Assembly: GCF_900172365.1 (NCBI RefSeq) | Contig: NZ_FWFJ01000016.1 | Span: forward strand, 1 to 64,000 | Origin: Roseovarius gaetbuli | GTDB lineage: Bacteria > Pseudomonadota > Alphaproteobacteria > Rhodobacterales > Rhodobacteraceae | Length of the DNA: 64,000 nt | Reading direction: 5' to 3' | In this document: positions 1 through 64,000 of the stretch, piece after piece | Layout: every line of letters starts with the position of its first letter | Numbering within the stretch: the first letter of the stretch is position 1 | Made by a program: the position numbers and the translations under genes | The notes under the pieces: generated by a model | What the model saw: the letters and a program-made list of their open reading frames with translations, nothing else | What the model was told of the DNA's origin: nothing | The model's database searches: none

Positions 1-59
1 TCTTCGGCGTATCGCAGTATCCGTAATTTACGCCCAATCTCGCGTTGATCCTTGTTCAT
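1..59 (-). CDS. IS481-type transposase, 5' end only (cut by window edge)
   Basis: Only the first 19 codons lie in the window. On the minus strand an ATG at 59 follows a strong AAGGAG Shine-Dalgarno and opens a reading frame starting MNKDQREIGRKLRILRYAE, which runs off the edge. From memory this is the start of transposases annotated as IS481 family (N-terminal HTH followed by an rve/DDE integrase domain). The DDE domain is not visible, so the family call is recognition, not proof. The upstream sequence contains a short palindrome (CCCAGATTTGGG, about 76-87), and the insertion sequence end probably lies between there and the sbtA promoter. Confidence 0.6.
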   Translation of the reverse strand, partial: MNKDQREIGRKLRILRYAE

Positions 60-249
60 GAACATCTCCTTCTTCCCAAATCTGGGACGTTAAAAGAAAT
101 GTCTCGCGAGTAACGGCATATCTACACAGGCGGAGGCACCAAAACTGCGACACATTGAGCAGGTTGATAGATTTATTGCTCCAAGGGGCTGTGCCGCTCC
201 GATACGCGCCCTATACCCGCCAAAATTCATTTCGGGGACAAAAACGCTC

Positions 250-1227
250 ATGTATGAAAGCCTCAGCCTCGCCGCCGACAATCTTTTATCCCCGATCGTA
301 TTGTCCTTCGCCCTCGGCCTTGCCGCCGCCCTCGCGCGCTCTGACCTTTCCATCCCCGAAGCCGCGGCCAAGGCCCTCTCGATCTACCTCCTCTTCGCCA
401 TCGGCTTCAAAGGCGGGGTCAGCGTCTCGGATCACGGCGTCGACATTCATCTCGGCGCGGCGCTGCTTGCGGGCATCCTGCTCTCGGCATTGCTGCCGCT
501 TCTCGCTTTCGCCCTGTTGCGGATGATGTCGGGCATGGACCGCCTCAACGCCGCTGCCGTGGCCGGTCATTACGGCTCGATCTCGATCGTGACCTTCGTC
601 GCGGCCACCTCTGTGCTGGAAAGCCAGGGCATCGCCGCCGAAGGCTATATGGTCGCCGTCGCCGCCGCGATGGAGGCCCCGGCGATCCTCTCGGCGCTCT
701 GGCTCATCTCGCGCGGCGAGGGCTCGGGGCGGATGGATGCGACCCTCTGGCGTGAAATCCTGCTTAACGGCTCGATCGTCCTCTTGGTCGGGTCTTTCTT
801 CATCGGCTGGATCACCGGCCCCGAAGGTCTCGCCGAAATCAGCAGCTTCATCGTCTCGCCCTTCAAAGGCGTGCTCTGCCTGTTCCTGCTCGACATGGGG
901 CTGGTGGCCGGGCGCGGCCTGCGTCAGGGGCGCGGAACGCTTGGGCTTGGCGCAGTCGGTTTTGGCCTGCTGATGCCCGTTGTCGGCTCTCTGGTCGGGC
1001 TGGCTGCTGCGCTCCTGATCGGCCTCTCAACCGGGGGCGTGATGCTGATGATGGTGCTCGCAGCCTCGGCAAGCTATATTGCCGTGCCCGCCGCCATGCG
1101 TGTCGCCCTGCCCGAGGCAAACCCGTCGATTTACCTCACGCTCTCGCTTGGCGTGACCTTCCCCTTCAACCTGACCCTTGGCCTGCCGCTTTACCTTGCA
1201 CTGGCCCAGATGGCGACCGGAGGCTAA
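250..1227 (+). CDS. sbtA: Sodium-dependent bicarbonate transporter, SbtA family
   Basis: A 325-residue integral membrane protein with about ten hydrophobic segments and short polar loops, matching the SbtA (formerly DUF897) family of Na+/HCO3- symporters. It has the typical N-terminus with a Gly/Ala-rich first segment, a central hydrophilic loop after the fifth segment, and the LFLLDMGLVAGRGL stretch near residues 216-230. Family members raise cytoplasmic bicarbonate, best known in the cyanobacterial CO2-concentrating mechanism; substrate here is inferred from family. The next gene starts 4 nt downstream and encodes the matching PII-like regulator, which supports the call. No carboxysome or RuBisCO genes are visible, so the bicarbonate may feed anaplerotic carboxylation. 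A transposase starts 190 bp upstream on the other strand. Confidence 0.85.
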   Translation: MYESLSLAADNLLSPIVLSFALGLAAALARSDLSIPEAAAKALSIYLLFAIGFKGGVSVSDHGVDIHLGAALLAGILLSALLPLLAFALLRMMSGMDRLNAAAVAGHYGSISIVTFVAATSVLESQGIAAEGYMVAVAAAMEAPAILSALWLISRGEGSGRMDATLWREILLNGSIVLLVGSFFIGWITGPEGLAEISSFIVSPFKGVLCLFLLDMGLVAGRGLRQGRGTLGLGAVGFGLLMPVVGSLVGLAAALLIGLSTGGVMLMMVLAASASYIAVPAAMRVALPEANPSIYLTLSLGVTFPFNLTLGLPLYLALAQMATGG

Positions 1228-1231
1228 GCAA

Positions 1232-1543
1232 ATGCAGACCCACAAAGCCAAACGCGTGGAAATCACCATCGAAAGCGTTATGCAATCGCGCCTGACAGAT
1301 GCCCTTCGCGATGCGGGCGTCACCGGCTATACCATCCTGCCGGTCCTGGGCGGCTCTGGCCGCTCCGGCGAATGGTCGCGCTCGGGCCAGGTCAGCCGCG
1401 CAGGCGGCATGGTTCAGGTCACCTGTATCATCCGCCCCGACCGTCTTGATGCGCTGCTGGATGCGGCCTTTCACGTGGTCGAACGCCACATCGGCGTGGT
1501 CTGTGTCACCGATTGCGACGTGCTGCGCGCCGAGCGGTTTTAG
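1232..1543 (+). CDS. sbtB: PII-like signalling protein partnering SbtA
   Basis: A 103-residue protein of PII/SbtB size and fold pattern: a beta strand with the family-like VEITIES, a helix (LTDALRDAGVTGYTILPVLG), a Ser/Gly/Arg-rich T-loop at about 40-60, then VTCIIRPDRLDALLDAAF and a final VCVTDCDVL strand. SbtB proteins bind adenine nucleotides, including cAMP in cyanobacteria, and regulate SbtA. The classical PII T-loop tyrosine is not seen. It starts 4 nt after sbtA, so the two are almost certainly co-transcribed. An in-frame start at 1178 would lie inside sbtA; the ATG at 1232 gives the normal family length. The stop codon TAG forms the first bases of a dispersed repeat. Confidence 0.8.
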   Translation: MQTHKAKRVEITIESVMQSRLTDALRDAGVTGYTILPVLGGSGRSGEWSRSGQVSRAGGMVQVTCIIRPDRLDALLDAAFHVVERHIGVVCVTDCDVLRAERF

Positions 1544-1645
1544 AGCATGTCGCCTTCATTCGAATTCACGTGACATGCTCTAAGTATTGATTTCGCATGT
1601 TCGATAAGCTCAAAACCGGTTCCCACTTTTGAACAACATGCTCTA
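1541..1645. repeat. Dispersed repeat with inverted arms, copy A
   Basis: TAGAGCATGTC (1541-1551) is repeated perfectly inverted as GACATGCTCTA (1572-1582), giving an 11-bp stem with a 20-nt loop. A second module follows, with the core AAAACCGGTTCCCACTTTTG (about 1612-1631) and a further CATGCTCTA (1637-1645). The core module recurs at 18432-18465. The element begins at the sbtB stop codon and fills the gap to ispG. It may act as a transcript 3'-end structure; that is inference. Confidence 0.75.
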
Positions 1646-1649
1646 GGCT

Positions 1650-2780
1650 CTACTCGGCCGCGTCCTGCGCGGCGGTTTCCGCCTCGATCTCGGCGGCGCG
1701 CTTTTCGACCTGCTCGACGATATGCTCGACCATCTGCGCATTATCCATCCGGTGGCTTTGCTTACCCGCAAGATAGACCATGCCATTGCCTGCCCCGCCG
1801 CCGGTAAAGCCGACATCGGTCATCAACGCCTCGCCGGGGCCATTCACCACACAACCGATAATGCTAAGGCTCATCGGCGTCTTGATATGTTCAAGGCGCT
1901 GTTCTAGCGCCTCGACCGTCTTGATCACGTCAAAGCCCTGACGCGCGCAACTTGGACAGCTGATGATATTCACACCGCGATGCCTGAGGCCAAGCGATTT
2001 CAGGATTTCATAACCAACCTTGATCTCTTCCACCGGGTCCGCCGAGAGGCTGACACGAATCGTATCGCCAATCCCCATCCACAACAGATTGCCCAAACCG
2101 ATCGCCGATTTGATCGTTCCGCTGGTTAGCCCCCCGGCCTCGGTGATCCCAAGATGGATCGGCGCGTCGGTTGCTTCTGCAAGCTGCTGATAGGCGGCGG
2201 CGGCCATGAACACATCCGAGGCCTTCACCGAAATCTTGAACTCGTGAAAATCGTTATCCTGCAAAATGCGGATATGCTCCAACCCGCTCTCGACCATCGC
2301 GTCGGGGCACGGCTCGCCGTATTTGTCGAGCAGATGCTTTTCAAGACTGCCGGCATTGACCCCGATCCGCATCGAACAGCCATGATCGCGCGCGGCGGCG
2401 ATGACCTCTCGCACGCGCTCCTCACTGCCGATATTGCCGGGATTGATCCGCAAACAGGCGGCCCCCGCTTCGGCAGCCTCAATCCCGCGCCGATAGTGAA
2501 AATGAATGTCGGCCACGATCGGCACCGGGCTTTCGCGCACGATCTCTTTCAGCGCCTTTGAACTGGCCTCGTCCGGCACGGAAATCCGCACGATGTCGGC
2601 CCCGGCATCCGCCGCCGCCTGAACCTGTGCCACGGTGCCCGCCACATCGGTGGTCAGCGTGTTGGTCATCGTCTGCACCGTGATCGGCGCATCGCCCCCG
2701 ACGGGCACATTGCCCACCATGATCTGTCTGCTTTTACGGCGGTAAATATTGCGCCATGGGCGGATATGGTTCAGCGACAT
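1650..2780 (-). CDS. ispG: 4-hydroxy-3-methylbut-2-en-1-yl diphosphate synthase IspG
   Basis: A 376-residue IspG/GcpE protein of the MEP isoprenoid pathway. It reductively opens the cyclic diphosphate MEcPP to HMBPP using a [4Fe-4S] cluster. The N-terminal TIM-barrel half contains the VQTMTNT and ADIHFHYR stretches. The C-terminal half holds the cluster ligands CPSC (C275, C278), C310 in GCVVNGPGE, and E317. Full length with an ordinary bacterial one-domain layout and no inserted domain. It is convergent with sbtB and lies downstream of a RodZ-like gene on the same strand, an order common in alphaproteobacteria. The protein starts [20 protein letters not shown]. Confidence 0.96.
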
Positions 2781-2884
2781 CGCGAAAGCCCCGTCAAATC
2801 ATGTGAAATCCTACCCCATGACTATCGCGCGCCGCACCAATTCGCAATCTGTCCGCACATCGCCATCACTCATGGGAAACCGCG

Positions 2885-4129
2885 TTAGTCCTGCGCCGCA
2901 AGCGCGGGGCTGGCCGGGGCCAACTGCAATTCGGCGACATAGCGCATCAAATCCTGATCCGCGTTGATATCGGCCACGGCATAGCGCCCCTGAAGCTCTG
3001 ACGGCGTCAGCGCCAGACCAGAGGTCACGGACCCACGCGGACCGGCGGGGCCGTAATGCTCGCCGTTAACCGCGAAATAAACCGCCCCCGATTCGCCCAC
3101 CCGCAGGGTCGGCGGCTCTTGCGTGGCGGGCACATCATAGCTTTCGCCGGCGTTCAGGATGCCCTCATAGATCACGCTGCCATCCGCTGCGCGCACCCTG
3201 ACCCAGGCCGCCCTGACCGCCACAAGGCGCACGTCGGGCATATCGTCGGCCACAACCTGTGGCCGGTTCTGGGTGACACCGCTCACCTCATCAAGCTGCG
3301 CCACGGCAAAGCCGCTGTCGCGATCCGCGCTCGGCGTGCCGGGGCTCATCGTACCCACTTCGGCCGGGTTCAGCGTCGAAATCGGTGCATCGCGGGCCAC
3401 CATCACAGGCACATCAAGCGCCTTGGGGCGATAAAGACGGCTCAACCGCTCATCGCGCGGCGGCTGGAACACACCAGAGGCCTCTGCCGTCGCCGTCGCA
3501 GACGGATCACTGACAGAGCCCGCGCTTGTCAGCGGATCGAGATCGGCCAGCACGATGGGGGTATTTTCAACTGGCGCCAACTGAACCTGCTGCACCTGGT
3601 TGAGCACGCTCCACCCGCCATAGCCAATCGCCCCGATCAGCGCCACAAGCACAAAGGCAGAGCCGATTGCGCCCGGCTCGATCCGCGACAAAAAGGTGTC
3701 CGTCGCCGGCAGAAACGGCGCGTTGGGAGAAATCAGCGGGTCGGATGACTTGGCCGTGACACGCACGGCAGAGGTGCCCGTCTTGCGGATCGACGACGCC
3801 TCGGCGGACATGCCATGGGCAATCGAAAAGCCGGATTCCGCACAAAACGCCTTGAACGCCTGATCCGGGTCCATGCCAAGGTAGCGCGCATAAGAGCGCA
3901 CGTAACCGGGAATAAATCCGGGGGTATCAAAGGCTGTGGGGTCGGCATTTTCAATCGCGGCCACATAGGTCGCCTTGATCCGAAGTTCGCGTTCTACATC
4001 AAGAAGGGATTTGCCAAGCGTGGCACGCTCACCCCGCATGAGGTCACCAAGCCGCAACTCAAATGCGTCAAAGCCACGGGCCTCGACGTCTTTGATCTCG
4101 GCTGTGCGTGTAAACCGCCGCCCAATCAT
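2885..4129 (-). CDS. RodZ-like helix-turn-helix membrane protein with DUF4115
   Basis: A 414-residue protein with an N-terminal cro/HTH_25 domain (about 27-90, including LGKSLLDVERELRIKATYV and GFIPGYVRSYARYLGMDP), a disordered linker, one transmembrane helix (about 155-173), another low-complexity linker, and a C-terminal DUF4115 domain (about 298-370). This is the RodZ architecture; RodZ links MreB filaments to the cell envelope and helps set rod shape. I chose the ATG at 4129 (MIGRRF) because an AGAGG motif lies upstream; an in-frame GTG at 4192 would add 21 residues without a good ribosome site. It lies upstream of ispG on the same strand with about 100 bp between. No mreB is in the window, so the role is inferred from domain order. 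Confidence 0.8.
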   Translation of the reverse strand: MIGRRFTRTAEIKDVEARGFDAFELRLGDLMRGERATLGKSLLDVERELRIKATYVAAIENADPTAFDTPGFIPGYVRSYARYLGMDPDQAFKAFCAESGFSIAHGMSAEASSIRKTGTSAVRVTAKSSDPLISPNAPFLPATDTFLSRIEPGAIGSAFVLVALIGAIGYGGWSVLNQVQQVQLAPVENTPIVLADLDPLTSAGSVSDPSATATAEASGVFQPPRDERLSRLYRPKALDVPVMVARDAPISTLNPAEVGTMSPGTPSADRDSGFAVAQLDEVSGVTQNRPQVVADDMPDVRLVAVRAAWVRVRAADGSVIYEGILNAGESYDVPATQEPPTLRVGESGAVYFAVNGEHYGPAGPRGSVTSGLALTPSELQGRYAVADINADQDLMRYVAELQLAPASPALAAQD

Positions 4130-4245
4130 GCGCTCACTGCCTCTTTGGTTACCTAATGCGTTTTCCCGAACGTCCCGATTCGAGCTTTGCACTTTTCTTT
4201 ACGCAACCTTAACACAGAGCAAGCGCTATTGCACGTTTTACGGCA

Positions 4246-5475
4246 TTAACCAGCCATCTCGGCGCGATTCAGCGCACAGTGGCTCCAGAGTTCGTCCATC
4301 GCATTTACCAGCGCATCCATCTCGTCAGAGCCATGCACCGGCGAGGGTGTAAAGCGCAACCGCTCGGTGCCGCGTGGCACGGTCGGAAAGTTGATCGGCT
4401 GCACATACATGCCAAAACCTTCAAGCAACATATCGCTGAGTTTCTTGGTATGCACAGGGTCACCCACAATCACCGGCACGATATGCGAGCCGTGATCGAC
4501 AATCGGCAAACCCAATCCCTTGAGACGGGCCTTGAGAACTTTCGACTGTGCCTGATGCTGCTCACGCAGTTTTTTGCCCTCGGAGGTCTTGAGAAACGCA
4601 ACCGAGGCCCTGGCCCCCGCCGCCAGCGTCGGGGCCAGCGAGGTCGAAAAGATGAAACCGGGCGCGTAAGAGCGCACCGCGTCACACATCTTGGCCGAGG
4701 CCGCGATATAGCCGCCCATCACGCCATAGGCCTTGGCCAGCGTGCCGTTGATGATGTCCAGACGATGCATCAGCCGATCACGCTCGCAGATACCCGCGCC
4801 ACGTGGGCCGTACATGCCCACGGCATGCACTTCGTCGATATAGGTCAGCGCGCCGAATTCATCCGCAAGATCACAGATCGCCTCGATCGGGCCAAAATCG
4901 CCATCCATCGAATAGATGCTCTCAAAGGCAATCAACTTGGGCGCCTCGGGATCATCGGCGGCCAGCAACTCGCGCAGATGCTCAACGTCATTGTGACGGA
5001 AAATCCGCTTGGCACCGCCGTTGCGGCGCACACCTTCGATCATGCTGGCATGGTTCAGGGCATCCGAATAGATGATCAGCCCCGGAAACAACTTGGGCAG
5101 CGTGCTGAGCGTGGCGTCATTGGCGATATAGGCGCTGGTGAACAAAAGCGCCGCTTCCTTGCCATGCAGATCGGCCAACTCGGCCTCAAGCCGCTTGTGA
5201 TAAACCGTCGTGCCGGAAATATTGCGCGTCCCGCCCGACCCGGCGCCGGTGGCATCAAGCGCCTCATGCATCGCCTCAAGAACAACGGGATGCTGGCCCA
5301 TGCCTAGATAGTCATTGCCGCACCACACGGTGATCGGCTGTTCGCTGCCATCGGGCTTGCGCCAGATCGCGTGGGGGAAATTGCCATTGCGGCGCTCAAT
5401 ATCAATAAAGGTGCGATAGCGCCCTTCCTGATGCAGACGTTCGATTGCGTCGTCCAGCTTGGCAGAATAATCCAC
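4246..5475 (-). CDS. hemA: 5-aminolevulinate synthase
   Basis: A 409-residue alpha-oxoamine synthase that condenses glycine and succinyl-CoA into 5-aminolevulinate with PLP, the first step of tetrapyrrole synthesis by the Shemin route used in alphaproteobacteria. Visible signatures are [13 protein letters not shown] (about 77-89), [15 protein letters not shown] (214-228) and the PLP lysine in [12 protein letters not shown] (K248, the same number as in Rhodobacter HemA). Length and start are standard. The promoter region contains an FNR-type box at 5630-5643, about 155 bp upstream, matching known oxygen-responsive control of hemA by FnrL in Rhodobacter. Confidence 0.96.
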
Positions 5476-5629
5476 TGGCAGTCCCTTCCCTCACCGATGC
5501 CGCAGCCCGCCTTTTGCAAAGCGCCCTGCGGGCCGTAGCAGCGTAGCACGCTACTTATTCAATAATACGAATGGATATATAATCCACCCGCTTCTAGCAA
5601 CAGGCTACAAAATGCCGCCCCCCCCTACC

Positions 5630-5643
5630 TTGACTTGTGTCAA
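5630..5643. promoter_or_regulatory. FNR/FnrL-type binding site
   Basis: TTGACTTGTGTCAA is a perfect 5-4-5 inverted repeat matching the FNR-family consensus TTGAY-N4-RTCAA. It lies in the 236-bp gap between divergent hemA and the M20 dipeptidase. FnrL is known to control hemA in Rhodobacter; that it acts here is inferred from site and position. No fnrL gene is in the window. Confidence 0.7.
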
Positions 5644-5711
5644 GTCGCTGGACAGCACCGCAGGGCCTGTTACCCTCGGCTAAAAGCATAAATCAGCATC
5701 AAAGGCCAGCC

Positions 5712-7100
5712 ATGTCCCTTTCCGCCGTTCTCGCCCGCATTGACGACCAGCTACCGACCGCCACCGAGCGGTTGATGGGCCTGTTGCGTATTCCCTCGAT
5801 CTCGACCGACCCGGCCTACCGCGATGCCTGTCAGGACGCCGCCGACTGGCTCGTGGCCGACCTGCAAAGCCTTGGTGTCAAGGCTGAAAAGCGCCCTACC
5901 CCCGGTCACCCTATGGTCGTGGGCCATATCGACGGGCCGAGCGATGGCACCGGGCCACACCTGCTGTTTTATGGTCATTATGATGTACAACCCGTTGACC
6001 CGCTTGAGCTGTGGAACAGCGACCCGTTTGACCCGCAACTTCAGGACAGCGATCACGGCAAGGTGATCCGCGCGCGCGGTGCCTCTGACGACAAGGGACA
6101 GCTGATGACCTTTGTCGAGGCCTGCCGCGCCTATAAGGATGTCACCGGCGCCTTGCCCTGCAAGATCACGTTTTTCTTTGAAGGCGAGGAAGAATCAGGC
6201 TCGCCCTCGCTGATTCCCTTCATGCGCGAAAACGCCGACGAACTTTCGGCCGATATCGCCCTGATCTGCGACACCTCGATGGTCGCGCCCGGCGTGCCCT
6301 CGATCGCCTCACAACTGCGCGGCATGCTCAAGGACGAATTCACCATCACCGGCCCCCGCATTGACCTTCATTCCGGGCATTACGGCGGCCCCGGCCTGAA
6401 CCCGCTGCGCGAAATCAGCCGGTTGATCACAAGCTTTCACGACGAAACCGGCCGTGTCGCGGTCGAGGGGTTTTACGAGGGCGTCCACGAGGTGCCCGAC
6501 GACCTTCTGCGGCAATGGGAAACCTGCGGCTTTGACGAACACGCCTATCTCACCTCGGTCGGCTACACCCAACCGCATGGCGAAAAGGCCTATCCCACCC
6601 TTGTGCAGCAATGGGCCCGCCCTACGCTTGAAATCAACGGCCTCTGGGGCGGCTATCAGGGCGCGGGCAGCAAAACCGTGATCCCGTCCAAGGCCCATTG
6701 CAAGCTGACCTGCCGCCTCGTCGGCGACATGGACCCGGACGCGCTGCGCGCCAAAGTGCGCAAACACGTCGAGGACCGGCTGTCGCCCGATGTTACAATC
6801 GCCTGGGACCAGGATCTCGAAGGCTCCCCGGCTGCGGTGATGAACATCGACCGCCCCGAGTTTGAAAAGGCCCGCGCGGCGCTTTCGGATGAATGGGCGC
6901 GCGAAGCGGTCTTTACCGGCATGGGCGGCTCGATCCCGATTGCGGGGTATTTCAAGGAAATCCTCGGGCTCGACGCCATGCTGATCGGCTTTGCCCAGGA
7001 AGACGATGCGATCCACTCGCCCAACGAGAAATATAACCTCTCAAGCTTTCACAAAGGCATCCGAAGCTGGGCGCGCGTGCTTGACGCCCTGGCGGGGTGA
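5712..7100 (+). CDS. M20 family dipeptidase (zinc metallopeptidase)
   Basis: A 462-residue M20-family peptidase of the CNDP/dipeptidase type. The di-metal site is visible: H89 and catalytic D91 in FYGHYDVQP, the bridging D126 in RGASDDKGQ, the general-base E159/E160 in FEGEEESGS, and a late His near the C-terminus (AIHSPNEK). The dimerisation lid lies between about 200 and 370. It probably hydrolyses dipeptides or N-acyl amino acids in the cytoplasm; exact substrate unknown. The ATG at 5712 follows an AAGG motif and gives the family N-terminus; an upstream in-frame start at 5637 would overlap the FNR-type box. Divergent from hemA and followed after 34 bp by an alpha/beta hydrolase. Confidence 0.88.
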   Translation: MSLSAVLARIDDQLPTATERLMGLLRIPSISTDPAYRDACQDAADWLVADLQSLGVKAEKRPTPGHPMVVGHIDGPSDGTGPHLLFYGHYDVQPVDPLELWNSDPFDPQLQDSDHGKVIRARGASDDKGQLMTFVEACRAYKDVTGALPCKITFFFEGEEESGSPSLIPFMRENADELSADIALICDTSMVAPGVPSIASQLRGMLKDEFTITGPRIDLHSGHYGGPGLNPLREISRLITSFHDETGRVAVEGFYEGVHEVPDDLLRQWETCGFDEHAYLTSVGYTQPHGEKAYPTLVQQWARPTLEINGLWGGYQGAGSKTVIPSKAHCKLTCRLVGDMDPDALRAKVRKHVEDRLSPDVTIAWDQDLEGSPAAVMNIDRPEFEKARAALSDEWAREAVFTGMGGSIPIAGYFKEILGLDAMLIGFAQEDDAIHSPNEKYNLSSFHKGIRSWARVLDALAG

Positions 7101-7122
7101 GCGTGGGTTTCACCCACCCTAC
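7101..7122. repeat. 22-bp palindromic dispersed repeat, copy 1
   Basis: A 22-bp element containing the inverted repeat GTGGGT-ttc-ACCCAC followed by CCTAC, between the dipeptidase and dehalogenase genes. The identical 22 bp occurs in opposite orientation at 58421-58442. Similar GTAGGGTGGGT...CCCAC motifs are familiar from other bacterial genomes. Function unknown; it could form a small mRNA hairpin. Confidence 0.7.
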
Positions 7123-7134
7123 AGGTGACCACAA

Positions 7135-8004
7135 ATGACAGTTCCGGGCTTCACCGACCACAAATTCGCCCCCAACGGCGTCGATATCACCTTCTCGCAA
7201 GGCGGCTCCGGCCCGGCGTTGCTGATGCTGCACGGCTTCCCCCAGACCCGCGCCATGTGGACACATATCGCGCCGGAGCTTGGCAAGACGCACCGCGTCA
7301 TTTGCCCCGACCTGCGCGGCTATGGACAATCGGGCAAGCCACAAGACGTGGCTGCCTATGCCTTTCGCGAGATGGCCCGCGACATGACGGCACTGATGGC
7401 AGAGCTGGGCCACACCACATTTGACCTCGTCGGCCACGACCGCGGCGCGCGCGTCGCGCATCGCCTTGCGCTTGACGCCCCAAACCGCCTGCGAAGCGTC
7501 ACGCTGATGGATATCGTCCCGACCCACACCCTGCTCGCCGAGCTGCGCGCCGATGTGGCGCAGGCCTATTACCACTGGTTCTTTCTAGCCCAGCCAGAGC
7601 CCTTCCCGGACACCATGATCGCCCATGACCCCGACGCCTTTTATCACGCCTGCCTGTTGGGCTGGGGCGGCGCCAAGCTCACGGATTTCGACGCGGCCCT
7701 GCTTGATCACTATCGCCGCGCGTGGCGCGATCCCGACACGATTCGCGGCATGTGCAACGACTACCGCTCCGCTCTGTCGCATGACTTCGCCGATGACGCC
7801 GCCGATCTCGACGCGCGCATCGTCTGCCCGACGCTCATCCTCTACGGCGCCGATGGCGCCATGGCGCGGGCCTATGACGTGCCCGCCACATGGGCGCAAA
7901 AATGCAGCCAAATGCAGAGCGCCACCATTCCCGGCGGGCATTTCTTTCCCGACACGACGCCGAACGCAACGCTCGCCGCCCTGCGTGCCTTTTTGGCACC
8001 CTAG
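7135..8004 (+). CDS. Alpha/beta hydrolase, probable haloacetate dehalogenase
   Basis: A 289-residue alpha/beta hydrolase closely patterned on fluoroacetate/haloacetate dehalogenases. Nucleophile D102 lies in GHDRGAR; R103 and R106, which bind the substrate carboxylate in that family, follow. An H147-W148 pair (YHWFFLAQ) matches the halide-binding His-Trp, Y210 is near the expected halide Tyr, and H269 (GGHFFP) is the catalytic His. The oxyanion motif is HGFPQTRAMW. These spacings match the family within one to three residues, which makes dehalogenase more likely than a generic epoxide hydrolase. The 22-bp repeat lies in the short gap after the dipeptidase. Substrate range cannot be read from sequence. 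Confidence 0.75.
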   Translation: MTVPGFTDHKFAPNGVDITFSQGGSGPALLMLHGFPQTRAMWTHIAPELGKTHRVICPDLRGYGQSGKPQDVAAYAFREMARDMTALMAELGHTTFDLVGHDRGARVAHRLALDAPNRLRSVTLMDIVPTHTLLAELRADVAQAYYHWFFLAQPEPFPDTMIAHDPDAFYHACLLGWGGAKLTDFDAALLDHYRRAWRDPDTIRGMCNDYRSALSHDFADDAADLDARIVCPTLILYGADGAMARAYDVPATWAQKCSQMQSATIPGGHFFPDTTPNATLAALRAFLAP

Positions 8005-8086
8005 GTTTTCATCGTTCCATAAATACTCAAATCCAAACCCTGCGTCACACGCAGCGCTTGATGGTCTTTAAAAACAAAGGAAAAAA

Positions 8087-8163
8087 TGGCGCGGTTGACG
8101 GGACTCGAACCCGCGACCCCCGGCGTGACAGGCCGGTACTCTAACCAACTGAGCTACAACCGC
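8087..8163 (-). tRNA. tRNA-Asp (GTC), copy 1
   Basis: A 77-nt cloverleaf on the minus strand with acceptor stem GCGGTTG/CAACCGC, discriminator G, encoded CCA, D-arm AGCTCAGTTGGTTAGAGT, anticodon loop CTGTCAC (anticodon GTC) and T-arm GGGTTCGAGTCCC. It is identical to the copy 32 bp upstream. Confidence 0.97.
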
Positions 8164-8195
8164 GCATCTTACGTCCGAGGGATAAAAGGCAGCGG

Positions 8196-8272
8196 TGGCG
8201 CGGTTGACGGGACTCGAACCCGCGACCCCCGGCGTGACAGGCCGGTACTCTAACCAACTGAGCTACAACCGC
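8196..8272 (-). tRNA. tRNA-Asp (GTC), copy 2
   Basis: A second identical 77-nt tRNA-Asp on the minus strand with encoded CCA and anticodon GTC. It lies 32 bp upstream of the other copy and the two are probably co-transcribed. No integrase or attachment-site duplication is visible beside the pair. Confidence 0.97.
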
Positions 8273-8388
8273 TCACTGCTCGCCCAATCCCTCAGGCGTG
8301 TTGCGCTTCTTACGGCGGGCCTGCGCCCCCGTCAAGCGCCCGCAACAGGAAAATTCAACTTTCCCGGCAAGTTCCCATTTCCCCCCGG

Positions 8389-9546
8389 TTAATGACACTC
8401 GGCGCTCGCCGTCAGGTAACGCCCAAGCCCCTCTGGAAGCGCCTCGATTCCAAGCCCCGGAGCATCACTCGCACGCCATTCTCCGCCCTCGCAAACGCCC
8501 CCCATCCCGTCAAACGCGCTGCGCAACGGGTTGGGGTTCACATCCACCTCAAGCATGCCATCCCCGCCAACCGCCGCGAGGACCGCCCCCGAGGCCGCAA
8601 GCCCTATCCCGCCGCCCAGGAAATGCGGGCAATAACGCCGCCCCTGCGCCAAAGCCCGCTTTGCCACCGCAAAACAGCCGCTTATCCCGCCCCATTTCAC
8701 CACATCGGGCTGAATCACCTGCAAGGCCCCCGCCGCCGATGCCGCGTCAAACGCCGCCTGCCCCACGATATTTTCACCGCCCGCCAAGGGCATATCCGCC
8801 GCGCGCGCAAGCTCCTGCCACTCTTCTTGCGGCGCGAAGACCGGCAAGGGCTCTTCCAACCAGCCAAGCCCTGCCCCGGCGACCGCCTTTACGAAGGCCC
8901 GCGCCTGCGGCAAGTCCCAGGCCTGATTGGCATCCGCGCACAGCACCATGCCCTTGGGCAGGGATGCCGCCACCGCCAACAGCTTTTGCGCATCGCCCTG
9001 CGCAAAGCCGACCTTGACCTTGAACGCGCCAAACCCGGCCTCCTGCGCGGCGGGGATCAACCGGTCTGCCGCGTCAATCGCGATGCCGCTGGCATAGGTC
9101 GGCACCGACGCGGGGGCCCCCTTGCGCAACATCTCGCGCAAGGGTCGACCGGCACGCCGCGCCACAAGATCCCAAAGCGCGATATCAAGCCCCGCAATCG
9201 CCTGATCAAACGGGCCCGGTTCGCCGCATTGCACCGCGCGAATGCGGGTCTGGGCACTAAGCCGGTGAAACAGGGCCTCGGGGTCTGCGGCCCTCTGGCC
9301 AAGCACCAACCCCGCGATATCGCGCTCGATCAGGGCGACGCGATGCTCGGCACCGGCAGCAGGCCAATTGGCAAACACCTCGCCCCAGCCAAAACAGCCA
9401 TCGTGATCCTCGACGCGCACAAACACCGCCGGACGGTCGCGCATGACGCCAAAGGAAGTCGCCACCGGCACCTCTATCGGCACCCGATAGGCATAGGCCT
9501 CGATCCGGGTGACAGGCGCGGCCCCCTCCTCGTCAGCTCCGGTCAT
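8389..9546 (-). CDS. Enolase-superfamily enzyme, mandelate racemase subgroup
   Basis: A 385-residue enolase-superfamily protein. The alpha/beta capping domain spans about 1-125 and the barrel follows. Visible catalytic residues are the KxK pair (K176/K178 in FKVKVG), metal ligands D205 (CADANQAW), E231/E232 (LEEPLP) and E258 (GGENIVG), and the Asp-His dyad D281 (IQPDVVKWGG) and H308 (CPHFLGGG). The KxK plus Asp/His dyad places it in the mandelate-racemase subgroup, which includes sugar-acid dehydratases and hydroxy-acid racemases; the substrate cannot be assigned. I chose the ATG at 9546, preceded by GGGGGA; an in-frame ATG at 9564 lacks good spacing. A GlxA-type regulator lies 88 bp upstream on the same strand. 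Confidence 0.82.
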   Translation of the reverse strand: MTGADEEGAAPVTRIEAYAYRVPIEVPVATSFGVMRDRPAVFVRVEDHDGCFGWGEVFANWPAAGAEHRVALIERDIAGLVLGQRAADPEALFHRLSAQTRIRAVQCGEPGPFDQAIAGLDIALWDLVARRAGRPLREMLRKGAPASVPTYASGIAIDAADRLIPAAQEAGFGAFKVKVGFAQGDAQKLLAVAASLPKGMVLCADANQAWDLPQARAFVKAVAGAGLGWLEEPLPVFAPQEEWQELARAADMPLAGGENIVGQAAFDAASAAGALQVIQPDVVKWGGISGCFAVAKRALAQGRRYCPHFLGGGIGLAASGAVLAAVGGDGMLEVDVNPNPLRSAFDGMGGVCEGGEWRASDAPGLGIEALPEGLGRYLTASAECH

Positions 9547-9634
9547 GATGATCCCCCATGGCATGCCTCAAGGGCGCAAACCTGCAATGTCAGGCCGCGC
9601 GCCGCAATCGAAAGCGCCAACCTCATCGCACACC

Positions 9635-10663
9635 TCATGGCGCGCTCCGGCTCTGCTTGGGTGATCGGCCAAATCGCGCGCGGAAACTCTTTGTGAAAAC
9701 CATCGTCGACGTGAAACCCGATGCCACGGCAACTTCGCTCACCTTCAAATCCGTCTCGCGCAAAAGACCGCGCGCGTGATCAAGCCTTAGATCACGAAAG
9801 AACCGATAGGGCGATTTGCCAAGGTATTTGACGAACAAACGCTCCATCTGGCGGCGAGAGCATCCTGCCGCATCGGCCAATTCCTCCATCGTGGGCGGTG
9901 CCTCGATCTGCGACTGCATCGCCTTGATCGCGCGCACAAGAAAGGGGTTTCGGGTCTCGATTCCCGTGCTCACCGATGCGCGTTGCGGTGCGTGGTCACT
10001 GCGCCGTTGGCTGTAAAGACACATGTCCGCCACGAGACCGGCAAACGCCCCGCCATAGTCGGCCTCGATCTGCTCAAGCATCATATCGGTCGTCCCGACA
10101 CCACCGCCACAGGTAAAGATCGTGCCATCCACCTCATAGGCGTTCTGCGTCACCTCAATGTCGGGAAATGTCTCCTGAAAGGCGGGCTGATTCTCCCAGT
10201 GCAGGGTCGCGCGCCGCCCCTTCAAGAGACCGGCCTGCGCCAGGGCAATTGCACCGGTGCAAATGCCGCCGACGCGGCCCCCGAACCGGGCGTGCTGGCG
10301 CAAAAGGCCAAGCAGGTCCTTTGCCCCGGCCCCGACGCGCACGGTCCCGCCACAGACCACAAGATCGGTTTCGCGCGAAAACGGGCCTAGCGATTGGTCG
10401 ACATTGACCGACATCCCGCAAGAACTTGCCGCGGGCCCGCCATCGCAAGAGGTGACGGTCCAGCGATAAAGCGGCCGCTGTGCCAACTGGTTGGCGATCC
10501 GCAACGGATCAAGCGCCGCGCTAAACGCCAGAAGCGTGAAATAGGGCAGCAGGTGAAAGGCAAAGTGGCGGACCGGGCGGACCTCTTTGATTGCAAAAAA
10601 GGCCGCGCCTTGCGGGATGATAGCCTCGCGCTGCACCGCCGGGTCACCCATCGCGCAGGACAT
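9635..10663 (-). CDS. GlxA-family transcriptional regulator (DJ-1/PfpI plus AraC HTH)
   Basis: A 342-residue protein with an N-terminal DJ-1/PfpI (class I glutamine amidotransferase-like) sensor domain from about 15 to 180, including GRVGGICTGAIALAQAGLL, and a C-terminal AraC helix-turn-helix (about 230-325: ADAAGCSRRQMERLFVKYLG and SEVAVASGFTSTMVFTKSFR). Such GlxA/GbdR-type regulators usually activate catabolic genes for choline, carnitine, arginine or related amines. The downstream same-strand enolase-superfamily enzyme is a plausible target. I took the ATG at 10663, with an AGG motif upstream; GTG at 10675 and ATG at 10651 are alternatives. The effector is unknown. Confidence 0.85.
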   Translation of the reverse strand: MSCAMGDPAVQREAIIPQGAAFFAIKEVRPVRHFAFHLLPYFTLLAFSAALDPLRIANQLAQRPLYRWTVTSCDGGPAASSCGMSVNVDQSLGPFSRETDLVVCGGTVRVGAGAKDLLGLLRQHARFGGRVGGICTGAIALAQAGLLKGRRATLHWENQPAFQETFPDIEVTQNAYEVDGTIFTCGGGVGTTDMMLEQIEADYGGAFAGLVADMCLYSQRRSDHAPQRASVSTGIETRNPFLVRAIKAMQSQIEAPPTMEELADAAGCSRRQMERLFVKYLGKSPYRFFRDLRLDHARGLLRETDLKVSEVAVASGFTSTMVFTKSFRARFGRSPKQSRSAP

Positions 10664-10928
10664 GAAACCTGTCACGCGCCCACTGCCGGATCAGCGGCTT
10701 GCGCTCCCGTCGATCACAACGGGCAGGCGCTCCATGACGTTTATCAACCTTCATCTATTCCCTCGTTTCAGTGTTGCAAAAGACCAGGGCCATGGCACGA
10801 TCTTATCCCTGTCTCGGCAAAACGCCCATACTCGATCTACGCGATCCGCCATTGGGCATCCGAAACCATGGACGTCCCGCTCAATTGCGCATAGTTTTTC
10901 GCTCAATTGCATCGATCGGAGACCAGTC

Positions 10929-11321
10929 ATGGACCAATTCGCGGGCGGTTGCACCTGTGGCGATGTTCGATTTCTGGCCTCGGGGCGCCCCTACCGGGTT
11001 GGGCTCTGCCACTGCCTTGATTGCCGCAAACATCATGGCGCACTGTTTTACGCTGCGGCCGTCTTCCCTGCGGATGCGGTGAAAATTGACGGCGCGCCCC
11101 GAGAGTACGCCGGGCGGTTTTTCTGCCCGCGCTGCGGATCGTCAGTTTTCGCCCAAAGCGGCAACGAAATAGAGGTTCATCTGGGCGCGCTCGATGCCCC
11201 CGACCAACTGACGCCGACCTACGAAAGCTGGGTCATCCGGCACGAGGCCTGGCTGCCGCCGTTTCCCCATCTCAAACAATTCGATCGCGGTCGTGACGAC
11301 GCAGGGCGCGATGAGGCGTAG
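10929..11321 (+). CDS. GFA (CENP-V) family zinc protein
   Basis: A 130-residue protein of the GFA family (glutathione-dependent formaldehyde-activating enzyme-like, CENP-V fold). The zinc-binding cysteines are visible: CTCG near residue 8, CHCLDCRKHHG near 27-32, and CPRCGSSVF near 65-68. The fold is known but most members have no proven reaction, so formaldehyde chemistry should not be assumed. The ATG at 10929 gives the standard family N-terminus (MDQFAGGCTCG); longer in-frame starts upstream have no family support. It stands alone, divergent from the GlxA-type regulator with about 265 bp between, and is followed by a tRNA-Val on the other strand. Confidence 0.85.
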   Translation: MDQFAGGCTCGDVRFLASGRPYRVGLCHCLDCRKHHGALFYAAAVFPADAVKIDGAPREYAGRFFCPRCGSSVFAQSGNEIEVHLGALDAPDQLTPTYESWVIRHEAWLPPFPHLKQFDRGRDDAGRDEA

Positions 11322-11381
11322 GCGAGACGCCGCCCTTGCGCGCGGGCCAGCGGTCACTTGCGGTTCTTGAAAGGGGGGGAA

Positions 11382-11457
<76 letters not shown>

Positions 11458-11551
11458 GATTGCGGGCGTCTTAGCCAAGCCCGCCGCCCAGTGCAAGAGG
11501 CTTTGTTCACCTTCCTGCAAATCCTTTTGAATTCATCCGTCAAACGCGCAT

Positions 11552-12406
11552 TCAGCGCATCAAAACCACCGGAACCTTGCAGGATCGGATCATCGCCGTG
11601 GTGGTCGAGCCGATAATCAGGCTGCGAATGCGGCTATGGCCATAGGCGCCCATCACCAGCATGTCAAAATCCGCCTCTTCCACCAGCTTGCCAAGCGCCG
11701 CGTCCGGCTGGCCCGAGACAACGCCGGTCTCGGCCTTGATACCGGCCGCCTCAAGCAGGGCGCGGGCATTCTCAAGGCCTTTCTTGACCTCGGGCGTGGC
11801 CGTGCCGACGGTGACCACATGCACCGAGAGCCCCGCGAAAACCGGGCTGCGGGCGATCTGATCCACCGCTTTCATCGCAGAGATGCCACCGTCATAGGCG
11901 ACAAGCACCTTTTCAATCGGCTCGAATGCGCGCGCGGCCACGACAACGGGCTTGTGGCTGGCGCGCACGATCCGCTCAAGGTTCGATCCCAGATGCCCCT
12001 TTGCAAAATCGGCCGCCTCGCCGCGTTTGCCGATCAGGATCATCGCCGCATCGTCCTCGACCTCGGCCACGGTTTCCACGATATCGCCGTGGCGCAGCCG
12101 GGTGGTGATCTCGCTCACCCCGGCGCGTTCAAGAATACCGCGCGCATCCTCAAGGATCGCCCGGCCACGATGCGCCACAAGCTTGGCGCGCTGCTCGTCC
12201 AGCGCCGCCAGTTCTTCCAGCAAAGCCGTGCGCGCCCCAAGCCGGATCGAACCCGACAAATCGGCATTCTCGGCGCTTTCACGGCGCCCCAGCACATGCA
12301 AAAGCTCGACCGGCGCGCCCAAGCGCCCCGCAAGCCAGGCGGCGTGTTCGCAGACCGACGCCGAATAAATCGAACCATCCACAAGCGCGATGATCTTGTC
12401 TGTCAT
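11552..12406 (-). CDS. Tandem universal stress protein (UspA family)
   Basis: A 284-residue cytoplasmic protein made of two Usp domains (about 1-140 and 150-284). Each begins with a beta strand ending in an Asp (IIALVDGS and KVLVAYDGG). The second domain carries the ATP-binding motif G-x2-G-x9-G-S/T (GAYGHSRIRSLIIGSTT); in the first, ILIGKRGEAADFAKGHLGSNLERI is a near match. It starts 13 bp after the SulP transporter gene, so the two are very likely one transcript. SulP-Usp gene pairs recur in bacteria, suggesting that the Usp protein senses nucleotide or stress state for the transporter; that role is inference. Confidence 0.88.
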   Translation of the reverse strand: MTDKIIALVDGSIYSASVCEHAAWLAGRLGAPVELLHVLGRRESAENADLSGSIRLGARTALLEELAALDEQRAKLVAHRGRAILEDARGILERAGVSEITTRLRHGDIVETVAEVEDDAAMILIGKRGEAADFAKGHLGSNLERIVRASHKPVVVAARAFEPIEKVLVAYDGGISAMKAVDQIARSPVFAGLSVHVVTVGTATPEVKKGLENARALLEAAGIKAETGVVSGQPDAALGKLVEEADFDMLVMGAYGHSRIRSLIIGSTTTAMIRSCKVPVVLMR

Positions 12407-12419
12407 GGGTTATCCCCCC

Positions 12420-13910
12420 TCAATGCGCCATCAACGTATCTATGGCTCCGGGCTTATCATGAATTGCCAGCTTGTCGACGATGGTTTCGCTGGCCTCGTT
12501 CATACCGACAATCTCGACCTCGGCACCATCACGGCGGAATTTAAGGACCGCCATGTCGAGCGCCTGAACCGACGAGATATCCCAGATATGCGCCTGGCTC
12601 ACGTCGATCACCACCCGGTCAAGCGCCTCTTTGAAGTCAAAGGCATTCATGAAATCCTCGACCGAGCCATAGAAAAGCTGCCCTTCCACGCGATAGGTCC
12701 GCACCCGTCCATCGCTTGTGATGTCGGTGGTGACCCGGAACAATTGCGCGATCTTGCCGGCAAAGAAGATGCCCGACAAGAGCACGCCCACCAGCACGCC
12801 AATCGCAAGGTTGTGGGTGTAAACCACCATCACCACCGTCGCGATCATCACGATCGAGGACGAGCGCGGATGCGTGCGCAGCTCCTTGACCGACGACCAG
12901 CTGAACGTGCCGACCGAGACCATGATCATGATCGCCACAAGTGCCGCCATCGGGATGCGGCTTACCATATCGCCAAGCCCGACCACGAGGATCAAAAGGC
13001 ACACACCGGCCACGAAAGACGACAAACGCCCGCGCCCGCCGGATTTGACGTTGATGATCGACTGCCCGATCATCGCACAGCCCGCCATGCCACCGATAAA
13101 GCCGGTCGCCGAATTGGCCAGCCCCTGACCGATGCATTCCTGATTGCGGTTCGATTTGGTGTCGGTCAGATCGTCAACGATATTCTGGGTCATCAGGCTC
13201 TCGAGCAGGCCGACAACCGCCACCGCGATCGAATAGGGAAGAATGATCTTGAGGGTCTCAAGGTTGAACGGAATGTCGGGAATCAGAAAGATCGGCAAGG
13301 TATCCGGCAAATCCCCCATATCGCCCACCGTGCGCACATCAAGCCCAAGCGCCAGCGTCACCGCCGTCAGCACGATGATCGTCACAAGCGGCGAGGGAAT
13401 GGCCTTGGTCACAAGCGGGAAAAGGTAAATGATACACAGGCCAGCCGCCACCAGAACATAGGTGATCCAGGGCACAAGGCGCGGATCAAGTTCGGGCAGT
13501 TGAGCCATGAAAATAAGGATCGCAAGCGCGTTGACGAACCCCGTCATCACCGATTTCGAGACATAGCGCATCACAAACCCAAGCCGCAAAATACCCGCCC
13601 CGATTTGAATGAGGCCAGCAAGAACGGTCGCCGCCAAGAGGTATTCCAACCCGTAATCGCGCACCAGCGTGACCATAAGAACGGCCGTGGCCGCCGTGGC
13701 CGCCGAAATCATGCCCGGCCGCCCGCCGGTGATCGCGGTGATCACGGCAATCGAGAAGCTGGCATAAAGCCCGACCTTGGGGTCAACCCCGGCGATGATC
13801 GAAAAGGCAATCGCCTCGGGGATAAGCGCAAGCGCCACCACCAGTCCCGACAAGACGTCGCCTCTGATATTTCCCAGCCATTGGCCACGATAGGCATCAA
13901 GTGAAATCAT
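12420..13910 (-). CDS. SulP-family anion transporter with STAS domain
   Basis: A 496-residue SulP (SLC26-like) transporter. The membrane domain (about 1-385) contains the family signatures [19 protein letters not shown] and GLYASF near the N-terminus and [20 protein letters not shown] in the middle. A C-terminal STAS domain follows, with [19 protein letters not shown] holding the region that is phosphorylated in related anti-sigma-factor antagonists. SulP proteins move sulfate, bicarbonate, chloride or dicarboxylates; a BicA-like bicarbonate role is possible but unproven. I chose ATG 13910 ([11 protein letters not shown]); an ATG at 13955 would add 15 residues without a clear ribosome site. 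Followed after 13 bp by a tandem Usp gene. Confidence 0.87.
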
Positions 13911-14127
13911 GTGAAATCCGTTCCTGACCAAGCCCGCCGCAACCGGCCCTGTCATGTCTGTGCAGTTTTATCGTCGATGGATCGGCGCATTTTAGCGCCG
14001 CAAAAGCGCCCAAGGTCACGACCCAGGGGCACCCGTTGATTGGGCGCAGGCTTTAGCCGCCCTGCCCGGCCTTGCCAACCCCATGCGCGCGCATTCCCGC
14101 CTTGGCGTGGCCGCAGGGCCGCGCGCC

Positions 14128-16647
14128 TCAGGCCTTGGGCGCTACCAGATCGGGAATGATATAGGCTTCTTTGCTCAGCCCGCGTTTCTCGGCCGTGGCG
14201 CGCACCGCCTCTTGCAGGCTCGCGCTGCGCTTGAGCAGCTTCACAAAGCGCGCCTCATCCAGCACCAGAAGCGTCGAGGGCGCAATCGCGCGCACTTCGG
14301 TGCGGCGCGGCTTTTCCATCAGGATCGCCATCTGCCCGAACATATCACCCCGACCAAGCCGCCAGGTCTGGTTCGCGCTCTCAAGCTCGACCGCGCCCGA
14401 GGCCACAAAGAACACGCTCTTGGCGGCGGCGTCCTTGCGCACGATCACCTCTTCCTCGTTGACATAGCGCGTGCGCAGCGCCCGCGTCAGGCGCCTGAGG
14501 CTGCGCGCATCAAGCCCGCGAAACAGCTTGAACTGGCTCACCAGCTCCGCCTTTTGCACCGCAAGATCAAGCTTGGGGCGCTCTTCGGCCTTAAGACGGC
14601 GGGTGTCTATATCCTGAACCAGCGAGGTATAAAGCTCCGAGCCGATCAACCCGTCTTCGCGCATCGCCTCGTATTCGCGCGCCTCAAGGCGCAGCGCGGT
14701 GCGCCGGATAAAACGGCGCTCAAGCTCTTCGGCATAGCCGGGATATTGCAGCCGCAGCCCCTCAAGCGCGGTTTCGACACGCTCGACGCGCCGGGTCTGA
14801 AGCTCGTGCAGCAATTCAGCCACCCGACGCCCGTGAATGCGCCGGATGCGCTTGTCGATGAACCCGCTCAGATCGCGCAGGATAAGGCGCTGCGACAACA
14901 GCACCTCGAAGCGATCCGCCGTCATCCGCGCCAGCGGCCCCGACAGGCCAAGCCGATTGTTGAGGATCACCGCGGCGTGAAACGCCCGATCATAGCGCAG
15001 GCTCTTGCGCGCGGCGCGCTGATAGCCGGTGCGCCCGCCACTGCGCGTCGCCTCGATCAAACGATCCGCCTCGCTCAGGATCTGCTCCGAAAGGCGCGCC
15101 GAAATCGCCCGCTCGCGGAACCGTGCCAGAATGGTATCGCGCTCGGCCCCCGCAAGCGCAATGAGCCCGAGCGTGATCCGGTCGCGATCCGAGATGGCCG
15201 CATCGTCCTCGGCCGCCTTGACCGCGCCATCAAGCCTCTCGCCAAACCGCTTGGCCTCAGAGCGCACGGTTTCCTTGGTCAGCTCGTAATTCTCCGACAC
15301 CCGCGCCACGTCTTCGCGCACTGTCTGAAGCGCCACCGCGATCACCTGATTGCTCAGCGCGGAATCCAGCGGCGACAGCCGGTCAAGCCCAAGTCGCCCG
15401 ATCACCCACCGCAGGGTCGTGCCCTGCACCAACAGCGTAAACAGGGTAAAGCCCGTGGCAAGGATGCCGACCAGCCGCTTGGCCTCAAGCGGGACGCGGA
15501 AACTCTCGGTCACCGCAAGCGCAAGCGCCAGAGTGACCGCACCGCGCAAACCGCCCCAGAGGATCGCCGCGCGATACGGGCGCTCGACCACCGGCGACAG
15601 TCTGACCGCCGACAAAAGCGGCATCAAGCCGAACAGGATAACTGCACGCGCCGCAATCGCCGCCAGCGTCACCACCACGATCAGGATGAAATCGCTCGCC
15701 CGCACCTCTTCCAGAAGGCGCGGGATCAACAAGGCCGCAAGGATAAAGATAAGCGCCCCGGCCCAATGCGCCAAAAGGTTCCAGACCTCGCGCAGGTTGG
15801 CCCAGGCCTCGGGTGGCAAACGCGCGGGCCCGGTCAGGTTAAGCGTTAGCCCCGCCGCCACCACCGCGATCACGCCCGAGGCGCCCACGCTCTGCTCGGC
15901 CCCGATATAGGCGAGATACGGCAGCGCGACCGAGACCGAAATCAAGGCCAGCTCGTAGCGCGCGAAAAGCGCCATGATCCAGACCGCGATCCGCGCCGCC
16001 AGCCAGCCCACCACCGCGCCCCCCGCGATCAGGACCGGAAACTGCGCCAGGGCATCGCTGAGCGTCGGGTCGGGCATGCCGAGGCGAACAAAGCCCATGA
16101 ACAGGCCAAAAAGCGCAATCGCCGCCGCGTCATTCAACAGGCTCTCGCCCTCGATGATCCGCGACAACCGCCGCGGCGCCGAGATCGAGCGGAAAATCCC
16201 GACCACCGCCGAAGGGTCGGTCGTGCTGACAATCGCGCCGATCAAAAGACAGGCCGCAATCGGCAAGGTACTTGCCCAGGCAAGCGCATAGCCAACCGCC
16301 AGCGTCGCCACCACGACCGCCACCACAGCCAGCACCAGGATCGGCACCCAGTCATCCAGCATCCGGCGCGGGTTGACCCCAAGCGTGACCTGAAACAACA
16401 GCGTCGGCAGGAACACGTACAAGAACACGTTCGAGCGGATCGGCAACGCCAGAATCGCCTCGGCCACCGGATTGAGGGCGTCGGTGATATCCGTGCGCAG
16501 GAAAAAGATCGCCGCCGCCCCGATCAACATGCCAAGGCAGGCCAGGATCACACTGTAAGGAAGGCGCAGCCGCGCCGCCAACGGATCAGCCGCGGCTATG
16601 ACAAGAAACAGCGATGCGATGATCGTGGTGACAAGAACAATATCCAT
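14128..16647 (-). CDS. CPA1-type Na+/H+ antiporter with C-terminal cyclic-nucleotide-binding-like domain
   Basis: An 839-residue protein. The first 420 residues form a CPA1/NhaP antiporter with about twelve membrane segments and the ion-site stretch STTDPSAVVGIFRS and EGESLLNDAAAIALFG. A long helical cytoplasmic region follows (about 430-690), then a CNMP-binding fold (about 700-820) with RGDMFGQMAILMEKPRRTEV as the phosphate-binding cassette. The cassette keeps the Arg but has Gln where cyclic-nucleotide binders usually have Glu, so ligand binding is uncertain. The layout resembles plant SOS1 and animal sperm NHE antiporters. I used the ATG at 16647 (MDIVLVTT); an upstream TTG at 16665 is unlikely. 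It lies upstream of sulP with about 217 bp between. Confidence 0.85.
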   Translation of the reverse strand: MDIVLVTTIIASLFLVIAAADPLAARLRLPYSVILACLGMLIGAAAIFFLRTDITDALNPVAEAILALPIRSNVFLYVFLPTLLFQVTLGVNPRRMLDDWVPILVLAVVAVVVATLAVGYALAWASTLPIAACLLIGAIVSTTDPSAVVGIFRSISAPRRLSRIIEGESLLNDAAAIALFGLFMGFVRLGMPDPTLSDALAQFPVLIAGGAVVGWLAARIAVWIMALFARYELALISVSVALPYLAYIGAEQSVGASGVIAVVAAGLTLNLTGPARLPPEAWANLREVWNLLAHWAGALIFILAALLIPRLLEEVRASDFILIVVVTLAAIAARAVILFGLMPLLSAVRLSPVVERPYRAAILWGGLRGAVTLALALAVTESFRVPLEAKRLVGILATGFTLFTLLVQGTTLRWVIGRLGLDRLSPLDSALSNQVIAVALQTVREDVARVSENYELTKETVRSEAKRFGERLDGAVKAAEDDAAISDRDRITLGLIALAGAERDTILARFRERAISARLSEQILSEADRLIEATRSGGRTGYQRAARKSLRYDRAFHAAVILNNRLGLSGPLARMTADRFEVLLSQRLILRDLSGFIDKRIRRIHGRRVAELLHELQTRRVERVETALEGLRLQYPGYAEELERRFIRRTALRLEAREYEAMREDGLIGSELYTSLVQDIDTRRLKAEERPKLDLAVQKAELVSQFKLFRGLDARSLRRLTRALRTRYVNEEEVIVRKDAAAKSVFFVASGAVELESANQTWRLGRGDMFGQMAILMEKPRRTEVRAIAPSTLLVLDEARFVKLLKRSASLQEAVRATAEKRGLSKEAYIIPDLVAPKA

Positions 16648-16825
16648 AGGCCTGAAATAGCTCAAAAATCAGCGGTATGTAATCACGCTTATAAGGATTA
16701 CACGCCCGCGCACCCTCGCCTGCGCCGTTTCTCGCCACAGGCACGCAAAAAGGCCCGATCGCCACGCAATCAGGGCCTCCGCGCAGGGTAATCGTGCGGG
16801 CACTTAGCGACCAAAGGGGTTAAAA

Positions 16826-16900
16826 TGGTGGGTGATAAGGGATTTGAACCCCTGACATCTTCGATGTGAACGAAGCGCTCTACCACTGAGCTAATCACCC
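16826..16900 (-). tRNA. tRNA-Val (CAC)
   Basis: A 75-nt cloverleaf on the minus strand: acceptor stem GGGTGAT/ATCACCC, discriminator A and encoded CCA, D-arm TAGCTCAGTGGTAGAGC, anticodon stem CTTCG/CGAAG with loop TTCACAT (anticodon CAC), T-arm AGGGGTTCAAATCCCT. It complements the tRNA-Val(TAC) at 11.4 kb. Confidence 0.95.
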
Positions 16901-16920
16901 GCCGTGGCCGGTTTCTAGCG

Positions 16921-17364
16921 TCAGTCCGCGCCCTGTGCAACCTGATCTTTCATGGGATCTTCCTCGCCGCCACCCGGCCCGCTGATCACGCTCGCGCCAC
17001 CGGCTTTGGGCTGGCGTATCTTGGCGACGATCACCCGCGCATTGGCCATTTCCTTGATCCGGTTCAGCTTGACCTTGCCGAGGGGCTGAAGGTTCAACTC
17101 ACGACCTTCCGCCAGAGCTTCGCCGAGAATTTCCAACACTGCCTCGACCACCGGCTTGGCGAGTTTCTTTTTGACATCTGTGCGGGTGACGACCTTGTCC
17201 AGAAGCTCTTGTTTCTTGAGTTCGGGCCCCGCGTCAGGGGTCATGTTTTCCGAAACGACAACGGGAGTGATGCTCTCTGCTGGATCCGCTTTTGGCGTGG
17301 GTGCGGGGGGGCTTGCCTTGGCGCTGGCTTGACGGCTTGCGGTTGTGCTGCGTCGCGTGCTCAT
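16921..17364 (-). CDS. HU/IHF-like DNA-binding protein with disordered N-terminal extension
   Basis: A 147-residue protein with a Ser/Thr/Ala/Pro-rich, positively charged N-terminal tail (about 1-45), then an HU-like domain (about 48-122: KKQELLDKVVTRTDVKK, VVEAVLEILGEALAEGREL, LPLGKVKLNRIKEMANAR-like strands) and a Gly/acidic tail. Within the domain, GRELNLQPLGKVKLNRI fits the HU beta-arm entry. Such extended HU-like proteins are common in Rhodobacterales and are presumed nucleoid-associated. The ATG at 17364 follows a GAGG motif at correct spacing; an upstream TTG at 17376 is less likely. It ends 20 bp before the tRNA-Val gene. No partner is evident. Confidence 0.75.
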   Translation of the reverse strand: MSTRRSTTASRQASAKASPPAPTPKADPAESITPVVVSENMTPDAGPELKKQELLDKVVTRTDVKKKLAKPVVEAVLEILGEALAEGRELNLQPLGKVKLNRIKEMANARVIVAKIRQPKAGGASVISGPGGGEEDPMKDQVAQGAD

Positions 17365-17493
17365 TTGATGCCTCAATTGTTTGTTTTATGGAAACAATCT
17401 AGCGCGCGAGCGACGAAATTACCAGCAACAGTTGACGAAACGGCACCTTGGGATCAAAATTGTTGCCTAACTTTTCAGACTTGCGGATTGACC

Positions 17494-17691
17494 ATGACAA
17501 GGACCATGACCGCCGCCATTATTGGCCTGAGCCTTTTGAGTGCACCCGCCCTTGCCAGCGGTCTTGCCGATCCGGTTGTCGCGCCCGAAGTGGTCGCCGC
17601 AGAGGCCACCGCATCCTCCGGTTCACTCGATAGCGCGATCCCGGCGTTGTTCGCCATTCTGGTGCTCCTGCACCTCGCCGGCGCGCTCTAA
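17494..17691 (+). CDS. Small exported protein, unknown function
   Basis: A 65-residue protein with a clear Sec signal peptide (MTRTMTAAIIGLSLLSAPALA, cleavage probably after ALA or ASG), a short Ala/Val/Glu-rich middle, and a C-terminal hydrophobic helix (about 49-65). It may insert in the membrane through that helix. Start at ATG 17494; in-frame starts further upstream would overlap the HU-like gene region on the other strand and add unrelated sequence. The middle (PVVAPEVVAAEATASSGS) resembles short proteins that sit near heme genes in related genomes, but that is memory and weak. It lies 211 bp before another small exported protein with a related signal peptide plan. Confidence 0.6.
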   Translation: MTRTMTAAIIGLSLLSAPALASGLADPVVAPEVVAAEATASSGSLDSAIPALFAILVLLHLAGAL

Positions 17692-17902
17692 CCACGCCAC
17701 GCTCGCGCATCGCATGCCACATCTGTCGCCCCCACACGGGCGCCGGAAAAAGACCCGTTTTCGCGCAGCCCTTTTCAAAAACTTCCAAATTTGCCCATCT
17801 TATGTTATTTTCAAACCCATCCGTGGGCGGTTTTGTTTTTTTCGACCAATCGTGACAGATTTTGTATTTTTTCCGCCAATGGATTTTTTCTGGGGGAATA
17901 CC

Positions 17903-18364
17903 ATGAAAAAACTACTTATCTCGACATTTTTTGCCTCAACGCTTGTGCTGACAGGCATGGCGCAGGCGGCGGAAAAGGCGCGTGTCAGCGCCAAACAGGT
18001 CCGCAGCGCGGCAACCGTTTCCTCGCAGGGCTCTGTCGGAAGCGCGGGTCCCGAGGTGGTCGTTCTGATCATCATGGCCATCGTCTTTATCACAGCACTC
18101 GTTTTCTCAGGCGGCAGCAGCGCAGGGACCTACCCGGCAATGATGAGTGACGAACGCCTGAAAACCGACATCAAACGGGTGGGCACCTCGCCCGATGGCT
18201 TTGGGATTTACCAATTCCGCTACAAGGGCCACGCCGAGCTTATCCAAGGCGCCATGGCCCAGGACGTGCAGCGTCTGCGCCCCGGTGCCGTCAGCCGCCA
18301 CAGATCCGGTTTCCTGATGGTGGATTACGGGCAGATCGACGTCGCCCCGCGCCTAATCGACTAG
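17903..18364 (+). CDS. Small exported membrane protein with miniature S74 (tail-fibre chaperone) domain
   Basis: A 153-residue protein. A Sec signal peptide (about 1-23, ending MAQAAE) is followed by a short linker, a transmembrane helix (about 51-69) and a C-terminal Peptidase_S74-like domain (about 80-150). The domain begins SDERLKTDIKRVG and continues with GIYQFRYKG, GAMAQDVQRLRPGAV and GFLMVDYGQIDV, all typical of S74 intramolecular chaperones of phage tail fibres and endosialidases. The Ser-x4-Lys dyad used for self-cleavage in that family is present (S82, K87). No phage genes are nearby. ATG 17903 follows GGGGGAA. Function unknown; it could self-process at the cell surface. Confidence 0.72.
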   Translation: MKKLLISTFFASTLVLTGMAQAAEKARVSAKQVRSAATVSSQGSVGSAGPEVVVLIIMAIVFITALVFSGGSSAGTYPAMMSDERLKTDIKRVGTSPDGFGIYQFRYKGHAELIQGAMAQDVQRLRPGAVSRHRSGFLMVDYGQIDVAPRLID

Positions 18365-18486
18365 AGACTGTCACGTTCGCTCAAAAATCACGCGACACCC
18401 TCTAACGGAATGATGTCGCAAGTTCGAAAATCTCAAAACCGGTTCCCACTTTTGAGCAACATGCTAACGGAATGATGTCGCATGTT
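18362..18486. repeat. Dispersed repeat, copy B, with internal direct repeats
   Basis: The core CTCAAAACCGGTTCCCACTT...GAGCAACATGCT (18432-18465) matches the core in the repeat at 1541-1645. Its ends CTCAAAA and TTTTGAG pair. CTAACGGAATGATGTCGCA occurs twice (18402-18420 and 18464-18482). As in the first copy, the element starts at the stop codon (TAG) of the upstream gene. It lies between the S74-like gene and the lon terminator. Confidence 0.75.
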
Positions 18487-18502
18487 TCAGGGTGGCCTTG
18501 CC

Positions 18503-18538
18503 AAACGAAATGCGGCGCAGGGCCTCCCCTGCGCCGCA
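18503..18538 (-). terminator. Intrinsic terminator of lon
   Basis: A 12-bp perfect stem (TGCGGCGCAGGG at 18511-18522, CCCTGCGCCGCA at 18527-18538) with a 4-nt loop. Read on the minus strand it is followed by TTTCGTTTGG. It lies 24 bp past the lon stop codon. Confidence 0.8.
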
Positions 18539-18562
18539 CCTCATTTTCCTGAACGACCCCGC

Positions 18563-20974
18563 CTAGTGCGCGGTGGCACCTGTGCCCTCGCCGCCCCGCT
18601 TGATCGCGGCCTCGGCTGCGGCGGCCTCTTCGGCGGCCTCGTCCCATTCGACCGGCTCTGGTGCGCGCACCAGGGCCAGCTTGAGAACGTCACGCACGTG
18701 ATCGACCGGAATGATATCCAGACCCTGTTTGACATTGTCAGGGATCTCGACCAGGTCCTTTTCGTTCTCGCGCGGGATCAGCACGGTCTTGATGCCACCA
18801 CGCAGCGCCGCCAGAAGCTTTTCCTTCAGCCCGCCGATGGGCAGCGCATTGCCGCGCAGCGTGACCTCGCCGGTCATGGCGATATCCTTGCGCACCGGAA
18901 TACCGGTCAGCACCGAAACGATCGAGGTCACCATCGCAAGCCCAGCGCTTGGGCCATCTTTCGGCGTCGCGCCTTCGGGCACGTGCACGTGGATATCCCA
19001 CTTTTCGAACTTGGGCGGCTTGACCCCGATTTCGGGTGCAATCGAGCGGACATAGCTTGACGCCGCATCAATCGATTCCTTCATCACGTCGCCAAGCGTG
19101 CCGGTGGTTTTCATCCGGCCCTTACCCGGCAGGCGCAGCGCCTCGATGTTCAAAAGCTCACCACCCACAGAGGTATAGGCAAGCCCGGTGACAACACCGA
19201 CCTGATCGCTTTCCTCGGCCAGACCGTATTTGTACTTTCTGACCCCAAGGAAATCGCTGAGGTTCTCAGAGGTCACCCTGATCTGCTTGTCCTCGCCCTT
19301 GATGATCCGGGTCACGGCTTTGCGCGCCACCTTGGCGATCTCGCGCTCAAGGTTCCGCACACCGGCCTCGCGGGTGTAATAGCGCACCATATCGGTCAGC
19401 GCATCATCGCTCAGCTCGAACTCGCCCTTGCGAAGGCCGTTGTTCTTGACCTGCTTGTCGATCAGGTGCTGCTTGGCGATCTCGCGCTTTTCATCCTCGG
19501 TGTAGCCCGCCAGCGGAATGATCTCCATCCGGTCCAGAAGCGGCCCCGGCATGTTGTAGGAGTTCGCCGTGGTCAGGAACATCACGTCCGACAGGTCATA
19601 TTCGACCTCAAGATAGTGATCGACAAAGCTGCTGTTCTGCTCGGGATCGAGCACCTCAAGCATGGCGCTCGCCGGATCTCCGCGGAAATCCTGCCCCATC
19701 TTGTCGATCTCATCCAAAAGGATAAGCGGATTGGTGGTCTTGGCCTTTTTCAGCGCCTGAATGATCTTGCCCGGCATCGAGCCGATATAAGTGCGCCGGT
19801 GACCGCGAATTTCGCTCTCGTCACGCACGCCGCCAAGCGAAATGCGGATGAATTCGCGCCCGGTGGCGCGGGCCACCGATTTGCCAAGGCTGGTCTTGCC
19901 CACACCCGGCGGGCCGACAAGGCACATAATCGGCCCCTTGAGCTTTTTGCTGCGCTGTTGCACGGCAAGATACTCGACGATCCGTTCCTTCACCTTGTCC
20001 AGACCATAGTGGTCCTTGTCCAAAACGCTCTGCGCGCGGCTCAGGTCTTTCTTGACCCGGCTCTTCACGCCCCACGGGATCGACAGCATCCAGTCGAGAT
20101 AGTTGCGCACAACGGTTGCCTCGGCGCTCATCGGGCTCATGTTCTTGAGCTTCTTGAGTTCGGCATCCGCCTTTTCGCGCGCCTCTTTGCTCAGCTTGGT
20201 CTCGGCGATCTTCGCCTCAAGCTCGGCCACTTCGCCTTCGCCCTCTTCGCCATCGCCAAGTTCCTTCTGAATGGCCTTCATCTGCTCATTCAGATAATAT
20301 TCGCGCTGTGTGCGCTCCATCTGGCTCTTGACGCGGGTCTTGATCTTTTTCTCGACCTGCAAGACACTCATTTCGCCCTGCATCAGGCCATAGACCTTTT
20401 CAAGACGCTCGCTCACGCTCAGCGTTTCAAGCAGGTCCTGCTTTTTGTCGACCTCGATACCAAGATGCCCGGCCACCAGATCGGCAAGCTTTGCGGGCTC
20501 TTCAGAGTCGGTGACGGCGGCGAGCGCCTCGTCGGGGATGTTCTTTTTGACCTTGGCATAGCGCGCGAATTCATCGCCCACCGTGCGCAACAGCGCCTCG
20601 ATGGTGGTGGCATCGCCCGGCATCTCGGTGAGATACTCGGCGCGCGCCTCGAAGAAATCATCATTCTCAAGGTATTCGGTGATCCGCACCCGCGCCACAC
20701 CCTCAACCAGCACCTTGACGGTGCCATCGGGCAGCTTCAGCAGTTGCAACACGTTGGCCAGCACACCGGCACGGTAAATACCGGCCTCGTCCGGGTCATC
20801 AATGCCCGGGTCAATCTGACTGCTCAGAAGGATTTGTTTGTCGTCCTGCATCACCTCTTCCAGCGCGCGGACAGATTTTTCACGCCCGACAAAAAGCGGC
20901 ACGATCATATGCGGGAAAACCACAATATCGCGCAACGGCAGCACCGGGTAAGAGGCGTTCAATGGCTCTTGCAT
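18563..20974 (-). CDS. lon: ATP-dependent protease Lon
   Basis: An 803-residue Lon protease. The N-terminal substrate-binding LonN domain (about 1-200) starts [20 protein letters not shown]. It is followed by a coiled-coil helical region, the AAA+ module with Walker [12 protein letters not shown] and Walker [11 protein letters not shown]-type strand, and the C-terminal protease domain with the catalytic Ser in [11 protein letters not shown] and a downstream Lys in GLKEKLLAA. It degrades misfolded and regulatory proteins in the cytoplasm. Three ATGs are stacked at 20980-20974; I used the last because an AGGA motif lies 7 nt upstream of it. Single-gene transcript with its own terminator. Confidence 0.97.
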
Positions 20975-21138
20975 CATCATTTCCTGTTCTTGGCAAAAAG
21001 GCACTGGCCCTGACTATGCAGCAACCTCGGCCTTCTCCGTTTCACTGATGTTAATTTGGGGCACATCGACCCCGATTTCAACACGCGCTCCCCAGAATGC
21101 CCGTCCCGGCCCGCGGGGGCAAGGGCACAATAGGCAGG

Positions 21139-21177
21139 TTTTATAGCAAATGCCGCGCCCGAGGGTCAGGCGCGGCA
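21139..21177 (-). terminator. Probable terminator after the Old Yellow Enzyme gene
   Basis: A 9-bp perfect stem (TGCCGCGCC at 21151-21159, GGCGCGGCA at 21169-21177). On the minus strand it is followed by TTTGCTATAAAA, a weak U-tract. It lies 33 bp downstream of the oxidoreductase stop codon. Confidence 0.6.
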
Positions 21178-21209
21178 TGAAAGCGGTGTTATCCCAGGCA
21201 GAGCCCGCC

Positions 21210-22286
21210 CTAGGCGGCCTCAAGGCTTGGGTAATCGGTATAGCCCTCACGTCCGCCGCCATAATAGGTATCGCCATCGCCCTCGTTGAGCGGCGCATTG
21301 ACGCGCAGCCGCTCGGCCAGATCGGGATTGGCGATATAGGGCCGCCCAAAGGCCACCAGATCGACCTTGCCCGCATCAACCCGCGCCATGGCAAGATCGC
21401 GGTCATAGCCGTTGTTGGCCATGTAAACCCCTTTCCAGAGCGCGCGCAGCGCATCAAAGCCGCCCTCACGCTTGCCACCGGTCTGACCCTCGACAAGGTG
21501 CAGATAGGCCAGCGGATAGGCGTTCAGCCGCTCGACCACATAACCGAACGTCGTATCCGGGTCGCTGTCTTCGGCATTGTTGGCCGCCGAGAACGGCGAG
21601 AGGCGCAGGCCGATCTTATCGGCGGGCCAGACTTCCGTCAGCGCATCAAGCACCTCGAACAACAGCCGCGCGCGGTTCTCGACCGAGCCGCCATAGGCAT
21701 CCGTCCGCGTGTTGGTGCCATCCTTGAGGAATTCATCCAGCAGATAGCCATTGGCCGCGTGAAGCTCGATCCCGTCAAAACCCGCCTCTTTGGCGCATTT
21801 GGCGGCATGCACGTAATCGGCGAGGATGCGCGGCATCTCATCCAACTCAAGCGCGCGCGGCTCCGATGTTGTGGCGGGGCCTTCCTTGGTAAAGGTCGGC
21901 GCCTCGGCGCCAATGGCAGAGGGCGCAACCGGCGGCTGACCGTTTGGTTGCAGCGACACATGGCTGATCCGGCCCACATGCCAAAGCTGGATCACGATCT
22001 TGCCCCCCTCTTCATGCACCGCATCGGTCACCTTCTTCCAGGCGGAAACCTGAGCAGGCGTGTGAATGCCGGGCGTCGCGACATAGCCCTTGCCCTCGGC
22101 CGAGATTTGCGCGGCCTCGGTGATGATAAGCCCGGCACCGGCGCGCTGACGGTAATACTCCACATGCATGTCGGACACTTCGCCGGTGCCATCATCGGCG
22201 CGGTTGCGTGTCAGCGGGGCCATCACGATCCGGTTGGCCAGCTCAAGGCTGCCTGCTTTGGCGAAGGAAAATAGCTTGTCTGTCAT
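21210..22286 (-). CDS. Old Yellow Enzyme-family NADH:flavin oxidoreductase (alkene reductase)
   Basis: A 358-residue FMN-dependent TIM-barrel ene-reductase of the NemA/OYE class. Visible features are the N-terminal FMN-loop (ANRIVMAPLTRNRA), QLWHVGRISH with the substrate-binding His region (typical H-x-x-H/N pair region), GFDGIELHAANGYLLDEFL, and C-terminal GRPYIANPDLAERLR. Such enzymes reduce the C=C bond of electrophilic enones, maleimides or nitro compounds using NAD(P)H and often serve in detoxification; the natural substrate is unknown. The ATG at 22286 follows AGGAG at correct spacing; upstream in-frame starts are not supported. Divergent from an orphan membrane protein gene across a 269-bp gap. 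Confidence 0.92.
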   Translation of the reverse strand: MTDKLFSFAKAGSLELANRIVMAPLTRNRADDGTGEVSDMHVEYYRQRAGAGLIITEAAQISAEGKGYVATPGIHTPAQVSAWKKVTDAVHEEGGKIVIQLWHVGRISHVSLQPNGQPPVAPSAIGAEAPTFTKEGPATTSEPRALELDEMPRILADYVHAAKCAKEAGFDGIELHAANGYLLDEFLKDGTNTRTDAYGGSVENRARLLFEVLDALTEVWPADKIGLRLSPFSAANNAEDSDPDTTFGYVVERLNAYPLAYLHLVEGQTGGKREGGFDALRALWKGVYMANNGYDRDLAMARVDAGKVDLVAFGRPYIANPDLAERLRVNAPLNEGDGDTYYGGGREGYTDYPSLEAA

Positions 22287-22555
22287 GGGGACGCTCCTGC
22301 GTTTGATCCGTATTGCGCCGGGATGCATGTCTGTATGCCCCCGGCCTTGGATCATACCTAGGCACGACGCGCCCCGGCCCCAAGGGGCAGTCCCTGTCCC
22401 CCAGTCCACAGCACGCCTTGCAGAAATGCACAGATCCGACCGCTTGACAGGGTGATCGTGACAAAATGCCAATGATTTAACCCCAAGCCGCCCATAAAGC
22501 GCCCAAAACACGCCGCAGACTGTCGTGGTATTTACCGTCTTTGAGGCCCGGTTTC

Positions 22556-23428
22556 ATGTTTGCACGCATCGCCCGCCAATATCGGCGGTTTCTGTTCGGC
22601 GGCCTGTTTGTCTCGCTCTTTATGGGGTTGGCCGTGCTCTCGGGCACCGTGGACTGGCCCGCAGAGATGTCCCGCCCGATCATCGGCACGCTGACATGGG
22701 GGATCGTGCTTATCCTGATCATCGGGATTCCGATCGTGGTGCTCAGCCTGTTGTTGCCGGGATTGCTGCCGCTGATCGAACTCTGGCTGATCACGATCCT
22801 CGTGCTTTGCCTGATCGACCCGCTTGTGCGCCCCGTCATCACCGGGTTCGGCCTGCCCGGCTGGAGCTATTGCATCCTGCTTGGCGCAGCCTTTCTGGTG
22901 GTTGAACGCTCGCTTTACGGGCCGTGGCTGGCCAATCTGTGGCGGCGCAACATGAAAGCGCATAGCGCCACCCTCACCGTGCCCGGCACGCCCGAAGAGA
23001 TCTGGCGCAAGCTTTATCCAGACACCGCCCATAGCGAGAGCTTTTTCTGGCCCGGCGCCAGCTTTCCGCCCGCCCCGGACGGCAGCGACGCGGATATGCT
23101 GATGCGCCTGCCGCGTCATCACGCGGCCAAGGATGCATTCTTTGAGCTGCACATCAAAGAAGCCCGCGCGCCCGATCATTTCCTCTATGAGGTCCGCCCC
23201 CTGCCCGGGTGTGAAGACCCCCGTCAACGCATCGAGGTCAAGATCACCCCTCTGGACGAGACCCAAAGCCGTGTCACCTATACCCAGCAATTTCTGGACC
23301 TCTCCTTTGGCAAGCGGCTGTTCTTTTACCTCCACAACGATTTCCGCGACACATTGGCAAGCCTGCGTGCGCGGCTTTCAGGGCACAAGGACCGCTCGAT
23401 TCAGGGCAGCCAGATGCTGTGCAGCTAG
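22556..23428 (+). CDS. Orphan membrane protein with C-terminal SRPBCC-like domain
   Basis: A 290-residue protein I do not recognise by name. The first 130 residues hold about four hydrophobic helices (for instance FLFGGLFVSLFMGLAVLSG, GIVLILIIGIPIVVLSLLLP, LWLITILVLCLI). The remaining half is soluble and reads like a START/SRPBCC (polyketide cyclase-like) domain: it begins SATLTVPGTPEEIWRKLYPD, a typical SRPBCC opening strand and helix, and ends with RVTYTQQFLDLSFGKRLFFYLHNDFRDTLASLRARL, a typical long C-terminal helix. Such domains bind lipids or hydrophobic ligands. ATG at 22556 gives the N-terminus MFARIARQYRRF; a TTG at 22541 is in frame but unlikely. It is convergent with tgt. Confidence 0.6.
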   Translation: MFARIARQYRRFLFGGLFVSLFMGLAVLSGTVDWPAEMSRPIIGTLTWGIVLILIIGIPIVVLSLLLPGLLPLIELWLITILVLCLIDPLVRPVITGFGLPGWSYCILLGAAFLVVERSLYGPWLANLWRRNMKAHSATLTVPGTPEEIWRKLYPDTAHSESFFWPGASFPPAPDGSDADMLMRLPRHHAAKDAFFELHIKEARAPDHFLYEVRPLPGCEDPRQRIEVKITPLDETQSRVTYTQQFLDLSFGKRLFFYLHNDFRDTLASLRARLSGHKDRSIQGSQMLCS

Positions 23429-23432
23429 GCAT

Positions 23433-24563
23433 TCAGAGCAGTTCGATATCACCCTCGGCGCGCCCGGCGTGAAACCCGGCTTCCCACTGGGCAAACGTGC
23501 CCTGCGCAATCGCCTCGCGCATGCCTGCCATGATATCCTGAAAGTAATGCAGGTTGTGCCAGGTCAGCAGCATCGAGCTGATGATTTCCTGGCTGCGGAA
23601 CACATGATGCAGGTAAGCGCGCGAATAGTGGCTGCACGCCGGACAGCTACAGGCCTCGTCAATCGGGCGCGGATCATCCTGATGGCGCGCGTTCTTGATG
23701 TTAAGCACACCGCGGCGGGTAAATACCTGGCCGGTGCGCCCCGAACGGGACGGCAATACGCAATCCATCATGTCGATGCCGCGCTTGACCGCGCCGACGA
23801 TATCATCGGGCTTGCCCACTCCCATAAGGTAACGCGGCTTGTCCTCGGGCAGGAACCCCGGCGCGTAATCGAGCACGCCGAACATCGCCTCTTGCCCCTC
23901 GCCAACGGCCAAGCCGCCAACCGCATAGCCGTCAAAGCCGATGGCCTTGAGCGCCTCGGCGCTTTCCTCGCGCAGCTCGGGCGTGACGCCGCCCTGCATG
24001 ATCCCGAAGAGCGCATGACCGGGGCGATCCCCAAAGGCCTCTTTCGACCGCTCGGCCCACCGCATCGACAAGCGCATGCTTTCGGCGACGGCCTTATCCG
24101 TGGCCGGAAGCGCCGGGCATTCGTCAAAACACATGACGATATCGCTGCCCAACAGCTTTTGGATCTCCATCGAGCGTTCGGGCGTCAATTCGTGCTTTGA
24201 GCCGTCGATATGGCTTTTGAAGGTCACACCCTTTTCGGTGAGCTTGCGCAGCCCGGCAAGGCTCATCACCTGAAAGCCGCCGCTATCGGTCAGGATCGGG
24301 CGATCCCAGTTCATGAACTTGTGCAACCCGCCAAGCCGGTCAATCCGCTCGGCGCCGGGGCGCAGCATGAGGTGATAGGTATTGCCCAAGAGGATATCGG
24401 CCCCCGTCGCGCGCACGCTTTCGGGCATCATCGCCTTGACGGTCGCCGCCGTGCCCACCGGCATGAAGGCCGGCGTGCGGATCTCGCCGCGCGGCGTGGA
24501 AATCACCCCGGTGCGCGCAAGCCCGTCACTGGCCTGCATCTCGAAACTGATCCGCGCTGTCAT
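23433..24563 (-). CDS. tgt: tRNA-guanine transglycosylase
   Basis: A 376-residue TGT that exchanges guanine 34 for the queuine precursor preQ1 in tRNAs with GUN anticodons (Asp, Asn, His, Tyr). Catalytic D93 lies in [11 protein letters not shown] and nucleophile D267 in [14 protein letters not shown]; the C-terminal zinc site is CSCPAC (C305, C307, C310) plus a downstream His. Full bacterial length. The window also encodes two tRNA-Asp(GTC) substrates and queA, which carries out the next modification step, but queA lies 27 kb away. Convergent with the orphan membrane protein with a 4-bp gap. Confidence 0.96.
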
Positions 24564-24689
24564 AATTTGACCCCTATCTACTTTTACCCCCCCTTAAAGC
24601 GATTTACCCCAGCTTGTAAAACGGCCAAAAGCGGCACATCTACAAAAAGGGCCGCAAGCGGCGGGTCGCGTGAAATTTTGAGGTGCTGA

Positions 24690-25580
24690 ATGTTAGAAGA
24701 CCAAATCATCGACCTGCTGTCGTCCAACCTGCTTTATATCCTGCTGGCCGCGCTGGTCATCATCACCGTGCTGCGCAGCGTCAAGATCGTTCCGCAGTCC
24801 GAGCAATACGTGATCGAGCGCTTTGGCCGCCTGCATGCCGTCCTTAAACCCGGCATCAACATGATCGTGCCGTTTCTGGACAAGGCCGCGCATCGCATCT
24901 CGATCCTTGAACGCCAATTGCCGACCGCCGGTCAGGATGCGATCACCAAGGACAATGTGCTTGTGCGCGTCGATACCTCGGTGTTTTACCGCATTACCGA
25001 GCCTGAAAAGACGGTTTACCGGATTCGCGACGTCGATGCCGCCATCGCCACCACCGTGGCCGGCATTGTGCCCGCCGAAATCGGCAAGATGGATCTCGAC
25101 GAGGTGCAATCGAACCGCAACGAAATGATCTCTACCATCAAACAGCTGGTCGAAAGCGCCGTCGACGACTGGGGCATCGAGGTGACACGCGCCGAAATCC
25201 TTGACGTGAACCTTGATCAGGCCACCCGCGACGCGATGATGCAACAGCTTAACGCCGAGCGCGCCCGCCGCGCGCAGGTAACCGAGGCCGAAGGCGCCAA
25301 ACGCGCCGTCGAACTTAACGCCGACGCCGAGCTTTACGCCGCCGAACAGATCGCCAAGGCCCGCCGTATCGCCGCCGACGCCGAGGCCTATGCCACAAGC
25401 GTCGTCGCCAAGGCCATCGCCGAAAACGGCGTCGAGGCCGCGCAATATCAGGTCGCCCTGAAACAGGTCGAGGCGCTCAATGCGCTTGGCGCAAGCCCGT
25501 CATCATCCACCATCCTCGTGCCCGCCAACGCGCTTGACGCCTTTGGCGACGCCTTCAAGATGCTGAAAGGCAAGGCATAA
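24690..25580 (+). CDS. SPFH/stomatin-like membrane protein (QmcA type)
   Basis: A 296-residue SPFH protein with one N-terminal membrane helix (about 13-30), then the Band 7 domain (VKIVPQSEQYVIERFGRLHAV... through GIEVTRAEILDVNLDQ), then an Ala/Glu-rich coiled coil (about 195-260), and a short C-terminal tail. Members form large oligomeric rings in membrane microdomains and often accompany NfeD proteins. That is the case here: the stop codon overlaps the next gene's ATG by one base (TAATG), so the pair is translationally coupled. Likely role is membrane organisation or control of membrane proteases, by family. Confidence 0.9.
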   Translation: MLEDQIIDLLSSNLLYILLAALVIITVLRSVKIVPQSEQYVIERFGRLHAVLKPGINMIVPFLDKAAHRISILERQLPTAGQDAITKDNVLVRVDTSVFYRITEPEKTVYRIRDVDAAIATTVAGIVPAEIGKMDLDEVQSNRNEMISTIKQLVESAVDDWGIEVTRAEILDVNLDQATRDAMMQQLNAERARRAQVTEAEGAKRAVELNADAELYAAEQIAKARRIAADAEAYATSVVAKAIAENGVEAAQYQVALKQVEALNALGASPSSSTILVPANALDAFGDAFKMLKGKA

Positions 25581-25861
25581 TGCTGGGCGGGGTGGCACTC
25601 TGGTCGCTCTGGTGGGTCTGGCTTGCCGCCGCCCTTGCGCTTGGCATCTTTGAGGTGCTTGCACCGGGGTTCATCTTTCTCGGCTTTTCCATCGGCGCGG
25701 CGCTTGTCGGGCTTTTGCTTTTGACCCCGCTCACACCGGGCTTTGCGGCACTGCTGGCGATTTTCGCGGTGCTTTCGCTGATTGCATGGCTCGTCCTGCG
25801 CCGGTTTTTCCGCGCGCCGGGCGGCAACGTCCGCAGGGTCGAGACCGACATCAACGACTAG
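25580..25861 (+). CDS. NfeD-family membrane protein
   Basis: A 93-residue protein with three closely spaced hydrophobic segments (WWVWLAAALALGIFEVL, FIFLGFSIGAALVGLLL, FAALLAIFAVLSLIAWLV) and a short basic tail. This is the short NfeD1b-type membrane domain; the usual C-terminal OB fold is absent or very short, a common variant in alphaproteobacteria. Its start codon overlaps the stop codon of the stomatin-like gene, and this gene pair is conserved widely. Likely acts as a membrane partner of the SPFH protein. Confidence 0.85.
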   Translation: MLGGVALWSLWWVWLAAALALGIFEVLAPGFIFLGFSIGAALVGLLLLTPLTPGFAALLAIFAVLSLIAWLVLRRFFRAPGGNVRRVETDIND

Positions 25862-25974
25862 GCCGCCCCGAAGGCCACGCTTGAATTCCCCCGCCATCCG
25901 TGATGTGACTGAGCGCCCAAAGGCGTAACATTCCGCACATCGCGCGCCATGACCTTGCCAAGGAGGCCCCCTTC

Positions 25975-27390
25975 ATGACCACTCCCGAAACTCCGCAGCC
26001 GCTGCAATTCGGGTGGGAAGAATGGGTTGCCCTGCCCGAACTGGGCGTGCCCGCCCTCAAGGCCAAGGTCGATACCGGCGCGCGCACCTCGGCGCTGCAT
26101 GCCTTTGATATCGAGACCTTTGGCCCGGCGTCAAAGCCCAAGGTGCGGTTCACCGTGCACCCGATTCCGGGGCGCGACGACCTTGTGATCCCCTGTTCGG
26201 CCACGATCATCGACCGGCGCGATGTGACCTCGTCAAACGGCGAGCGCGAGTTACGCTATGTGATCTCGTCCAACCTTACCGTGGGCGACGACAGCTGGCC
26301 GATCGAGATCACCCTGACCAACCGCTCGACCATGGCAAGCCGCATGCTCTTGGGGCGTCAGGCGCTCAAGGATCATATCTCGATCGTCGCCACCGACCGG
26401 TTCCTGCAACCCGAGCTTAGCTATGACGTCTATCACACCGCCCGCATGCGCAACGAACAGCCCAAGCGCGCCCTGCGCATCGCCGTTCTCAGCCGCGAAG
26501 ACAATTACTCGACCCGCCGCCTTGTCAGCGAAGGCGAGGCGCGCGGTCATACCGTCGAGGTGATCAACACCACCCGCTGTTACATGGCGATCAACGCGAT
26601 GGCTCCCGAGGTGCATTACGACGGCAAGCGTCTGCCCCGGTTTGATGCCGTTGTGCCGCGCATCGGCGCGTCGATCACGCCCTATGGCACCGCCATCATC
26701 CGCCAGTTTGAAACCATCGGCACCTATTGCGTGAATTCAAGCGCCGGCATCACCTCGAGCCGTGACAAGCTTTATGCCCATCAACTTATGGCGCGCGCCA
26801 AGATCGGCATGCCCAACACCGCATTCGCCGCCTCGCCGCATGACACCTCTAACCTGATGGGCCTTGTCGGCACCGCACCGCTTATCGTCAAACTGCTGGA
26901 ATCGACCCAGGGCAAGGGCGTCGTTCTGGCCGAAACCAAAAAGGCCGCCGAATCCGTGATCGACGCCTTTCGCGGTCTCAAGGCCAACTTCCTGGTACAG
27001 GATTTTGTCAAGGAGGCGGCGGGCGAAGATATCCGCTGTCTGGTGATCGGCGGCAAGGTCGTGGGCGCGATGAAGCGCACCGGCGCCGAGGGCGATTTCC
27101 GCTCCAACCTGCATCGCGGCGGCTCTGCCAAGGCGGTGCGCATCACCAAGATTGAGCGCGACACGGCGATCCGCGCGGCGAAAGTGTTTGATCTCAACAT
27201 GGCTGGTGTCGACCTCTTGCGCTCAGAGGCCGGGCCAAAGGTGCTTGAGGTCAACTCTTCGCCGGGCTTTGAGGGGATCGAGGGCTCGACTGGCAAGGAT
27301 ATCGTCGGCGCGCTCTATGATCTGATCGAATCCCGCGTGCGCCCCGCGCCCGTGCGCCGCCGAAAATCCAGCAAAACCGCCGAAGAGTGA
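25975..27390 (+). CDS. rimK: RimK-type ATP-grasp ligase fused to an N-terminal aspartic/zinc-protease-like domain
   Basis: A 471-residue fusion. Residues about 10-150 form the retropepsin-like RimK-associated domain (annotated elsewhere as ATP-dependent zinc protease), with the Asp-Thr-Gly triad at 33-35 in [13 protein letters not shown] and RMLLGRQAL later. Residues about 165-455 form Rim[31 protein letters not shown], the ATP-grasp core [20 protein letters not shown], and [13 protein letters not shown] near the end. RimK adds glutamates to the C-terminus of ribosomal protein S6. Fusion of the two normally adjacent genes suggests a coupled activity, perhaps trimming and ligating; that is inference. 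It stands alone downstream of the SPFH/NfeD pair. Confidence 0.85.
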
Positions 27391-27468
27391 ACAGCGTGGC
27401 GCGCGCCTCTGGACGAAGCCCGCTATAAACCCTATATGTTTGGTCAGGATAACCCGCAGGACACGATG

Positions 27469-27831
27469 ATGAACAATAGCCCCGAACCCCTTGAAGGCGC
27501 CCCGCTGATCGCGCCCTCCAGCACCGATCACCCGCTTTATGATCAGGTGGTCGAGGCCTGCCGCTCGGTCTATGACCCGGAAATTCCGGTGAATATCTAT
27601 GATCTTGGCCTGATCTACACGATTGATATTGATGGCGAAAACGCGGTCAACATCACCATGACCCTGACCGCCCCCGGCTGTCCTGTGGCCGGCGAAATGC
27701 CCGGTTGGGTCGCCGAGGCGATCGAGCCTTTGGCAGGCATCAAGCATGTTGATGTCGCCCTTGTCTGGGAGCCGCCCTGGGGCATGGACATGATGAGCGA
27801 CGAAGCCCGCCTTGAACTGGGCTTTATGTAA
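27469..27831 (+). CDS. SufT-like DUF59 Fe-S assembly protein
   Basis: A 120-residue MIP18/DUF59 protein. The family core is complete: EACRSVYDPEIPVNIYDLGL, the strand ITMTLTAPGCPVAGEMPGW with the conserved Cys, and VWEPPWGMDMMSDEARLELG at the end. Members of this group (SufT, annotated as SUF system protein) help mature Fe-S proteins. Start is uncertain: ATGs at 27436, 27466 and 27469 are in frame; AGGA lies best for 27469. Followed 29 bp later by an A-type Fe-S carrier, and the two probably form one transcript. No sufBCDS genes are in the window. Confidence 0.85.
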   Translation: MNNSPEPLEGAPLIAPSSTDHPLYDQVVEACRSVYDPEIPVNIYDLGLIYTIDIDGENAVNITMTLTAPGCPVAGEMPGWVAEAIEPLAGIKHVDVALVWEPPWGMDMMSDEARLELGFM

Positions 27832-27860
27832 TCAATGCAACCGACTGGAAGGCAAACCTG

Positions 27861-28211
27861 ATGTTTGGCATCCCCGGAAAACAGGCCGTGACCATCACCC
27901 CGGCCGCCGCCGCACAAATCGCGAAACTGATGGGCCGTGATGGCCATCAGGGTCTGCGCATTGGCGTGAAAAAAGGCGGCTGTGCGGGCATGGAATACAC
28001 AATGGAATATGTGACCGAGGTCGACCCCAACGACGAAGTCGTCGAAACCGACGGCGCGCGTGTGATGATCGCGCCCATGGCACAAATGTTCCTGTTCGGC
28101 ACCCAGATTGACTACGAGGTGTCGCTGCTGGAATCCGGGTTCAAGTTCAAAAACCCCAATGTGACCGAGGCCTGCGGCTGCGGTGAATCGATCAAATTCG
28201 CGGATATGTAA
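27861..28211 (+). CDS. A-type iron-sulfur carrier protein (IscA/SufA/ErpA family)
   Basis: A 116-residue HesB/IscA protein with the three conserved cysteines: C41 in KKGGCAGMEY and C105/C107 in ACGCGES. These bind a [2Fe-2S] or [4Fe-4S] cluster for delivery to target enzymes. Length and layout are standard. It follows the DUF59 protein by 29 bp. Which of SufA, IscA or ErpA it corresponds to cannot be decided from sequence alone. Confidence 0.92.
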   Translation: MFGIPGKQAVTITPAAAAQIAKLMGRDGHQGLRIGVKKGGCAGMEYTMEYVTEVDPNDEVVETDGARVMIAPMAQMFLFGTQIDYEVSLLESGFKFKNPNVTEACGCGESIKFADM

Positions 28212-28310
28212 TCCGCTCCTGCTCTCAAATATGTCGGACAACCGTCCCCGACACTTGCATTTTTGCGGGTGTCGGACGACAAGGCTAACCAATTTCAAGA
28301 GGGCATGATC

Positions 28311-29057
28311 ATGAGACGCAAACTCGCCGCGGGCAACTGGAAGATGAATGGCACCGCCAGCAGCCTTGCCGAGGTGCAGGCGCTTGTATCTCTCCATTGC
28401 GCACCCTCTGTCGATATCCTGATCTGCCCTCCTGCGACCTTGATCGCGCAGGCCGCCGGTCTTTGCGCGAACAGTCCCATCATGATCGGCGCACAGGATT
28501 GCCACGCGGCCGCGTCCGGCGCGCATACTGGCGATATCTCGGCGCCCATGTTGGCCGATACCGGCGCCGGGGCCGTGATCCTTGGCCACTCGGAGCGGCG
28601 TGAAAACCACAATGAAACCAGTGATTTGGTCGCCCAAAAGGCCGTCGCCGCCCATGCTGCGGGGCTGATCGCGGTGGTCTGCCTTGGTGAATCGCTGGCG
28701 CAGCGCGAAGGCGCCCAAACCCTTGACGTCATCGCCGAGCAACTGGCTGCTTCGCTTCCCGATGGCACCACGGGCGCCAATACCGTCATCGCATACGAGC
28801 CGATCTGGGCCATTGGCACAGGTCTGACCCCGAGCCTCGCCCAGATTGGCGAGGTGCATGATTTCATCCGCAGCCGCCTGAGCGAGCGCTTTGGCGTGCA
28901 AGCGGCAGAGGATTTTCGCCTGCTTTACGGCGGGTCGGTCAAGCCCGAGAATGCCGCGGAGATTTTCGCCACCTCGAATGTCGATGGCGCCCTTGTCGGC
29001 GGCGCAAGCCTGAAATCCGAAGATTTCTCGCCTATTATCAGAGCACTGGAAGCCTGA
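28311..29057 (+). CDS. tpiA: Triose-phosphate isomerase
   Basis: A 248-residue TIM interconverting dihydroxyacetone phosphate and glyceraldehyde 3-phosphate. Catalytic residues are N9/K11 (AAGNWKMNG), H93 (ILGHSERR) and E163 (AYEPIWAIGTG); the phosphate loop YGGSVKPENA and GALVGGASL follow. I chose ATG 28311 because GAGGG lies 7 nt upstream; ATG 28305 and an upstream TTG-type start are too close to or lack a ribosome site. It is convergent with lrp: only one base separates the two stop codons and no terminator is visible. Confidence 0.97.
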   Translation: MRRKLAAGNWKMNGTASSLAEVQALVSLHCAPSVDILICPPATLIAQAAGLCANSPIMIGAQDCHAAASGAHTGDISAPMLADTGAGAVILGHSERRENHNETSDLVAQKAVAAHAAGLIAVVCLGESLAQREGAQTLDVIAEQLAASLPDGTTGANTVIAYEPIWAIGTGLTPSLAQIGEVHDFIRSRLSERFGVQAAEDFRLLYGGSVKPENAAEIFATSNVDGALVGGASLKSEDFSPIIRALEA

Positions 29058-29058
29058 G

Positions 29059-29520
29059 TTAAAGCGGCAACATGGTGGTCGACTTGATCTCTTCCATCGA
29101 CAAAAGCGCCGTGACATTATGCACTTTCACCTCTGAAATCAGTGCCTGATAGAACACATCATAGGCGCGCGCATTGGCGACCCGCACCTTGAGGATATAG
29201 TCGATATCCCCGGCCAGACGGTGCGCTTCCTGCACTTCGGGGCGGTCATTCAACGCCTTGAGAAACGCTTTTTGCCAGGTCGCGTCATGCTCTGATGTGC
29301 GGATCAGCACGAAGAAACAGGCCTCGAATCCCAATGACTCGGCATCAAGCAGATAGGTCTGCTGCTTGATGACCCCAGCCTCGCGCATCTTGCGAATCCG
29401 GTTCCAGACGGGGGTCTTGGAACTGCCGACATTCTTGGCAATATCGTCAAGCGACTGCCCCCCGTCCTCTTGCAGCTGCACAAGGATTTTTCGATCCAGT
29501 TCGTCCAGACGAACAGCCAT
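29059..29520 (-). CDS. Lrp/AsnC-family transcriptional regulator
   Basis: A 153-residue regulator with an N-terminal HTH (about 5-60: LDRKILVQLQEDGGQSLDDIAKNVG and TPVWNRIRKMREAGVI) and a C-terminal RAM/effector domain (about 65-150, including RLAGDIDYILKVRV). ATG 29520 follows AAGGA. It is divergent from the cysG sulfur operon across 145 bp, an arrangement common in Rhodobacterales, so it may regulate that operon. A TTCCAA...TTGGAA inverted repeat (29520-29544) overlaps its own start and could serve autoregulation; weak evidence. Effector amino acid unknown. Confidence 0.93.
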   Translation of the reverse strand: MAVRLDELDRKILVQLQEDGGQSLDDIAKNVGSSKTPVWNRIRKMREAGVIKQQTYLLDAESLGFEACFFVLIRTSEHDATWQKAFLKALNDRPEVQEAHRLAGDIDYILKVRVANARAYDVFYQALISEVKVHNVTALLSMEEIKSTTMLPL

Positions 29521-29665
29521 TCCAATTTTCCTTCAACGTTGGAACATCCCACCCAAAGCTATCGCAAGAAGAAACGAATGTTCTTATCGACGCCGGTATC
29601 TAGCGCATATGCGGGAATATTTCCTATAATGGGGGCGAAGTCAAACCAATCCGAGGGTGCCCGCG

Positions 29666-31063
29666 ATGAAGCATTTCCCGATCTTTCTGGCCGTAGAGGG
29701 CCGCCGCATCGTCCTTTCGGGCGGCGGCGATGCTGCCTTGGCCAAGCTGCGCCTGCTCCTCAAGACCGAGGCCCACCTCACGGTTTTTGCCCCCACACCC
29801 GCGCCAGAGATCGAAGATTGGGCCGCTGCGGGTCGCCTGCGCCTTGTGCGCCGCGCGATGGAGCCGGGCGATACCCTCTGCGCCAAGCTGTTTTATGCCG
29901 CCGATGAGGACAGGGTCGAGGATGCCCGCACCGCCGCCATCGCAAGCGCCGATGGGGCCTTGGTCAATATCGTGGATAATCTGGGGGATAGCCAGTTCAT
30001 CACCCCCGCCATCGTTGATCGTGATCCGGTCACCGTGGCCATTGGCACCGAAGGCGCCGCGCCGGTTCTGGCCCGCGCCATCAAGGCCGATCTGGAAGAG
30101 CGCCTGCCCGCTAGCCTCGGCACGCTGGCCCGCCTTGGCAAGGCGTTCCGCCGCGCGGTCGAAATCCTGCCGATGGGGCGGCGGCGGCGCGATTTCTGGG
30201 CCGACTACTATTTCACCTCTGGCCCCCGCGCGCTTGAACAGGGCGGTGAGGATGAGATCAAGATCACCCTCCAAGCCCTTCTGGATAAACATGAAATCAA
30301 ACCCGAACGCGAAGGTCACGTGGCCTTTGTCGGGGCCGGTCCTGGCGATCCCGAGCTATTGACGCTAAAGGCGCGCAAGGCGCTGGACGCGGCCGACGTG
30401 GTGATCCACGACCGGCTTGTGACACCCGAAATCCTTGAACTGGCGCGCCGTGAAGCCGTGCTGATCGACGCGGGCAAAGAGGGCTTTGGCCCTTCGATGA
30501 GCCAGGACGACATCAATGCGCTTATCGTGACCCACGCCAAAACCGGCGCGCAGGTCGTCCGCCTCAAGGGCGGTGACCCCACCATCTTTGGCCGCCTTGA
30601 CGAGGAAATCGACGCCGTGAGCGAAGCCGGGATCGGCTGGCATGTGGTGCCCGGTATCACCGCCGCCTCGGCCAGTGTCGCGGCCATCGGTCAAAGCCTG
30701 ACGAAACGCGGGCGCAATGCCTCGGCGCGGCTTTTGACCGGCCATGACATGAAGGGCTTTGCCGATCAGGACTGGCGCGCTCTGGCGCGGGTCGGCGAGG
30801 TGGCGGCGATCTATATGGGCAAGAAATCGGCGCGTTTCATCCAAGGCAGATTGATCATGCAGGGCGCGGATCGCACCACGCCGATCACCGTCATCGAGAA
30901 CGCCAGCCGCCCCGATCAGCGCATCCTTGCGACCACGCTCGATGCCTTACCGAGCGCCCTGACCAAGGCAGATTTCACCGGCCCCGCCCTTATGTTTTAT
31001 GGCCTCAGCCCGCGCGAAACGCAGGCCAGCCTTGCCCAAATTCAGCAACAGGAGCTTGCCTGA
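29666..31063 (+). CDS. cysG: Siroheme synthase (uroporphyrinogen-III methyltransferase, dehydrogenase and ferrochelatase)
   Basis: A 465-residue trifunctional CysG. Residues 1-205 form the precorrin-2 dehydrogenase/ferrochelatase, with the NAD loop LSGGGDAALAKLRL and D104 in VNIVDN, the position of the catalytic Asp in E. coli CysG. Residues about 217-460 form the SAM-dependent uroporphyrinogen methyltransferase, with VAFVGAGPGDPELLTLKA, RLKGGDPTIFGR and VPGITAASA. It makes the siroheme needed by sulfite reductase encoded two genes downstream. ATG 29666 follows GAGGG at good spacing; GTG 29657 is an alternative. First gene of a tightly packed operon. Confidence 0.96.
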   Translation: MKHFPIFLAVEGRRIVLSGGGDAALAKLRLLLKTEAHLTVFAPTPAPEIEDWAAAGRLRLVRRAMEPGDTLCAKLFYAADEDRVEDARTAAIASADGALVNIVDNLGDSQFITPAIVDRDPVTVAIGTEGAAPVLARAIKADLEERLPASLGTLARLGKAFRRAVEILPMGRRRRDFWADYYFTSGPRALEQGGEDEIKITLQALLDKHEIKPEREGHVAFVGAGPGDPELLTLKARKALDAADVVIHDRLVTPEILELARREAVLIDAGKEGFGPSMSQDDINALIVTHAKTGAQVVRLKGGDPTIFGRLDEEIDAVSEAGIGWHVVPGITAASASVAAIGQSLTKRGRNASARLLTGHDMKGFADQDWRALARVGEVAAIYMGKKSARFIQGRLIMQGADRTTPITVIENASRPDQRILATTLDALPSALTKADFTGPALMFYGLSPRETQASLAQIQQQELA

Positions 31064-31064
31064 C

Positions 31065-31376
31065 ATGTCCCGCGACTTCACCCCCAAGGTTATCACCGCA
31101 AACGCCCTGATCGAAGGCGATGTCATCTATTTCACCGCCACTAACGGCTGGACCCGTCACCTCGGCGAGGCAGAGGTTCTCACCGATGAGGCCGACGCCG
31201 ATCTGCGGCTGTTGCAGGCACAGGCCCAACCGCATCTGACCGTTGGCGTTTATCTCGCCGATGTGGCCCCCGGCGAGGACGGCCCCGAGCCGACGCATTT
31301 CCGCGAGGATTTCCGCCGCAAGGGCCCCTCGAACCTTTTTCATGGCAAGCAGTCCGAAGGACTGTCCTGGGTTTAA
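31065..31376 (+). CDS. DUF2849 protein of the sulfur-assimilation operon
   Basis: A 103-residue soluble protein of the DUF2849 family. It starts SRDFTPKVITANALIEGDVIYFT and contains a WTRHLGEAEVLTD segment and a C-terminal HFREDFRRKGPSN typical of the family. No catalytic motif is visible. The start codon follows the cysG stop by one base and cysI follows 32 bp later, so it is part of the operon. Its constant place between cysG and the sulfite reductase suggests an accessory role in sulfite or nitrite reduction; this is by gene context only. Confidence 0.85.
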   Translation: MSRDFTPKVITANALIEGDVIYFTATNGWTRHLGEAEVLTDEADADLRLLQAQAQPHLTVGVYLADVAPGEDGPEPTHFREDFRRKGPSNLFHGKQSEGLSWV

Positions 31377-31408
31377 ACCGGGACCCCTCAAGACAAGGAA
31401 GCAAAAAC

Positions 31409-33079
31409 ATGTATTATTACAATGACTTCGATGCCTCTTTTGTGGCGGAACGCAACCGCCAGTTTCGCGCTCAGGTCGAGCGCCGCATCGACGGAAGCCT
31501 GACCGAGGATGAATTCAAGCCGCTGCGCCTGATGAACGGTCTTTATCTGCAACTGCACGCCTATATGCTGCGCGTGGCAATCCCCTATGGCTCGCTCGAC
31601 CCGGCAAAACTGCGGCAGCTGGCCTATCTGGCCGAGCGGTTTGACAAGGGCTATGGCCATTTCACCACCCGCACCAATATTCAGTACAACTGGCCGCAAC
31701 TGCGCGATGTGCCGGAGATGCTTGATGCCCTGGCCGAGGTCGAAATGCACGCGATCCAGACCAGCGGCAACACCATCCGCAACGTGACCTCGGATCACTT
31801 TGCCGGCGCCGCCGCGGATGAGATCGAAGACCCGCGCCCGGTGGCCGAATTGATCCGGCAATGGTCGACCGACCACCCCGAGTTTCAGTTCCTGCCGCGC
31901 AAGTTCAAGATTGCCGTGATCGCAAGCGACACCGACCGCGCCGTGATGAAAAGCCACGATGTCGGCCTGCGCATTGTCGAACGCGACGGCGTGCGCGGTT
32001 TCGAGGTCTGGATTGGCGGCGGCATGGGGCGCACCCCGATGGTGGCCAAGCGCTTGCGCGATTTCCTGCCGCGCGCAGACCTCCTGCCCTATCTCGAGGC
32101 GATCCTTGCGACGTACAATCGGATCGGGCGGCGCGACAACAAGTACAAGGCACGCATCAAGATCACGGTGCATGAAAACGGGCTTGATGAAATCCGCGCC
32201 CAGGTCGAGGATGAATTCCCTCGCCGCCGCGCCGTCTTTGGCGGCGAGGATCAGGCGCTATTGGCCGAGATCACCGCCGCCTTTGCCGCGCCTGCGTTCA
32301 AAAATACCGATCCGGCGCCCTATTTTGCCGCCCGCGACGCCGATCCGGTGTTTCGCGCCTGGAGCGACACCAATGTGACCGCGCACCGCACGCCGGGCTA
32401 TGGCATCGTCACCATCAGCCTCAAGGCCCATGGCGCGACGCCGGGCGATGCCTCGGGCGATCAGATGCGCCTTGTCGCCGATCTTGGCGAGACCTACGGT
32501 CACGGCGATATCCGCGCCACCCATGCCCAGAACCTTGTTCTGCCGCATGTGCCGCTCGCCGATATCCCGGCGGTGCATGCCGCTCTGAAAACGCTTGGGC
32601 TGGCCACCGGCAATATTGGCCTTGCCTCGGATATCATCGCCTGCCCCGGCATGGATTATTGCGCGCTTGCAACCGCGCGCTCGATCCCCGTGGCCCAAGG
32701 CATTGCCACGCGGCTTGAAGAGCTCAAGATCGAGCATGAGGTCGGGCATTTGCAGATCAAGATTTCGGGCTGCATCAACGCCTGCGGGCATCATCACGTG
32801 GGTCATATCGGCATTCTTGGCCTTGATCGCGCAGGGGTCGAAAACTATCAGATCACCCTTGGCGGCGATGCCTCTGAGACCACCGCCATCGGAAGCCGCA
32901 CCGGCCCCGGTTTTGCATACGACGAGATCGTGCCCGCCGTCGAGCGTCTGATTTTCGCCTATCTTGACCTGCGCGAAGGCGAGGAAGAGACATTCCTTGA
33001 GGTCTATAACCGCGTCGGCATGGCCCCGTTCAAATCCGCGCTTTATGACGCCGAGGCGCGGGCCTATGCCGCAGAGTAA
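31409..33079 (+). CDS. cysI: Sulfite reductase hemoprotein (nitrite/sulfite reductase family)
   Basis: A 556-residue siroheme [4Fe-4S] reductase with the duplicated ferredoxin-like/siroheme-binding layout. The cluster ligands are visible as CPGMDYC and, about 45 residues later, CINAC (in SGCINACGHHHVGHIG). The N-terminal half holds GHFTTRTNIQYNW and TSGNTIRNVTSDH, the siroheme-contacting Arg/Thr segment. It reduces sulfite to sulfide with six electrons. The downstream ferredoxin-NADP reductase and absence of a CysJ flavoprotein suggest a ferredoxin-dependent enzyme. Context with cysG and cysH favours sulfite over nitrite. Confidence 0.92.
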   Translation: MYYYNDFDASFVAERNRQFRAQVERRIDGSLTEDEFKPLRLMNGLYLQLHAYMLRVAIPYGSLDPAKLRQLAYLAERFDKGYGHFTTRTNIQYNWPQLRDVPEMLDALAEVEMHAIQTSGNTIRNVTSDHFAGAAADEIEDPRPVAELIRQWSTDHPEFQFLPRKFKIAVIASDTDRAVMKSHDVGLRIVERDGVRGFEVWIGGGMGRTPMVAKRLRDFLPRADLLPYLEAILATYNRIGRRDNKYKARIKITVHENGLDEIRAQVEDEFPRRRAVFGGEDQALLAEITAAFAAPAFKNTDPAPYFAARDADPVFRAWSDTNVTAHRTPGYGIVTISLKAHGATPGDASGDQMRLVADLGETYGHGDIRATHAQNLVLPHVPLADIPAVHAALKTLGLATGNIGLASDIIACPGMDYCALATARSIPVAQGIATRLEELKIEHEVGHLQIKISGCINACGHHHVGHIGILGLDRAGVENYQITLGGDASETTAIGSRTGPGFAYDEIVPAVERLIFAYLDLREGEEETFLEVYNRVGMAPFKSALYDAEARAYAAE

Positions 33080-33800
33080 CCTTGCAAACCGGGTGAGCGC
33101 CCTCAATCACCGCTATCGTCATCATTCGGCGATATCGGTGATCGAGCACGCGCTGCGCGACCCCGAGGCCGGAAAACTGGCGCTCGTGTCAAGCTTTGGC
33201 GCGGAATCGGTAGTGCTTTTGCACATGGTGTCGGTGACGCGGGCCGCGACGCCGGTGATCTTCATCGACACCGAGATGCTGTTCACCGAGACGCTTGTCT
33301 ATCAGCAGGAGCTGGCCGAGCGGCTTGCCCTGCGCGATCTGCGTATCATCCGCGCTGCCCCCGGTGAGATGGCCGCCGAGGACCCCGACAACACCCTGCA
33401 TCAGCGCGACACCGATGCCTGTTGCGCCCTGCGCAAGGCGGCGCCATTGCAAAGCGCCCTGATTGGGTTTGACGGCTGGATCACCGGGCGCAAACGCTAT
33501 CAATCAGGCACCCGCGCGGCGCTTGATTTCTTCGAAGTGGAAGAGGGCACAGGACGGATCAAGGTCAACCCGTTGGCCCATTGGACCCCCGAGGACATGC
33601 AAACCTACATGGATGAGAACCGCCTGCCCCGGCATCCGCTTGTCGCCAAGGGCTATCCCTCGATCGGCTGCATGCCTTGCACCACCCCCGTGGCGCCCGG
33701 CGAAGACCCAAGATCGGGCCGCTGGCGCGATCAGAGTAAAACCGAATGTGGCATCCATTTTGAAAATGGCAAAATGGTGCGAAAAGGAGTGACCGCATGA
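33066..33800 (+). CDS. cysH: Adenylyl-sulfate (APS) reductase
   Basis: A 244-residue thioredoxin-dependent reductase with the PP-loop-like SSFGAESVVLLHMV near residue 42. Cluster cysteines C119/C120 (DACCALRK) and C202/C205 (GCMPCTTPV), plus catalytic C228 in ECGIH, are all present. The Cys-Cys and Cys-x2-Cys pairs that bind a [4Fe-4S] cluster identify it as the APS-reducing rather than PAPS-reducing type. It makes sulfite for CysI. The ATG at 33066 overlaps the end of cysI by 14 nt, and its stop overlaps the next gene's ATG (ATGA). Standard length. Confidence 0.94.
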   Translation: MPQSNLANRVSALNHRYRHHSAISVIEHALRDPEAGKLALVSSFGAESVVLLHMVSVTRAATPVIFIDTEMLFTETLVYQQELAERLALRDLRIIRAAPGEMAAEDPDNTLHQRDTDACCALRKAAPLQSALIGFDGWITGRKRYQSGTRAALDFFEVEEGTGRIKVNPLAHWTPEDMQTYMDENRLPRHPLVAKGYPSIGCMPCTTPVAPGEDPRSGRWRDQSKTECGIHFENGKMVRKGVTA

Positions 33801-34204
33801 CCGTCATCGTTAGCGACACGGGCTTTGCGCCCGAAGATTTCAACGCCCCGATCACCCCGCTTGCCGAGGCCGAAAGCGCCACGACGGCGCTTGATCTGGC
33901 GGTTGACACCAACCCCGCCGAGCTTGGCGACCGCTTGGGCGGCGTGACGATGATCCGCGTCGATTTTCCAAGTTCCGCCGATGGCCGCGGCTTTTCCATC
34001 GCGCGGCAATTGCGGCTTATGGGCTATGGCGGGCGGTTGCGTGCGCGGGGTCATGTGATCGCCGATCAATACGCGATGGCGCGCCGCTCGGGCTTTGACG
34101 AGGTCGAAATCTCGGAGGCCCTGGCCAAACGCCAGCCCGAGGAGCAGTGGATCTTTCGCGCCAACTGGCAAGCGCATGATTATCAGGCCCGCCTGCGCGG
34201 CTAA
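33797..34204 (+). CDS. DUF934 protein of the sulfur-assimilation operon
   Basis: A 135-residue protein of the DUF934 family (often called oxidoreductase in older annotations). It carries the family segment VDFPSSADGRGFSIARQLR followed by YGGRLRARGHVIADQY and a C-terminal RSGFDEVEI. It overlaps the cysH stop codon by 4 nt (ATGA), so it is translationally coupled. Function unproven; its tight linkage to sulfite reductase in proteobacteria suggests assembly or electron-transfer help. Followed 76 bp later by fpr. Confidence 0.88.
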   Translation: MTVIVSDTGFAPEDFNAPITPLAEAESATTALDLAVDTNPAELGDRLGGVTMIRVDFPSSADGRGFSIARQLRLMGYGGRLRARGHVIADQYAMARRSGFDEVEISEALAKRQPEEQWIFRANWQAHDYQARLRG

Positions 34205-34280
34205 ACGTCCTGCGCCCTTTCCCTGACCCAGATCAATGTTTATGCAGAGGGGCCGGTCTATGTGACTGGCAAAAGAAGCT

Positions 34281-35132
34281 ATGAATGAGATGACCCAAGT
34301 GACCGATGCACCCGTAAAGACGGCCAAGACGCCCACCCTGCCCGATGCGCAGAAAGTGACCGAGGTCACCCATTGGACCGACCGGCTGTTTTCCTTCCGC
34401 GTGGCACGCCCCGCCTCTTTGCGCTTTCGCTCGGGCGAATTCGTGATGATCGGCCTGATGTCCACGGACGAAAAGACCGGTCGCGACAAGCCGCTTTTGC
34501 GAGCCTATTCCATTGCCTCGCCGTCCTGGGATGACGAGCTGGAATTCTATTCGATCAAGGTTCAGGACGGCCCGCTGACAAGCCGGTTGCAGCATATTAA
34601 GCCCGGAGACGAAATCATCCTGCGCCCCAAGCCGGTGGGCACGCTGGTGCATGACGCGCTCCTGCCCGGCAAGCGCATCTGGTTCTTTGCCACAGGCACC
34701 GGCTTTGCGCCCTTTGCCTCGTTGCTGCGCGATCCGCAGACCTATGAAGATTACGACGAGGTCATCATCACCCATACCTGTCGCGAGGTGGGCGAGCTTG
34801 AGTATGGCCGCAAGCTGATTGAGGATATCCGCCAGGATGAGATGCTTGCCGAATTGATCGGCGAAGGCTTTGCCGACAAGCTGCGCTATTATCCGACCAC
34901 GACGCGCGAACAGAGCCCCAAGATGGGCCGCATCACCGATCTGATGCGTTCGGGCGAGGCCTTTGCCGATCTCGGCGTGCCCCCTCTTGCGCCGGAAACC
35001 GACCGCGCGATGGTCTGTGGCAACCTCGCCTTCAACCTTGAGATCAAGGAAATGCTCGAAGGCTATGGCCTGCGCGAAGGCGCAAATTCCTCGCCCAAGG
35101 AATATGTTGTCGAAAAGGCCTTTCTCGACTGA
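34281..35132 (+). CDS. fpr: Ferredoxin-NADP+ reductase
   Basis: A 283-residue FAD flavoprotein of the bacterial Fpr class. FAD-binding RAYSIASPSWDDELEFYSI (about 74-92) and the NADPH-binding ATGTGFAPFASLLRD (about 137-151) are visible, with VCGNLAFNLEIKEML and the C-terminal YVVEKAF. It moves electrons between NADPH and ferredoxin or flavodoxin. Placement at the end of the cys operon suggests it feeds sulfite reductase. A 76-bp gap separates it from DUF934, so an internal promoter is possible. The N-terminal 20-odd residues are a variable extension. Confidence 0.93.
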   Translation: MNEMTQVTDAPVKTAKTPTLPDAQKVTEVTHWTDRLFSFRVARPASLRFRSGEFVMIGLMSTDEKTGRDKPLLRAYSIASPSWDDELEFYSIKVQDGPLTSRLQHIKPGDEIILRPKPVGTLVHDALLPGKRIWFFATGTGFAPFASLLRDPQTYEDYDEVIITHTCREVGELEYGRKLIEDIRQDEMLAELIGEGFADKLRYYPTTTREQSPKMGRITDLMRSGEAFADLGVPPLAPETDRAMVCGNLAFNLEIKEMLEGYGLREGANSSPKEYVVEKAFLD

Positions 35133-35145
35133 TCGGCAGGCGGGA

Positions 35146-35170
35146 CAAGATTTTTCGGCGAAAAATCTTG
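35146..35170 (+). terminator. Hairpin downstream of fpr, possible terminator
   Basis: CAAGATTTTTC (35146-35156) pairs perfectly with GAAAAATCTTG (35160-35170) around a 3-nt loop, 13 bp after fpr. The T-rich arm is inside the stem rather than after it, so termination efficiency is uncertain. Symmetric, so it could act on either strand. Confidence 0.45.
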
Positions 35171-35210
35171 GTCGCTCTCCATAGATATCGCGGGATTTGA
35201 AATACACGCC

Positions 35211-35358
35211 TGGTAATCCTCCCGTTTTTAACGGGACGAGATCGTAGAACTTACGCAGCCATTTTCAGTTTCATTGCGGGTGTGATGCCGCCGATGCCCA
35301 TGTTCGGGCGGTCGTTGTTGTAAGTCCAGAGCCACTGGGTGGCAAAATGCCGGGCCAT
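35211..35358 (-). mobile_element. 3' remnant of an IS3-type insertion sequence
   Basis: Minus-strand codons 35358-35251 encode the end of an IS3-family integrase: ATQWLWTYNNDRPNMGIGG followed by ITPAMKLKMAA and a stop. The family hallmark YNNDRPN is intact. Past the stop the sequence runs to CGGGAGGATTACCA (complement at 35211-35224), which looks like the terminal inverted repeat. The rest of the element is missing; the interior end meets a truncated ada gene somewhere between 35345 and 35383. This is a decayed, non-functional copy left by a deletion. Confidence 0.75.
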
Positions 35359-35895
35359 CTTGGAACGACCGGCTTGCTTATGGCCGATTGGATCAAGACC
35401 CCGCTTGGCGACATGATCGCGATCAGCAGCGCGACGCATCTCCACCTTTTGGAATTCATCGACCGCAAGGCCCTCAAATCCGAGATCGCAACCCTTGAAA
35501 AGGCGGTCAAAGGCCGTCTTGGCCTTGGCTCTTATGCCCCGACCAAGCAGATCAGGGAAGAACTTGAGGCGTTCTTTGTCGGCCAATCCGCCAGTTTCGC
35601 CACGCCGCTGGCCCTGACTGGCACGCCCTTTGCCCGCGCGGTCTGGGCCGAGCTTCAGCGCATTCCGCCCGGTGTCACCAAAAGCTATTCCCAGATTGCT
35701 CAACAGATCGGCCGCCCCTCGGCCACCCGCGCCGTGGCCCGCGCCAATGGCGCCAACCAACTGGCGCTTGTCATTCCCTGCCACCGTGTCATCGGGGCTG
35801 ATGGGTCTTTGACCGGCTATGGCGGCGGGCTCTGGCGCAAGCAGCGGCTTTTGGAGCTTGAGCGTCATTACAGGGGCCTTGATCAGAACCCCTAG
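35347..35895 (+). CDS. Truncated Ada: O6-alkylguanine-DNA alkyltransferase domain only
   Basis: A 182-residue protein matching the C-terminal half of Ada-type proteins. Homology begins at ADWIKTPLGDMIAIS (about residue 13), runs through the methyltransferase N-subdomain and ends with the active site PCHRVIGADGSLTGYGGGLWRKQRLL (C145 accepts the alkyl group). In related bacteria this segment follows an AraC-type DNA-binding domain; here that domain is gone and the first dozen codons overlap an IS remnant. The DNA-repair domain looks intact, but the adaptive-response regulator does not. ATG 35347 or ATG 35380 could start it; neither has a strong ribosome site. Confidence 0.8.
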   Translation: MPGHLGTTGLLMADWIKTPLGDMIAISSATHLHLLEFIDRKALKSEIATLEKAVKGRLGLGSYAPTKQIREELEAFFVGQSASFATPLALTGTPFARAVWAELQRIPPGVTKSYSQIAQQIGRPSATRAVARANGANQLALVIPCHRVIGADGSLTGYGGGLWRKQRLLELERHYRGLDQNP

Positions 35896-35899
35896 CAGA

Positions 35900-35938
35900 G
35901 GGACCGCGCGCTGTTCAAAGGCGCGGTCCCGAGTGTTT
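35900..35938 (+). terminator. Intrinsic terminator of the truncated ada gene
   Basis: A 10-bp perfect stem (GGGACCGCGC at 35900-35909, GCGCGGTCCC at 35921-35930) followed by GAGTGTTTTC. It lies directly after the alkyltransferase stop codon and 12 bp before the convergent alpha/beta hydrolase stop. Confidence 0.8.
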
Positions 35939-35949
35939 TCTTGCCTGGT

Positions 35950-36918
35950 CTACTTGTAAACCCGATCAAGGAACTCAATCATCTCGACAGCCATTTCGGG
36001 GCCAAATTCCTCAAGCGCGAAATGGCCGGTGTCGAGGATATGAAATTCAAGATCGTCGAGGTCGGCCTTATAGGGATGCGCGCCCTCTTCGGGGAAGATC
36101 GGGTCGTTCTTGCCCCACATCAACAGCGCCGGCGGCTGATGCTCGCGAAACAGCGCCTGCCATTTCGGGTATTCGCCGACATTGGTGCCGTAATCGAGAA
36201 ACAGCTCAAGCTGCACCTCCTGGTTGCCGGGGCGATCCAGAAGGTATTGCACGGTCCAATAGTTATCGGGGCTGATGTTTTCGGGGTTCTGAACGCCTGC
36301 GGTGAACTGCCATTTGGTCGCCTCAAGCTCGAAGAAGCCACGCAGAGCATCGCCGTTCTCGGTCGTTGGCGCCGCCCAATAGGCCTTGATCGGATCCCAG
36401 AACTCGCGCAGTCCCTCGGCGTAGGCATTGCCGTTCTGGATCACGAAACCCTCCACGCGCTCTGGGTCATCGGCGAACATGCGGTATCCGACCGGCGCGC
36501 CGTAATCCATCACATAGGCCACGTAGCCCTCAACGCCTTTTTGATCCAAAAGCGCGGTCATCATCCCGGCGATATTGGCGAAGGAATACTCGAACTCTGC
36601 GGCGGGCGGCATCGCAGAGGCGCCAAAGCCCGGATAATCCGGCGCAATCACGTGATAGTCCTGCGCAAGTTCCGGGATCAGGTTGCGAAACATATGCGAC
36701 GAGGTCGGAAAGCCGTGCAGCAACAAAACGGTGGGATGCGACGGATCGCCCGCCTCGCGATAGGCGATGTCGATGCCGTCGATGCTTGTGCTCCGATACG
36801 CCACATGGTCGGGCGACGCCAGATCAAGCGCAAGAGACCGCATCGGCAGGGCCGCGCCAAGGGCAAGCGACACCACAAGCGTGCCGCTTTGCAGCATATA
36901 TTTGAAAGAGGGGGTCAT
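35950..36918 (-). CDS. Exported alpha/beta hydrolase, epoxide-hydrolase-like
   Basis: A 322-residue alpha/beta hydrolase with an N-terminal signal peptide (about 1-31, TLVVSLALGAALPMRSLAL). The oxyanion motif is LLHGFPTSSHMF. The nucleophile elbow reads YVMDYGAPVGYRM, with Asp as nucleophile as in epoxide hydrolases and haloalkane dehalogenases. The acid probably lies in WGKNDPIFPEEGA and the catalytic His in LDTGHFALEEF. Predicted periplasmic. It is the last gene of a three-gene operon behind a PNPOx-like and an NTF2-like protein, with a divergent TetR regulator, so the set probably answers a shared small hydrophobic inducer. Substrate unknown. Confidence 0.82.
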   Translation of the reverse strand: MTPSFKYMLQSGTLVVSLALGAALPMRSLALDLASPDHVAYRSTSIDGIDIAYREAGDPSHPTVLLLHGFPTSSHMFRNLIPELAQDYHVIAPDYPGFGASAMPPAAEFEYSFANIAGMMTALLDQKGVEGYVAYVMDYGAPVGYRMFADDPERVEGFVIQNGNAYAEGLREFWDPIKAYWAAPTTENGDALRGFFELEATKWQFTAGVQNPENISPDNYWTVQYLLDRPGNQEVQLELFLDYGTNVGEYPKWQALFREHQPPALLMWGKNDPIFPEEGAHPYKADLDDLEFHILDTGHFALEEFGPEMAVEMIEFLDRVYK

Positions 36919-36944
36919 GGGATTGGCTCCTTTGTGTTTGGGGC

Positions 36945-37574
36945 TTAGGACGCGGCACCAAGCAGATCGCTCAGCCGCGCATTCTCGGTGGTGAGGTCGG
37001 AAATCTGCGCGCGCAGTCGCGCGAGATAGGGTTCAAGCTCGGCCTCGGTGAGGCGCTGCGGAATATGGGCGGGACAGTTCCAGTCAAACGCCTCGACCGT
37101 GATCAGGATCGCGCGTTCGGGCCGCCCGACATAATCGGGATCGTGCAGGGCCGGGAGGATTTCGGCGGCGGCTTCGCCTTCGACAACCCGCGACCTGCCC
37201 CAGATCTTGATCCGCCTGCGGTTGGGGTAATCCATCAGGATCAGAGAGATACGGCCATCCCCCGCAAGATTGCCAAGGCTCACATACTGTCGGTTGCCGC
37301 GATAATCGGCGTACCCGATGGTGCGCGCGTCGATCACCCGCAAAAACCCCTTGGGGCCGCCGCGAAACTGAACATAGGGCCAGCCGGTTTCGGAAACGCT
37401 CGCTTGGTAAAACCCGTCGCGGGCCTCGATAAAGGCGGCCTCGGCGGGGCCGAGGTCCGTACCGCCATTCACATCCGGAGACAGGAATTTCTCGTAACCC
37501 GCCGCAGACCCAAGGCGGGCCTGCGCAGCGCGCACCCTGGGGGTAAAGGCGATTTCGGCAAAGGCGCGGGGCAT
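36945..37574 (-). CDS. Pyridoxamine 5'-phosphate oxidase-like flavoprotein
   Basis: A 209-residue protein of the PNPOx-like split-barrel superfamily. Recognisable stretches are YVQFRGGPKGFLRVIDARTIGYADYRGN, a flavin-binding barrel strand, and DGRISLILMDYPNRRRIKIWGRSRVV. The first 40 residues and the last 40 (a helical LRAQISDLTTENARLSDLL segment) are extensions. Most such proteins bind FMN or F420, but the reaction here is unknown; vitamin B6 synthesis is unlikely given the operon. It sits between an NTF2-like gene (20 bp upstream) and an alpha/beta hydrolase (26 bp downstream). Confidence 0.82.
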   Translation of the reverse strand: MPRAFAEIAFTPRVRAAQARLGSAAGYEKFLSPDVNGGTDLGPAEAAFIEARDGFYQASVSETGWPYVQFRGGPKGFLRVIDARTIGYADYRGNRQYVSLGNLAGDGRISLILMDYPNRRRIKIWGRSRVVEGEAAAEILPALHDPDYVGRPERAILITVEAFDWNCPAHIPQRLTEAELEPYLARLRAQISDLTTENARLSDLLGAAS

Positions 37575-37594
37575 GTCATTCTCCTTTCAGGGGC

Positions 37595-38059
37595 TTAGAG
37601 GCCAAGGTCGCTCAGGCCGGGGTGATCGTCGGGGCGCCGCCCCTCGGGCCAGTGAAACAGCCGCTCGGCCTCGGTGATCGCAAGGTCGTTGATGCTGGCA
37701 ATCCGGCGGCGCATGCGACCGTCCTCGGCGAATTCCCAGTTCTCGTTGCCGTAGGAGCGAAACCACTGGCCCGCTGCATCGCGCCATTCATAGGCAAAGC
37801 GCACGGCGATCCGGTTGGTCGTCCAGCTCCACAGTTCCTTGATCAGGCGATAGTCCTGTTCGCGCGCCCATTTGCGGGTGAGGAAGGCCTCGATCTCGGC
37901 GTGACCGGTCAGAAACTCGGCTCGGTTCCGCCATTGGCTGTCGGGGGTGTAGGCCTGGGCGACAGCCTTGGGGTTTTGACCGTTCCAGCCGTCTTCGGCG
38001 GCGCGGACCTTCTGGATGGCGGTACTTTCGGTGAAGGGTGGAAGCGGTGGGCGGCTCAT
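37595..38059 (-). CDS. DUF1348 NTF2-like protein
   Basis: A 154-residue protein of the DUF1348 family, an NTF2/SnoaL-like cone fold. The family core is [61 protein letters not shown] and SYGNENWEF. Such folds can act as small enzymes or binding proteins; no reaction is assigned to this group. It is the first gene of the operon controlled by the divergent TetR regulator 217 bp away. Full length and confidently real. Confidence 0.88.
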
Positions 38060-38085
38060 GTCTGGCTCCTTGGGTTCAAATGATT

Positions 38086-38263
38086 ACTGATCGGTACACC
38101 TTGTTGCTCTTAAATGTACAGATCGGTAACTGTTGTCAAATATTTTTTGACCCCTTGATCCATAAAAAAGGTGCCATATCCTCATTACATATTGAAATTA
38201 GAAGATTTTATTTTTCTGGAGACTGCGCGCGCCCTGCCCTATATTGTGAACCAGTCAGTACAC
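38086..38263. promoter_or_regulatory. Putative TetR operators in the divergent promoter region
   Basis: Three related boxes lie between the TetR gene and the operon it faces: ACTGATCGGTACAC (38086-38099), GTACAGATCGGTAACTG (38116-38132) and ACCAGTCAGTACAC (38250-38263). The first two share GATCGGTA, the last is next to the tetR start. A GTCAAA-N5-TTTGAC inverted repeat (38135-38151) lies between. Consistent with autoregulation plus operon repression. Confidence 0.55.
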
Positions 38264-38276
38264 AAAAAGGCACTCC

Positions 38277-38849
38277 ATGCGACCAAACAAACGAGACGAA
38301 CTGGTGCGAAACGCGCTTGAGGTGTTCTATCGCGACGGCTTTCACGCCACCGGGATGGACAAGCTTGTCGCACAAACCGGCATCTCGAAAACCTCAATGT
38401 ACAAACATTTCCGCACCAAGGAAGAGATGATCCTTGCCGTGCTCAGGCTGCGCGACGAGCGGTTTCGCAACTGGTTCTGTCGCCGCGTGGAAGAGATTGC
38501 CGTGACCCCGAAGGCCCGCCTGCTGGCGGCCTTTGACGTGCTCCACGAATGGATCGCATCGCCCGAGTTTCGGGGCTGTATGTTCATCAAGGCGGTGTCG
38601 GAATTTCAGGATCCAAAGGACCCGATCCATATCCAATGCGCGACCCATAAACGGATGCTGCTTGAATATGTTCAGGAAATCGCGACCGAGTCCGGGGTCC
38701 GTGATCCGGCGGCGCTGGCGCGCCAGTTGATGCTGCTCAAGGAGGGGGCGATCGTGACCTCGGTGATGCTGGGCAATGCCACCCCGGCGCTTGACGCCAA
38801 AGCCGCCGCAGAAGTGTTGATCGAGGCCGCGGCCTGTCGCCAGACATAA
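38277..38849 (+). CDS. TetR/AcrR-family transcriptional regulator
   Basis: A 190-residue regulator with an N-terminal TetR HTH (about 1-48: RDELVRNALEVFYRDGFHAT, GMDKLVAQTGISKTSMYKHF) and a helical ligand-binding C-terminal domain with EFRGCMFIKAVSEFQDP and QLMLLKEGAIVTSVML, typical of the TetR_C group near fatty-acid or quinone sensors. It is divergent from the NTF2/PNPOx/hydrolase operon and is the likely repressor of that operon. ATG 38277 at the family start. Followed by a hairpin that chiefly serves the opposite strand. Confidence 0.92.
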   Translation: MRPNKRDELVRNALEVFYRDGFHATGMDKLVAQTGISKTSMYKHFRTKEEMILAVLRLRDERFRNWFCRRVEEIAVTPKARLLAAFDVLHEWIASPEFRGCMFIKAVSEFQDPKDPIHIQCATHKRMLLEYVQEIATESGVRDPAALARQLMLLKEGAIVTSVMLGNATPALDAKAAAEVLIEAAACRQT

Positions 38850-38880
38850 AAAAACCCGCGCCGGATAGGTCCGGCGCGGG
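38848..38880 (-). terminator. Intrinsic terminator of the Ala-rich protein gene
   Basis: A 10-bp perfect stem (CCCGCGCCGG at 38855-38864, CCGGCGCGGG at 38871-38880) with a 6-nt loop. On the minus strand it is followed by seven T (38848-38854). It lies between convergent tetR and the Ala-rich gene, and may block read-through from both. Confidence 0.85.
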
Positions 38881-38916
38881 GTGGTGTTGTGCCTTAGCCT
38901 TAGGTCGGTCGGCTGA

Positions 38917-39657
38917 TCAGTAGCCAAGCGCGCTGCGAGCAGCCTCAAGCGCTGATTTCAGCAACTCGGGATTGTCCTGCGCCTTTTGGATGGTTTGCAG
39001 CAGAAGGGTCTTCTGCATGGCCCCAAGATCGGTGCCCTCAATGAGGCTCTTGGCGCTTTCCATGTTGAAACCGTCCATGGTCAGGGCTTCGGGCGCTTCG
39101 GCTGTTCCGGTCGCGGCCTCGACAGCGGCTTGCGCCGCATCGCCGGTTTCAGCGGCAACATCAGCCGCGCTTTCGCCAGTGGCGGCCTCGACGGCCTCTT
39201 TGGTGGCGTCCTGCGCGGCGTCAACCCCATCCTGAGCGGTGTCGGTCACGGCCTCGGTGGCGGTGTCAGCCGCCTCGGTGGCGGTGTCCGTCGCGGCATC
39301 AGCCGCCTCGCTTGCCGTATCGGCCGCAGCGTCTACAGCCTCGGCAGCCGTGTCGGTGGCACCATCTGCGGCGCCGGTTGCAGCCTCAACGGCGCTTTCG
39401 ACGGCCTCTGACGCGGCATCCACGGCCTCAGCAGCGGCATCAGCCACCGCATCGGCGGCCTCGGTCGCGGTATCGGCGGCGGCCTCTGCGGCTTCGCCAA
39501 CCGCTTCGCTTGCATTTTCAAGCGCTTCGGGGGCCTCGACCTCATTTGCGGTCTCGCTGACCGTGTCGACAACCTCTGTCACCGATTTTCCGGTAAACAG
39601 CATATAGCCACCGCCAAGAACGACGGCAGCCAAAACAATCCATAAAAGGTTCTTCAT
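38917..39657 (-). CDS. Membrane-anchored Ala/Thr/Glu-rich repeat (LEA-like) protein
   Basis: A 246-residue protein with an N-terminal membrane helix (about 5-21), a long low-complexity region (about 46-185) built from short repeats such as TATEAADTATEAV and AAEAVDAASEAVESA, and a C-terminal folded segment (about 190-246, MDGFNMESAKSLIEGTDLGAMQKTLLLQTI). The repeats have a roughly seven-residue rhythm, strongly acidic and Ala-rich, predicted as a long amphipathic helix. They recall LEA or apolipoprotein-like proteins used in stress tolerance; that is analogy. Nucleotide-level direct repeats around 39240-39300 show recent repeat expansion. ATG 39657 follows GGAGG. It faces infC across 211 bp. 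Confidence 0.7.
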   Translation of the reverse strand: MKNLLWIVLAAVVLGGGYMLFTGKSVTEVVDTVSETANEVEAPEALENASEAVGEAAEAAADTATEAADAVADAAAEAVDAASEAVESAVEAATGAADGATDTAAEAVDAAADTASEAADAATDTATEAADTATEAVTDTAQDGVDAAQDATKEAVEAATGESAADVAAETGDAAQAAVEAATGTAEAPEALTMDGFNMESAKSLIEGTDLGAMQKTLLLQTIQKAQDNPELLKSALEAARSALGY

Positions 39658-39868
39658 AAACCCCTCCCTCATACATGCGGGTCCGGCAAATAACGCCATC
39701 CCTTCGCTTCTTGCTCTCAGATGGAGCGCAAAAAGGAAAGGTACAAGGGGGAATAACCCTTAAATCGGCTCAGATCAGCCTATTTTGGCGCTTGAAAGCT
39801 GCCCCGGCCAGGTTTACGTTGCACCTTCGAATTCACCACAAAACCAAAACGATTGAAGGAACAAAGCC

Positions 39869-40414
39869 ATAGCCCGCAGACCTCATAACGCGCCCCCGCA
39901 ACGCGACACCGGCCCTCGTATCAATGAACGTATCCGCAATGACGAAATCCGCCTGATTGGTGCGGATGGCGAAAATGTTGGCGTGGTCACACCGGACCGG
40001 GCAATGGAAATGGCCGCAGAAGCCGGGCTTGATCTGGTTGAAATCTCGCCGAACGCCAATCCGCCGGTCTGTAAGATCATGGATTTCGGCAAGTTCAAAT
40101 ACGAGACCCAGAAACGCGAGGCCGAAGCGCGCAAGAAGCAAAAGATCATCGAGGTGAAAGAGGTCAAGTTTCGCCCCGGCACCGACACGCATGACTACGA
40201 CGTCAAAATGCGCAACGTGGTCAAGTTTCTTGAAAATGGCGACAAGGTAAAGATCACCCTGCGCTTTCGTGGCCGCGAGATGGCCCACCAGGATCTGGGC
40301 CGCCAGCTTTTGGAACGGATCGCCGGCGATATCAATGGCATCGGGCGCGTTGAAAACATGCCCAAGATGGAAGGCCGCCAGATGATCATGATCATCGGCC
40401 CCGGCCCGAAATAA
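39869..40414 (+). CDS. infC: Translation initiation factor IF-3 with an ATA start codon
   Basis: A 181-residue IF-3. The N-domain ([19 protein letters not shown], then [34 protein letters not shown]) and C-domain ([23 protein letters not shown]...IGPGPK) are complete. There is no ATG, GTG or TTG that preserves the N-terminus: the open frame from AARRPH-type start begins at ATA 39869, placed 8 nt after AAGGA. A GTG at 39983 would delete 38 conserved residues. Rare AUU/AUA/AUC starts on infC are a known autoregulatory device, because IF-3 rejects non-canonical starts. Upstream is a 211-bp gap; downstream is a terminator hairpin. rpmI and rplT are not adjacent. Confidence 0.93.
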
Positions 40415-40442
40415 CGCGAGTTTAGATTTCAGACGTTCCATG

Positions 40443-40470
40443 ACCCCCGGCCTTATGGTTCGGGGGTTTT
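40443..40470 (+). terminator. Intrinsic terminator of infC
   Basis: ACCCCCG (40443-40449) pairs with CGGGGGT (40461-40467) and is followed by TTTTG. It lies 29 bp after the infC stop codon and shows infC ends as its own transcript. Confidence 0.82.
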
Positions 40471-40537
40471 GCATGCCCCCTTGCGCCGGGCGGTCAGTCG
40501 CGTAGGATGATCCGCTCTGACAAACCCGGAAGGTTCC

Positions 40538-40900
40538 ATGACCGTTTACGAATACAAGGTTGTCCCCGCCCCGACCCGTGGCCGCAAGGCCGCCGGTGTC
40601 AAAACGCCCGAGGCCCGCTTTGCCCTTGGGTTTGAAGAGGTACTGAACGAAATGGGTCGCGACGGTTGGGAGTATCTGCGCGCAGATATCCTGCCGAGTG
40701 AAGAGCGTCAGGGGCTGACCTCAAGCCATACGGTCTATCGCTCGGTGCTGGTCTTCCGCCGCGAAATCGCCGCGTCGGAACGGGTTGTCGAGGGCCTGCG
40801 CGCCGAGGCCGCGCGCGCCGTGAGCCCGCCTGTTACGCCCCCTCTGAAAGCCCAGAGGCACGACCCCGCCGATGAGACGCCGGAAAACGACAAGACCTAG
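40538..40900 (+). CDS. DUF4177 protein
   Basis: A 120-residue protein with an N-terminal DUF4177 domain (about 1-72): MTVYEYKVVPAPTRG, FEEVLNEMGRDGWEYLRADILP and HTVYRSVLVFRR match the family pattern of a small beta-alpha-beta fold. The remaining 45 residues are Ala/Pro-rich and probably disordered. Function unknown. The ATG at 40538 follows GGAAGG. It stands alone between the infC terminator and a J-domain protein gene. Confidence 0.8.
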   Translation: MTVYEYKVVPAPTRGRKAAGVKTPEARFALGFEEVLNEMGRDGWEYLRADILPSEERQGLTSSHTVYRSVLVFRREIAASERVVEGLRAEAARAVSPPVTPPLKAQRHDPADETPENDKT

Positions 40901-41068
40901 ACGCCCCAAGACCGTTCTGCTTTTCATAGCAAGGGGTTAGGCATTCGACCCCTCGCCGGTCCGCGCAAGAACATCGCGCAAAGGTGAGGTGATTTTTTTT
41001 GCTGCGCCCCCTTCAATTTGCCGCGTTTTGGCATACACTCTCGTCTCCGACTCGAAAAGGTGAGCCCC

Positions 41069-41692
41069 ATGTCCAAGTCAGATCCCTTCGGTTTCGATAT
41101 GTCCGTGTCTTCGGCCAAGAAGAAAAACCCGCGTGGCCGACGCGGCATGTCGGGCGCCTCCGAAACATCGGTGCGGGTGTGCGAGCATGAAGGCTGCACC
41201 GAGGCCGGCAAATTCCGCGCGCCCAAGGCGCCGGATGTGCTGGATGATTATCTCTGGTTCTGCCAGCAGCACGTGCGCGAGTACAACCTCAAGTGGAACT
41301 TCTTTGACGGCACCACCGAGGCCGAGATCAACGCGCAGGCCTCAAAAGACAAGGTATGGGAGCGTGAAACCCGCGCCTTTACCGATCCCGAAACGCGGGC
41401 CTGGGCACGGCTTGGAATCGAGGACCCGCATCAGGTTCTGGGCGGCAATGCCACGCAGAATCCCGGCAAGAAACGTGGCGGAAGCCGCAAATTGCCCCCC
41501 ACAGAGCGTCGCGCCGTCGAGATTCTCGAGGCCGAGGATACCTGGACCAAGGCCGATCTGCGCAAATCCTACAAATCGCTGATCAAGGTGCTTCATCCGG
41601 ACATCAATGGTGGCGATCGAAGCCAGGAAGAACAGCTTCAACAGGTGGTCTGGGCCTGGGAGCAGATCAAGGACAGCCGCAATTTTAGATAA
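41069..41692 (+). CDS. J-domain (DnaJ-like) protein
   Basis: A 207-residue protein with a C-terminal J domain (about 148-207). It contains TKADLRKSYKSLIKVLHPDINGGDRSQEEQLQQVVWAW, with the invariant HPD tripeptide between helices II and III. The N-terminal region has CEHEGCTEAGKFRAPKAPD and WFCQQHVREYN, a Cys/His pattern (two Cys, then Cys and His) that could bind zinc. J domains stimulate DnaK-type chaperones; the N-terminal part presumably targets a client. ATG 41069 follows AAGG at good spacing; an upstream in-frame start at 41018 is unsupported. This J-protein type is widespread in alphaproteobacteria. Confidence 0.88.
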   Translation: MSKSDPFGFDMSVSSAKKKNPRGRRGMSGASETSVRVCEHEGCTEAGKFRAPKAPDVLDDYLWFCQQHVREYNLKWNFFDGTTEAEINAQASKDKVWERETRAFTDPETRAWARLGIEDPHQVLGGNATQNPGKKRGGSRKLPPTERRAVEILEAEDTWTKADLRKSYKSLIKVLHPDINGGDRSQEEQLQQVVWAWEQIKDSRNFR

Positions 41693-41795
41693 ATTGCGGG
41701 CTTTGTGACCTTATCACCGACGGCACCGCCCGGACGGCATATGCTTGGGCTATCACATGCCGGTCATGTCGACCGGATCAATTAAAGGTGTTGTC

Positions 41796-42008
41796 ATGCT
41801 TAAGAAAAATGTCGGGTCGTTGGACCGCGCGCTTCGTATCATCGTCGGCCTCGCCCTGCTGGCGGGCTTTGCCCTTAACCGCGACGGGGCCTATAGCTGG
41901 CTCTATCTGATCGGGATCATCCCGCTGGTGACCGGGCTTATGTCAAGCTGCCCGCTCTACACGATCCTCGGGTTGCGCACCTGTCCTCTGGACAAGCCCG
42001 ACGCCTGA
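41796..42008 (+). CDS. Small DUF2892 inner-membrane protein
   Basis: A 70-residue protein with the DUF2892 (YgaP-like) plan: NVGSLDRALRIIVGLALLAG, a first membrane helix, then WLYLIGIIPLVTGLMSSCPLYTILGLRTC with a second helix and a conserved CPLY motif followed by C. These short proteins often sit in the inner membrane with unknown function; the two Cys might take part in persulfide or redox chemistry. ATG 41796 follows AAAGGTG. Lone gene between the J protein and the GAF-EAL protein. Confidence 0.85.
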   Translation: MLKKNVGSLDRALRIIVGLALLAGFALNRDGAYSWLYLIGIIPLVTGLMSSCPLYTILGLRTCPLDKPDA

Positions 42009-42144
42009 GCGCGCGACCGGGGTTTTCAGACAAATCGCCTAAAACTTTATGCAAAAGGCGGTGGCGCGCTGCGCCGCCGTCAACGGTTTGTCCGATATTT
42101 GCCCCTATCCCTTGAGCGGTATCCATTCCGCGTAAGGGGCAGCC

Positions 42145-43290
42145 ATGCAAACCGATCCACAGATTTCCCAACTTATCCCTCAGGTCACCGGGGTCGCGGG
42201 GCAATCCGGCGATGTGATGATCAACACCGCCCTCGAATTCGTGCGCACCCACCTGAACATGGAGGTGGCCTATCTGTCTGAATTCATTGGCGATGATCTT
42301 GTCTTTCGCGCCGTAAGTGCGCCGGGATTCGAGGATATGTGCCATGTGGGCGGCTCGATCCCGCTGGATCAGGTCTATTGCCGCCATATCCTTGCCGGGC
42401 GCCTGCCCGAGCTTATCCCCGACACCGGCGCCGAAGACATCTGTCAGTCGCTGGCGCTGACCCACGCGATTCCGATCAAATCACACGTCAGCGTGCCAAT
42501 CCGCCGCCGAGACGGCTCGCCCTGTGGCATGTTCTGCTGTCTCAGCCGCAGCACCCGCTCTGACCTGACCGAGATCATGACCGGGGCCAAGTTCGAAATG
42601 GTCTATCAACCGATCATGGACGCCAATGATCGTCGCCCCAAGGGGTTCGAGGCGCTCTGTCGCTTTCGCTCTGATCCCTATCGCCCGCCGAACCTCTGGT
42701 TTGATGACGCCGAAAGGGTTGGCATGCAGGCCGACCTTGAAATCGCGATGATCGAAGTTGCGCTGAAGGCTCTGAAGGTTCTGCCGTCTGATATCTACCT
42801 GTCGGTGAACGCCTCGCCCGCCACCGTGGCCTCGGGGCGGCTTCCGGCTGTCTTCGCGCCCTACCCCTGCGAGCGTATCCTGCTCGAAGTCACGGAACAC
42901 TCCAAGATCGACAACTACGACGCCCTGCTGAGCGAGCTTGCCTACCTTCGCTTTTCCGGCGTGCGCCTTGCGATTGACGATGCCGGCGCGGGCTATTCCG
43001 GTCTGCAACATATCATTCAGCTGCACCCGGATGTGATCAAGCTTGATATGTCGCTGACCCGCGATATCGACAAGGATCTGGTGCGCCGCTCTCTGGCTGC
43101 GGCCCTGATGCGGTTTTCCAGTGAAATCGACGCACAGATCGTCGCCGAAGGCATTGAAACCGAAGAGGAGCTTGCCGTGCTGACCGACCTTGGCGTGCCG
43201 CTGGCGCAAGGTTACCTTCTGGCCAGACCCGGAGACCTGGCCGCAGCCATGAAGTGGTTTGACGGCGAGACGGCCCGCTCGATCGCCTGA
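42145..43290 (+). CDS. GAF-EAL protein, probable cyclic-di-GMP phosphodiesterase
   Basis: A 381-residue soluble protein: a GAF-type sensor domain (about 20-135), then an EAL domain (about 148-372) with almost no linker. The EAL catalytic residues are present: E169-A-L171, N222 (VNASP), E248 (EVTEH), D278/D279 (IDDAGAGYSGL), K299 (VIKLD) and E335 (EGIET). Loop 6, usually DDFGTGYSSL, reads DDAGAGYSGL, which might lower activity or dimer coupling. No GGDEF domain is present. It probably hydrolyses c-di-GMP in response to a small ligand or redox signal bound by the GAF part. ATG 42145. Confidence 0.9.
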   Translation: MQTDPQISQLIPQVTGVAGQSGDVMINTALEFVRTHLNMEVAYLSEFIGDDLVFRAVSAPGFEDMCHVGGSIPLDQVYCRHILAGRLPELIPDTGAEDICQSLALTHAIPIKSHVSVPIRRRDGSPCGMFCCLSRSTRSDLTEIMTGAKFEMVYQPIMDANDRRPKGFEALCRFRSDPYRPPNLWFDDAERVGMQADLEIAMIEVALKALKVLPSDIYLSVNASPATVASGRLPAVFAPYPCERILLEVTEHSKIDNYDALLSELAYLRFSGVRLAIDDAGAGYSGLQHIIQLHPDVIKLDMSLTRDIDKDLVRRSLAAALMRFSSEIDAQIVAEGIETEEELAVLTDLGVPLAQGYLLARPGDLAAAMKWFDGETARSIA

Positions 43291-43304
43291 GCGGGGCGCC
43301 TAAC

Positions 43305-46163
43305 CTATTCGGCGGCCACCCGGCGCGCCGCCAGCATCTCTTTGAGGTAATGCCCGGTATGGCTGCGCGGTTCCTGCGCGACCTTCTCGGGCGTGCCCAC
43401 GACCACGACCTCACCGCCGCCGTCGCCCCCCTCGGGGCCGATATCGATGATATGATCGGCGGTCTTGATCACGTCAAGGTTATGCTCGATCACGATCACC
43501 GTATTGCCGCCATCCACCAGCTCGTGCAGCACTTCGAGAAGCTTTTTCACATCCTCAAAGTGCAGCCCCGTCGTCGGCTCATCAAGGATATAGAGCGTGC
43601 GCCCGGTCGATCGCTTGGCCAGCTCTTTTGAGAGCTTCACACGCTGCGCCTCGCCGCCCGACAGGGTCGTCGCCTGTTGGCCTACCTTGATATAGCCAAG
43701 CCCGACCCGCGCCAGCGCATCCATCTTGTCCCGGATGCCCGGCACCGCCTTGAAAAAGCTCTGAGCATCTTCAACCGTCATATCAAGAACGTCCGCTATG
43801 CTCTTGCCTTTAAATCGAATTTCAAGGGTCTCACGGTTATAACGCGCGCCCTGACAGGTCTCGCAGGTGACATAGACATCGGGCAGAAAATGCATCTCGA
43901 TCTTGATCAACCCATCGCCCTGACAGGCCTCGCAGCGCCCGCCCTTGACGTTAAAAGAAAACCGCCCCGGCTTGTACCCGCGCGCCTTGGCCTCGGGGAG
44001 CCCGGCAAACCAGTCGCGGATCGGCGTGAAGGCCCCGGTATAGGTCGCCGGATTGGATCGCGGCGTGCGCCCGATGGGGCGCTGATCAATGTCGATCACC
44101 TTGTCCAGATGCTCAAGCCCCCTGATGGTTTCGCAAGGTGCCGGTGTCTGGCGCGCCCCGTTCAGCCGCATGCTTGCGGTCTTGAACAGGGTCTCGATGG
44201 TCAGGGTCGATTTTCCGCCACCCGAGACGCCGGTCACACAGACGAACTTGCCAAGCGGAAACTCGGCCGTCACCTCCTTGAGGTTATTGCCCGTCGCCTT
44301 GACCACCTTGAGCTTTTTGCCATTCCCCTTGCGCCGCTTGGCGGACACAGGAATTTCGCGCACACCCGACAGGTACTGCCCGGTGATTGATCCCGCATCG
44401 GCGGTCACCTCTTCCGGCGTGCCGTGGCTGACCACCTGGCCGCCATGAATGCCGGCACCGGGGCCGATATCGAACACGTAATCGGCGGTGCGGATGGCCT
44501 CTTCGTCATGCTCGACCACGATCACCGTATTGCCCTGATCGCGCAGATTGCGCAGCGTGGTCAAAAGCCGCCCATTGTCGCGCTGATGCAAGCCGATGCT
44601 TGGCTCGTCCAGCACGTATAGCACTCCGGTAAGCCCCGAACCGATCTGGCTCGCAAGTCTGATCCGCTGGCTTTCGCCGCCCGACAGCGTGCCGGAATTG
44701 CGGCTAAGCGTCAGGTAATCCAGACCGACATTGTTCAGGAACCCAAGACGTTCGCGGATTTCCTTGAGGATCGCACGGGCAATTTCATTCTTCTGTTTAC
44801 CAAGGTGATCAGGCACGGTTTCGCACCAGGCATAGGCCTCGCGGATCGACATCTGGACCACCTGCCCAACATGCAAATCGGCAATCCGAACCGCCAATGC
44901 CTCTTGCCGCAGACGAAACCCACCGCAGGTGCCGCAGGCGCGATTGTTCTGATACCGCTCGAATTCTTCGCGGATCCAGTTGCTGTCGGTCTCGCGATAG
45001 CGGCGCTCCATATTGGGGATCACCCCCTCGAACACGCGGCTGACCTGATAAATCCGCCCGCCCTCGTCATAGCGAAACGGGATTTCCTCTTCGCCCGAGC
45101 CATGCAGGAACACCTGTTTCACATGCGCCGGAAGGTCCTTCCAGGCGGCATTCTTGTCAAACTCGTAATGCTTGGCAATGGATTGAATTGTCTGGGTAAA
45201 ATAGGGTGACTTACCCTTTCGCCAGGGCGCAATCGCCCCATCGCTGACCTTGAGCGCCTCATCGGGCACCACGAGCCGTTCGTCAAAAAACCGCTCGGCC
45301 CCAAGCCCGTCACACTCGGGACAGGCCCCAAACGGCGCGTTGAACGAAAACAGCCGCGGCTCGATCTCGGGGATGGTAAAGCCGCTGACCGGACAGGCAA
45401 ACTTTTCCGAGAACGTCATCCGCTCCGGCTCGCCCTCTTTTGGGGCGGTTTCAAGGATCGCGATCCCATCCGCCAGATCAAGCGCGGTGCGGAAACTGTC
45501 GGCAAGCCGGGTTTCAAGGCCTTCCTTGATCACCAGCCGGTCGACCACAACGTCGATGTCATGGCGGAATTTCTTGTCAAGCGTGGGCGGCTCGTCAAGC
45601 TCGTAAAACGCGCCATCAACCTTGACCCGCTGAAAGCCCTGCTTGCGCAGCTCCAAGAATTCCTTGCGGTATTCGCCTTTGCGGTCGCGCACGATCGGCG
45701 CCAGAAGAAAGGCGCGCGTGCCCTCTTCCATCGCCATCACCCGGTCGACCATATCCTGCACCTGCTGCGCCTCGATCGGAAGGCCGGTGGCTGGCGAATA
45801 GGGCGTGCCGACGCGGGCAAACAAAAGCCGCAGATAGTCGTAAATCTCGGTCACAGTGCCGACGGTTGATCGGGGGTTCTTCGAGGTGGTCTTTTGCTCG
45901 ATCGAAATCGCCGGGCTCAATCCGCTGATGTGATCCACATCCGGCTTGCCCATCATCTCGAGAAACTGGCGCGCATAGGCCGAAAGCGATTCGACATAGC
46001 GCCGCTGCCCTTCGGCATAGATCGTATCAAACGCGAGGCTCGATTTGCCCGAGCCGGAAAGCCCGGTGATCACAACCAGTTGGTCGCGCGGAATATCCAC
46101 GTCGATATTCTTGAGGTTATGCTCGCGCGCGCCGCGCACCTCGATATATTTGAGATCGGCCAT
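43305..46163 (-). CDS. uvrA: Excinuclease ABC subunit A
   Basis: A 952-residue UvrA with two ABC ATPase modules. The first Walker A is [12 protein letters not shown] (about 33-44); the second is [11 protein letters not shown] (canonical GVSGSGKS). Signature motifs [21 protein letters not shown] and [21 protein letters not shown] and zinc-finger cysteine pairs ([29 protein letters not shown]) are all visible. It recognises DNA lesions and loads UvrB in nucleotide excision repair. Ends 14 bp from the convergent GAF-EAL gene. Full length, ordinary start at 46163. Confidence 0.97.
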
Positions 46164-46261
46164 TCTGCCCCCCGGGGTTCACGTGGCTTACAAATAGGTG
46201 AGAGTGGCCATAGTTCCAAGTCAAATTTGCGAACATTCCGTGAACAAGAGGGATCGGCCGC

Positions 46262-46819
46262 CTATTTCTGCGCAAGCGCCCAGGAACAGATCGGGAAATC
46301 CGGCTCATCCGTAAGGTCGTCGGTTTCCGGGTCATAGACCGGCGGCCATTCGCCCTCAAGATTGCGCCGCGCCGCATGGCGGTTGCCCCATTGACGCGCA
46401 TTGATCTTGCTCTCGTCAAATCCCGCCTCGATCAACAGGTTCTTCAGCCCCCGCGCCGTCCAGCGCGAACAATCCACCGGATCGCCGTGATAGGGAATGA
46501 AAAACGGCACCGCGACCCAGAAATACCCGCCCGGGCGTAACATCTCCAAAACATGGCGCGTCGCCGCATAAGGCCGGTCAAGATGCTCCCAGACCTGGTT
46601 GGCCAGAACCAGATCAAAGCTCAGCGTGTTGCCCTCAGCGTCGCGATAAGGCCCCTTGCAGATGTCATATTTCGGATAGCGAAACCGCTCATAGCTCTTG
46701 AACGCGAACCGCCGCCCGTATTTCCCCGACACTTCGGCCGCATCCATCGTCGCGGGCTCAAGTGCTGCCATCCACCGGCGCGAGGATTTCTGCATCACGA
46801 TCCGGTTGATACTTGCCAC
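46262..46819 (-). CDS. Class I SAM-dependent methyltransferase
   Basis: A 185-residue methyltransferase-like protein: the canonical DLVLANQVWEHLDRPYAATR (motif after the SAM-binding strand) and HVLEMLRPGGYFWVAVPFF (post II) are visible. The usual Gly-rich motif I is weak; VSGKYGRRFAFKSYERFRYPKYDICKG takes its place. The C-terminal RRNLEGEWPPVYDPETDDL is typical of a Rhodobacterales subgroup. Substrate unknown. I chose the GTG at 46819 (upstream AGGGG); the frame is open further upstream but that part has no family resemblance. It lies just downstream of lpdA on the same strand. Confidence 0.72.
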   Translation of the reverse strand: MASINRIVMQKSSRRWMAALEPATMDAAEVSGKYGRRFAFKSYERFRYPKYDICKGPYRDAEGNTLSFDLVLANQVWEHLDRPYAATRHVLEMLRPGGYFWVAVPFFIPYHGDPVDCSRWTARGLKNLLIEAGFDESKINARQWGNRHAARRNLEGEWPPVYDPETDDLTDEPDFPICSWALAQK

Positions 46820-46897
46820 TGGCCTACCCCTTGCTACGCGCTCCCATTGTGACGGGACTACAAAAAAGGCGCAAGCGTCACCCGCCCGCGCCCTCAT

Positions 46898-46958
46898 GTT
46901 TCTTCTTGCTCTAAATATCCCGGGGGAGTCGCGTTTTCGCGACGGGGGCAGCGCCCCC
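46898..46958. repeat. Double-hairpin element typical of Rhodobacterales intergenic repeats
   Basis: TTTCTTCTTGCTCTAAATAT is followed by CCCGGGGGA and two perfect hairpins: GTCGCG-TTTT-CGCGAC (46928-46943) and GGGGGC-AGC-GCCCCC (46944-46958). It ends 8 bp before the lpdA stop codon on the minus strand, so it lies in the 3' region of the lpdA transcript. I recognise AAATATCCCGGGGG...GGGCAGCGCCCC as a motif seen in Rhodobacteraceae genomes. It may be a terminator-like or mRNA-stabilising element. Confidence 0.55.
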
Positions 46959-46965
46959 ATTTCGC

Positions 46966-48360
46966 CTAGATATGAATCGCCCGGCCATAGGCCTCAAGCA
47001 CCGATTCATGCATCATCTCGCTTAGGGTCGGATGCGGGAACACGGTGTTCATAAGGTCCTCTTCGGTGGTCTCAAGCTGGCGCCCGACCACATAGCCCTG
47101 GATCAATTCGGTCACCTCGGCCCCAATCATATGCGCGCCCAAAAGCTCGCCGGTCTTGGCATCAAAGATGGTTTTCACAAGGCCCTCGGGCTCGCCCAGG
47201 GCAATCGCCTTGCCATTGCCGATGAACGGGAAACGCCCGACCTTGATCTCGTATCCGGCGTCCTTGGCCTTGGCTTCGGTCATGCCGACGCTGGCCACCT
47301 GCGGATGACAATAGGTACAGCCAGCGATGCTCTCGGGCTTGACCGGATGCGGATGCCCGCCCGCGATCAACTCGGCCACCATCACGCCTTCATGGCTGGC
47401 CTTATGCGCAAGCCAGGGCGCGCCGGCGATATCGCCGATGGCATAAAGCCCCTCGACAGCGGTGCGGCAATATTCATCCGTGACCACATGGGTGCGATCC
47501 ACGGTGACGCCAAGCGCCTCAAGGCCAAGGCCTTCTACATTGCCGACAATGCCCACGGCGGAAATCACCGTGTCGAATTCTTGCTTTTCGACCTTGCCGC
47601 CCGTTTCGATATGCGCGGTGACCTTGCCCTTGCCGCGATCAAGCTGCTTGACCATGGCCTTTTCCATGATCTTCATGCCCTGTTTGACAAAGGCCTTCTT
47701 GGCAAAGGCGGAAATCTCGGCGTCTTCCACCGGAAGCACGCGATCCATCACCTCAACCACGGTCGTATCGGCGCCAAGCGTGTTGTAAAAGCTGGCAAAT
47801 TCGATGCCGATCGCGCCCGAGCCGATCACCAATAGCTTTTTCGGCATCCTTGGCGGCACAAGCGCATGCTTGTAGGTCCAGACCAGATCGCCATCGGCCT
47901 CAAGCCCCGGCAATTCACGCGCCCGCGCGCCGGTGGCCAGCACGATATGCTTGGCCGTCAGCTCCTCGGTGCCCTTGTCGGTCTTGACGGTGACCTTACC
48001 CTTGGCGGGCACTGTCGCCTCGCCCATGATCGCCGTCACCTTGTTCTTCTTGAGAAGATGCCCGACGCCACCGTTCAGCTGTTTGGCCACCCCGCGCGAG
48101 CGTTTGACGACCGCATCCAGATCATAGCTGATCCCCTCGGCCTTGAGGCCGAATTCCTTGGCGCGATGCATCAGGTGAAACACTTCGGAGCTGCGCAGCA
48201 TCGCCTTGGTCGGGATACAGCCCCAGTTCAGACAGATCCCGCCCATATGCTCGCGCTCGACGATGGCCACGTTCAGGCCAAGTTGCGCCCCCCGGATCGC
48301 GGCAACATAGCCCCCTGGACCCGCCCCGATTACGATCATGTCAAAAGCCTTAGACGCCAT
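46966..48360 (-). CDS. lpdA: Dihydrolipoyl dehydrogenase (E3)
   Basis: A 464-residue FAD disulfide oxidoreductase. The N-terminal FAD site is DMIVIGAGPGGYVAAIR, the redox disulfide C43/C48 lies in GGICLNWGCIPTKA, the NAD site is LLVIGSGAIGIEFASFYNTLG, and the C-terminal catalytic HPTLSEMMHE is present. It reoxidises lipoamide in pyruvate or 2-oxoglutarate dehydrogenase and the glycine cleavage system. The E1 and E2 genes are not in the window, so which complex it serves cannot be told. ATG 48360 follows GGAGGG; a TTG at 48378 is not likely. Confidence 0.96.
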   Translation of the reverse strand: MASKAFDMIVIGAGPGGYVAAIRGAQLGLNVAIVEREHMGGICLNWGCIPTKAMLRSSEVFHLMHRAKEFGLKAEGISYDLDAVVKRSRGVAKQLNGGVGHLLKKNKVTAIMGEATVPAKGKVTVKTDKGTEELTAKHIVLATGARARELPGLEADGDLVWTYKHALVPPRMPKKLLVIGSGAIGIEFASFYNTLGADTTVVEVMDRVLPVEDAEISAFAKKAFVKQGMKIMEKAMVKQLDRGKGKVTAHIETGGKVEKQEFDTVISAVGIVGNVEGLGLEALGVTVDRTHVVTDEYCRTAVEGLYAIGDIAGAPWLAHKASHEGVMVAELIAGGHPHPVKPESIAGCTYCHPQVASVGMTEAKAKDAGYEIKVGRFPFIGNGKAIALGEPEGLVKTIFDAKTGELLGAHMIGAEVTELIQGYVVGRQLETTEEDLMNTVFPHPTLSEMMHESVLEAYGRAIHI

Positions 48361-48497
48361 GCGGCCCTCCGTTTTCAAATTTAGTTTGGTATTAAACTAT
48401 TTTGAAACGGACCACAACGCAGCAACGCGAACCGGCTGCGCAAACACCCAGTGACGATGTGGTCGACGTCAAATCCTGGAAAATTCCGCCCGGAATA

Positions 48498-49076
48498 TCA
48501 GGCGGCTTCCTTGAACCGGCGCAGCGTCGCGCCATACCCACCCTCGGCCACATAGTCGCGTTCCACGGCCGTGGAGGGGCGCGAAAGCGCGGCATTGCGA
48601 TAGGGAAAGCGGCCAAACTGTCGGATCACTTCGCGATGCGCACGCGCATGCAAAAGGTTGTCCGGTCCATGCACCGGCATCCGCTCGCACATCAGGCGCA
48701 CACAGCGCTCCTGATCACAGAGGTTCTCGGAGTGCATCAGGGGCAGATAAAAGAACTGTCGCGCCGGCTCGTCAACCTTCAGATCCCAACCGCGCTTGAT
48801 CGCGATCTTGGCCGCCGAAAGCGCCGGATGATCCGATGCAAAGGCCTGCGCCTCGCCGCGGAACATGTTGCGCGGAAACTGATCCATGAGGATGATATAG
48901 GCGAGCGTTCCCGTCGGATAGGTCAGCCACAGACCATAGGCCCCCTCCTGCGCCCTGTTCCACGCCCCCTGAAAGCGGTCGCGTACAATCTGATCAAGTT
49001 CGTCAGAGGCTTCATACCACCTCTTCGGTCCAACTTCATCCAACCAAAAACTCAGTACATCTTCGGGCGCAACCAT
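48498..49076 (-). CDS. DUF924 family protein
   Basis: A 192-residue helical protein of the DUF924 family. Characteristic segments are EDVLSFWLDEVGPKRWYEAS at the N-terminus, YIILMDQFPRNMFRGEAQAFASD, and FFYLPLMHSENLCDQERCV. Structures in this family are TPR-like all-helical folds; function is unknown. The gene has its own short upstream region and stands between lpdA and an MFS transporter on the same strand. Standard length. Confidence 0.88.
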   Translation of the reverse strand: MVAPEDVLSFWLDEVGPKRWYEASDELDQIVRDRFQGAWNRAQEGAYGLWLTYPTGTLAYIILMDQFPRNMFRGEAQAFASDHPALSAAKIAIKRGWDLKVDEPARQFFYLPLMHSENLCDQERCVRLMCERMPVHGPDNLLHARAHREVIRQFGRFPYRNAALSRPSTAVERDYVAEGGYGATLRRFKEAA

Positions 49077-49180
49077 AGGGAGAACTCCTCATTTTCCTAT
49101 GATGTTCATCTCAAGTTAACGGCAAAAACGCCATTTTTCACAGTAACTTATTACTACAAAAGGGACACAAACCAAGCCTA

Positions 49181-50434
49181 TCAATCGTTTTGCGCCTCTT
49201 GAGCCGTCTCGATGGCGTAATCTTGCGCAAATTCCACGGCCATTGGTGAAGAAGAGGGCGAAACCGGTGTGTAGCTGTCGGTGTCGCTCACCGAAGGGGC
49301 CGCGCGCTGTGTCATCCGGTAGATGGCGTAAGCGACCAGCATGAACATCAGGACAGCCATATAGAGGAAATACCCCCCCGGCCCCATTGCCCCCATCATC
49401 CAGCCCACCAAAATCGGGCCGGCAATTGCGCCAAGGCCGTTGATGAACACCATGCCCCCGGCGGCGGCGGCCATATCGTCATGTTCAAGAAAGTCGTTAG
49501 TATAGGCAATCAGCAGCGAATAGAGCGGGTTGGACGTGCCCCCCACCAAAAAGGCCGCCACCAGAAGCATCCAGAAATTCACCCCGAACACCATGCCGAT
49601 CAGCGCGCCGATCCCGGTCACCAGCGACACGACGGCAATCAGTTTGCGGCGATCCATCCGGTCCGACACCCACCCAAGCGGATATTGCACGAGCATCGCG
49701 CCGATATAAAACGACGCCACAAAGGCGGAAATCTGCCCGATGCTCAGCCCCACCTCGGAGCCGTAAACCGCCGCCATGCCGAACTGCGCGGCAAAGACGC
49801 CACCGGTCAGGAACATGCCGACACAGCCAAGCGGCGAAATCTTCAGGATCTGCAGAAGCGACAGCGGCTTGGTGGTGTCAAAGGCCGGTGTCGGGCTGAC
49901 CGAAAGCAAAATCGGCGCAAAGGCCAGCGACACGAGAACCGAGGGAATAACGAACAAAACATAGCCCGCCGGATCGGCCATCACCATGATACCCTGTGCC
50001 GAAACGATGCCGATCATCTGCACGATCATGTAAAGCGACAGCGCCTTGCCGCGCGTCTCATTGGTGGCCGAATTGTTAAGCCAGCTTTCAGCCGTCACAT
50101 AAACGCCCGAAAAACAGAAGCCGATCATCACCCGGCCAACGGCCCAGGCCCAGGGGTCTGCAATCGTCGGATACATGATCAGAACCGCCGAGATCAAAGA
50201 GCCAAGCGCGGCAAAGACCCGCACATGCCCGACCCGGCGGATCATCTCCGGCGCCATCCGCGACCCGGCCAGAAAGCCAAGGAAATAAGAGGACATGACA
50301 ATCGACATCTGAAAGGTCGAAAACCCTTCCAGTGCGCCGCGCACACCCAAAAGAGTGCCCTGCATGCCATTGCCGACCTGCAACATCATCATGCCAAGCA
50401 AGAGGGCCCATGACCCCGACAGCACCTTGAACAT
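49181..50434 (-). CDS. MFS transporter (DHA-type, YcaD-like)
   Basis: A 417-residue major facilitator with twelve predicted helices. The signature loops are visible: FLAGSRMAPEMIRRVGHVRVF (helix 2-3 motif) and GWVSDRMDRRKLIAVVS (repeat in the second half). The N-terminal helix (LLLGMMMLQVGNGMQGTLLGV) and the C-terminal cytoplasmic tail (about 385-417, Ser/Pro-rich) are present. The pattern fits the YcaD group with unknown substrates; a role in efflux of small organic compounds is only family-based. Lone gene, upstream of DUF924. Confidence 0.87.
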   Translation of the reverse strand: MFKVLSGSWALLLGMMMLQVGNGMQGTLLGVRGALEGFSTFQMSIVMSSYFLGFLAGSRMAPEMIRRVGHVRVFAALGSLISAVLIMYPTIADPWAWAVGRVMIGFCFSGVYVTAESWLNNSATNETRGKALSLYMIVQMIGIVSAQGIMVMADPAGYVLFVIPSVLVSLAFAPILLSVSPTPAFDTTKPLSLLQILKISPLGCVGMFLTGGVFAAQFGMAAVYGSEVGLSIGQISAFVASFYIGAMLVQYPLGWVSDRMDRRKLIAVVSLVTGIGALIGMVFGVNFWMLLVAAFLVGGTSNPLYSLLIAYTNDFLEHDDMAAAAGGMVFINGLGAIAGPILVGWMMGAMGPGGYFLYMAVLMFMLVAYAIYRMTQRAAPSVSDTDSYTPVSPSSSPMAVEFAQDYAIETAQEAQND

Positions 50435-50536
50435 CGCACGTCTCCTGTTTCTTTATTTCACCCTAACAGACCACCTCGTGACCGCAGGGTCAAAGGCGAC
50501 TCAGTTTCGCCCCTGCGCGGCCCCCGTGACAGCGTT

Positions 50537-51589
50537 TCACCGGGGGATCAACAAGGAAGCATCACCATAGGAGAAGAAGCGATAATTTTCAGTGACTGCA
50601 TGCCGGTAAATCTCGCGCAGGCGATCCTGGCCGACAAGCGCCGAGACCAGCATCATCAGCGTCGATTTCGGCAGGTGAAAGTTGGTCATAAGCGCATCGG
50701 TCACCCGAAACTCAAAGCCGGGATAGATGAAAATATCGGTTTCACCCTGCCACGGCGCAATCTCTCCGGTGGCGCGCGCGGCCGTCTCGATCAGGCGCAG
50801 CGCCGTGGTGCCGACCGGAATGACACGCCCGCTCGCCGCGCGCGTTGCGGCGATTTCGGCGGCGGCCTCGGCGCTGACCTCGCCCCATTCCGCGTGCATT
50901 TTGTGGGTCGTCACATCCTCAACCTTGACCGGAAGGAACGTCCCCGCCCCCACGTGTAGCGTGACATGGCTGAAGGTCACCCCCATCGCGGCAAGCTCGG
51001 CCAGAAGAGCCGCATCGAAATGCAGCGAGGCCGTGGGCGCCGCAACCGCCCCCGCGTGGCGCGCCCAGACGGTCTGATAGTCGGTCTTGTCCTGCGCATC
51101 CGCCGGGCGCCGCGCCGCGATATAGGGCGGCAGGGGCATCGCGCCGGCCTCGGCCAGGGCGGCATCGAAATCCTCGCCCGCAAGGTTGAAGCGAAGCCGC
51201 CCCTGCCCGTCTAGCTTGGCCTCAAGCGTCGCCGAGAGATCGGGCGAGAACACGATCACCTCGCCCTCGGAAATCTTCTTCAACGGCTTCAAAAGCGCGC
51301 TCCAACTGCCATCGGCGGCAGGGTCAAGAAGGGTAACCTCGATGCGCGCCGCGGTCGCCCCCTGCGCGCCAGTGCGGTGACGCTCCCCGCTCAGGCGCGC
51401 GGGAATGACCTTGGTGTCATTCAGCACCAGCCGATCCCCGGCGCAGAGCCAGTCCCCAAGCGCGCTTACCCGCGTGTCGGTGATCGCATCGCCATTCGCC
51501 ACCAACAGGCGCGCCGACGTGCGCGGGCGCGCGGGCCGCGTGGCAATCAGCGCCTCGGGCAGTTCGAAATCAAAATCACTTAGCTTCAT
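50537..51589 (-). CDS. queA: S-adenosylmethionine:tRNA ribosyltransferase-isomerase
   Basis: A 350-residue QueA that transfers and isomerises the ribosyl group of SAM onto preQ1-tRNA to make epoxyqueuosine. The characteristic [19 protein letters not shown]-terminus, [36 protein letters not shown] and [16 protein letters not shown] segments are all present. It is overlapped by four bases (ATGA) with the end of the upstream AsmA-like gene, so its translation may be coupled to that gene. Its queuosine partner tgt lies 27 kb away. Confidence 0.96.
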
Positions 51590-54500
51590 CTGTCCTGTCT
51601 TTGATGGGCCGGGGCCTCTTCCTGTGTGCTTTGTGCCGGATCGGATGCGGGCGCATCCCCTAGCGTCGGCGCCGGCTTGCGGAAAATGTTGCGCAAGATC
51701 CCCGGTGCCAGGGCCGAAAGCGGGTTGACCGAAACACGCGGATCAGAGGCAACCCCCTTCAGCTTGTAGTTAAACCCGATCAAGCCCTCACCCGCGCGGT
51801 TGAAAATTCCCCCGATCGAATTCACCAGATAGACCGGAGACACAACCCCCTGCATGTCCATTCGCCCGCTATCCATGTAATAAAATCCGTCCATCGACAC
51901 GCCAAGCGCGGCGCCGACCGCGCTGCCTTCCAGGAGGGTCAGGCGGTCTGGCGTCAGGCGGAATTTGGCATCGACCCGCGAAAAGTGAAGCCCCTCCCCG
52001 TTGAGTTGCTCCAACAGGCCGACCACGCTGATCGTGTTCAAAAGCGCGGCAAGCGCCGGGGCCTCTTTGATGCGGAATTGTTCGATGACAAGCTTGCCGT
52101 CATAGCTTCCGGGTTCGGGGGCCGGGGTGAGAACAAGATCCATCTCGCCCTTGCGCGCCTGTTTCAAAAGCCCGGCCGAACGCAAAACGCCGCCCGCATC
52201 CGTCGACTGAATGCGAAACGCGCTGCGCCCGCTCATCGGCACCACCCGCCCGGTGACGGCGGTAAAACCGTTGACCTTGCCGGTGAAATTGCCGTCCGTG
52301 CCGCCCGCCGTATCAAGCTCTGCGCGAAAATCCATCAGCGCGATCCCGTCCGAGACCTGCAGGCGGTCAAGTTGCAACGACACCGGCCCCCCTCCAGAGC
52401 CGTCTGCGGCCCCGCCGCCGCCCTCGCCGCTCAGAGAGGTCTGGCGCAGATCAATCGTACCGCCGCGCACCTCGACGCGCGGGCTTTGCCCGGCGCCAAG
52501 CCCGACAAGTGTCACCGGCGCATTCAGCCAATCGCCGATTTTGACGCTGCGAAAGGCCGCGCGATCGAGATCGCCGCTGGCGCTCAGGGTAACGCTGCCG
52601 CGCGCCTCAAGCCCGCCGCCGGTGAACTCAAGTCGATCAATATCGGGCGGCTCGCCGATAGTGCCCGCAACCTCAAGGCGCCCGGTGGCGGCCTGCGGCA
52701 AGGCCCAGCTCAGCTGTTTCAGGCTAAGCCCGACCCCCGCAAGGCCAGAGCTTAGCTCGAAGCGCGGCGGCTGGTCCTTGGCGAAGTTGATCGTGATATC
52801 CGCAGGCCCCGCCCCCGAGATGCTGCCCGGCGGCAGGCCGATGTTGAATTCGTCGGCAAATTGCTCTGACAGCTCGATCACCCCCGACACGCTGCTGTCT
52901 CCAACCGCGCCATTACCAAGCGGCAAACGCCACGCACCACTGACCGGCACCCGCCCGATGCGCGCGTCGCCGCCAATCTCGATGCCGGTATTGCTGGCGC
53001 TCACCGTCAATTCACTGGCCGCCAGAACCCGGTCCCTGACCAGCGTTTCGCTGCGCACCTCGGCCAGGGTTCCGGTCACGTCATAGGCCACCTCGGCGGG
53101 GGTGAGTTTGGGCTTGAGCAACAGATCAAGCTGCCCCTTGAGGGTCGCGCGGCCATCGGCCAGCGTCACCGGCTGCCCGGCCTTGGTCAGAAACCGGAAC
53201 GGCTCTTCATCAAGCAGCGACAAGGCGGCTGTTACGGTGCTGTCGGTCTGCAAAAGCACGCGGGCCGGCCCGCTTTTCAGGCGCACATCGGGGATAATGA
53301 AACTGGTGCCGGAAATATCGACCTTGCCGCCCTGTGCGGCCACCACGTGACCGCTCTGCGCGCTGATCACAAAGCGGTTGTCATAGATCGAGGCATGGCC
53401 AACTCCCTCCGAGATCGGCGGCACACCCTTGAGAAAGCGGGCTTGCAAGCCCTCGAAATCGAACCCCAGAAACACGTCCGGGCGCGCATTGGGCGTGGCG
53501 CGCAGGGCAAGCTGAATGTTCTGCAGATCGGCCTTCTGCACGTTCTGGGAAATCCAGTCCCGTGTTTTGGGTTTCAGGGCCAGCGGCCACAATTCCATAA
53601 GCCGCTCTGGCGCAAGCGCCCCCATCCGACCATTGAGCGCCATATCCCAACCATCCGATTTACCGCGCACGACGCCATCAAGCACGAAATGCTGGCCCTG
53701 ATCCTCAAGGCTCAGCTCGCCCACCGAAAGCACGAAGGGATCAAGCTGAAGCCGGATATCGGCCGCCGCCCGGTCAAGCAGGATCGGCTCGGGGTAAAAC
53801 TCTGCCGGGTCGGCGCTGATGTCACTGACGCGGACCTGCGCCTGTAATTCGCGCGGCCAGCCGTTCTCCATCCCCACCAGAAAGGCGGTGCCCTCGGCGC
53901 GCGCCGTGACCCATTTGCTATCGACGGAAAGTTCCGAAAAGCGGATTTCATCGGCGGAGGGATCATAGGTGAAATAGCTGCGCGCCGATTGAAACGCGAT
54001 CGGCGCCGTGGCCGGGGTCGGCTGCAACACGCCGGCGCCGATCTGAAGCGTCGCACTCAGCGGCCCAAGTCGGCCCTCGCCATCAACCGAGGCCCGAAGC
54101 GCCCCCGAAATCGGCGCATCCAGCGCATCAAGCCAGGCCAGGGCCGGTGATTGCCCGGAGATGTCGCCCGAAGGCATATCATCGAAATTCACCCCGAACT
54201 CGACCTGTTTGCGACCGATTTCGCCGCTATAGCTAACCTCGAGCGTGGTGGCGTAATCGCGCGCGCCCAAAAGCGCGACATCGCCGCGAATGCCGATCTG
54301 CGCGCCGTCCCGCGTCAGCAAGACGCGCCCGCCATCAACGCTCCAGGCGCGGCCCGCGCGGGCATCTTCATAGCGCAGCGTCAGATTGCCGGCCTCGACG
54401 CGCGACAGGGCGGCAAATTGCGGACGGCTGAAAATCGCGTCGATCTGATCGGTGAGGTTGGCAAATTTCGCTCCCTCCCGCGTGCCCGGCCCCTCAAGCG

Positions 54501-54930
54501 CAATCGCAAGATCGCCCTCGGCGCGCCGCCGCAGGATAAGACGCAGGCCCGACAGCCGGATCGACGAGGCCTGAACCTTGCCATCAAGGATCGGCTTGGG
54601 CGCGACGGTAATCTCAAGCTCCGAGAGATTGGCCACCTGCCCGCCATCGCCCGCCCTGAGCGCCACATCGCGCAGCAAAAGCCGCGGCACCAGATCCTCG
54701 CTGACCACCATCGACATATCGCCAAAGGCAAGCTGATAGCCCGGCAGATCGGCATTGATCCGCTGTGCAATCCGCTGATGAAGCCAGTCCGGCGCCGTCA
54801 GCCGGGTGCCGATCGCCAGCACCGCCGCAACCGCCACCGCCAGAACCAGCGCGCAGACACAAAAAGACAGGCCCAGCCAAAATCGCCTAAGCCGCCCTTT
54901 TCGCGTGACTTCCTTGTCCTTATTGCTCAT
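51586..54930 (-). CDS. AsmA-like/YhdP-type inner-membrane-anchored giant protein
   Basis: A 1114-residue protein with one N-terminal membrane helix (about 18-42, [19 protein letters not shown]) and a long beta-rich periplasmic region of repeats. It resembles AsmA/YhdP/TamB bridge proteins: a DUF3971-like middle and an AsmA-like C-terminal segment (about 880-1070, containing [20 protein letters not shown] and [18 protein letters not shown]). Such proteins are thought to move phospholipids between membranes. Substrate and exact subfamily are inferred from domain pattern. Located upstream of queA with overlapping stop/start. Confidence 0.82.
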
Positions 54931-55038
54931 CTGACCCGTTTGGGGTGGCTTTGCGCCGCCCGATGCTGCCTCTTGCCTTTATTCTCGCCTTTTGAGTCCT
55001 AATATGGAACTCACATTTTCGCATCACAAGGAGCGCCC

Positions 55039-55500
55039 ATGCCCGACACATCCGATATCGCCCCCGATTTCACCCTGCCGCGCGATGGCGGCGGCACCGT
55101 TACCCTGTCCGCGCTGCGCCCCAAGGCGGTGGTCCTGTTCTTTTATCCGCGCGACAACACCCCCGGCTGCACCAAAGAGGCCATCGCCTTTTCCGGCCTC
55201 AAGGACACCTTCGAGGCCGCTGGCGCCACTCTGCTCGGCATTTCCAAAGATAGCGTTGCCAGCCACGAAAAGTTCCGCGACAAACAAGCGCTTACTATGC
55301 CGCTCGTGTCCGACGCCGAGGCCGAAACCTGTGAAGCCTACGGCGTATGGAAGGAAAAAAGCATGTATGGCAAGACATTCTTTGGCATCGAGCGCTCGAC
55401 CTTCCTGATTGACGGCAAAGGGCGCATCGCGCGGGTCTGGCGCAAGGTCAAGGTGCCGGGCCACGCAGAAGAGGTGCTTGAAGCCGTGAAATCGCTGTGA
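55039..55500 (+). CDS. bcp: Peroxiredoxin, BCP/PrxQ type
   Basis: A 153-residue thiol peroxidase. The peroxidatic C44 lies in DNTPGCTKEAIAF. The resolving Cys five residues later in E. coli Bcp (C50) is replaced by Ile49, leaving C98 in EAETCEAYGVW as the only other candidate, so this enzyme may be 1-Cys or atypical. The family FYPRDNTPGCT and WRKVKVPGHAEEVLE motifs are present. It reduces H2O2 and organic peroxides in the cytoplasm. Its stop codon overlaps the GTG start of the next gene. Confidence 0.94.
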   Translation: MPDTSDIAPDFTLPRDGGGTVTLSALRPKAVVLFFYPRDNTPGCTKEAIAFSGLKDTFEAAGATLLGISKDSVASHEKFRDKQALTMPLVSDAEAETCEAYGVWKEKSMYGKTFFGIERSTFLIDGKGRIARVWRKVKVPGHAEEVLEAVKSL

Positions 55501-56324
55501 GCGTGCAAACCCTTTCGCAAATGGCCGTCGAGGTGCTGACCACCGCCGACGGCCGTGAAAAGGCCGCGTGCTCGCGGGCGCATGCCAAAACCTGGTTTAC
55601 CGCCCGCGCCGCCGGTCAGGACATTCCCCTGGGCAACACCGCCCCGCCGATGCAACCGGCCCGCCCTGCGCGCCCCGAGCTGCTTGATCCGCGCGATGTG
55701 CCGCGCCGCCGCCCCGGATCTGAAAAGGGCCGGATTGCCATGCTGCACGCCGTGGCGCATATCGAGCTCAACGCGGTTGATCTGCACTGGGACATCATTG
55801 CGCGCTACACCGACACCGAAATGCCGATTGGTTTTTACGACGACTGGGTCAAGTCCGCCGATGAAGAATCCAAACATTTCAATCTGATAAGCGACTGCCT
55901 TGAAGCGATGGGGAGCCATTATGGCGACCTGCCCGCCCATGCCGGCATGTGGCGCGCCGCCGAGGATACCGCCGATGATTTCATGGGCCGCCTCGCCGTG
56001 GTGCCGATGGTGCTTGAGGCGCGCGGCCTTGATGTGACCCCCGGCATGATCGCGCTGTTTACCAAGGCCGGAGACACCGCCGCCGTCGAGGCGATGCAGG
56101 TGATCTATGGCGAAGAGGTGGCGCATGTCGCCTTTGGCTCGAAGTGGTTTCACTTTCTGTGCGGGCGTCACAACCTTGACCCCAAGGACGTGTTTCACGA
56201 CCTGGTGCGACGCTATTTTCACGGCTTTCTCAAGCCCCCCTTCAACGAGGAAAAGCGCGCCGAGGCCGGAATACCCCCGGATTTCTATTGGCCCCTGACC
56301 GAAATACCCTCTCCAAAAGACTAG
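55497..56324 (+). CDS. DUF455 ferritin-like protein
   Basis: A 275-residue DUF455 protein with a ferritin-like helical di-iron fold. The metal-ligand pattern is visible in AHIELNAVDLHWD (E and H), ADEESKHFNLISDCL (E, E, H) and YGEEVAHVAFGSKWF (E, E, H). Members include tRNA-modifying MiaE-like enzymes, but function of this group is not settled. The GTG start at 55497 overlaps the bcp stop codon, so the two are coupled; co-expression with a peroxidase hints at redox stress. Confidence 0.85.
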   Translation: MSVQTLSQMAVEVLTTADGREKAACSRAHAKTWFTARAAGQDIPLGNTAPPMQPARPARPELLDPRDVPRRRPGSEKGRIAMLHAVAHIELNAVDLHWDIIARYTDTEMPIGFYDDWVKSADEESKHFNLISDCLEAMGSHYGDLPAHAGMWRAAEDTADDFMGRLAVVPMVLEARGLDVTPGMIALFTKAGDTAAVEAMQVIYGEEVAHVAFGSKWFHFLCGRHNLDPKDVFHDLVRRYFHGFLKPPFNEEKRAEAGIPPDFYWPLTEIPSPKD

Positions 56325-56501
56325 CCAAGCCCTTGGATATCGGCGGTTTTTCGCCACTAAAGCGAGAAACAGCCCAAAATACCCCCTCATTTGGTCAAAA
56401 TTCTTGCCCAAACGTTAAGCACTGGCTAAGCACTCTGGAGGACGCCGGGATCACAAAAAGAGCGTCAGCCGTTGCGAAGGGTTAGATAGGGACGAGACCG
56501 C

Positions 56502-57821
56502 GTGAGAACACGACTAGCGATCAAAATGGACGCCATATTAGAGCGCTACTTTCCCGAACGTCGGGTCTTTTTGCGTTCCGACACCGACACTCGGTTCATC
56601 CGGCTGCGCCCCGCCACTCAGCTGATTGCCTTCTCGGGCGCCGCGGCGATCGTCGCCTGGGCGATCATCACCACCTCGATCCTGTTGATGGACAGCATCG
56701 GCGCCGGCAATTTCCGCGAACAGGCCAAGCGCGATCAGCGCACCTATGAAAACCGTCTGAATTCCCTGTCGCATGAACGCGACAAACGCGCCGAAGAGGC
56801 GATTGCCGCCCAGGAGCGCTTTAGTTCCGCTCTCTCGCAGATTTCGGTGATGCAATCGGAATTGCTTGCCTCAGAGATCCGCCGCCGCGAGCTTGAAACC
56901 GGGATCGAAGTGATCCAGACCACCCTGCGCCGCACCATGACCGAACGCGAAACCGCGCGTGAAGAGAGCGTCGCCCTGGCGCTCGCCCTCGAAGAAGACG
57001 GGGCATCGGACGGCACAGCCAGCGGCAACTCGTCCAGCGACGACACGCTGAATTTCCTCACCGCCGCGCTTCAGGACGCCGCCCAGCAACGCGATGACAC
57101 CATCGCCAACGCCCAGGATGCCCTGATCCACGCCGATGAGATGGCCCATCAAATCCGTTTGATGCAGGACCAGAATGAACAGATCTTCAGCCAGCTTGAA
57201 GACGCGATGACAATCTCGGTCAAGCCGCTCGACAAGATGTTCCGCGACGCAGGCCTGAGCACCGACAGCCTGATTGAAACCGTGCGCCGGGGTCATTCCG
57301 GCCAGGGCGGCCCGCTGACGCCGCTGTCGTTTTCCACCCGAGGCGAGGCCCCCTCGCCCGATGCCGAGCGCGCCAATCGTATCCTGGGTGAAATGGACCG
57401 GCTGAACCTCTACCGGATTGCCGCCCAAAAAGCGCCCTTCTCGATCCCGGTCAAGAACGCCTTCCGCTATACATCCGGCTATGGCATGCGGTGGGGCCGG
57501 ATGCATCAGGGCACCGATTTCGCCGCCGCCCATGGCACACCGATCTATTCAACCGCCGATGGCGTCGTCATTCATGCCGGCTGGCTCTCGGGATATGGCC
57601 GCTTGGTCAAGATCCAGCACGAGTTCGGTATTGAGACCCGTTATGCCCATATGTCGAAAATTCGCGTTGAGGTCGGGCAAAGAGTCTCGCGCGGACAACA
57701 GATTGGTGATATGGGGAACTCTGGACGTTCAACGGGCACGCATCTACACTATGAAATCCGCGTCGGCGGCAAGCCCGTCAACCCCATGATATATATCAAG
57801 GCTGCAAACAATGTTTTCTAA
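56502..57821 (+). CDS. M23-family peptidoglycan peptidase, LmdC-like
   Basis: A 439-residue protein. Residues about 45-68 form one membrane helix, 70-135 a coiled coil, and about 330-430 an M23 LytM endopeptidase with the zinc ligands H335/D339 (HQGTDFAAAHG), His in RYAHMS and H414-x-H416 (THLHYEI). It cleaves peptide cross-links of peptidoglycan. The last 11 nt overlap the bactofilin gene, so the two are co-expressed. In Asticcacaulis and Hyphomonas a similar M23-bactofilin pair shapes stalks or buds. GTG 56502 is the start, with GGGACGAG upstream; ATG 56526 is an alternative. Confidence 0.88.
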   Translation: MRTRLAIKMDAILERYFPERRVFLRSDTDTRFIRLRPATQLIAFSGAAAIVAWAIITTSILLMDSIGAGNFREQAKRDQRTYENRLNSLSHERDKRAEEAIAAQERFSSALSQISVMQSELLASEIRRRELETGIEVIQTTLRRTMTERETAREESVALALALEEDGASDGTASGNSSSDDTLNFLTAALQDAAQQRDDTIANAQDALIHADEMAHQIRLMQDQNEQIFSQLEDAMTISVKPLDKMFRDAGLSTDSLIETVRRGHSGQGGPLTPLSFSTRGEAPSPDAERANRILGEMDRLNLYRIAAQKAPFSIPVKNAFRYTSGYGMRWGRMHQGTDFAAAHGTPIYSTADGVVIHAGWLSGYGRLVKIQHEFGIETRYAHMSKIRVEVGQRVSRGQQIGDMGNSGRSTGTHLHYEIRVGGKPVNPMIYIKAANNVF

Positions 57822-58350
57822 GAGCAAAATCAACGAACCCGCGCAAAAGCCGACCGAGGCAAAAACGACCCCGACGGAAAACCGTCTCGATGCCGCACGC
57901 CCCGACACCTCGGGCGTATCAAGCACGGAATTCAAGGCCTCGGCCCCCAAGGCCAAACCGCCTGCTTCGGTGCTCTCGTCGGATCTGCATGTGACGGGCA
58001 ACCTCAAGACCACCGGTGACATTCAGGTTGAAGGCACAATCGAGGGTGACATTCGCGCCCATCTTCTGACCATCGGCGAAGGCGCCACCGTCAAGGGCGA
58101 AGTCATCGCCGATGACGTGGTGATCAATGGCCGCATCGTGGGTCGCGTGCGCGGCCTCAAGGTGCGCCTGACCTCAACGGCGCGGGTTGAAGGCGACATC
58201 ATCCACAAAACCATCGCCATCGAATCCGGCGCTCATTTTGAGGGTTCGGTTCAGCGTCAGGATGACCCGCTCAGCGGCAAATCCAACACGCCCAAGCCGG
58301 TCGCCGCAAGCAGCGCGCCCCCGGCATCGGGCGCCGCCAAACCGGCCTAA
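57811..58350 (+). CDS. Bactofilin
   Basis: A 179-residue polymer-forming protein. The DUF583 beta-helix (about 55-155) has the repeating pattern GDIQVEGTIEGDIRAHLLTIGEGATVKGEVIADDVVINGRIVGRVRG (listed in parts), flanked by a charged N-terminal tail and a Pro/Ala C-terminal tail. Bactofilins form cytoskeletal filaments at the membrane and recruit cell-wall enzymes. It overlaps the M23 peptidase gene by 11 nt, which is the typical pairing. Followed by a strong bidirectional terminator. Confidence 0.94.
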   Translation: MFSKSKINEPAQKPTEAKTTPTENRLDAARPDTSGVSSTEFKASAPKAKPPASVLSSDLHVTGNLKTTGDIQVEGTIEGDIRAHLLTIGEGATVKGEVIADDVVINGRIVGRVRGLKVRLTSTARVEGDIIHKTIAIESGAHFEGSVQRQDDPLSGKSNTPKPVAASSAPPASGAAKPA

Positions 58351-58377
58351 GCCGAAGCGCCGACGAAACCTTATCGC

Positions 58378-58413
58378 AAAAGGCGCCCTGCCCTGCGGCA
58401 GCGGCGCCTTTTT
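58378..58413. terminator. Bidirectional intrinsic terminator
   Basis: AAAGGCGCC (58379-58387) pairs with GGCGCCTTT (58403-58411), with an inner CTGC/GCAG stem. T-runs flank both sides (TTTTT on plus, TTTT on minus), so it can end both the bactofilin transcript and the convergent HNH transcript. Confidence 0.88.
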
Positions 58414-58420
58414 CACATCC

Positions 58421-58442
58421 GTAGGGTGGGTGAAACCCACGC
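58421..58442. repeat. 22-bp palindromic dispersed repeat, copy 2
   Basis: GTAGGGTGGGTGAAACCCAC followed by GC is identical to the reverse complement of 7101-7122. It lies between the bidirectional terminator and the HNH stop codon. Confidence 0.7.
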
Positions 58443-58446
58443 CCCT

Positions 58447-59031
58447 CTAGGCATCAAGCTCTGCGTCCCAATACAGGAAATCCATCCAGCTTTCATGCAG
58501 GTGATTGGGCGGAAACTTACGCCCCATGTTGCGAAGCTGTTCCGCCTCGGGCGGGCGCGGCGCCTTGCGCAGGCTCATCCCCGCTTGCCGGAGGCTCTTG
58601 GAGCCCTTGCTCAGGTTGCAGGGGCTACAGGCCGCGACCACGTTTTCCCAGCTGGTCACCCCGCCACTGGCGCGCGGCACGACATGATCAAAGGTCAACT
58701 CGCCCTTCGCACCGCAATACTGACAGCGAAATTCATCCCGTAGGAATAAATTAAAGCGCGTGAAGGCCACGCGCTTTTGAGGTTTTACATAGTCTTTCAA
58801 CACGATGACGGAAGGTATCCGTATTTTCATGCTCGGGCTTCTGACGCAGTGATCATACTCCGCCACGATATCGACCCGGTCAAGCCAGGCCGCTTTGACC
58901 GCCTCCTGCCAAGTCCAGAGCGATAGCGGATAATAGGATAATGGCCGGTAATCGGCATTCAGGACAAGCGCCGGATACCTCCGGAGCGCGGCCGGTTCTC
59001 TTACAAATTCCGTTCTGAAATCGCCGTCCAT
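58447..59031 (-). CDS. HNH endonuclease-fold protein
   Basis: A 194-residue protein of the alphaproteobacterial HNH group. The zinc and catalytic features are CQYCGAKGELTFDHVVPRA (Cys-x2-Cys, then DH) and CSPCNLSKGSKSLRQAGM (Cys-x2-Cys, N). The N-terminal part reads LVLNADYRPLSYYPLSLWTWQEAVKAAW, typical of this conserved group. Such proteins are core genes rather than homing endonucleases; a nuclease role in DNA repair is plausible but unproven. Convergent with bactofilin; the shared terminator lies between. Confidence 0.88.
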   Translation of the reverse strand: MDGDFRTEFVREPAALRRYPALVLNADYRPLSYYPLSLWTWQEAVKAAWLDRVDIVAEYDHCVRSPSMKIRIPSVIVLKDYVKPQKRVAFTRFNLFLRDEFRCQYCGAKGELTFDHVVPRASGGVTSWENVVAACSPCNLSKGSKSLRQAGMSLRKAPRPPEAEQLRNMGRKFPPNHLHESWMDFLYWDAELDA

Positions 59032-59206
59032 CTGACTGACTTCCCCTCACCCGGATCGCGGTTGCAACAGGTCCAAGGGCGGGCGCCCCCGCACCTTCTT
59101 AATATTTACTATATATCGCGTTTAAAAACTGGCAAGTGCGATATGTAGCGCTCTATTTTGACTTATACATAGCCGCAGGGCGCAACGCCTTTGTGACAGA
59201 TCGCTC

Positions 59207-61027
59207 TTAGGCCGCGACCTCATCCTGTTCGCGCGCCTGACGCTGCCAGAGGCCGGCATACCGCCCCTGACGCGCCAAAAGCTCGGCGTGGCTGCCCTCT
59301 TCGACCACTTGGCCCTCTTCCAGAACGACAATCCTGTCAGCATCGGCGATGGTCGAGAGGCGGTGCGCGATGGTGATCACCGTGCGCCCCTCGGCGGCCT
59401 TGGCAAGCGCGCCCTGAATGTCACGCTCGGTCTGCGTATCAAGCGCGCTTGTCGCCTCGTCCAGCAACAGGATCGGCGGGTTTTTAAGCAGGGTGCGCGC
59501 AATCCCGACACGCTGTTTTTCGCCCCCCGAAAGCTTGAGCCCGCGCTCGCCGACCGTGGTCTCATAGCCATCCGGCAGGCTTACGATGAAATCGTGGATC
59601 TGCGCGGCGCGCGCCGCCTCTTCAATCTCGGCCTGGGAAGCGCCGTCGCGCCCATAGCCGATGTTATAGCCGACCGTGTCGTTGAACAGCACCGTATCCT
59701 GCGGCACGACGCCGATCATCGCATGCAGGCTCTCTTGCGTCACGTCGCGCACGTCCTGGCCATCAATCAAAACCGCCCCAGATTGCACGTCATAGAAGCG
59801 AAACAACAGCCGCCCGATGGTCGATTTCCCCGAGCCCGACGGGCCGACCACAGCCACCGTTTGACCGGCGGGCACATCGAGGGTAACGCCTTTCAAGATC
59901 GGCCGTTTGCTGTCATATCCAAAGTCCACGGCCTCAAGTCGCACCGATGCGCCTTTCACTTTTAGAACATGGGCGTCCTTTTTATCCTCAACATCTGGCG
60001 GTTGCTCTAGCAATTCGAACATTTCCCCCATATCGACCAGGGACTGCCTGATCTCGCGATAGACCGTGCCCAGAAAATTGAGAGGCATGGTTATCTGGAT
60101 CATATAGGCGTTGACCATGACGAAATCGCCCACGGTCATGGCCCCGCTCTGCACGCCGAGCGCCGCCATCACCATGACCGCGACTAGCCCTCCGGTGATC
60201 AGAAAAGATTGGCCGAAATTCAGGAAGGCCAGCGAATAGGAGGTCTGCAACGCCGCCCGCTCATACCCGGCCATCGCCGCATCATAGCGCATCGCCTCGC
60301 GTCCCTCGGCCCCGAAATACTTGACCGTCTCAAAATTCAAAAGACTATCGACTGCCTTTTGATTGGCGTCGGTGTCCTGATCGTTCATCTCTTTGCGCAA
60401 GCGCACGCGCCATTCCGTGACCTTGAAGGTAAAGGCCACATAGGCCGCAATCACGCCCATCACCACGGCCAGATACCAGATGTCGAACAACACCCAGAGG
60501 ATGATGCCGATCATCAGCAGCTCAAGCACCAGCGGGCCGATGGAAAACAGCAGAAACCGCAACAGGAATTCAACGCCTTTGACGCCCCGCTCGATAATCC
60601 GGCTAAGCCCGCCGGTCTTGCGTGTGATATGATAGCGCATCGACATCGCATGGATATGGCGAAACGTCGTAAGCGCAAGCGAGCGCAGGGCCCGCTGTGC
60701 AACGCGCGCAAAGATCACGTCGCGCAATTGCTGAAAGCCGACATTCATAAGCCGCGCCACGCCGTAAGCCACGGTAAGCCCCACCGCCCCCGCGCCAAGC
60801 ATCCAGGCCGCCGACTGGCCCTCACCGGCCAGAGCATCCACCGCCGCCTTGTAGAAAAACGGCGTGCCGACCGCGACGAATTTGGCCACGAAAAGCGCGA
60901 TGACCGCCAGCACGACGCGATGCTTGACCCAAGGCTGATCGGCGGGCCAGAGGTATGGGGCCACGCGCCGAATAGTGCGCCAGCCGTTTTTGGGCATTTC
61001 AGAAGTTGTCACCTGGGCGTGGCGCAT
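59207..61027 (-). CDS. Atm1-type ABC exporter (ATP-binding plus permease)
   Basis: A 606-residue half-transporter: six membrane helices (about 20-320) then an ABC ATPase (about 350-590) with Walker A GPSGSGKSTIGRL, signature LSGGEKQRVGIARTLLK and Walker B ILLLDEATSALD. The N-terminus (YLWPADQPWVKHRVVLAVIALFVAKFVAVG) matches the Atm1/HMT1 group, which exports a glutathione-linked sulfur or metal species for Fe-S and metal homeostasis. ATG 61027 follows AAAAGG; a TTG at 61033 is less likely. Likely co-transcribed with the LysM gene located 65 bp upstream. Confidence 0.92.
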   Translation of the reverse strand: MRHAQVTTSEMPKNGWRTIRRVAPYLWPADQPWVKHRVVLAVIALFVAKFVAVGTPFFYKAAVDALAGEGQSAAWMLGAGAVGLTVAYGVARLMNVGFQQLRDVIFARVAQRALRSLALTTFRHIHAMSMRYHITRKTGGLSRIIERGVKGVEFLLRFLLFSIGPLVLELLMIGIILWVLFDIWYLAVVMGVIAAYVAFTFKVTEWRVRLRKEMNDQDTDANQKAVDSLLNFETVKYFGAEGREAMRYDAAMAGYERAALQTSYSLAFLNFGQSFLITGGLVAVMVMAALGVQSGAMTVGDFVMVNAYMIQITMPLNFLGTVYREIRQSLVDMGEMFELLEQPPDVEDKKDAHVLKVKGASVRLEAVDFGYDSKRPILKGVTLDVPAGQTVAVVGPSGSGKSTIGRLLFRFYDVQSGAVLIDGQDVRDVTQESLHAMIGVVPQDTVLFNDTVGYNIGYGRDGASQAEIEEAARAAQIHDFIVSLPDGYETTVGERGLKLSGGEKQRVGIARTLLKNPPILLLDEATSALDTQTERDIQGALAKAAEGRTVITIAHRLSTIADADRIVVLEEGQVVEEGSHAELLARQGRYAGLWQRQAREQDEVAA

Positions 61028-61092
61028 GGGCAAGCCTTTTCAATCACTTGCCCCACACATAGGCCGCGCCCCGGTCAATTGCCAGCCCCACC

Positions 61093-62346
61093 CTATTGCG
61101 GAAGGGCAAACACCTGGCCGGGATAGATCAGATCGGGGTCGCGGATCCGGTCGCGGTTGGCCTCGAAAACCCGCACATACATGACGCCATCGCCATAAGC
61201 CTCACGCGAAATCGCCCAAAGGGTCGAACCCGGCTGAACCGTGACGGCGCGCACGCGGGCGGATGGATTGGCATCGTCCTGCGCCAGCAAGACCGCCTGA
61301 TCTTCGCGCTTGAAGGGCGTTTCGACACGCGACACGACGGCGCCCTCGGGGCTTACCTCATCGACGCGCAGGGTATAGACCCCGGTATCGACCTCTGGAA
61401 GTTCGCTGTTCCAATTGCCATCCGCCGCCACAGGCGAGGTGGTGACAGGCGTGTTATCAAGATAAATTCGCACGAAACCGCTGCCCTCGGCACGCCCCGA
61501 AAGCTCTACCTCGCCGTCATCGGAATAGGTGATCGCATCAAGCGCAACGCTGGACATGACCTCGGGCGCATCGGTGTCGGACGTCGGCGCCTGAAGCACC
61601 CGAACGCCGGCCTCATCAGCCAGAAGAACAGTCTGCGACACGGCCGGAAGCGCGGACACGGCGGCGGCACTGACTGTTTCAGCGGCCCCCTCGGCCATCT
61701 CCACCACAGGTTTTGCGGGTTCTGTCGGCTCTGGCTTAGCCTCGGCGGTTTGTGTCCCCTCGGCCTCTGTCGCATCGGGTGTCGGCACCGGCTCGGATTG
61801 GGCCGCTTCAACCGCAGGCTCGGGCTTCGGCGCAGCGGCGACGACACGCGGGGTGGGCGCGATGATGATCTCATCGACCGAGGCCAGCGTCTGACCGCCG
61901 TCGCCCGACGCCATGCTCAGCGACAGGATACGCGGTTGATCGCTGGTCGGAAGATCAAGGAACTGCACGAATTTCCCTGCGTTATCAGGGGCCACGCTGG
62001 CAATCGCGATGCCATCCAGCAGGATCGAGATCATCCAGCCCGGCGTGCCTTGTCCGGCGACAAGCATCTGCCCGTCGGGGTCAAGCCGGAAGGTGTCAAC
62101 CGAGGGCGGATCGGGCATCGCGGGGGCGGGTGTCACCTCTGCCGTGACCGGCGCGCTTGGCGTCTCCGCCGTGTCGGGGTCTTGCAAAACCGGCTGGGGC
62201 TCGACCATGACGGTCTTCTCTGGGCCGGGCGGCGTTTCGGGATCAAACAAACCGCCGAAATACATCGCAAGACCGGCAAATCCGATGACCACGGCCCCCG
62301 CTGCGCCAAGCGCGGGTCCAGTTCCTAAACCGGCGAACTTGCTCAT
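61093..62346 (-). CDS. Membrane-anchored LysM protein with Ig-like repeats
   Basis: A 417-residue protein with an N-terminal membrane helix (about 12-30), an Ala/Pro/Glu-rich linker, Ig/cadherin-like segments (about 65-130 and 265-345) and a C-terminal LysM domain (about 367-416, VQPGSTLWAISREAYGDG... DLIYPGQVFALP). LysM binds peptidoglycan, so this is a cell-envelope protein. A low-complexity stretch of Ala, Thr, Pro and Glu (about 150-210) separates the parts. This LysM family is common in Rhodobacterales; it often sits upstream of the Atm1-type exporter. Function unproven. Confidence 0.82.
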   Translation of the reverse strand: MSKFAGLGTGPALGAAGAVVIGFAGLAMYFGGLFDPETPPGPEKTVMVEPQPVLQDPDTAETPSAPVTAEVTPAPAMPDPPSVDTFRLDPDGQMLVAGQGTPGWMISILLDGIAIASVAPDNAGKFVQFLDLPTSDQPRILSLSMASGDGGQTLASVDEIIIAPTPRVVAAAPKPEPAVEAAQSEPVPTPDATEAEGTQTAEAKPEPTEPAKPVVEMAEGAAETVSAAAVSALPAVSQTVLLADEAGVRVLQAPTSDTDAPEVMSSVALDAITYSDDGEVELSGRAEGSGFVRIYLDNTPVTTSPVAADGNWNSELPEVDTGVYTLRVDEVSPEGAVVSRVETPFKREDQAVLLAQDDANPSARVRAVTVQPGSTLWAISREAYGDGVMYVRVFEANRDRIRDPDLIYPGQVFALPQ

Positions 62347-62444
62347 GTTTTTCCTTCCGTCCCCAACACGGTGCCCTGTTGCCGCACAATAGCAACAAGG
62401 CTATCACGGGTCAAAGCAACCATTTCTCAGCTTGGAGTGATTTC

Positions 62445-62996
62445 ATGACAGTCCTGTCCGTCTGTGTCTTTTGCGGCGCACGTCCCGGCAAGAACCCACG
62501 GTTTGGCGAAGACGCGACCGCCATGGGCGAGATGTTGGCAGACAACGGCTGGCGGTTGGTCTATGGCGCGGGCGATGTCGGGCTGATGGGGGCGACCGCG
62601 CGCGCCGCTCAGGGCGCGGGTGGTGACACCTTCGGCGTGATCCCCAAACACCTGATGAGCCTTGAGGTCGGCAAAAAGGACCTGACCCGCTTCGTGGTGA
62701 CCGAAAACATGCACGAACGCAAAAAGGTCATGTACATGAACTCGGATGCGATCGTGGTTCTGCCCGGTGGCGCCGGATCGCTTGACGAGTTTTTCGAGGT
62801 TTTGACATGGCGCCAGCTTGGCCTGCATGCAAAGCCGATTTTCCTTTTGAATACAGAGGGCTATTGGGCGCCCTTGATCAAACTTATGGATCACGTGATT
62901 GAGCAGGGCTTTGCCGATGCGTCTCTTAAGGACTTCATGCAGACCGTTGATAATGTTCAGGATTTGATGATCGCACTGCGCGCCGCCCTGTCCTGA
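62445..62996 (+). CDS. LOG-family Rossmann-fold protein (TIGR00730)
   Basis: A 183-residue protein of the LOG family, phosphoribohydrolases that release cytokinin-like bases from nucleoside monophosphates. The family motif PGGxGTxxE appears as PGGAGSLDE (107-115) with Ser in place of Thr, and GAGDVGLMGATARAAQGAGG (41-60) with MHERKKVM supplies the nucleotide site. The bacterial role is usually AMP or cytokinin-nucleotide cleavage; substrate here is unverified. ATG 62445 follows GGAG. Its last 40 nt overlap the convergent rarD gene. Confidence 0.9.
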   Translation: MTVLSVCVFCGARPGKNPRFGEDATAMGEMLADNGWRLVYGAGDVGLMGATARAAQGAGGDTFGVIPKHLMSLEVGKKDLTRFVVTENMHERKKVMYMNSDAIVVLPGGAGSLDEFFEVLTWRQLGLHAKPIFLLNTEGYWAPLIKLMDHVIEQGFADASLKDFMQTVDNVQDLMIALRAALS

Positions 62997-63853
62997 CGCA
63001 GGGATGCGGTGGTATAGATCGCAAGCGCCGTCCAGATCATCGCAAAGGCAATGGCGTGCCAAAAGCTGAAGGCCTCGCGAAAGATCAGCGTCGCCACCAG
63101 GAATTGCAGGCTGGGATTGAGGTATTGCACCAATCCCACCGTCGCCAGCCGGATGCGCTTGGTCGCATAGCTGAACATGACCAGCGGGACCGCCGTCAGC
63201 GGGCCGGAAAACGCCAGCAACGCACTATCACGCCAAGAGGTGCCGAAGGCGCCATGCCCGTCCGAGTGAAACCAACACAGAACCGCCAAGGCAATCGGTG
63301 ACAATAGCAGGACCTCGGCGGTGACCGACACCACCGGACCGACAGGAAGCCCTTTCTTTACAAGGCCATAAAGCCCGAATGACGAGGCTAGGATAAACGC
63401 GATCCATGGCGCCACGCCAAGACCAATGGTCAGCGTCACCACCGCCGTGACCGCAAGCGAGACCGCCACCATCTGGGCCCGGCCAAGGCGCTCGCCAAAG
63501 GCCACTGCGCCCAAAAGAACCGCCACCAGCGGGAAGATGTAATAGCCAAGCGAGGCCTCGACCGCGCGCCCGACCTGGATCGAGGTGATGAACACGAACC
63601 AGTTGGTCGAGATCATCAGCGCCGCAAAGCCGATCAGCAGGATCGAGCGGCGCACCCGAATCGTTTGAAACAAAACGGAAATCCGCCCCTGCAGCAAAAG
63701 GATCAGCGCGAAGAAGACACAGGACCAAAGCGTGCGATGCGCAAGGATCTCAATCGGCGGGATATGCGCCAACAGCTTGTAATAGATCCCCGAAAGCCCC
63801 CAGACCGTGCAGGTAGCGACCATCGCGATGATGCCTTTTGTCTCGTCGCGCAT
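62957..63853 (-). CDS. rarD: EamA-family transporter RarD
   Basis: A 298-residue membrane protein with ten helices in two EamA repeats. The RarD signature is seen at the N-terminus (GIIAMVATCTVWGLSGIYYKLLAHIPPIEILAHR) and mid-protein (TNWFVFITSIQVGRAVEASLGYYIFPL); both are given here in short parts only as recognised stretches. RarD proteins are drug/metabolite transporters related to chloramphenicol sensitivity; real substrates are unknown. It overlaps the 3' end of the LOG gene by 40 nt. ATG 63853. Confidence 0.9.
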   Translation of the reverse strand: MRDETKGIIAMVATCTVWGLSGIYYKLLAHIPPIEILAHRTLWSCVFFALILLLQGRISVLFQTIRVRRSILLIGFAALMISTNWFVFITSIQVGRAVEASLGYYIFPLVAVLLGAVAFGERLGRAQMVAVSLAVTAVVTLTIGLGVAPWIAFILASSFGLYGLVKKGLPVGPVVSVTAEVLLLSPIALAVLCWFHSDGHGAFGTSWRDSALLAFSGPLTAVPLVMFSYATKRIRLATVGLVQYLNPSLQFLVATLIFREAFSFWHAIAFAMIWTALAIYTTASLRQDRAARSAIIKS

Positions 63854-63944
63854 TGGGGCTCCTGTCGGGGGTGTGGGCTATCAAAGTGCTGCCTGATCCG
63901 CCGCGTCAAGGCAAGGCGATAGTGCCAATTTCACCGCGTGGCAC

Positions 63945-63976
63945 AAAAAGCCCCGCTGACGCGCGCCAGCGGGGCT
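63945..63976 (-). terminator. Intrinsic terminator of a gene beyond the right edge
   Basis: AGCCCCGCTG (63949-63958) pairs with CAGCGGGGCT (63967-63976) and on the minus strand is followed by TTTTTG. It should end a minus-strand gene that begins outside the window. No coding sequence is visible between it and rarD. Confidence 0.8.
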
Positions 63977-64000
63977 ATTCTCGGGGGCGATCGTGCCCCA

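Follow-up and report, generated by a model that had tools for sequence, protein, structure and literature searches.

Peptidase S74 domains are known to act as checkpoints in the assembly of large trimeric fibres and of MyRF. The latter is described as a type II protein whose N-terminal part, a trimeric transcription factor, is released. In the account of its cleavage (PMC8326128), the substitutions S587A and K592A are reported to abolish cutting, and Y615, Y617, R590 and Q639 to affect it; the same account states that only trimers cut and that trimer formation depends mainly on a coiled coil at the C-terminus. For the fibres of Bdellovibrio, S782A is reported to abolish self-cleavage (PMC10769870). 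Discussed here is an S74 domain of 72 residues, without a coiled coil, carried on an ~80-residue membrane peptide, probably on the cytoplasmic side, and recurring beside lon.

The window is the whole stretch of DNA analysed, 64,000 nucleotides from Roseovarius gaetbuli (contig NZ_FWFJ01000016.1, positions 1 to 64,000). The parts of the protein P0001 and its small neighbour P0002 lie as follows.

17903..18364, plus strand: P0001, a 153-aa protein with signal peptide, membrane helix and mini-S74 domain (open reading frame and translation; dN/dS against the relative L006)
17903..17968, plus strand: signal peptide, residues 1-22, predicted to be cut after AQA (KK, hydrophobic core and A-x-A by eye, with a crude rule)
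17969..18055, plus strand: short segment ahead of the helix, residues 23-51, predicted periplasmic, N-module type A (S74-less relatives L008 and L010; K/R counting)
18056..18112, plus strand: membrane helix, residues 52-70 (hydropathy; AF2 model)
18146..18361, plus strand: mini-S74 domain, residues 82-153, 72 aa from catalytic Ser to C-terminus (PF13884, domain-only model, viral fold matches)
18146..18148, plus strand: Ser82, predicted nucleophile, with the predicted cut between residues 81 and 82 (conservation; equivalent of MyRF S587, PMC8326128)
18161..18163, plus strand: Lys87, predicted general base (conservation; equivalent of MyRF K592)
17494..17691, plus strand: P0002, a 65-aa S74-less member of N-module type B (type-B HMM, E 2.2e-7)

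What might such a small protein do? The reading we favour, tentatively and with a probability of about 0.4, is a self-removing or assembly-checking mini-S74 domain on a tiny inner-membrane peptide. P0001 would be a small protein that spans the inner membrane once, N-terminus out and C-terminus in, with the mini-S74 domain (72 residues) in the cytoplasm ~10 residues past the helix. The domain would fold and help or check assembly of the membrane peptide, and would then detach by self-cleavage at residues 81/82 by way of the Ser82-Lys87 dyad. The product would be a membrane peptide of ~59 residues after signal removal, similar in architecture to its S74-free relatives, of which P0002 is one. What we infer in this scheme is cleavage, the oligomeric state and the membrane peptide as functional product; the homology to S74, the conservation of the dyad and the occurrence of related membrane peptides with and without the domain are computational results, and the cytoplasmic topology follows by rule.

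P0001 is a real, constrained gene, since dN is 0.075 and dS 0.550 against L006, the nearest relative found (88% identical). By halves, the dN/dS values against L006 are 0.079/0.643 for the N part and 0.071/0.452 for the S74 part; the ratio for the S74 half versus the N half is ~0.16 versus 0.12 in this comparison, and 0.28 versus 0.39 against L007. Both halves are under purifying selection and neither stands out. An antisense or chance open reading frame is rejected in view of the low dN/dS together with homologues across genera. The sequence-only reading, an earlier look at the letters of this DNA, gave the coordinates and the length of 153 residues correctly, as the list of open reading frames and the translation show. 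It also put the cut directly after the membrane helix, in agreement with a helix at 52-70 and a predicted cut at 81/82; the AF2 model of P0001 has the helix at residues 50-69, with low to middling confidence there. In L006 (928-1962, minus strand), the mini-S74 gene is without its stop codon, and the frame continues antisense into lon.

The relationship to S74 is seen at the levels of profile, motif and fold. With hmmscan, the PF13884 match to P0001 is marginal (residues 82-130, E 3.1e-4, 21.4 bits, cut-off 22), and in a genome search with PF13884 the protein scores 24 bits, above the cut-off, as the sole S74 match above it in this genome. The profile also matches 36/36 members of the P0001 alignment, P0001 included, at E<=0.1 (best 9.4e-10). 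PHROG 6121, a virion structural protein family, matches residues 68-145 with E 7.4e-25, and the PHROG matches comprise virion structural, DNA ejection and tail fibre proteins; an NCBIfam search of P0001 gave nothing useful. The domain-only model has a pLDDT of 95.3 and a pTM of 0.80. Compared with viral models, it finds 20 matches at E<=1e-3 (best TM 0.91, rmsd 1.0), eight of them named as intramolecular or endosialidase chaperones and six unnamed. Foldseek against solved structures gave no P0001 match at E<=0.001. In a second structure comparison with the PDB, the MyRF ICA domain came first (Z 3.8, rmsd 2.3 over 57 residues, 28% identity), and it came first again in another run (Z 3.7, rmsd 1.8 over 51 residues), a rank that by Z alone is tied with unrelated kinases.

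P0001 belongs to the Peptidase_S74 sequence family PF13884, with its profile, its Ser-x4-Lys dyad and its fold. By its predicted model it is not a classical trimeric coiled-coil intramolecular chaperone of the endosialidase or MyRF ICA type: the coiled-coil helix at the C-terminus is missing, with 72 aa from Ser to the end and a model that has no long C-terminal helix. The S74 homology had been proposed from the letters of the sequence, with a profile search and a structure prediction as the way to check it; both bear it out, the first by the PF13884 match and the second by an S74-like fold that resembles viral chaperone models.

Would the domain cut? Ser82 and Lys87 both lie within SDERLK. 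Ser and Lys are present together in 58/58 distinct host-group domains, counted over HMM columns, and not with a motif, at E<=1e-6, where the host group is all loci not separated by number, including the long open reading frame L079, and leaves aside L300, with Gly for Ser, and two distinct Bartonella domains that are unaligned over these columns. The S82/K87 dyad pointed out in the sequence-only reading is thus present and its two residues are conserved among homologues. A long-ORF group, separate from the host group, has both in 18/19 with one gap, and in viral-contig domains both are found in 41/42, the remaining one being an alignment gap. As a side observation, nine Bartonella loci (L085, L087-L094, ~4998-5190) carry a frame of ~380 aa that ends in a mini-S74 domain where Cys replaces the catalytic Ser (CDVRAKENI).

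Other residues can be compared as well. We take F105, Y107, R85 and Q120 of P0001 to be the counterparts of MyRF Y615, Y617, R590 and Q639, by our own alignment. Among host rows, chosen mostly via the SD...K motif, which itself fixes S, D and K, the equivalents of these cleavage residues are Y107 in 50/51, an aromatic at F105 in 51/51, R85 in 49/51 and Q120 in 47/51. G116, A119 and A129, which have no known catalytic role, are invariant in 51/51 host rows, as are S and K.

Self-cleavage of P0001 is less certain than the motif implies, because the domain is without the coiled coil that drives the MyRF trimer. Either an oligomer might be supplied by the membrane helices (or, in phages, by the cargo), or such short S74 domains might not cut. 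The second case, in which the domain would be retained for oligomerisation or binding in the cytoplasm and Ser and Lys kept for folding, is somewhat unlikely. It is consistent with the missing coiled coil, cleavage of MyRF being reported to require the trimer (PMC8326128), and with the three residues just named that are as invariant as S and K. Yet the Arg at +3 of the motif is free to vary in the viral-contig domains, where it is retained in just 12/42, whereas S and K are not, and the equivalents of the residues round the cutting hole of MyRF are largely kept.

The membrane part can be followed separately from the S74 domain. Among 40 distinct small S74 proteins, with odd ones (lipoproteins, leader-like) set aside, two kinds of N-module occur, type B in 34/40 and type A in 6/40. 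Type B consists of a signal peptide, a short segment like PVxxPxVxxE...SSS and a helix. P0001 has type A and P0002 type B; type A also occurs without S74, in L008 and L010 (83 and 88 aa). The tiny exported protein that the sequence-only reading saw next to P0001 is P0002, 65 aa, 17494-17691.

A type-B HMM, trained on S74-bearing proteins alone after trimming off their first 18 residues and their S74 domain, was run on the open reading frames beside lon at 90 loci. These loci were drawn from the 144 genomes that had a lon match, in order of decreasing lon similarity, and the frames lay <=1500 nt from the lon stop. At E<0.01 there were 19 open reading frames beside lon and 0 in reversed sequences. 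Three are S74-bearing training proteins; the other 16 are S74-less, lie outside the training set and occur in 15/90 loci, P0002 among them. S74 itself is found beside lon in 5/90 loci, and two loci carry both S74-less and S74 members; in L193 an S74-less member and an S74-bearing one stand in tandem, as they do in the window. Judged by this profile, P0002 is related to the N-terminal part that most S74 proteins carry, and has no S74 domain itself. A corresponding HMM for module A found L143 (E 4.6e-5); calls for this module are weaker than those for module B, as one reversed sequence reached 0.0048.

Is the S74 domain a detachable part? The S74-less proteins beside lon have 59-78 aa with a median of 65 (15 measured, leaving out L195, the weakest S74-less match), and the catalytic Ser of S74-bearing proteins stands at a median position of 72.5, ~10 residues past the helix. 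In L300, also beside lon, an open N-part is followed by a TAG and then by a recognisable S74 sequence (82.6 bits), with Gly at the former catalytic Ser position two codons after the TAG. From these lengths and from L300, the membrane part can stand alone and S74 can be lost near the predicted cut site. The frequent absence of the domain from relatives suggests that S74 is a detachable part of a membrane peptide. L300, which comes from the order search and lies outside the 90-locus survey and the 58-domain count, can be looked upon as S74 loss seen in progress. A search for S74 relics 3' of S74-less genes at 20 loci gave none above shuffled controls.

The idea that S74 passed, within this genus, from modules of type B to those of type A is unsupported, as 5/6 type-A domains cluster in a weakly supported tree. 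In that tree the type-A domains of L005, L006, L007, L041 and L012 are close, with L099/L102 among them, and that of L013 is apart.

The S74-less family is found more widely. Matches at E<=0.01 occur in 23/36 genomes searched and in 21/22 of the same genus; some of the weaker ones, in long open reading frames, extend over just the front half of the profile and may be signal peptides alone. An S74-less paralogue of P0002 (L220, 2511-2696) lies beside ferrochelatase (PF00762, 1.8e-107) in the same genome. Four more stretches, picked as search matches, have a ferrochelatase-like open reading frame; the small protein is visible in three of them, and the fourth has the search match only. Pfam and NCBIfam searches gave no database name for the tiny membrane peptides linked to hemH and lon.

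The presence and absence of the domain also bears on a different possibility, quite unlikely in our estimate, of a signal release like that of MyRF, in which a soluble, cleaved 72-aa domain would be active in the cytoplasm and the helix would be its tether. The cytoplasmic topology predicted by rule fits such a role, as does an S74 half that is as constrained as the N half in dN/dS. The module is nevertheless found without S74 in 15/90 lon flanks and with S74 in 5/90, with two loci that have both, and phage structural proteins end in the same short domain. P0001 has no DNA-binding or enzyme family at its cut-off in Pfam and NCBIfam, and no DNA-binding families are among its matches in these databases at E<=10.

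The surroundings of the gene include the following features.

16921..17376, minus strand: HU-like DNA-binding protein (PF00216, E 9.7e-8)
18511..18538, plus strand: terminator-like hairpin between P0001 and lon (1 found versus 2.3 expected in shuffles)
18563..21004, minus strand: lon protease gene, convergent with P0001 (TIGR00763, 2.8e-297; PF05362, 3.5e-93)

The hairpin is no evidence of function, because shuffles would give as many or more. Between P0001 and lon there is also a 23-nt direct repeat, in two copies 62 nt apart (window 18402-18486). A further identified neighbour is a Na+/H+ antiporter. The earlier remark that no phage genes are nearby holds for the identified neighbours (HU-like, Na+/H+ antiporter and lon), which are the genes it has been checked on. 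A phage remnant is rejected in view of these neighbours and of the recurring convergence with lon.

The position beside lon is a repeated one. Near the mini-S74 gene of the named loci L041-L084, where some contigs end early, lon similarity is present in 29/44 and HU-like similarity in 19/44. The S74 gene is convergent with lon in 26/26 proteins measured, from 25 loci with lon similarity, at a median distance of 128 nt and a longest one of 1244, measured from the lon alignment. Mini-S74 genes outside the lon-linked set are in other places or on short contigs. L047 has tandem mini-S74 genes (4788-5216 and 5237-5665) ahead of lon, and L226, which IMG/VR lists among its viral contigs and which carries lon, an HU-like gene and a mini-S74 gene, is probably a bacterial contig.

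Has S74 been inherited together with lon? Distances among S74 domains correlate weakly with those among lon genes in a Mantel test (r 0.16, reached by 827/9999 permutations, n=20), and in a second run (r 0.14, 379/9999 permutations, n=32), whereas the HU-like protein tracks lon well (r 0.63, 0/9999 permutations, n=20). Joint inheritance is therefore a weak proposition, at r 0.14-0.16 versus 0.63, and S74 may be a cassette that is subject to exchange and not just to loss.

The viral affinities of the domain raise the prospect of a phage counter-measure, whereby a domain derived from phage structural or ejection proteins would mis-assemble with incoming phage S74 proteins at the inner membrane. 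Twenty-five phage records match the domain, seven of them Sulfitobacter phages; the PHROG families matched are of the virion structural, DNA ejection and tail fibre kinds, proteins that S74 ends; and the spread is patchy (30/394 family genomes in a limited first look), with the poor tracking of lon. We regard a counter-measure as very improbable even so, as PADLOC models matched neither P0001 nor P0002 at E<=1 (0 families) and the place beside lon recurs.

On which side of the membrane would the domain be? In 44 proteins, counted after removal of 21 residues as signal peptide from each, with lipoprotein-like proteins in and L006, L032, L070 and L074 out, K/R residues after the helix exceed those before it in 40, are equal in 1 and are fewer in 3. 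P0001 itself is the tie, and L041, one of four other type-A proteins counted, has fewer K/R after the helix. With 4 K/R on each side, the charge rule is uninformative for P0001, and the argument for it is the order of signal peptide and then a single helix, which puts the C-terminus in the cytoplasm whether the signal is cleaved or not. By rule, the S74 domain of P0001 probably faces the cytoplasm. The idea of the sequence-only reading, that the C-terminal domain could be set free into the periplasm or at the surface, might draw on the signal peptide, on the tied charges of P0001 and on two mini-S74 lipoproteins of Rhizobium plasmids with no helix by eye, probably exported whole, but it is most unlikely given the one helix that follows the signal peptide, charges that put the C-terminus inside in 40/44, and mini-S74 domains on proteins that by eye have no signal peptide (L032, L070, L074).

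The mini-S74 gene is sporadic within its family. In a first sample, relatives of P0001 were found in 7/60 genomes, two of the relatives being without S74. Domain matches were found in 30/394 genomes of the family (a limited first look, with nine candidates scored per genome), 25/292 of the order (E<=1e-4) and 25/385 of the class, counts that include long open reading frames of other architecture. Among named genomes, a scan yielded 54 loci, nine of them Bartonella; most of the others are presumably Rhodobacteraceae, going by family or genus names in the record titles. The distance from Ser to C-terminus is 71-73 residues in 40/48 distinct proteins.

Several observations extend beyond the membrane peptides. 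Rhizobium plasmids make up 70/73 of the plasmid records matched by the domain; the plasmid loci L281 (2686-3324) and L282 (2548-3330) encode a lipoprotein with a Gly/Ser linker and a mini-S74 domain, with a caspase-family gene beside one and an isoprenylcysteine methyltransferase gene beside the other. The mini-S74 proteins of L032, L070 and L074 have no evident signal peptide and start, by eye, with a leader-like Y-x-x-P sequence that is reminiscent of RiPP leaders; they have no NCBIfam match at E<=0.1. In L102 (1351-1731), mini-S74 is found behind a lasso-peptide-like leader (NF033521, E 0.0031, 17.5 bits, cut-off 19), adjoining a partial lasso-type cyclase (2-1375; NF033535, 7.2e-49, below its cut-off). 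L099 has a lasso-like precursor similar to that of L102, with no cyclase seen, and a ring from Gly-1 to Asp-8 fits both by eye.

Could mini-S74 be a general self-removing 'follower' for small alphaproteobacterial peptides, i.e. membrane peptides, lipoproteins and the lasso-like L102, that cuts after assembly or modification? This broader idea is doubtful, and we would hold it loosely. If true, a phage virion-assembly device would have turned into a device for peptide maturation. In a literature search, mostly of open-access journals, none of the titles and abstract openings listed pointed to a mini-S74 on a membrane peptide, and nothing relevant on S74 with lasso peptides or with Rhodobacter was among the matches listed.

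How does the self-removing or assembly-checking domain proposed here compare with the described systems? The MyRF ICA domain (PDB 7dc3) is similar in being a membrane-tethered S74 near a helix, with the dyad S587/K592 corresponding to S82/K87. P0001 differs in its length of 153 aa and its opposite orientation, and is without the beta-helical stalk, the large N-terminal cargo and the C-terminal coiled coil; as against a MYRF-like transcription factor, it has no match to a DNA-binding cargo. The endosialidase tail-spike chaperones (3GW6) and the neck appendage 3gud have the SDxxxK start and the Gly-x-x-Ala-Gln core in common with P0001, which matches 3gud weakly in sequence (E 0.018). In these, however, the chaperone forms the terminal part of large trimeric fibres or appendages, whereas in P0001 72 aa sit on a membrane peptide with no coiled-coil helix.

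Closer in size are the phage mini-S74 proteins of PHROG 6121, where Ser to C-terminus measures 66 residues in Sulfitobacter phage pCB2047-C and 64 in Pseudomonas phage PAE2. Among loci on viral contigs, Ser is present in 55/55 and the Ser-to-end distance is 68-83 residues in 52/55 (one of the 55, L226, being bacterial). Their cargo is structural, with an open reading frame of 291-488 aa in 49/55, and not an exported membrane peptide. The MAT fibres of Bdellovibrio, as described in PMC10769870, are likewise chromosomal bacterial S74 proteins with SDxxxK, and some members are without S74, as here, but they are typically trimeric fibres of ~1,000 aa outside the cell. Finally, the tiny membrane peptides linked to hemH and lon have the N-module that is common to P0002 and the type-B mini-S74 proteins, and no S74 domain. 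The small domain makes three points testable: whether S74 can work without a coiled coil, whether membrane helices can be its substitute, and what role the tiny membrane peptides have, including those beside hemH.
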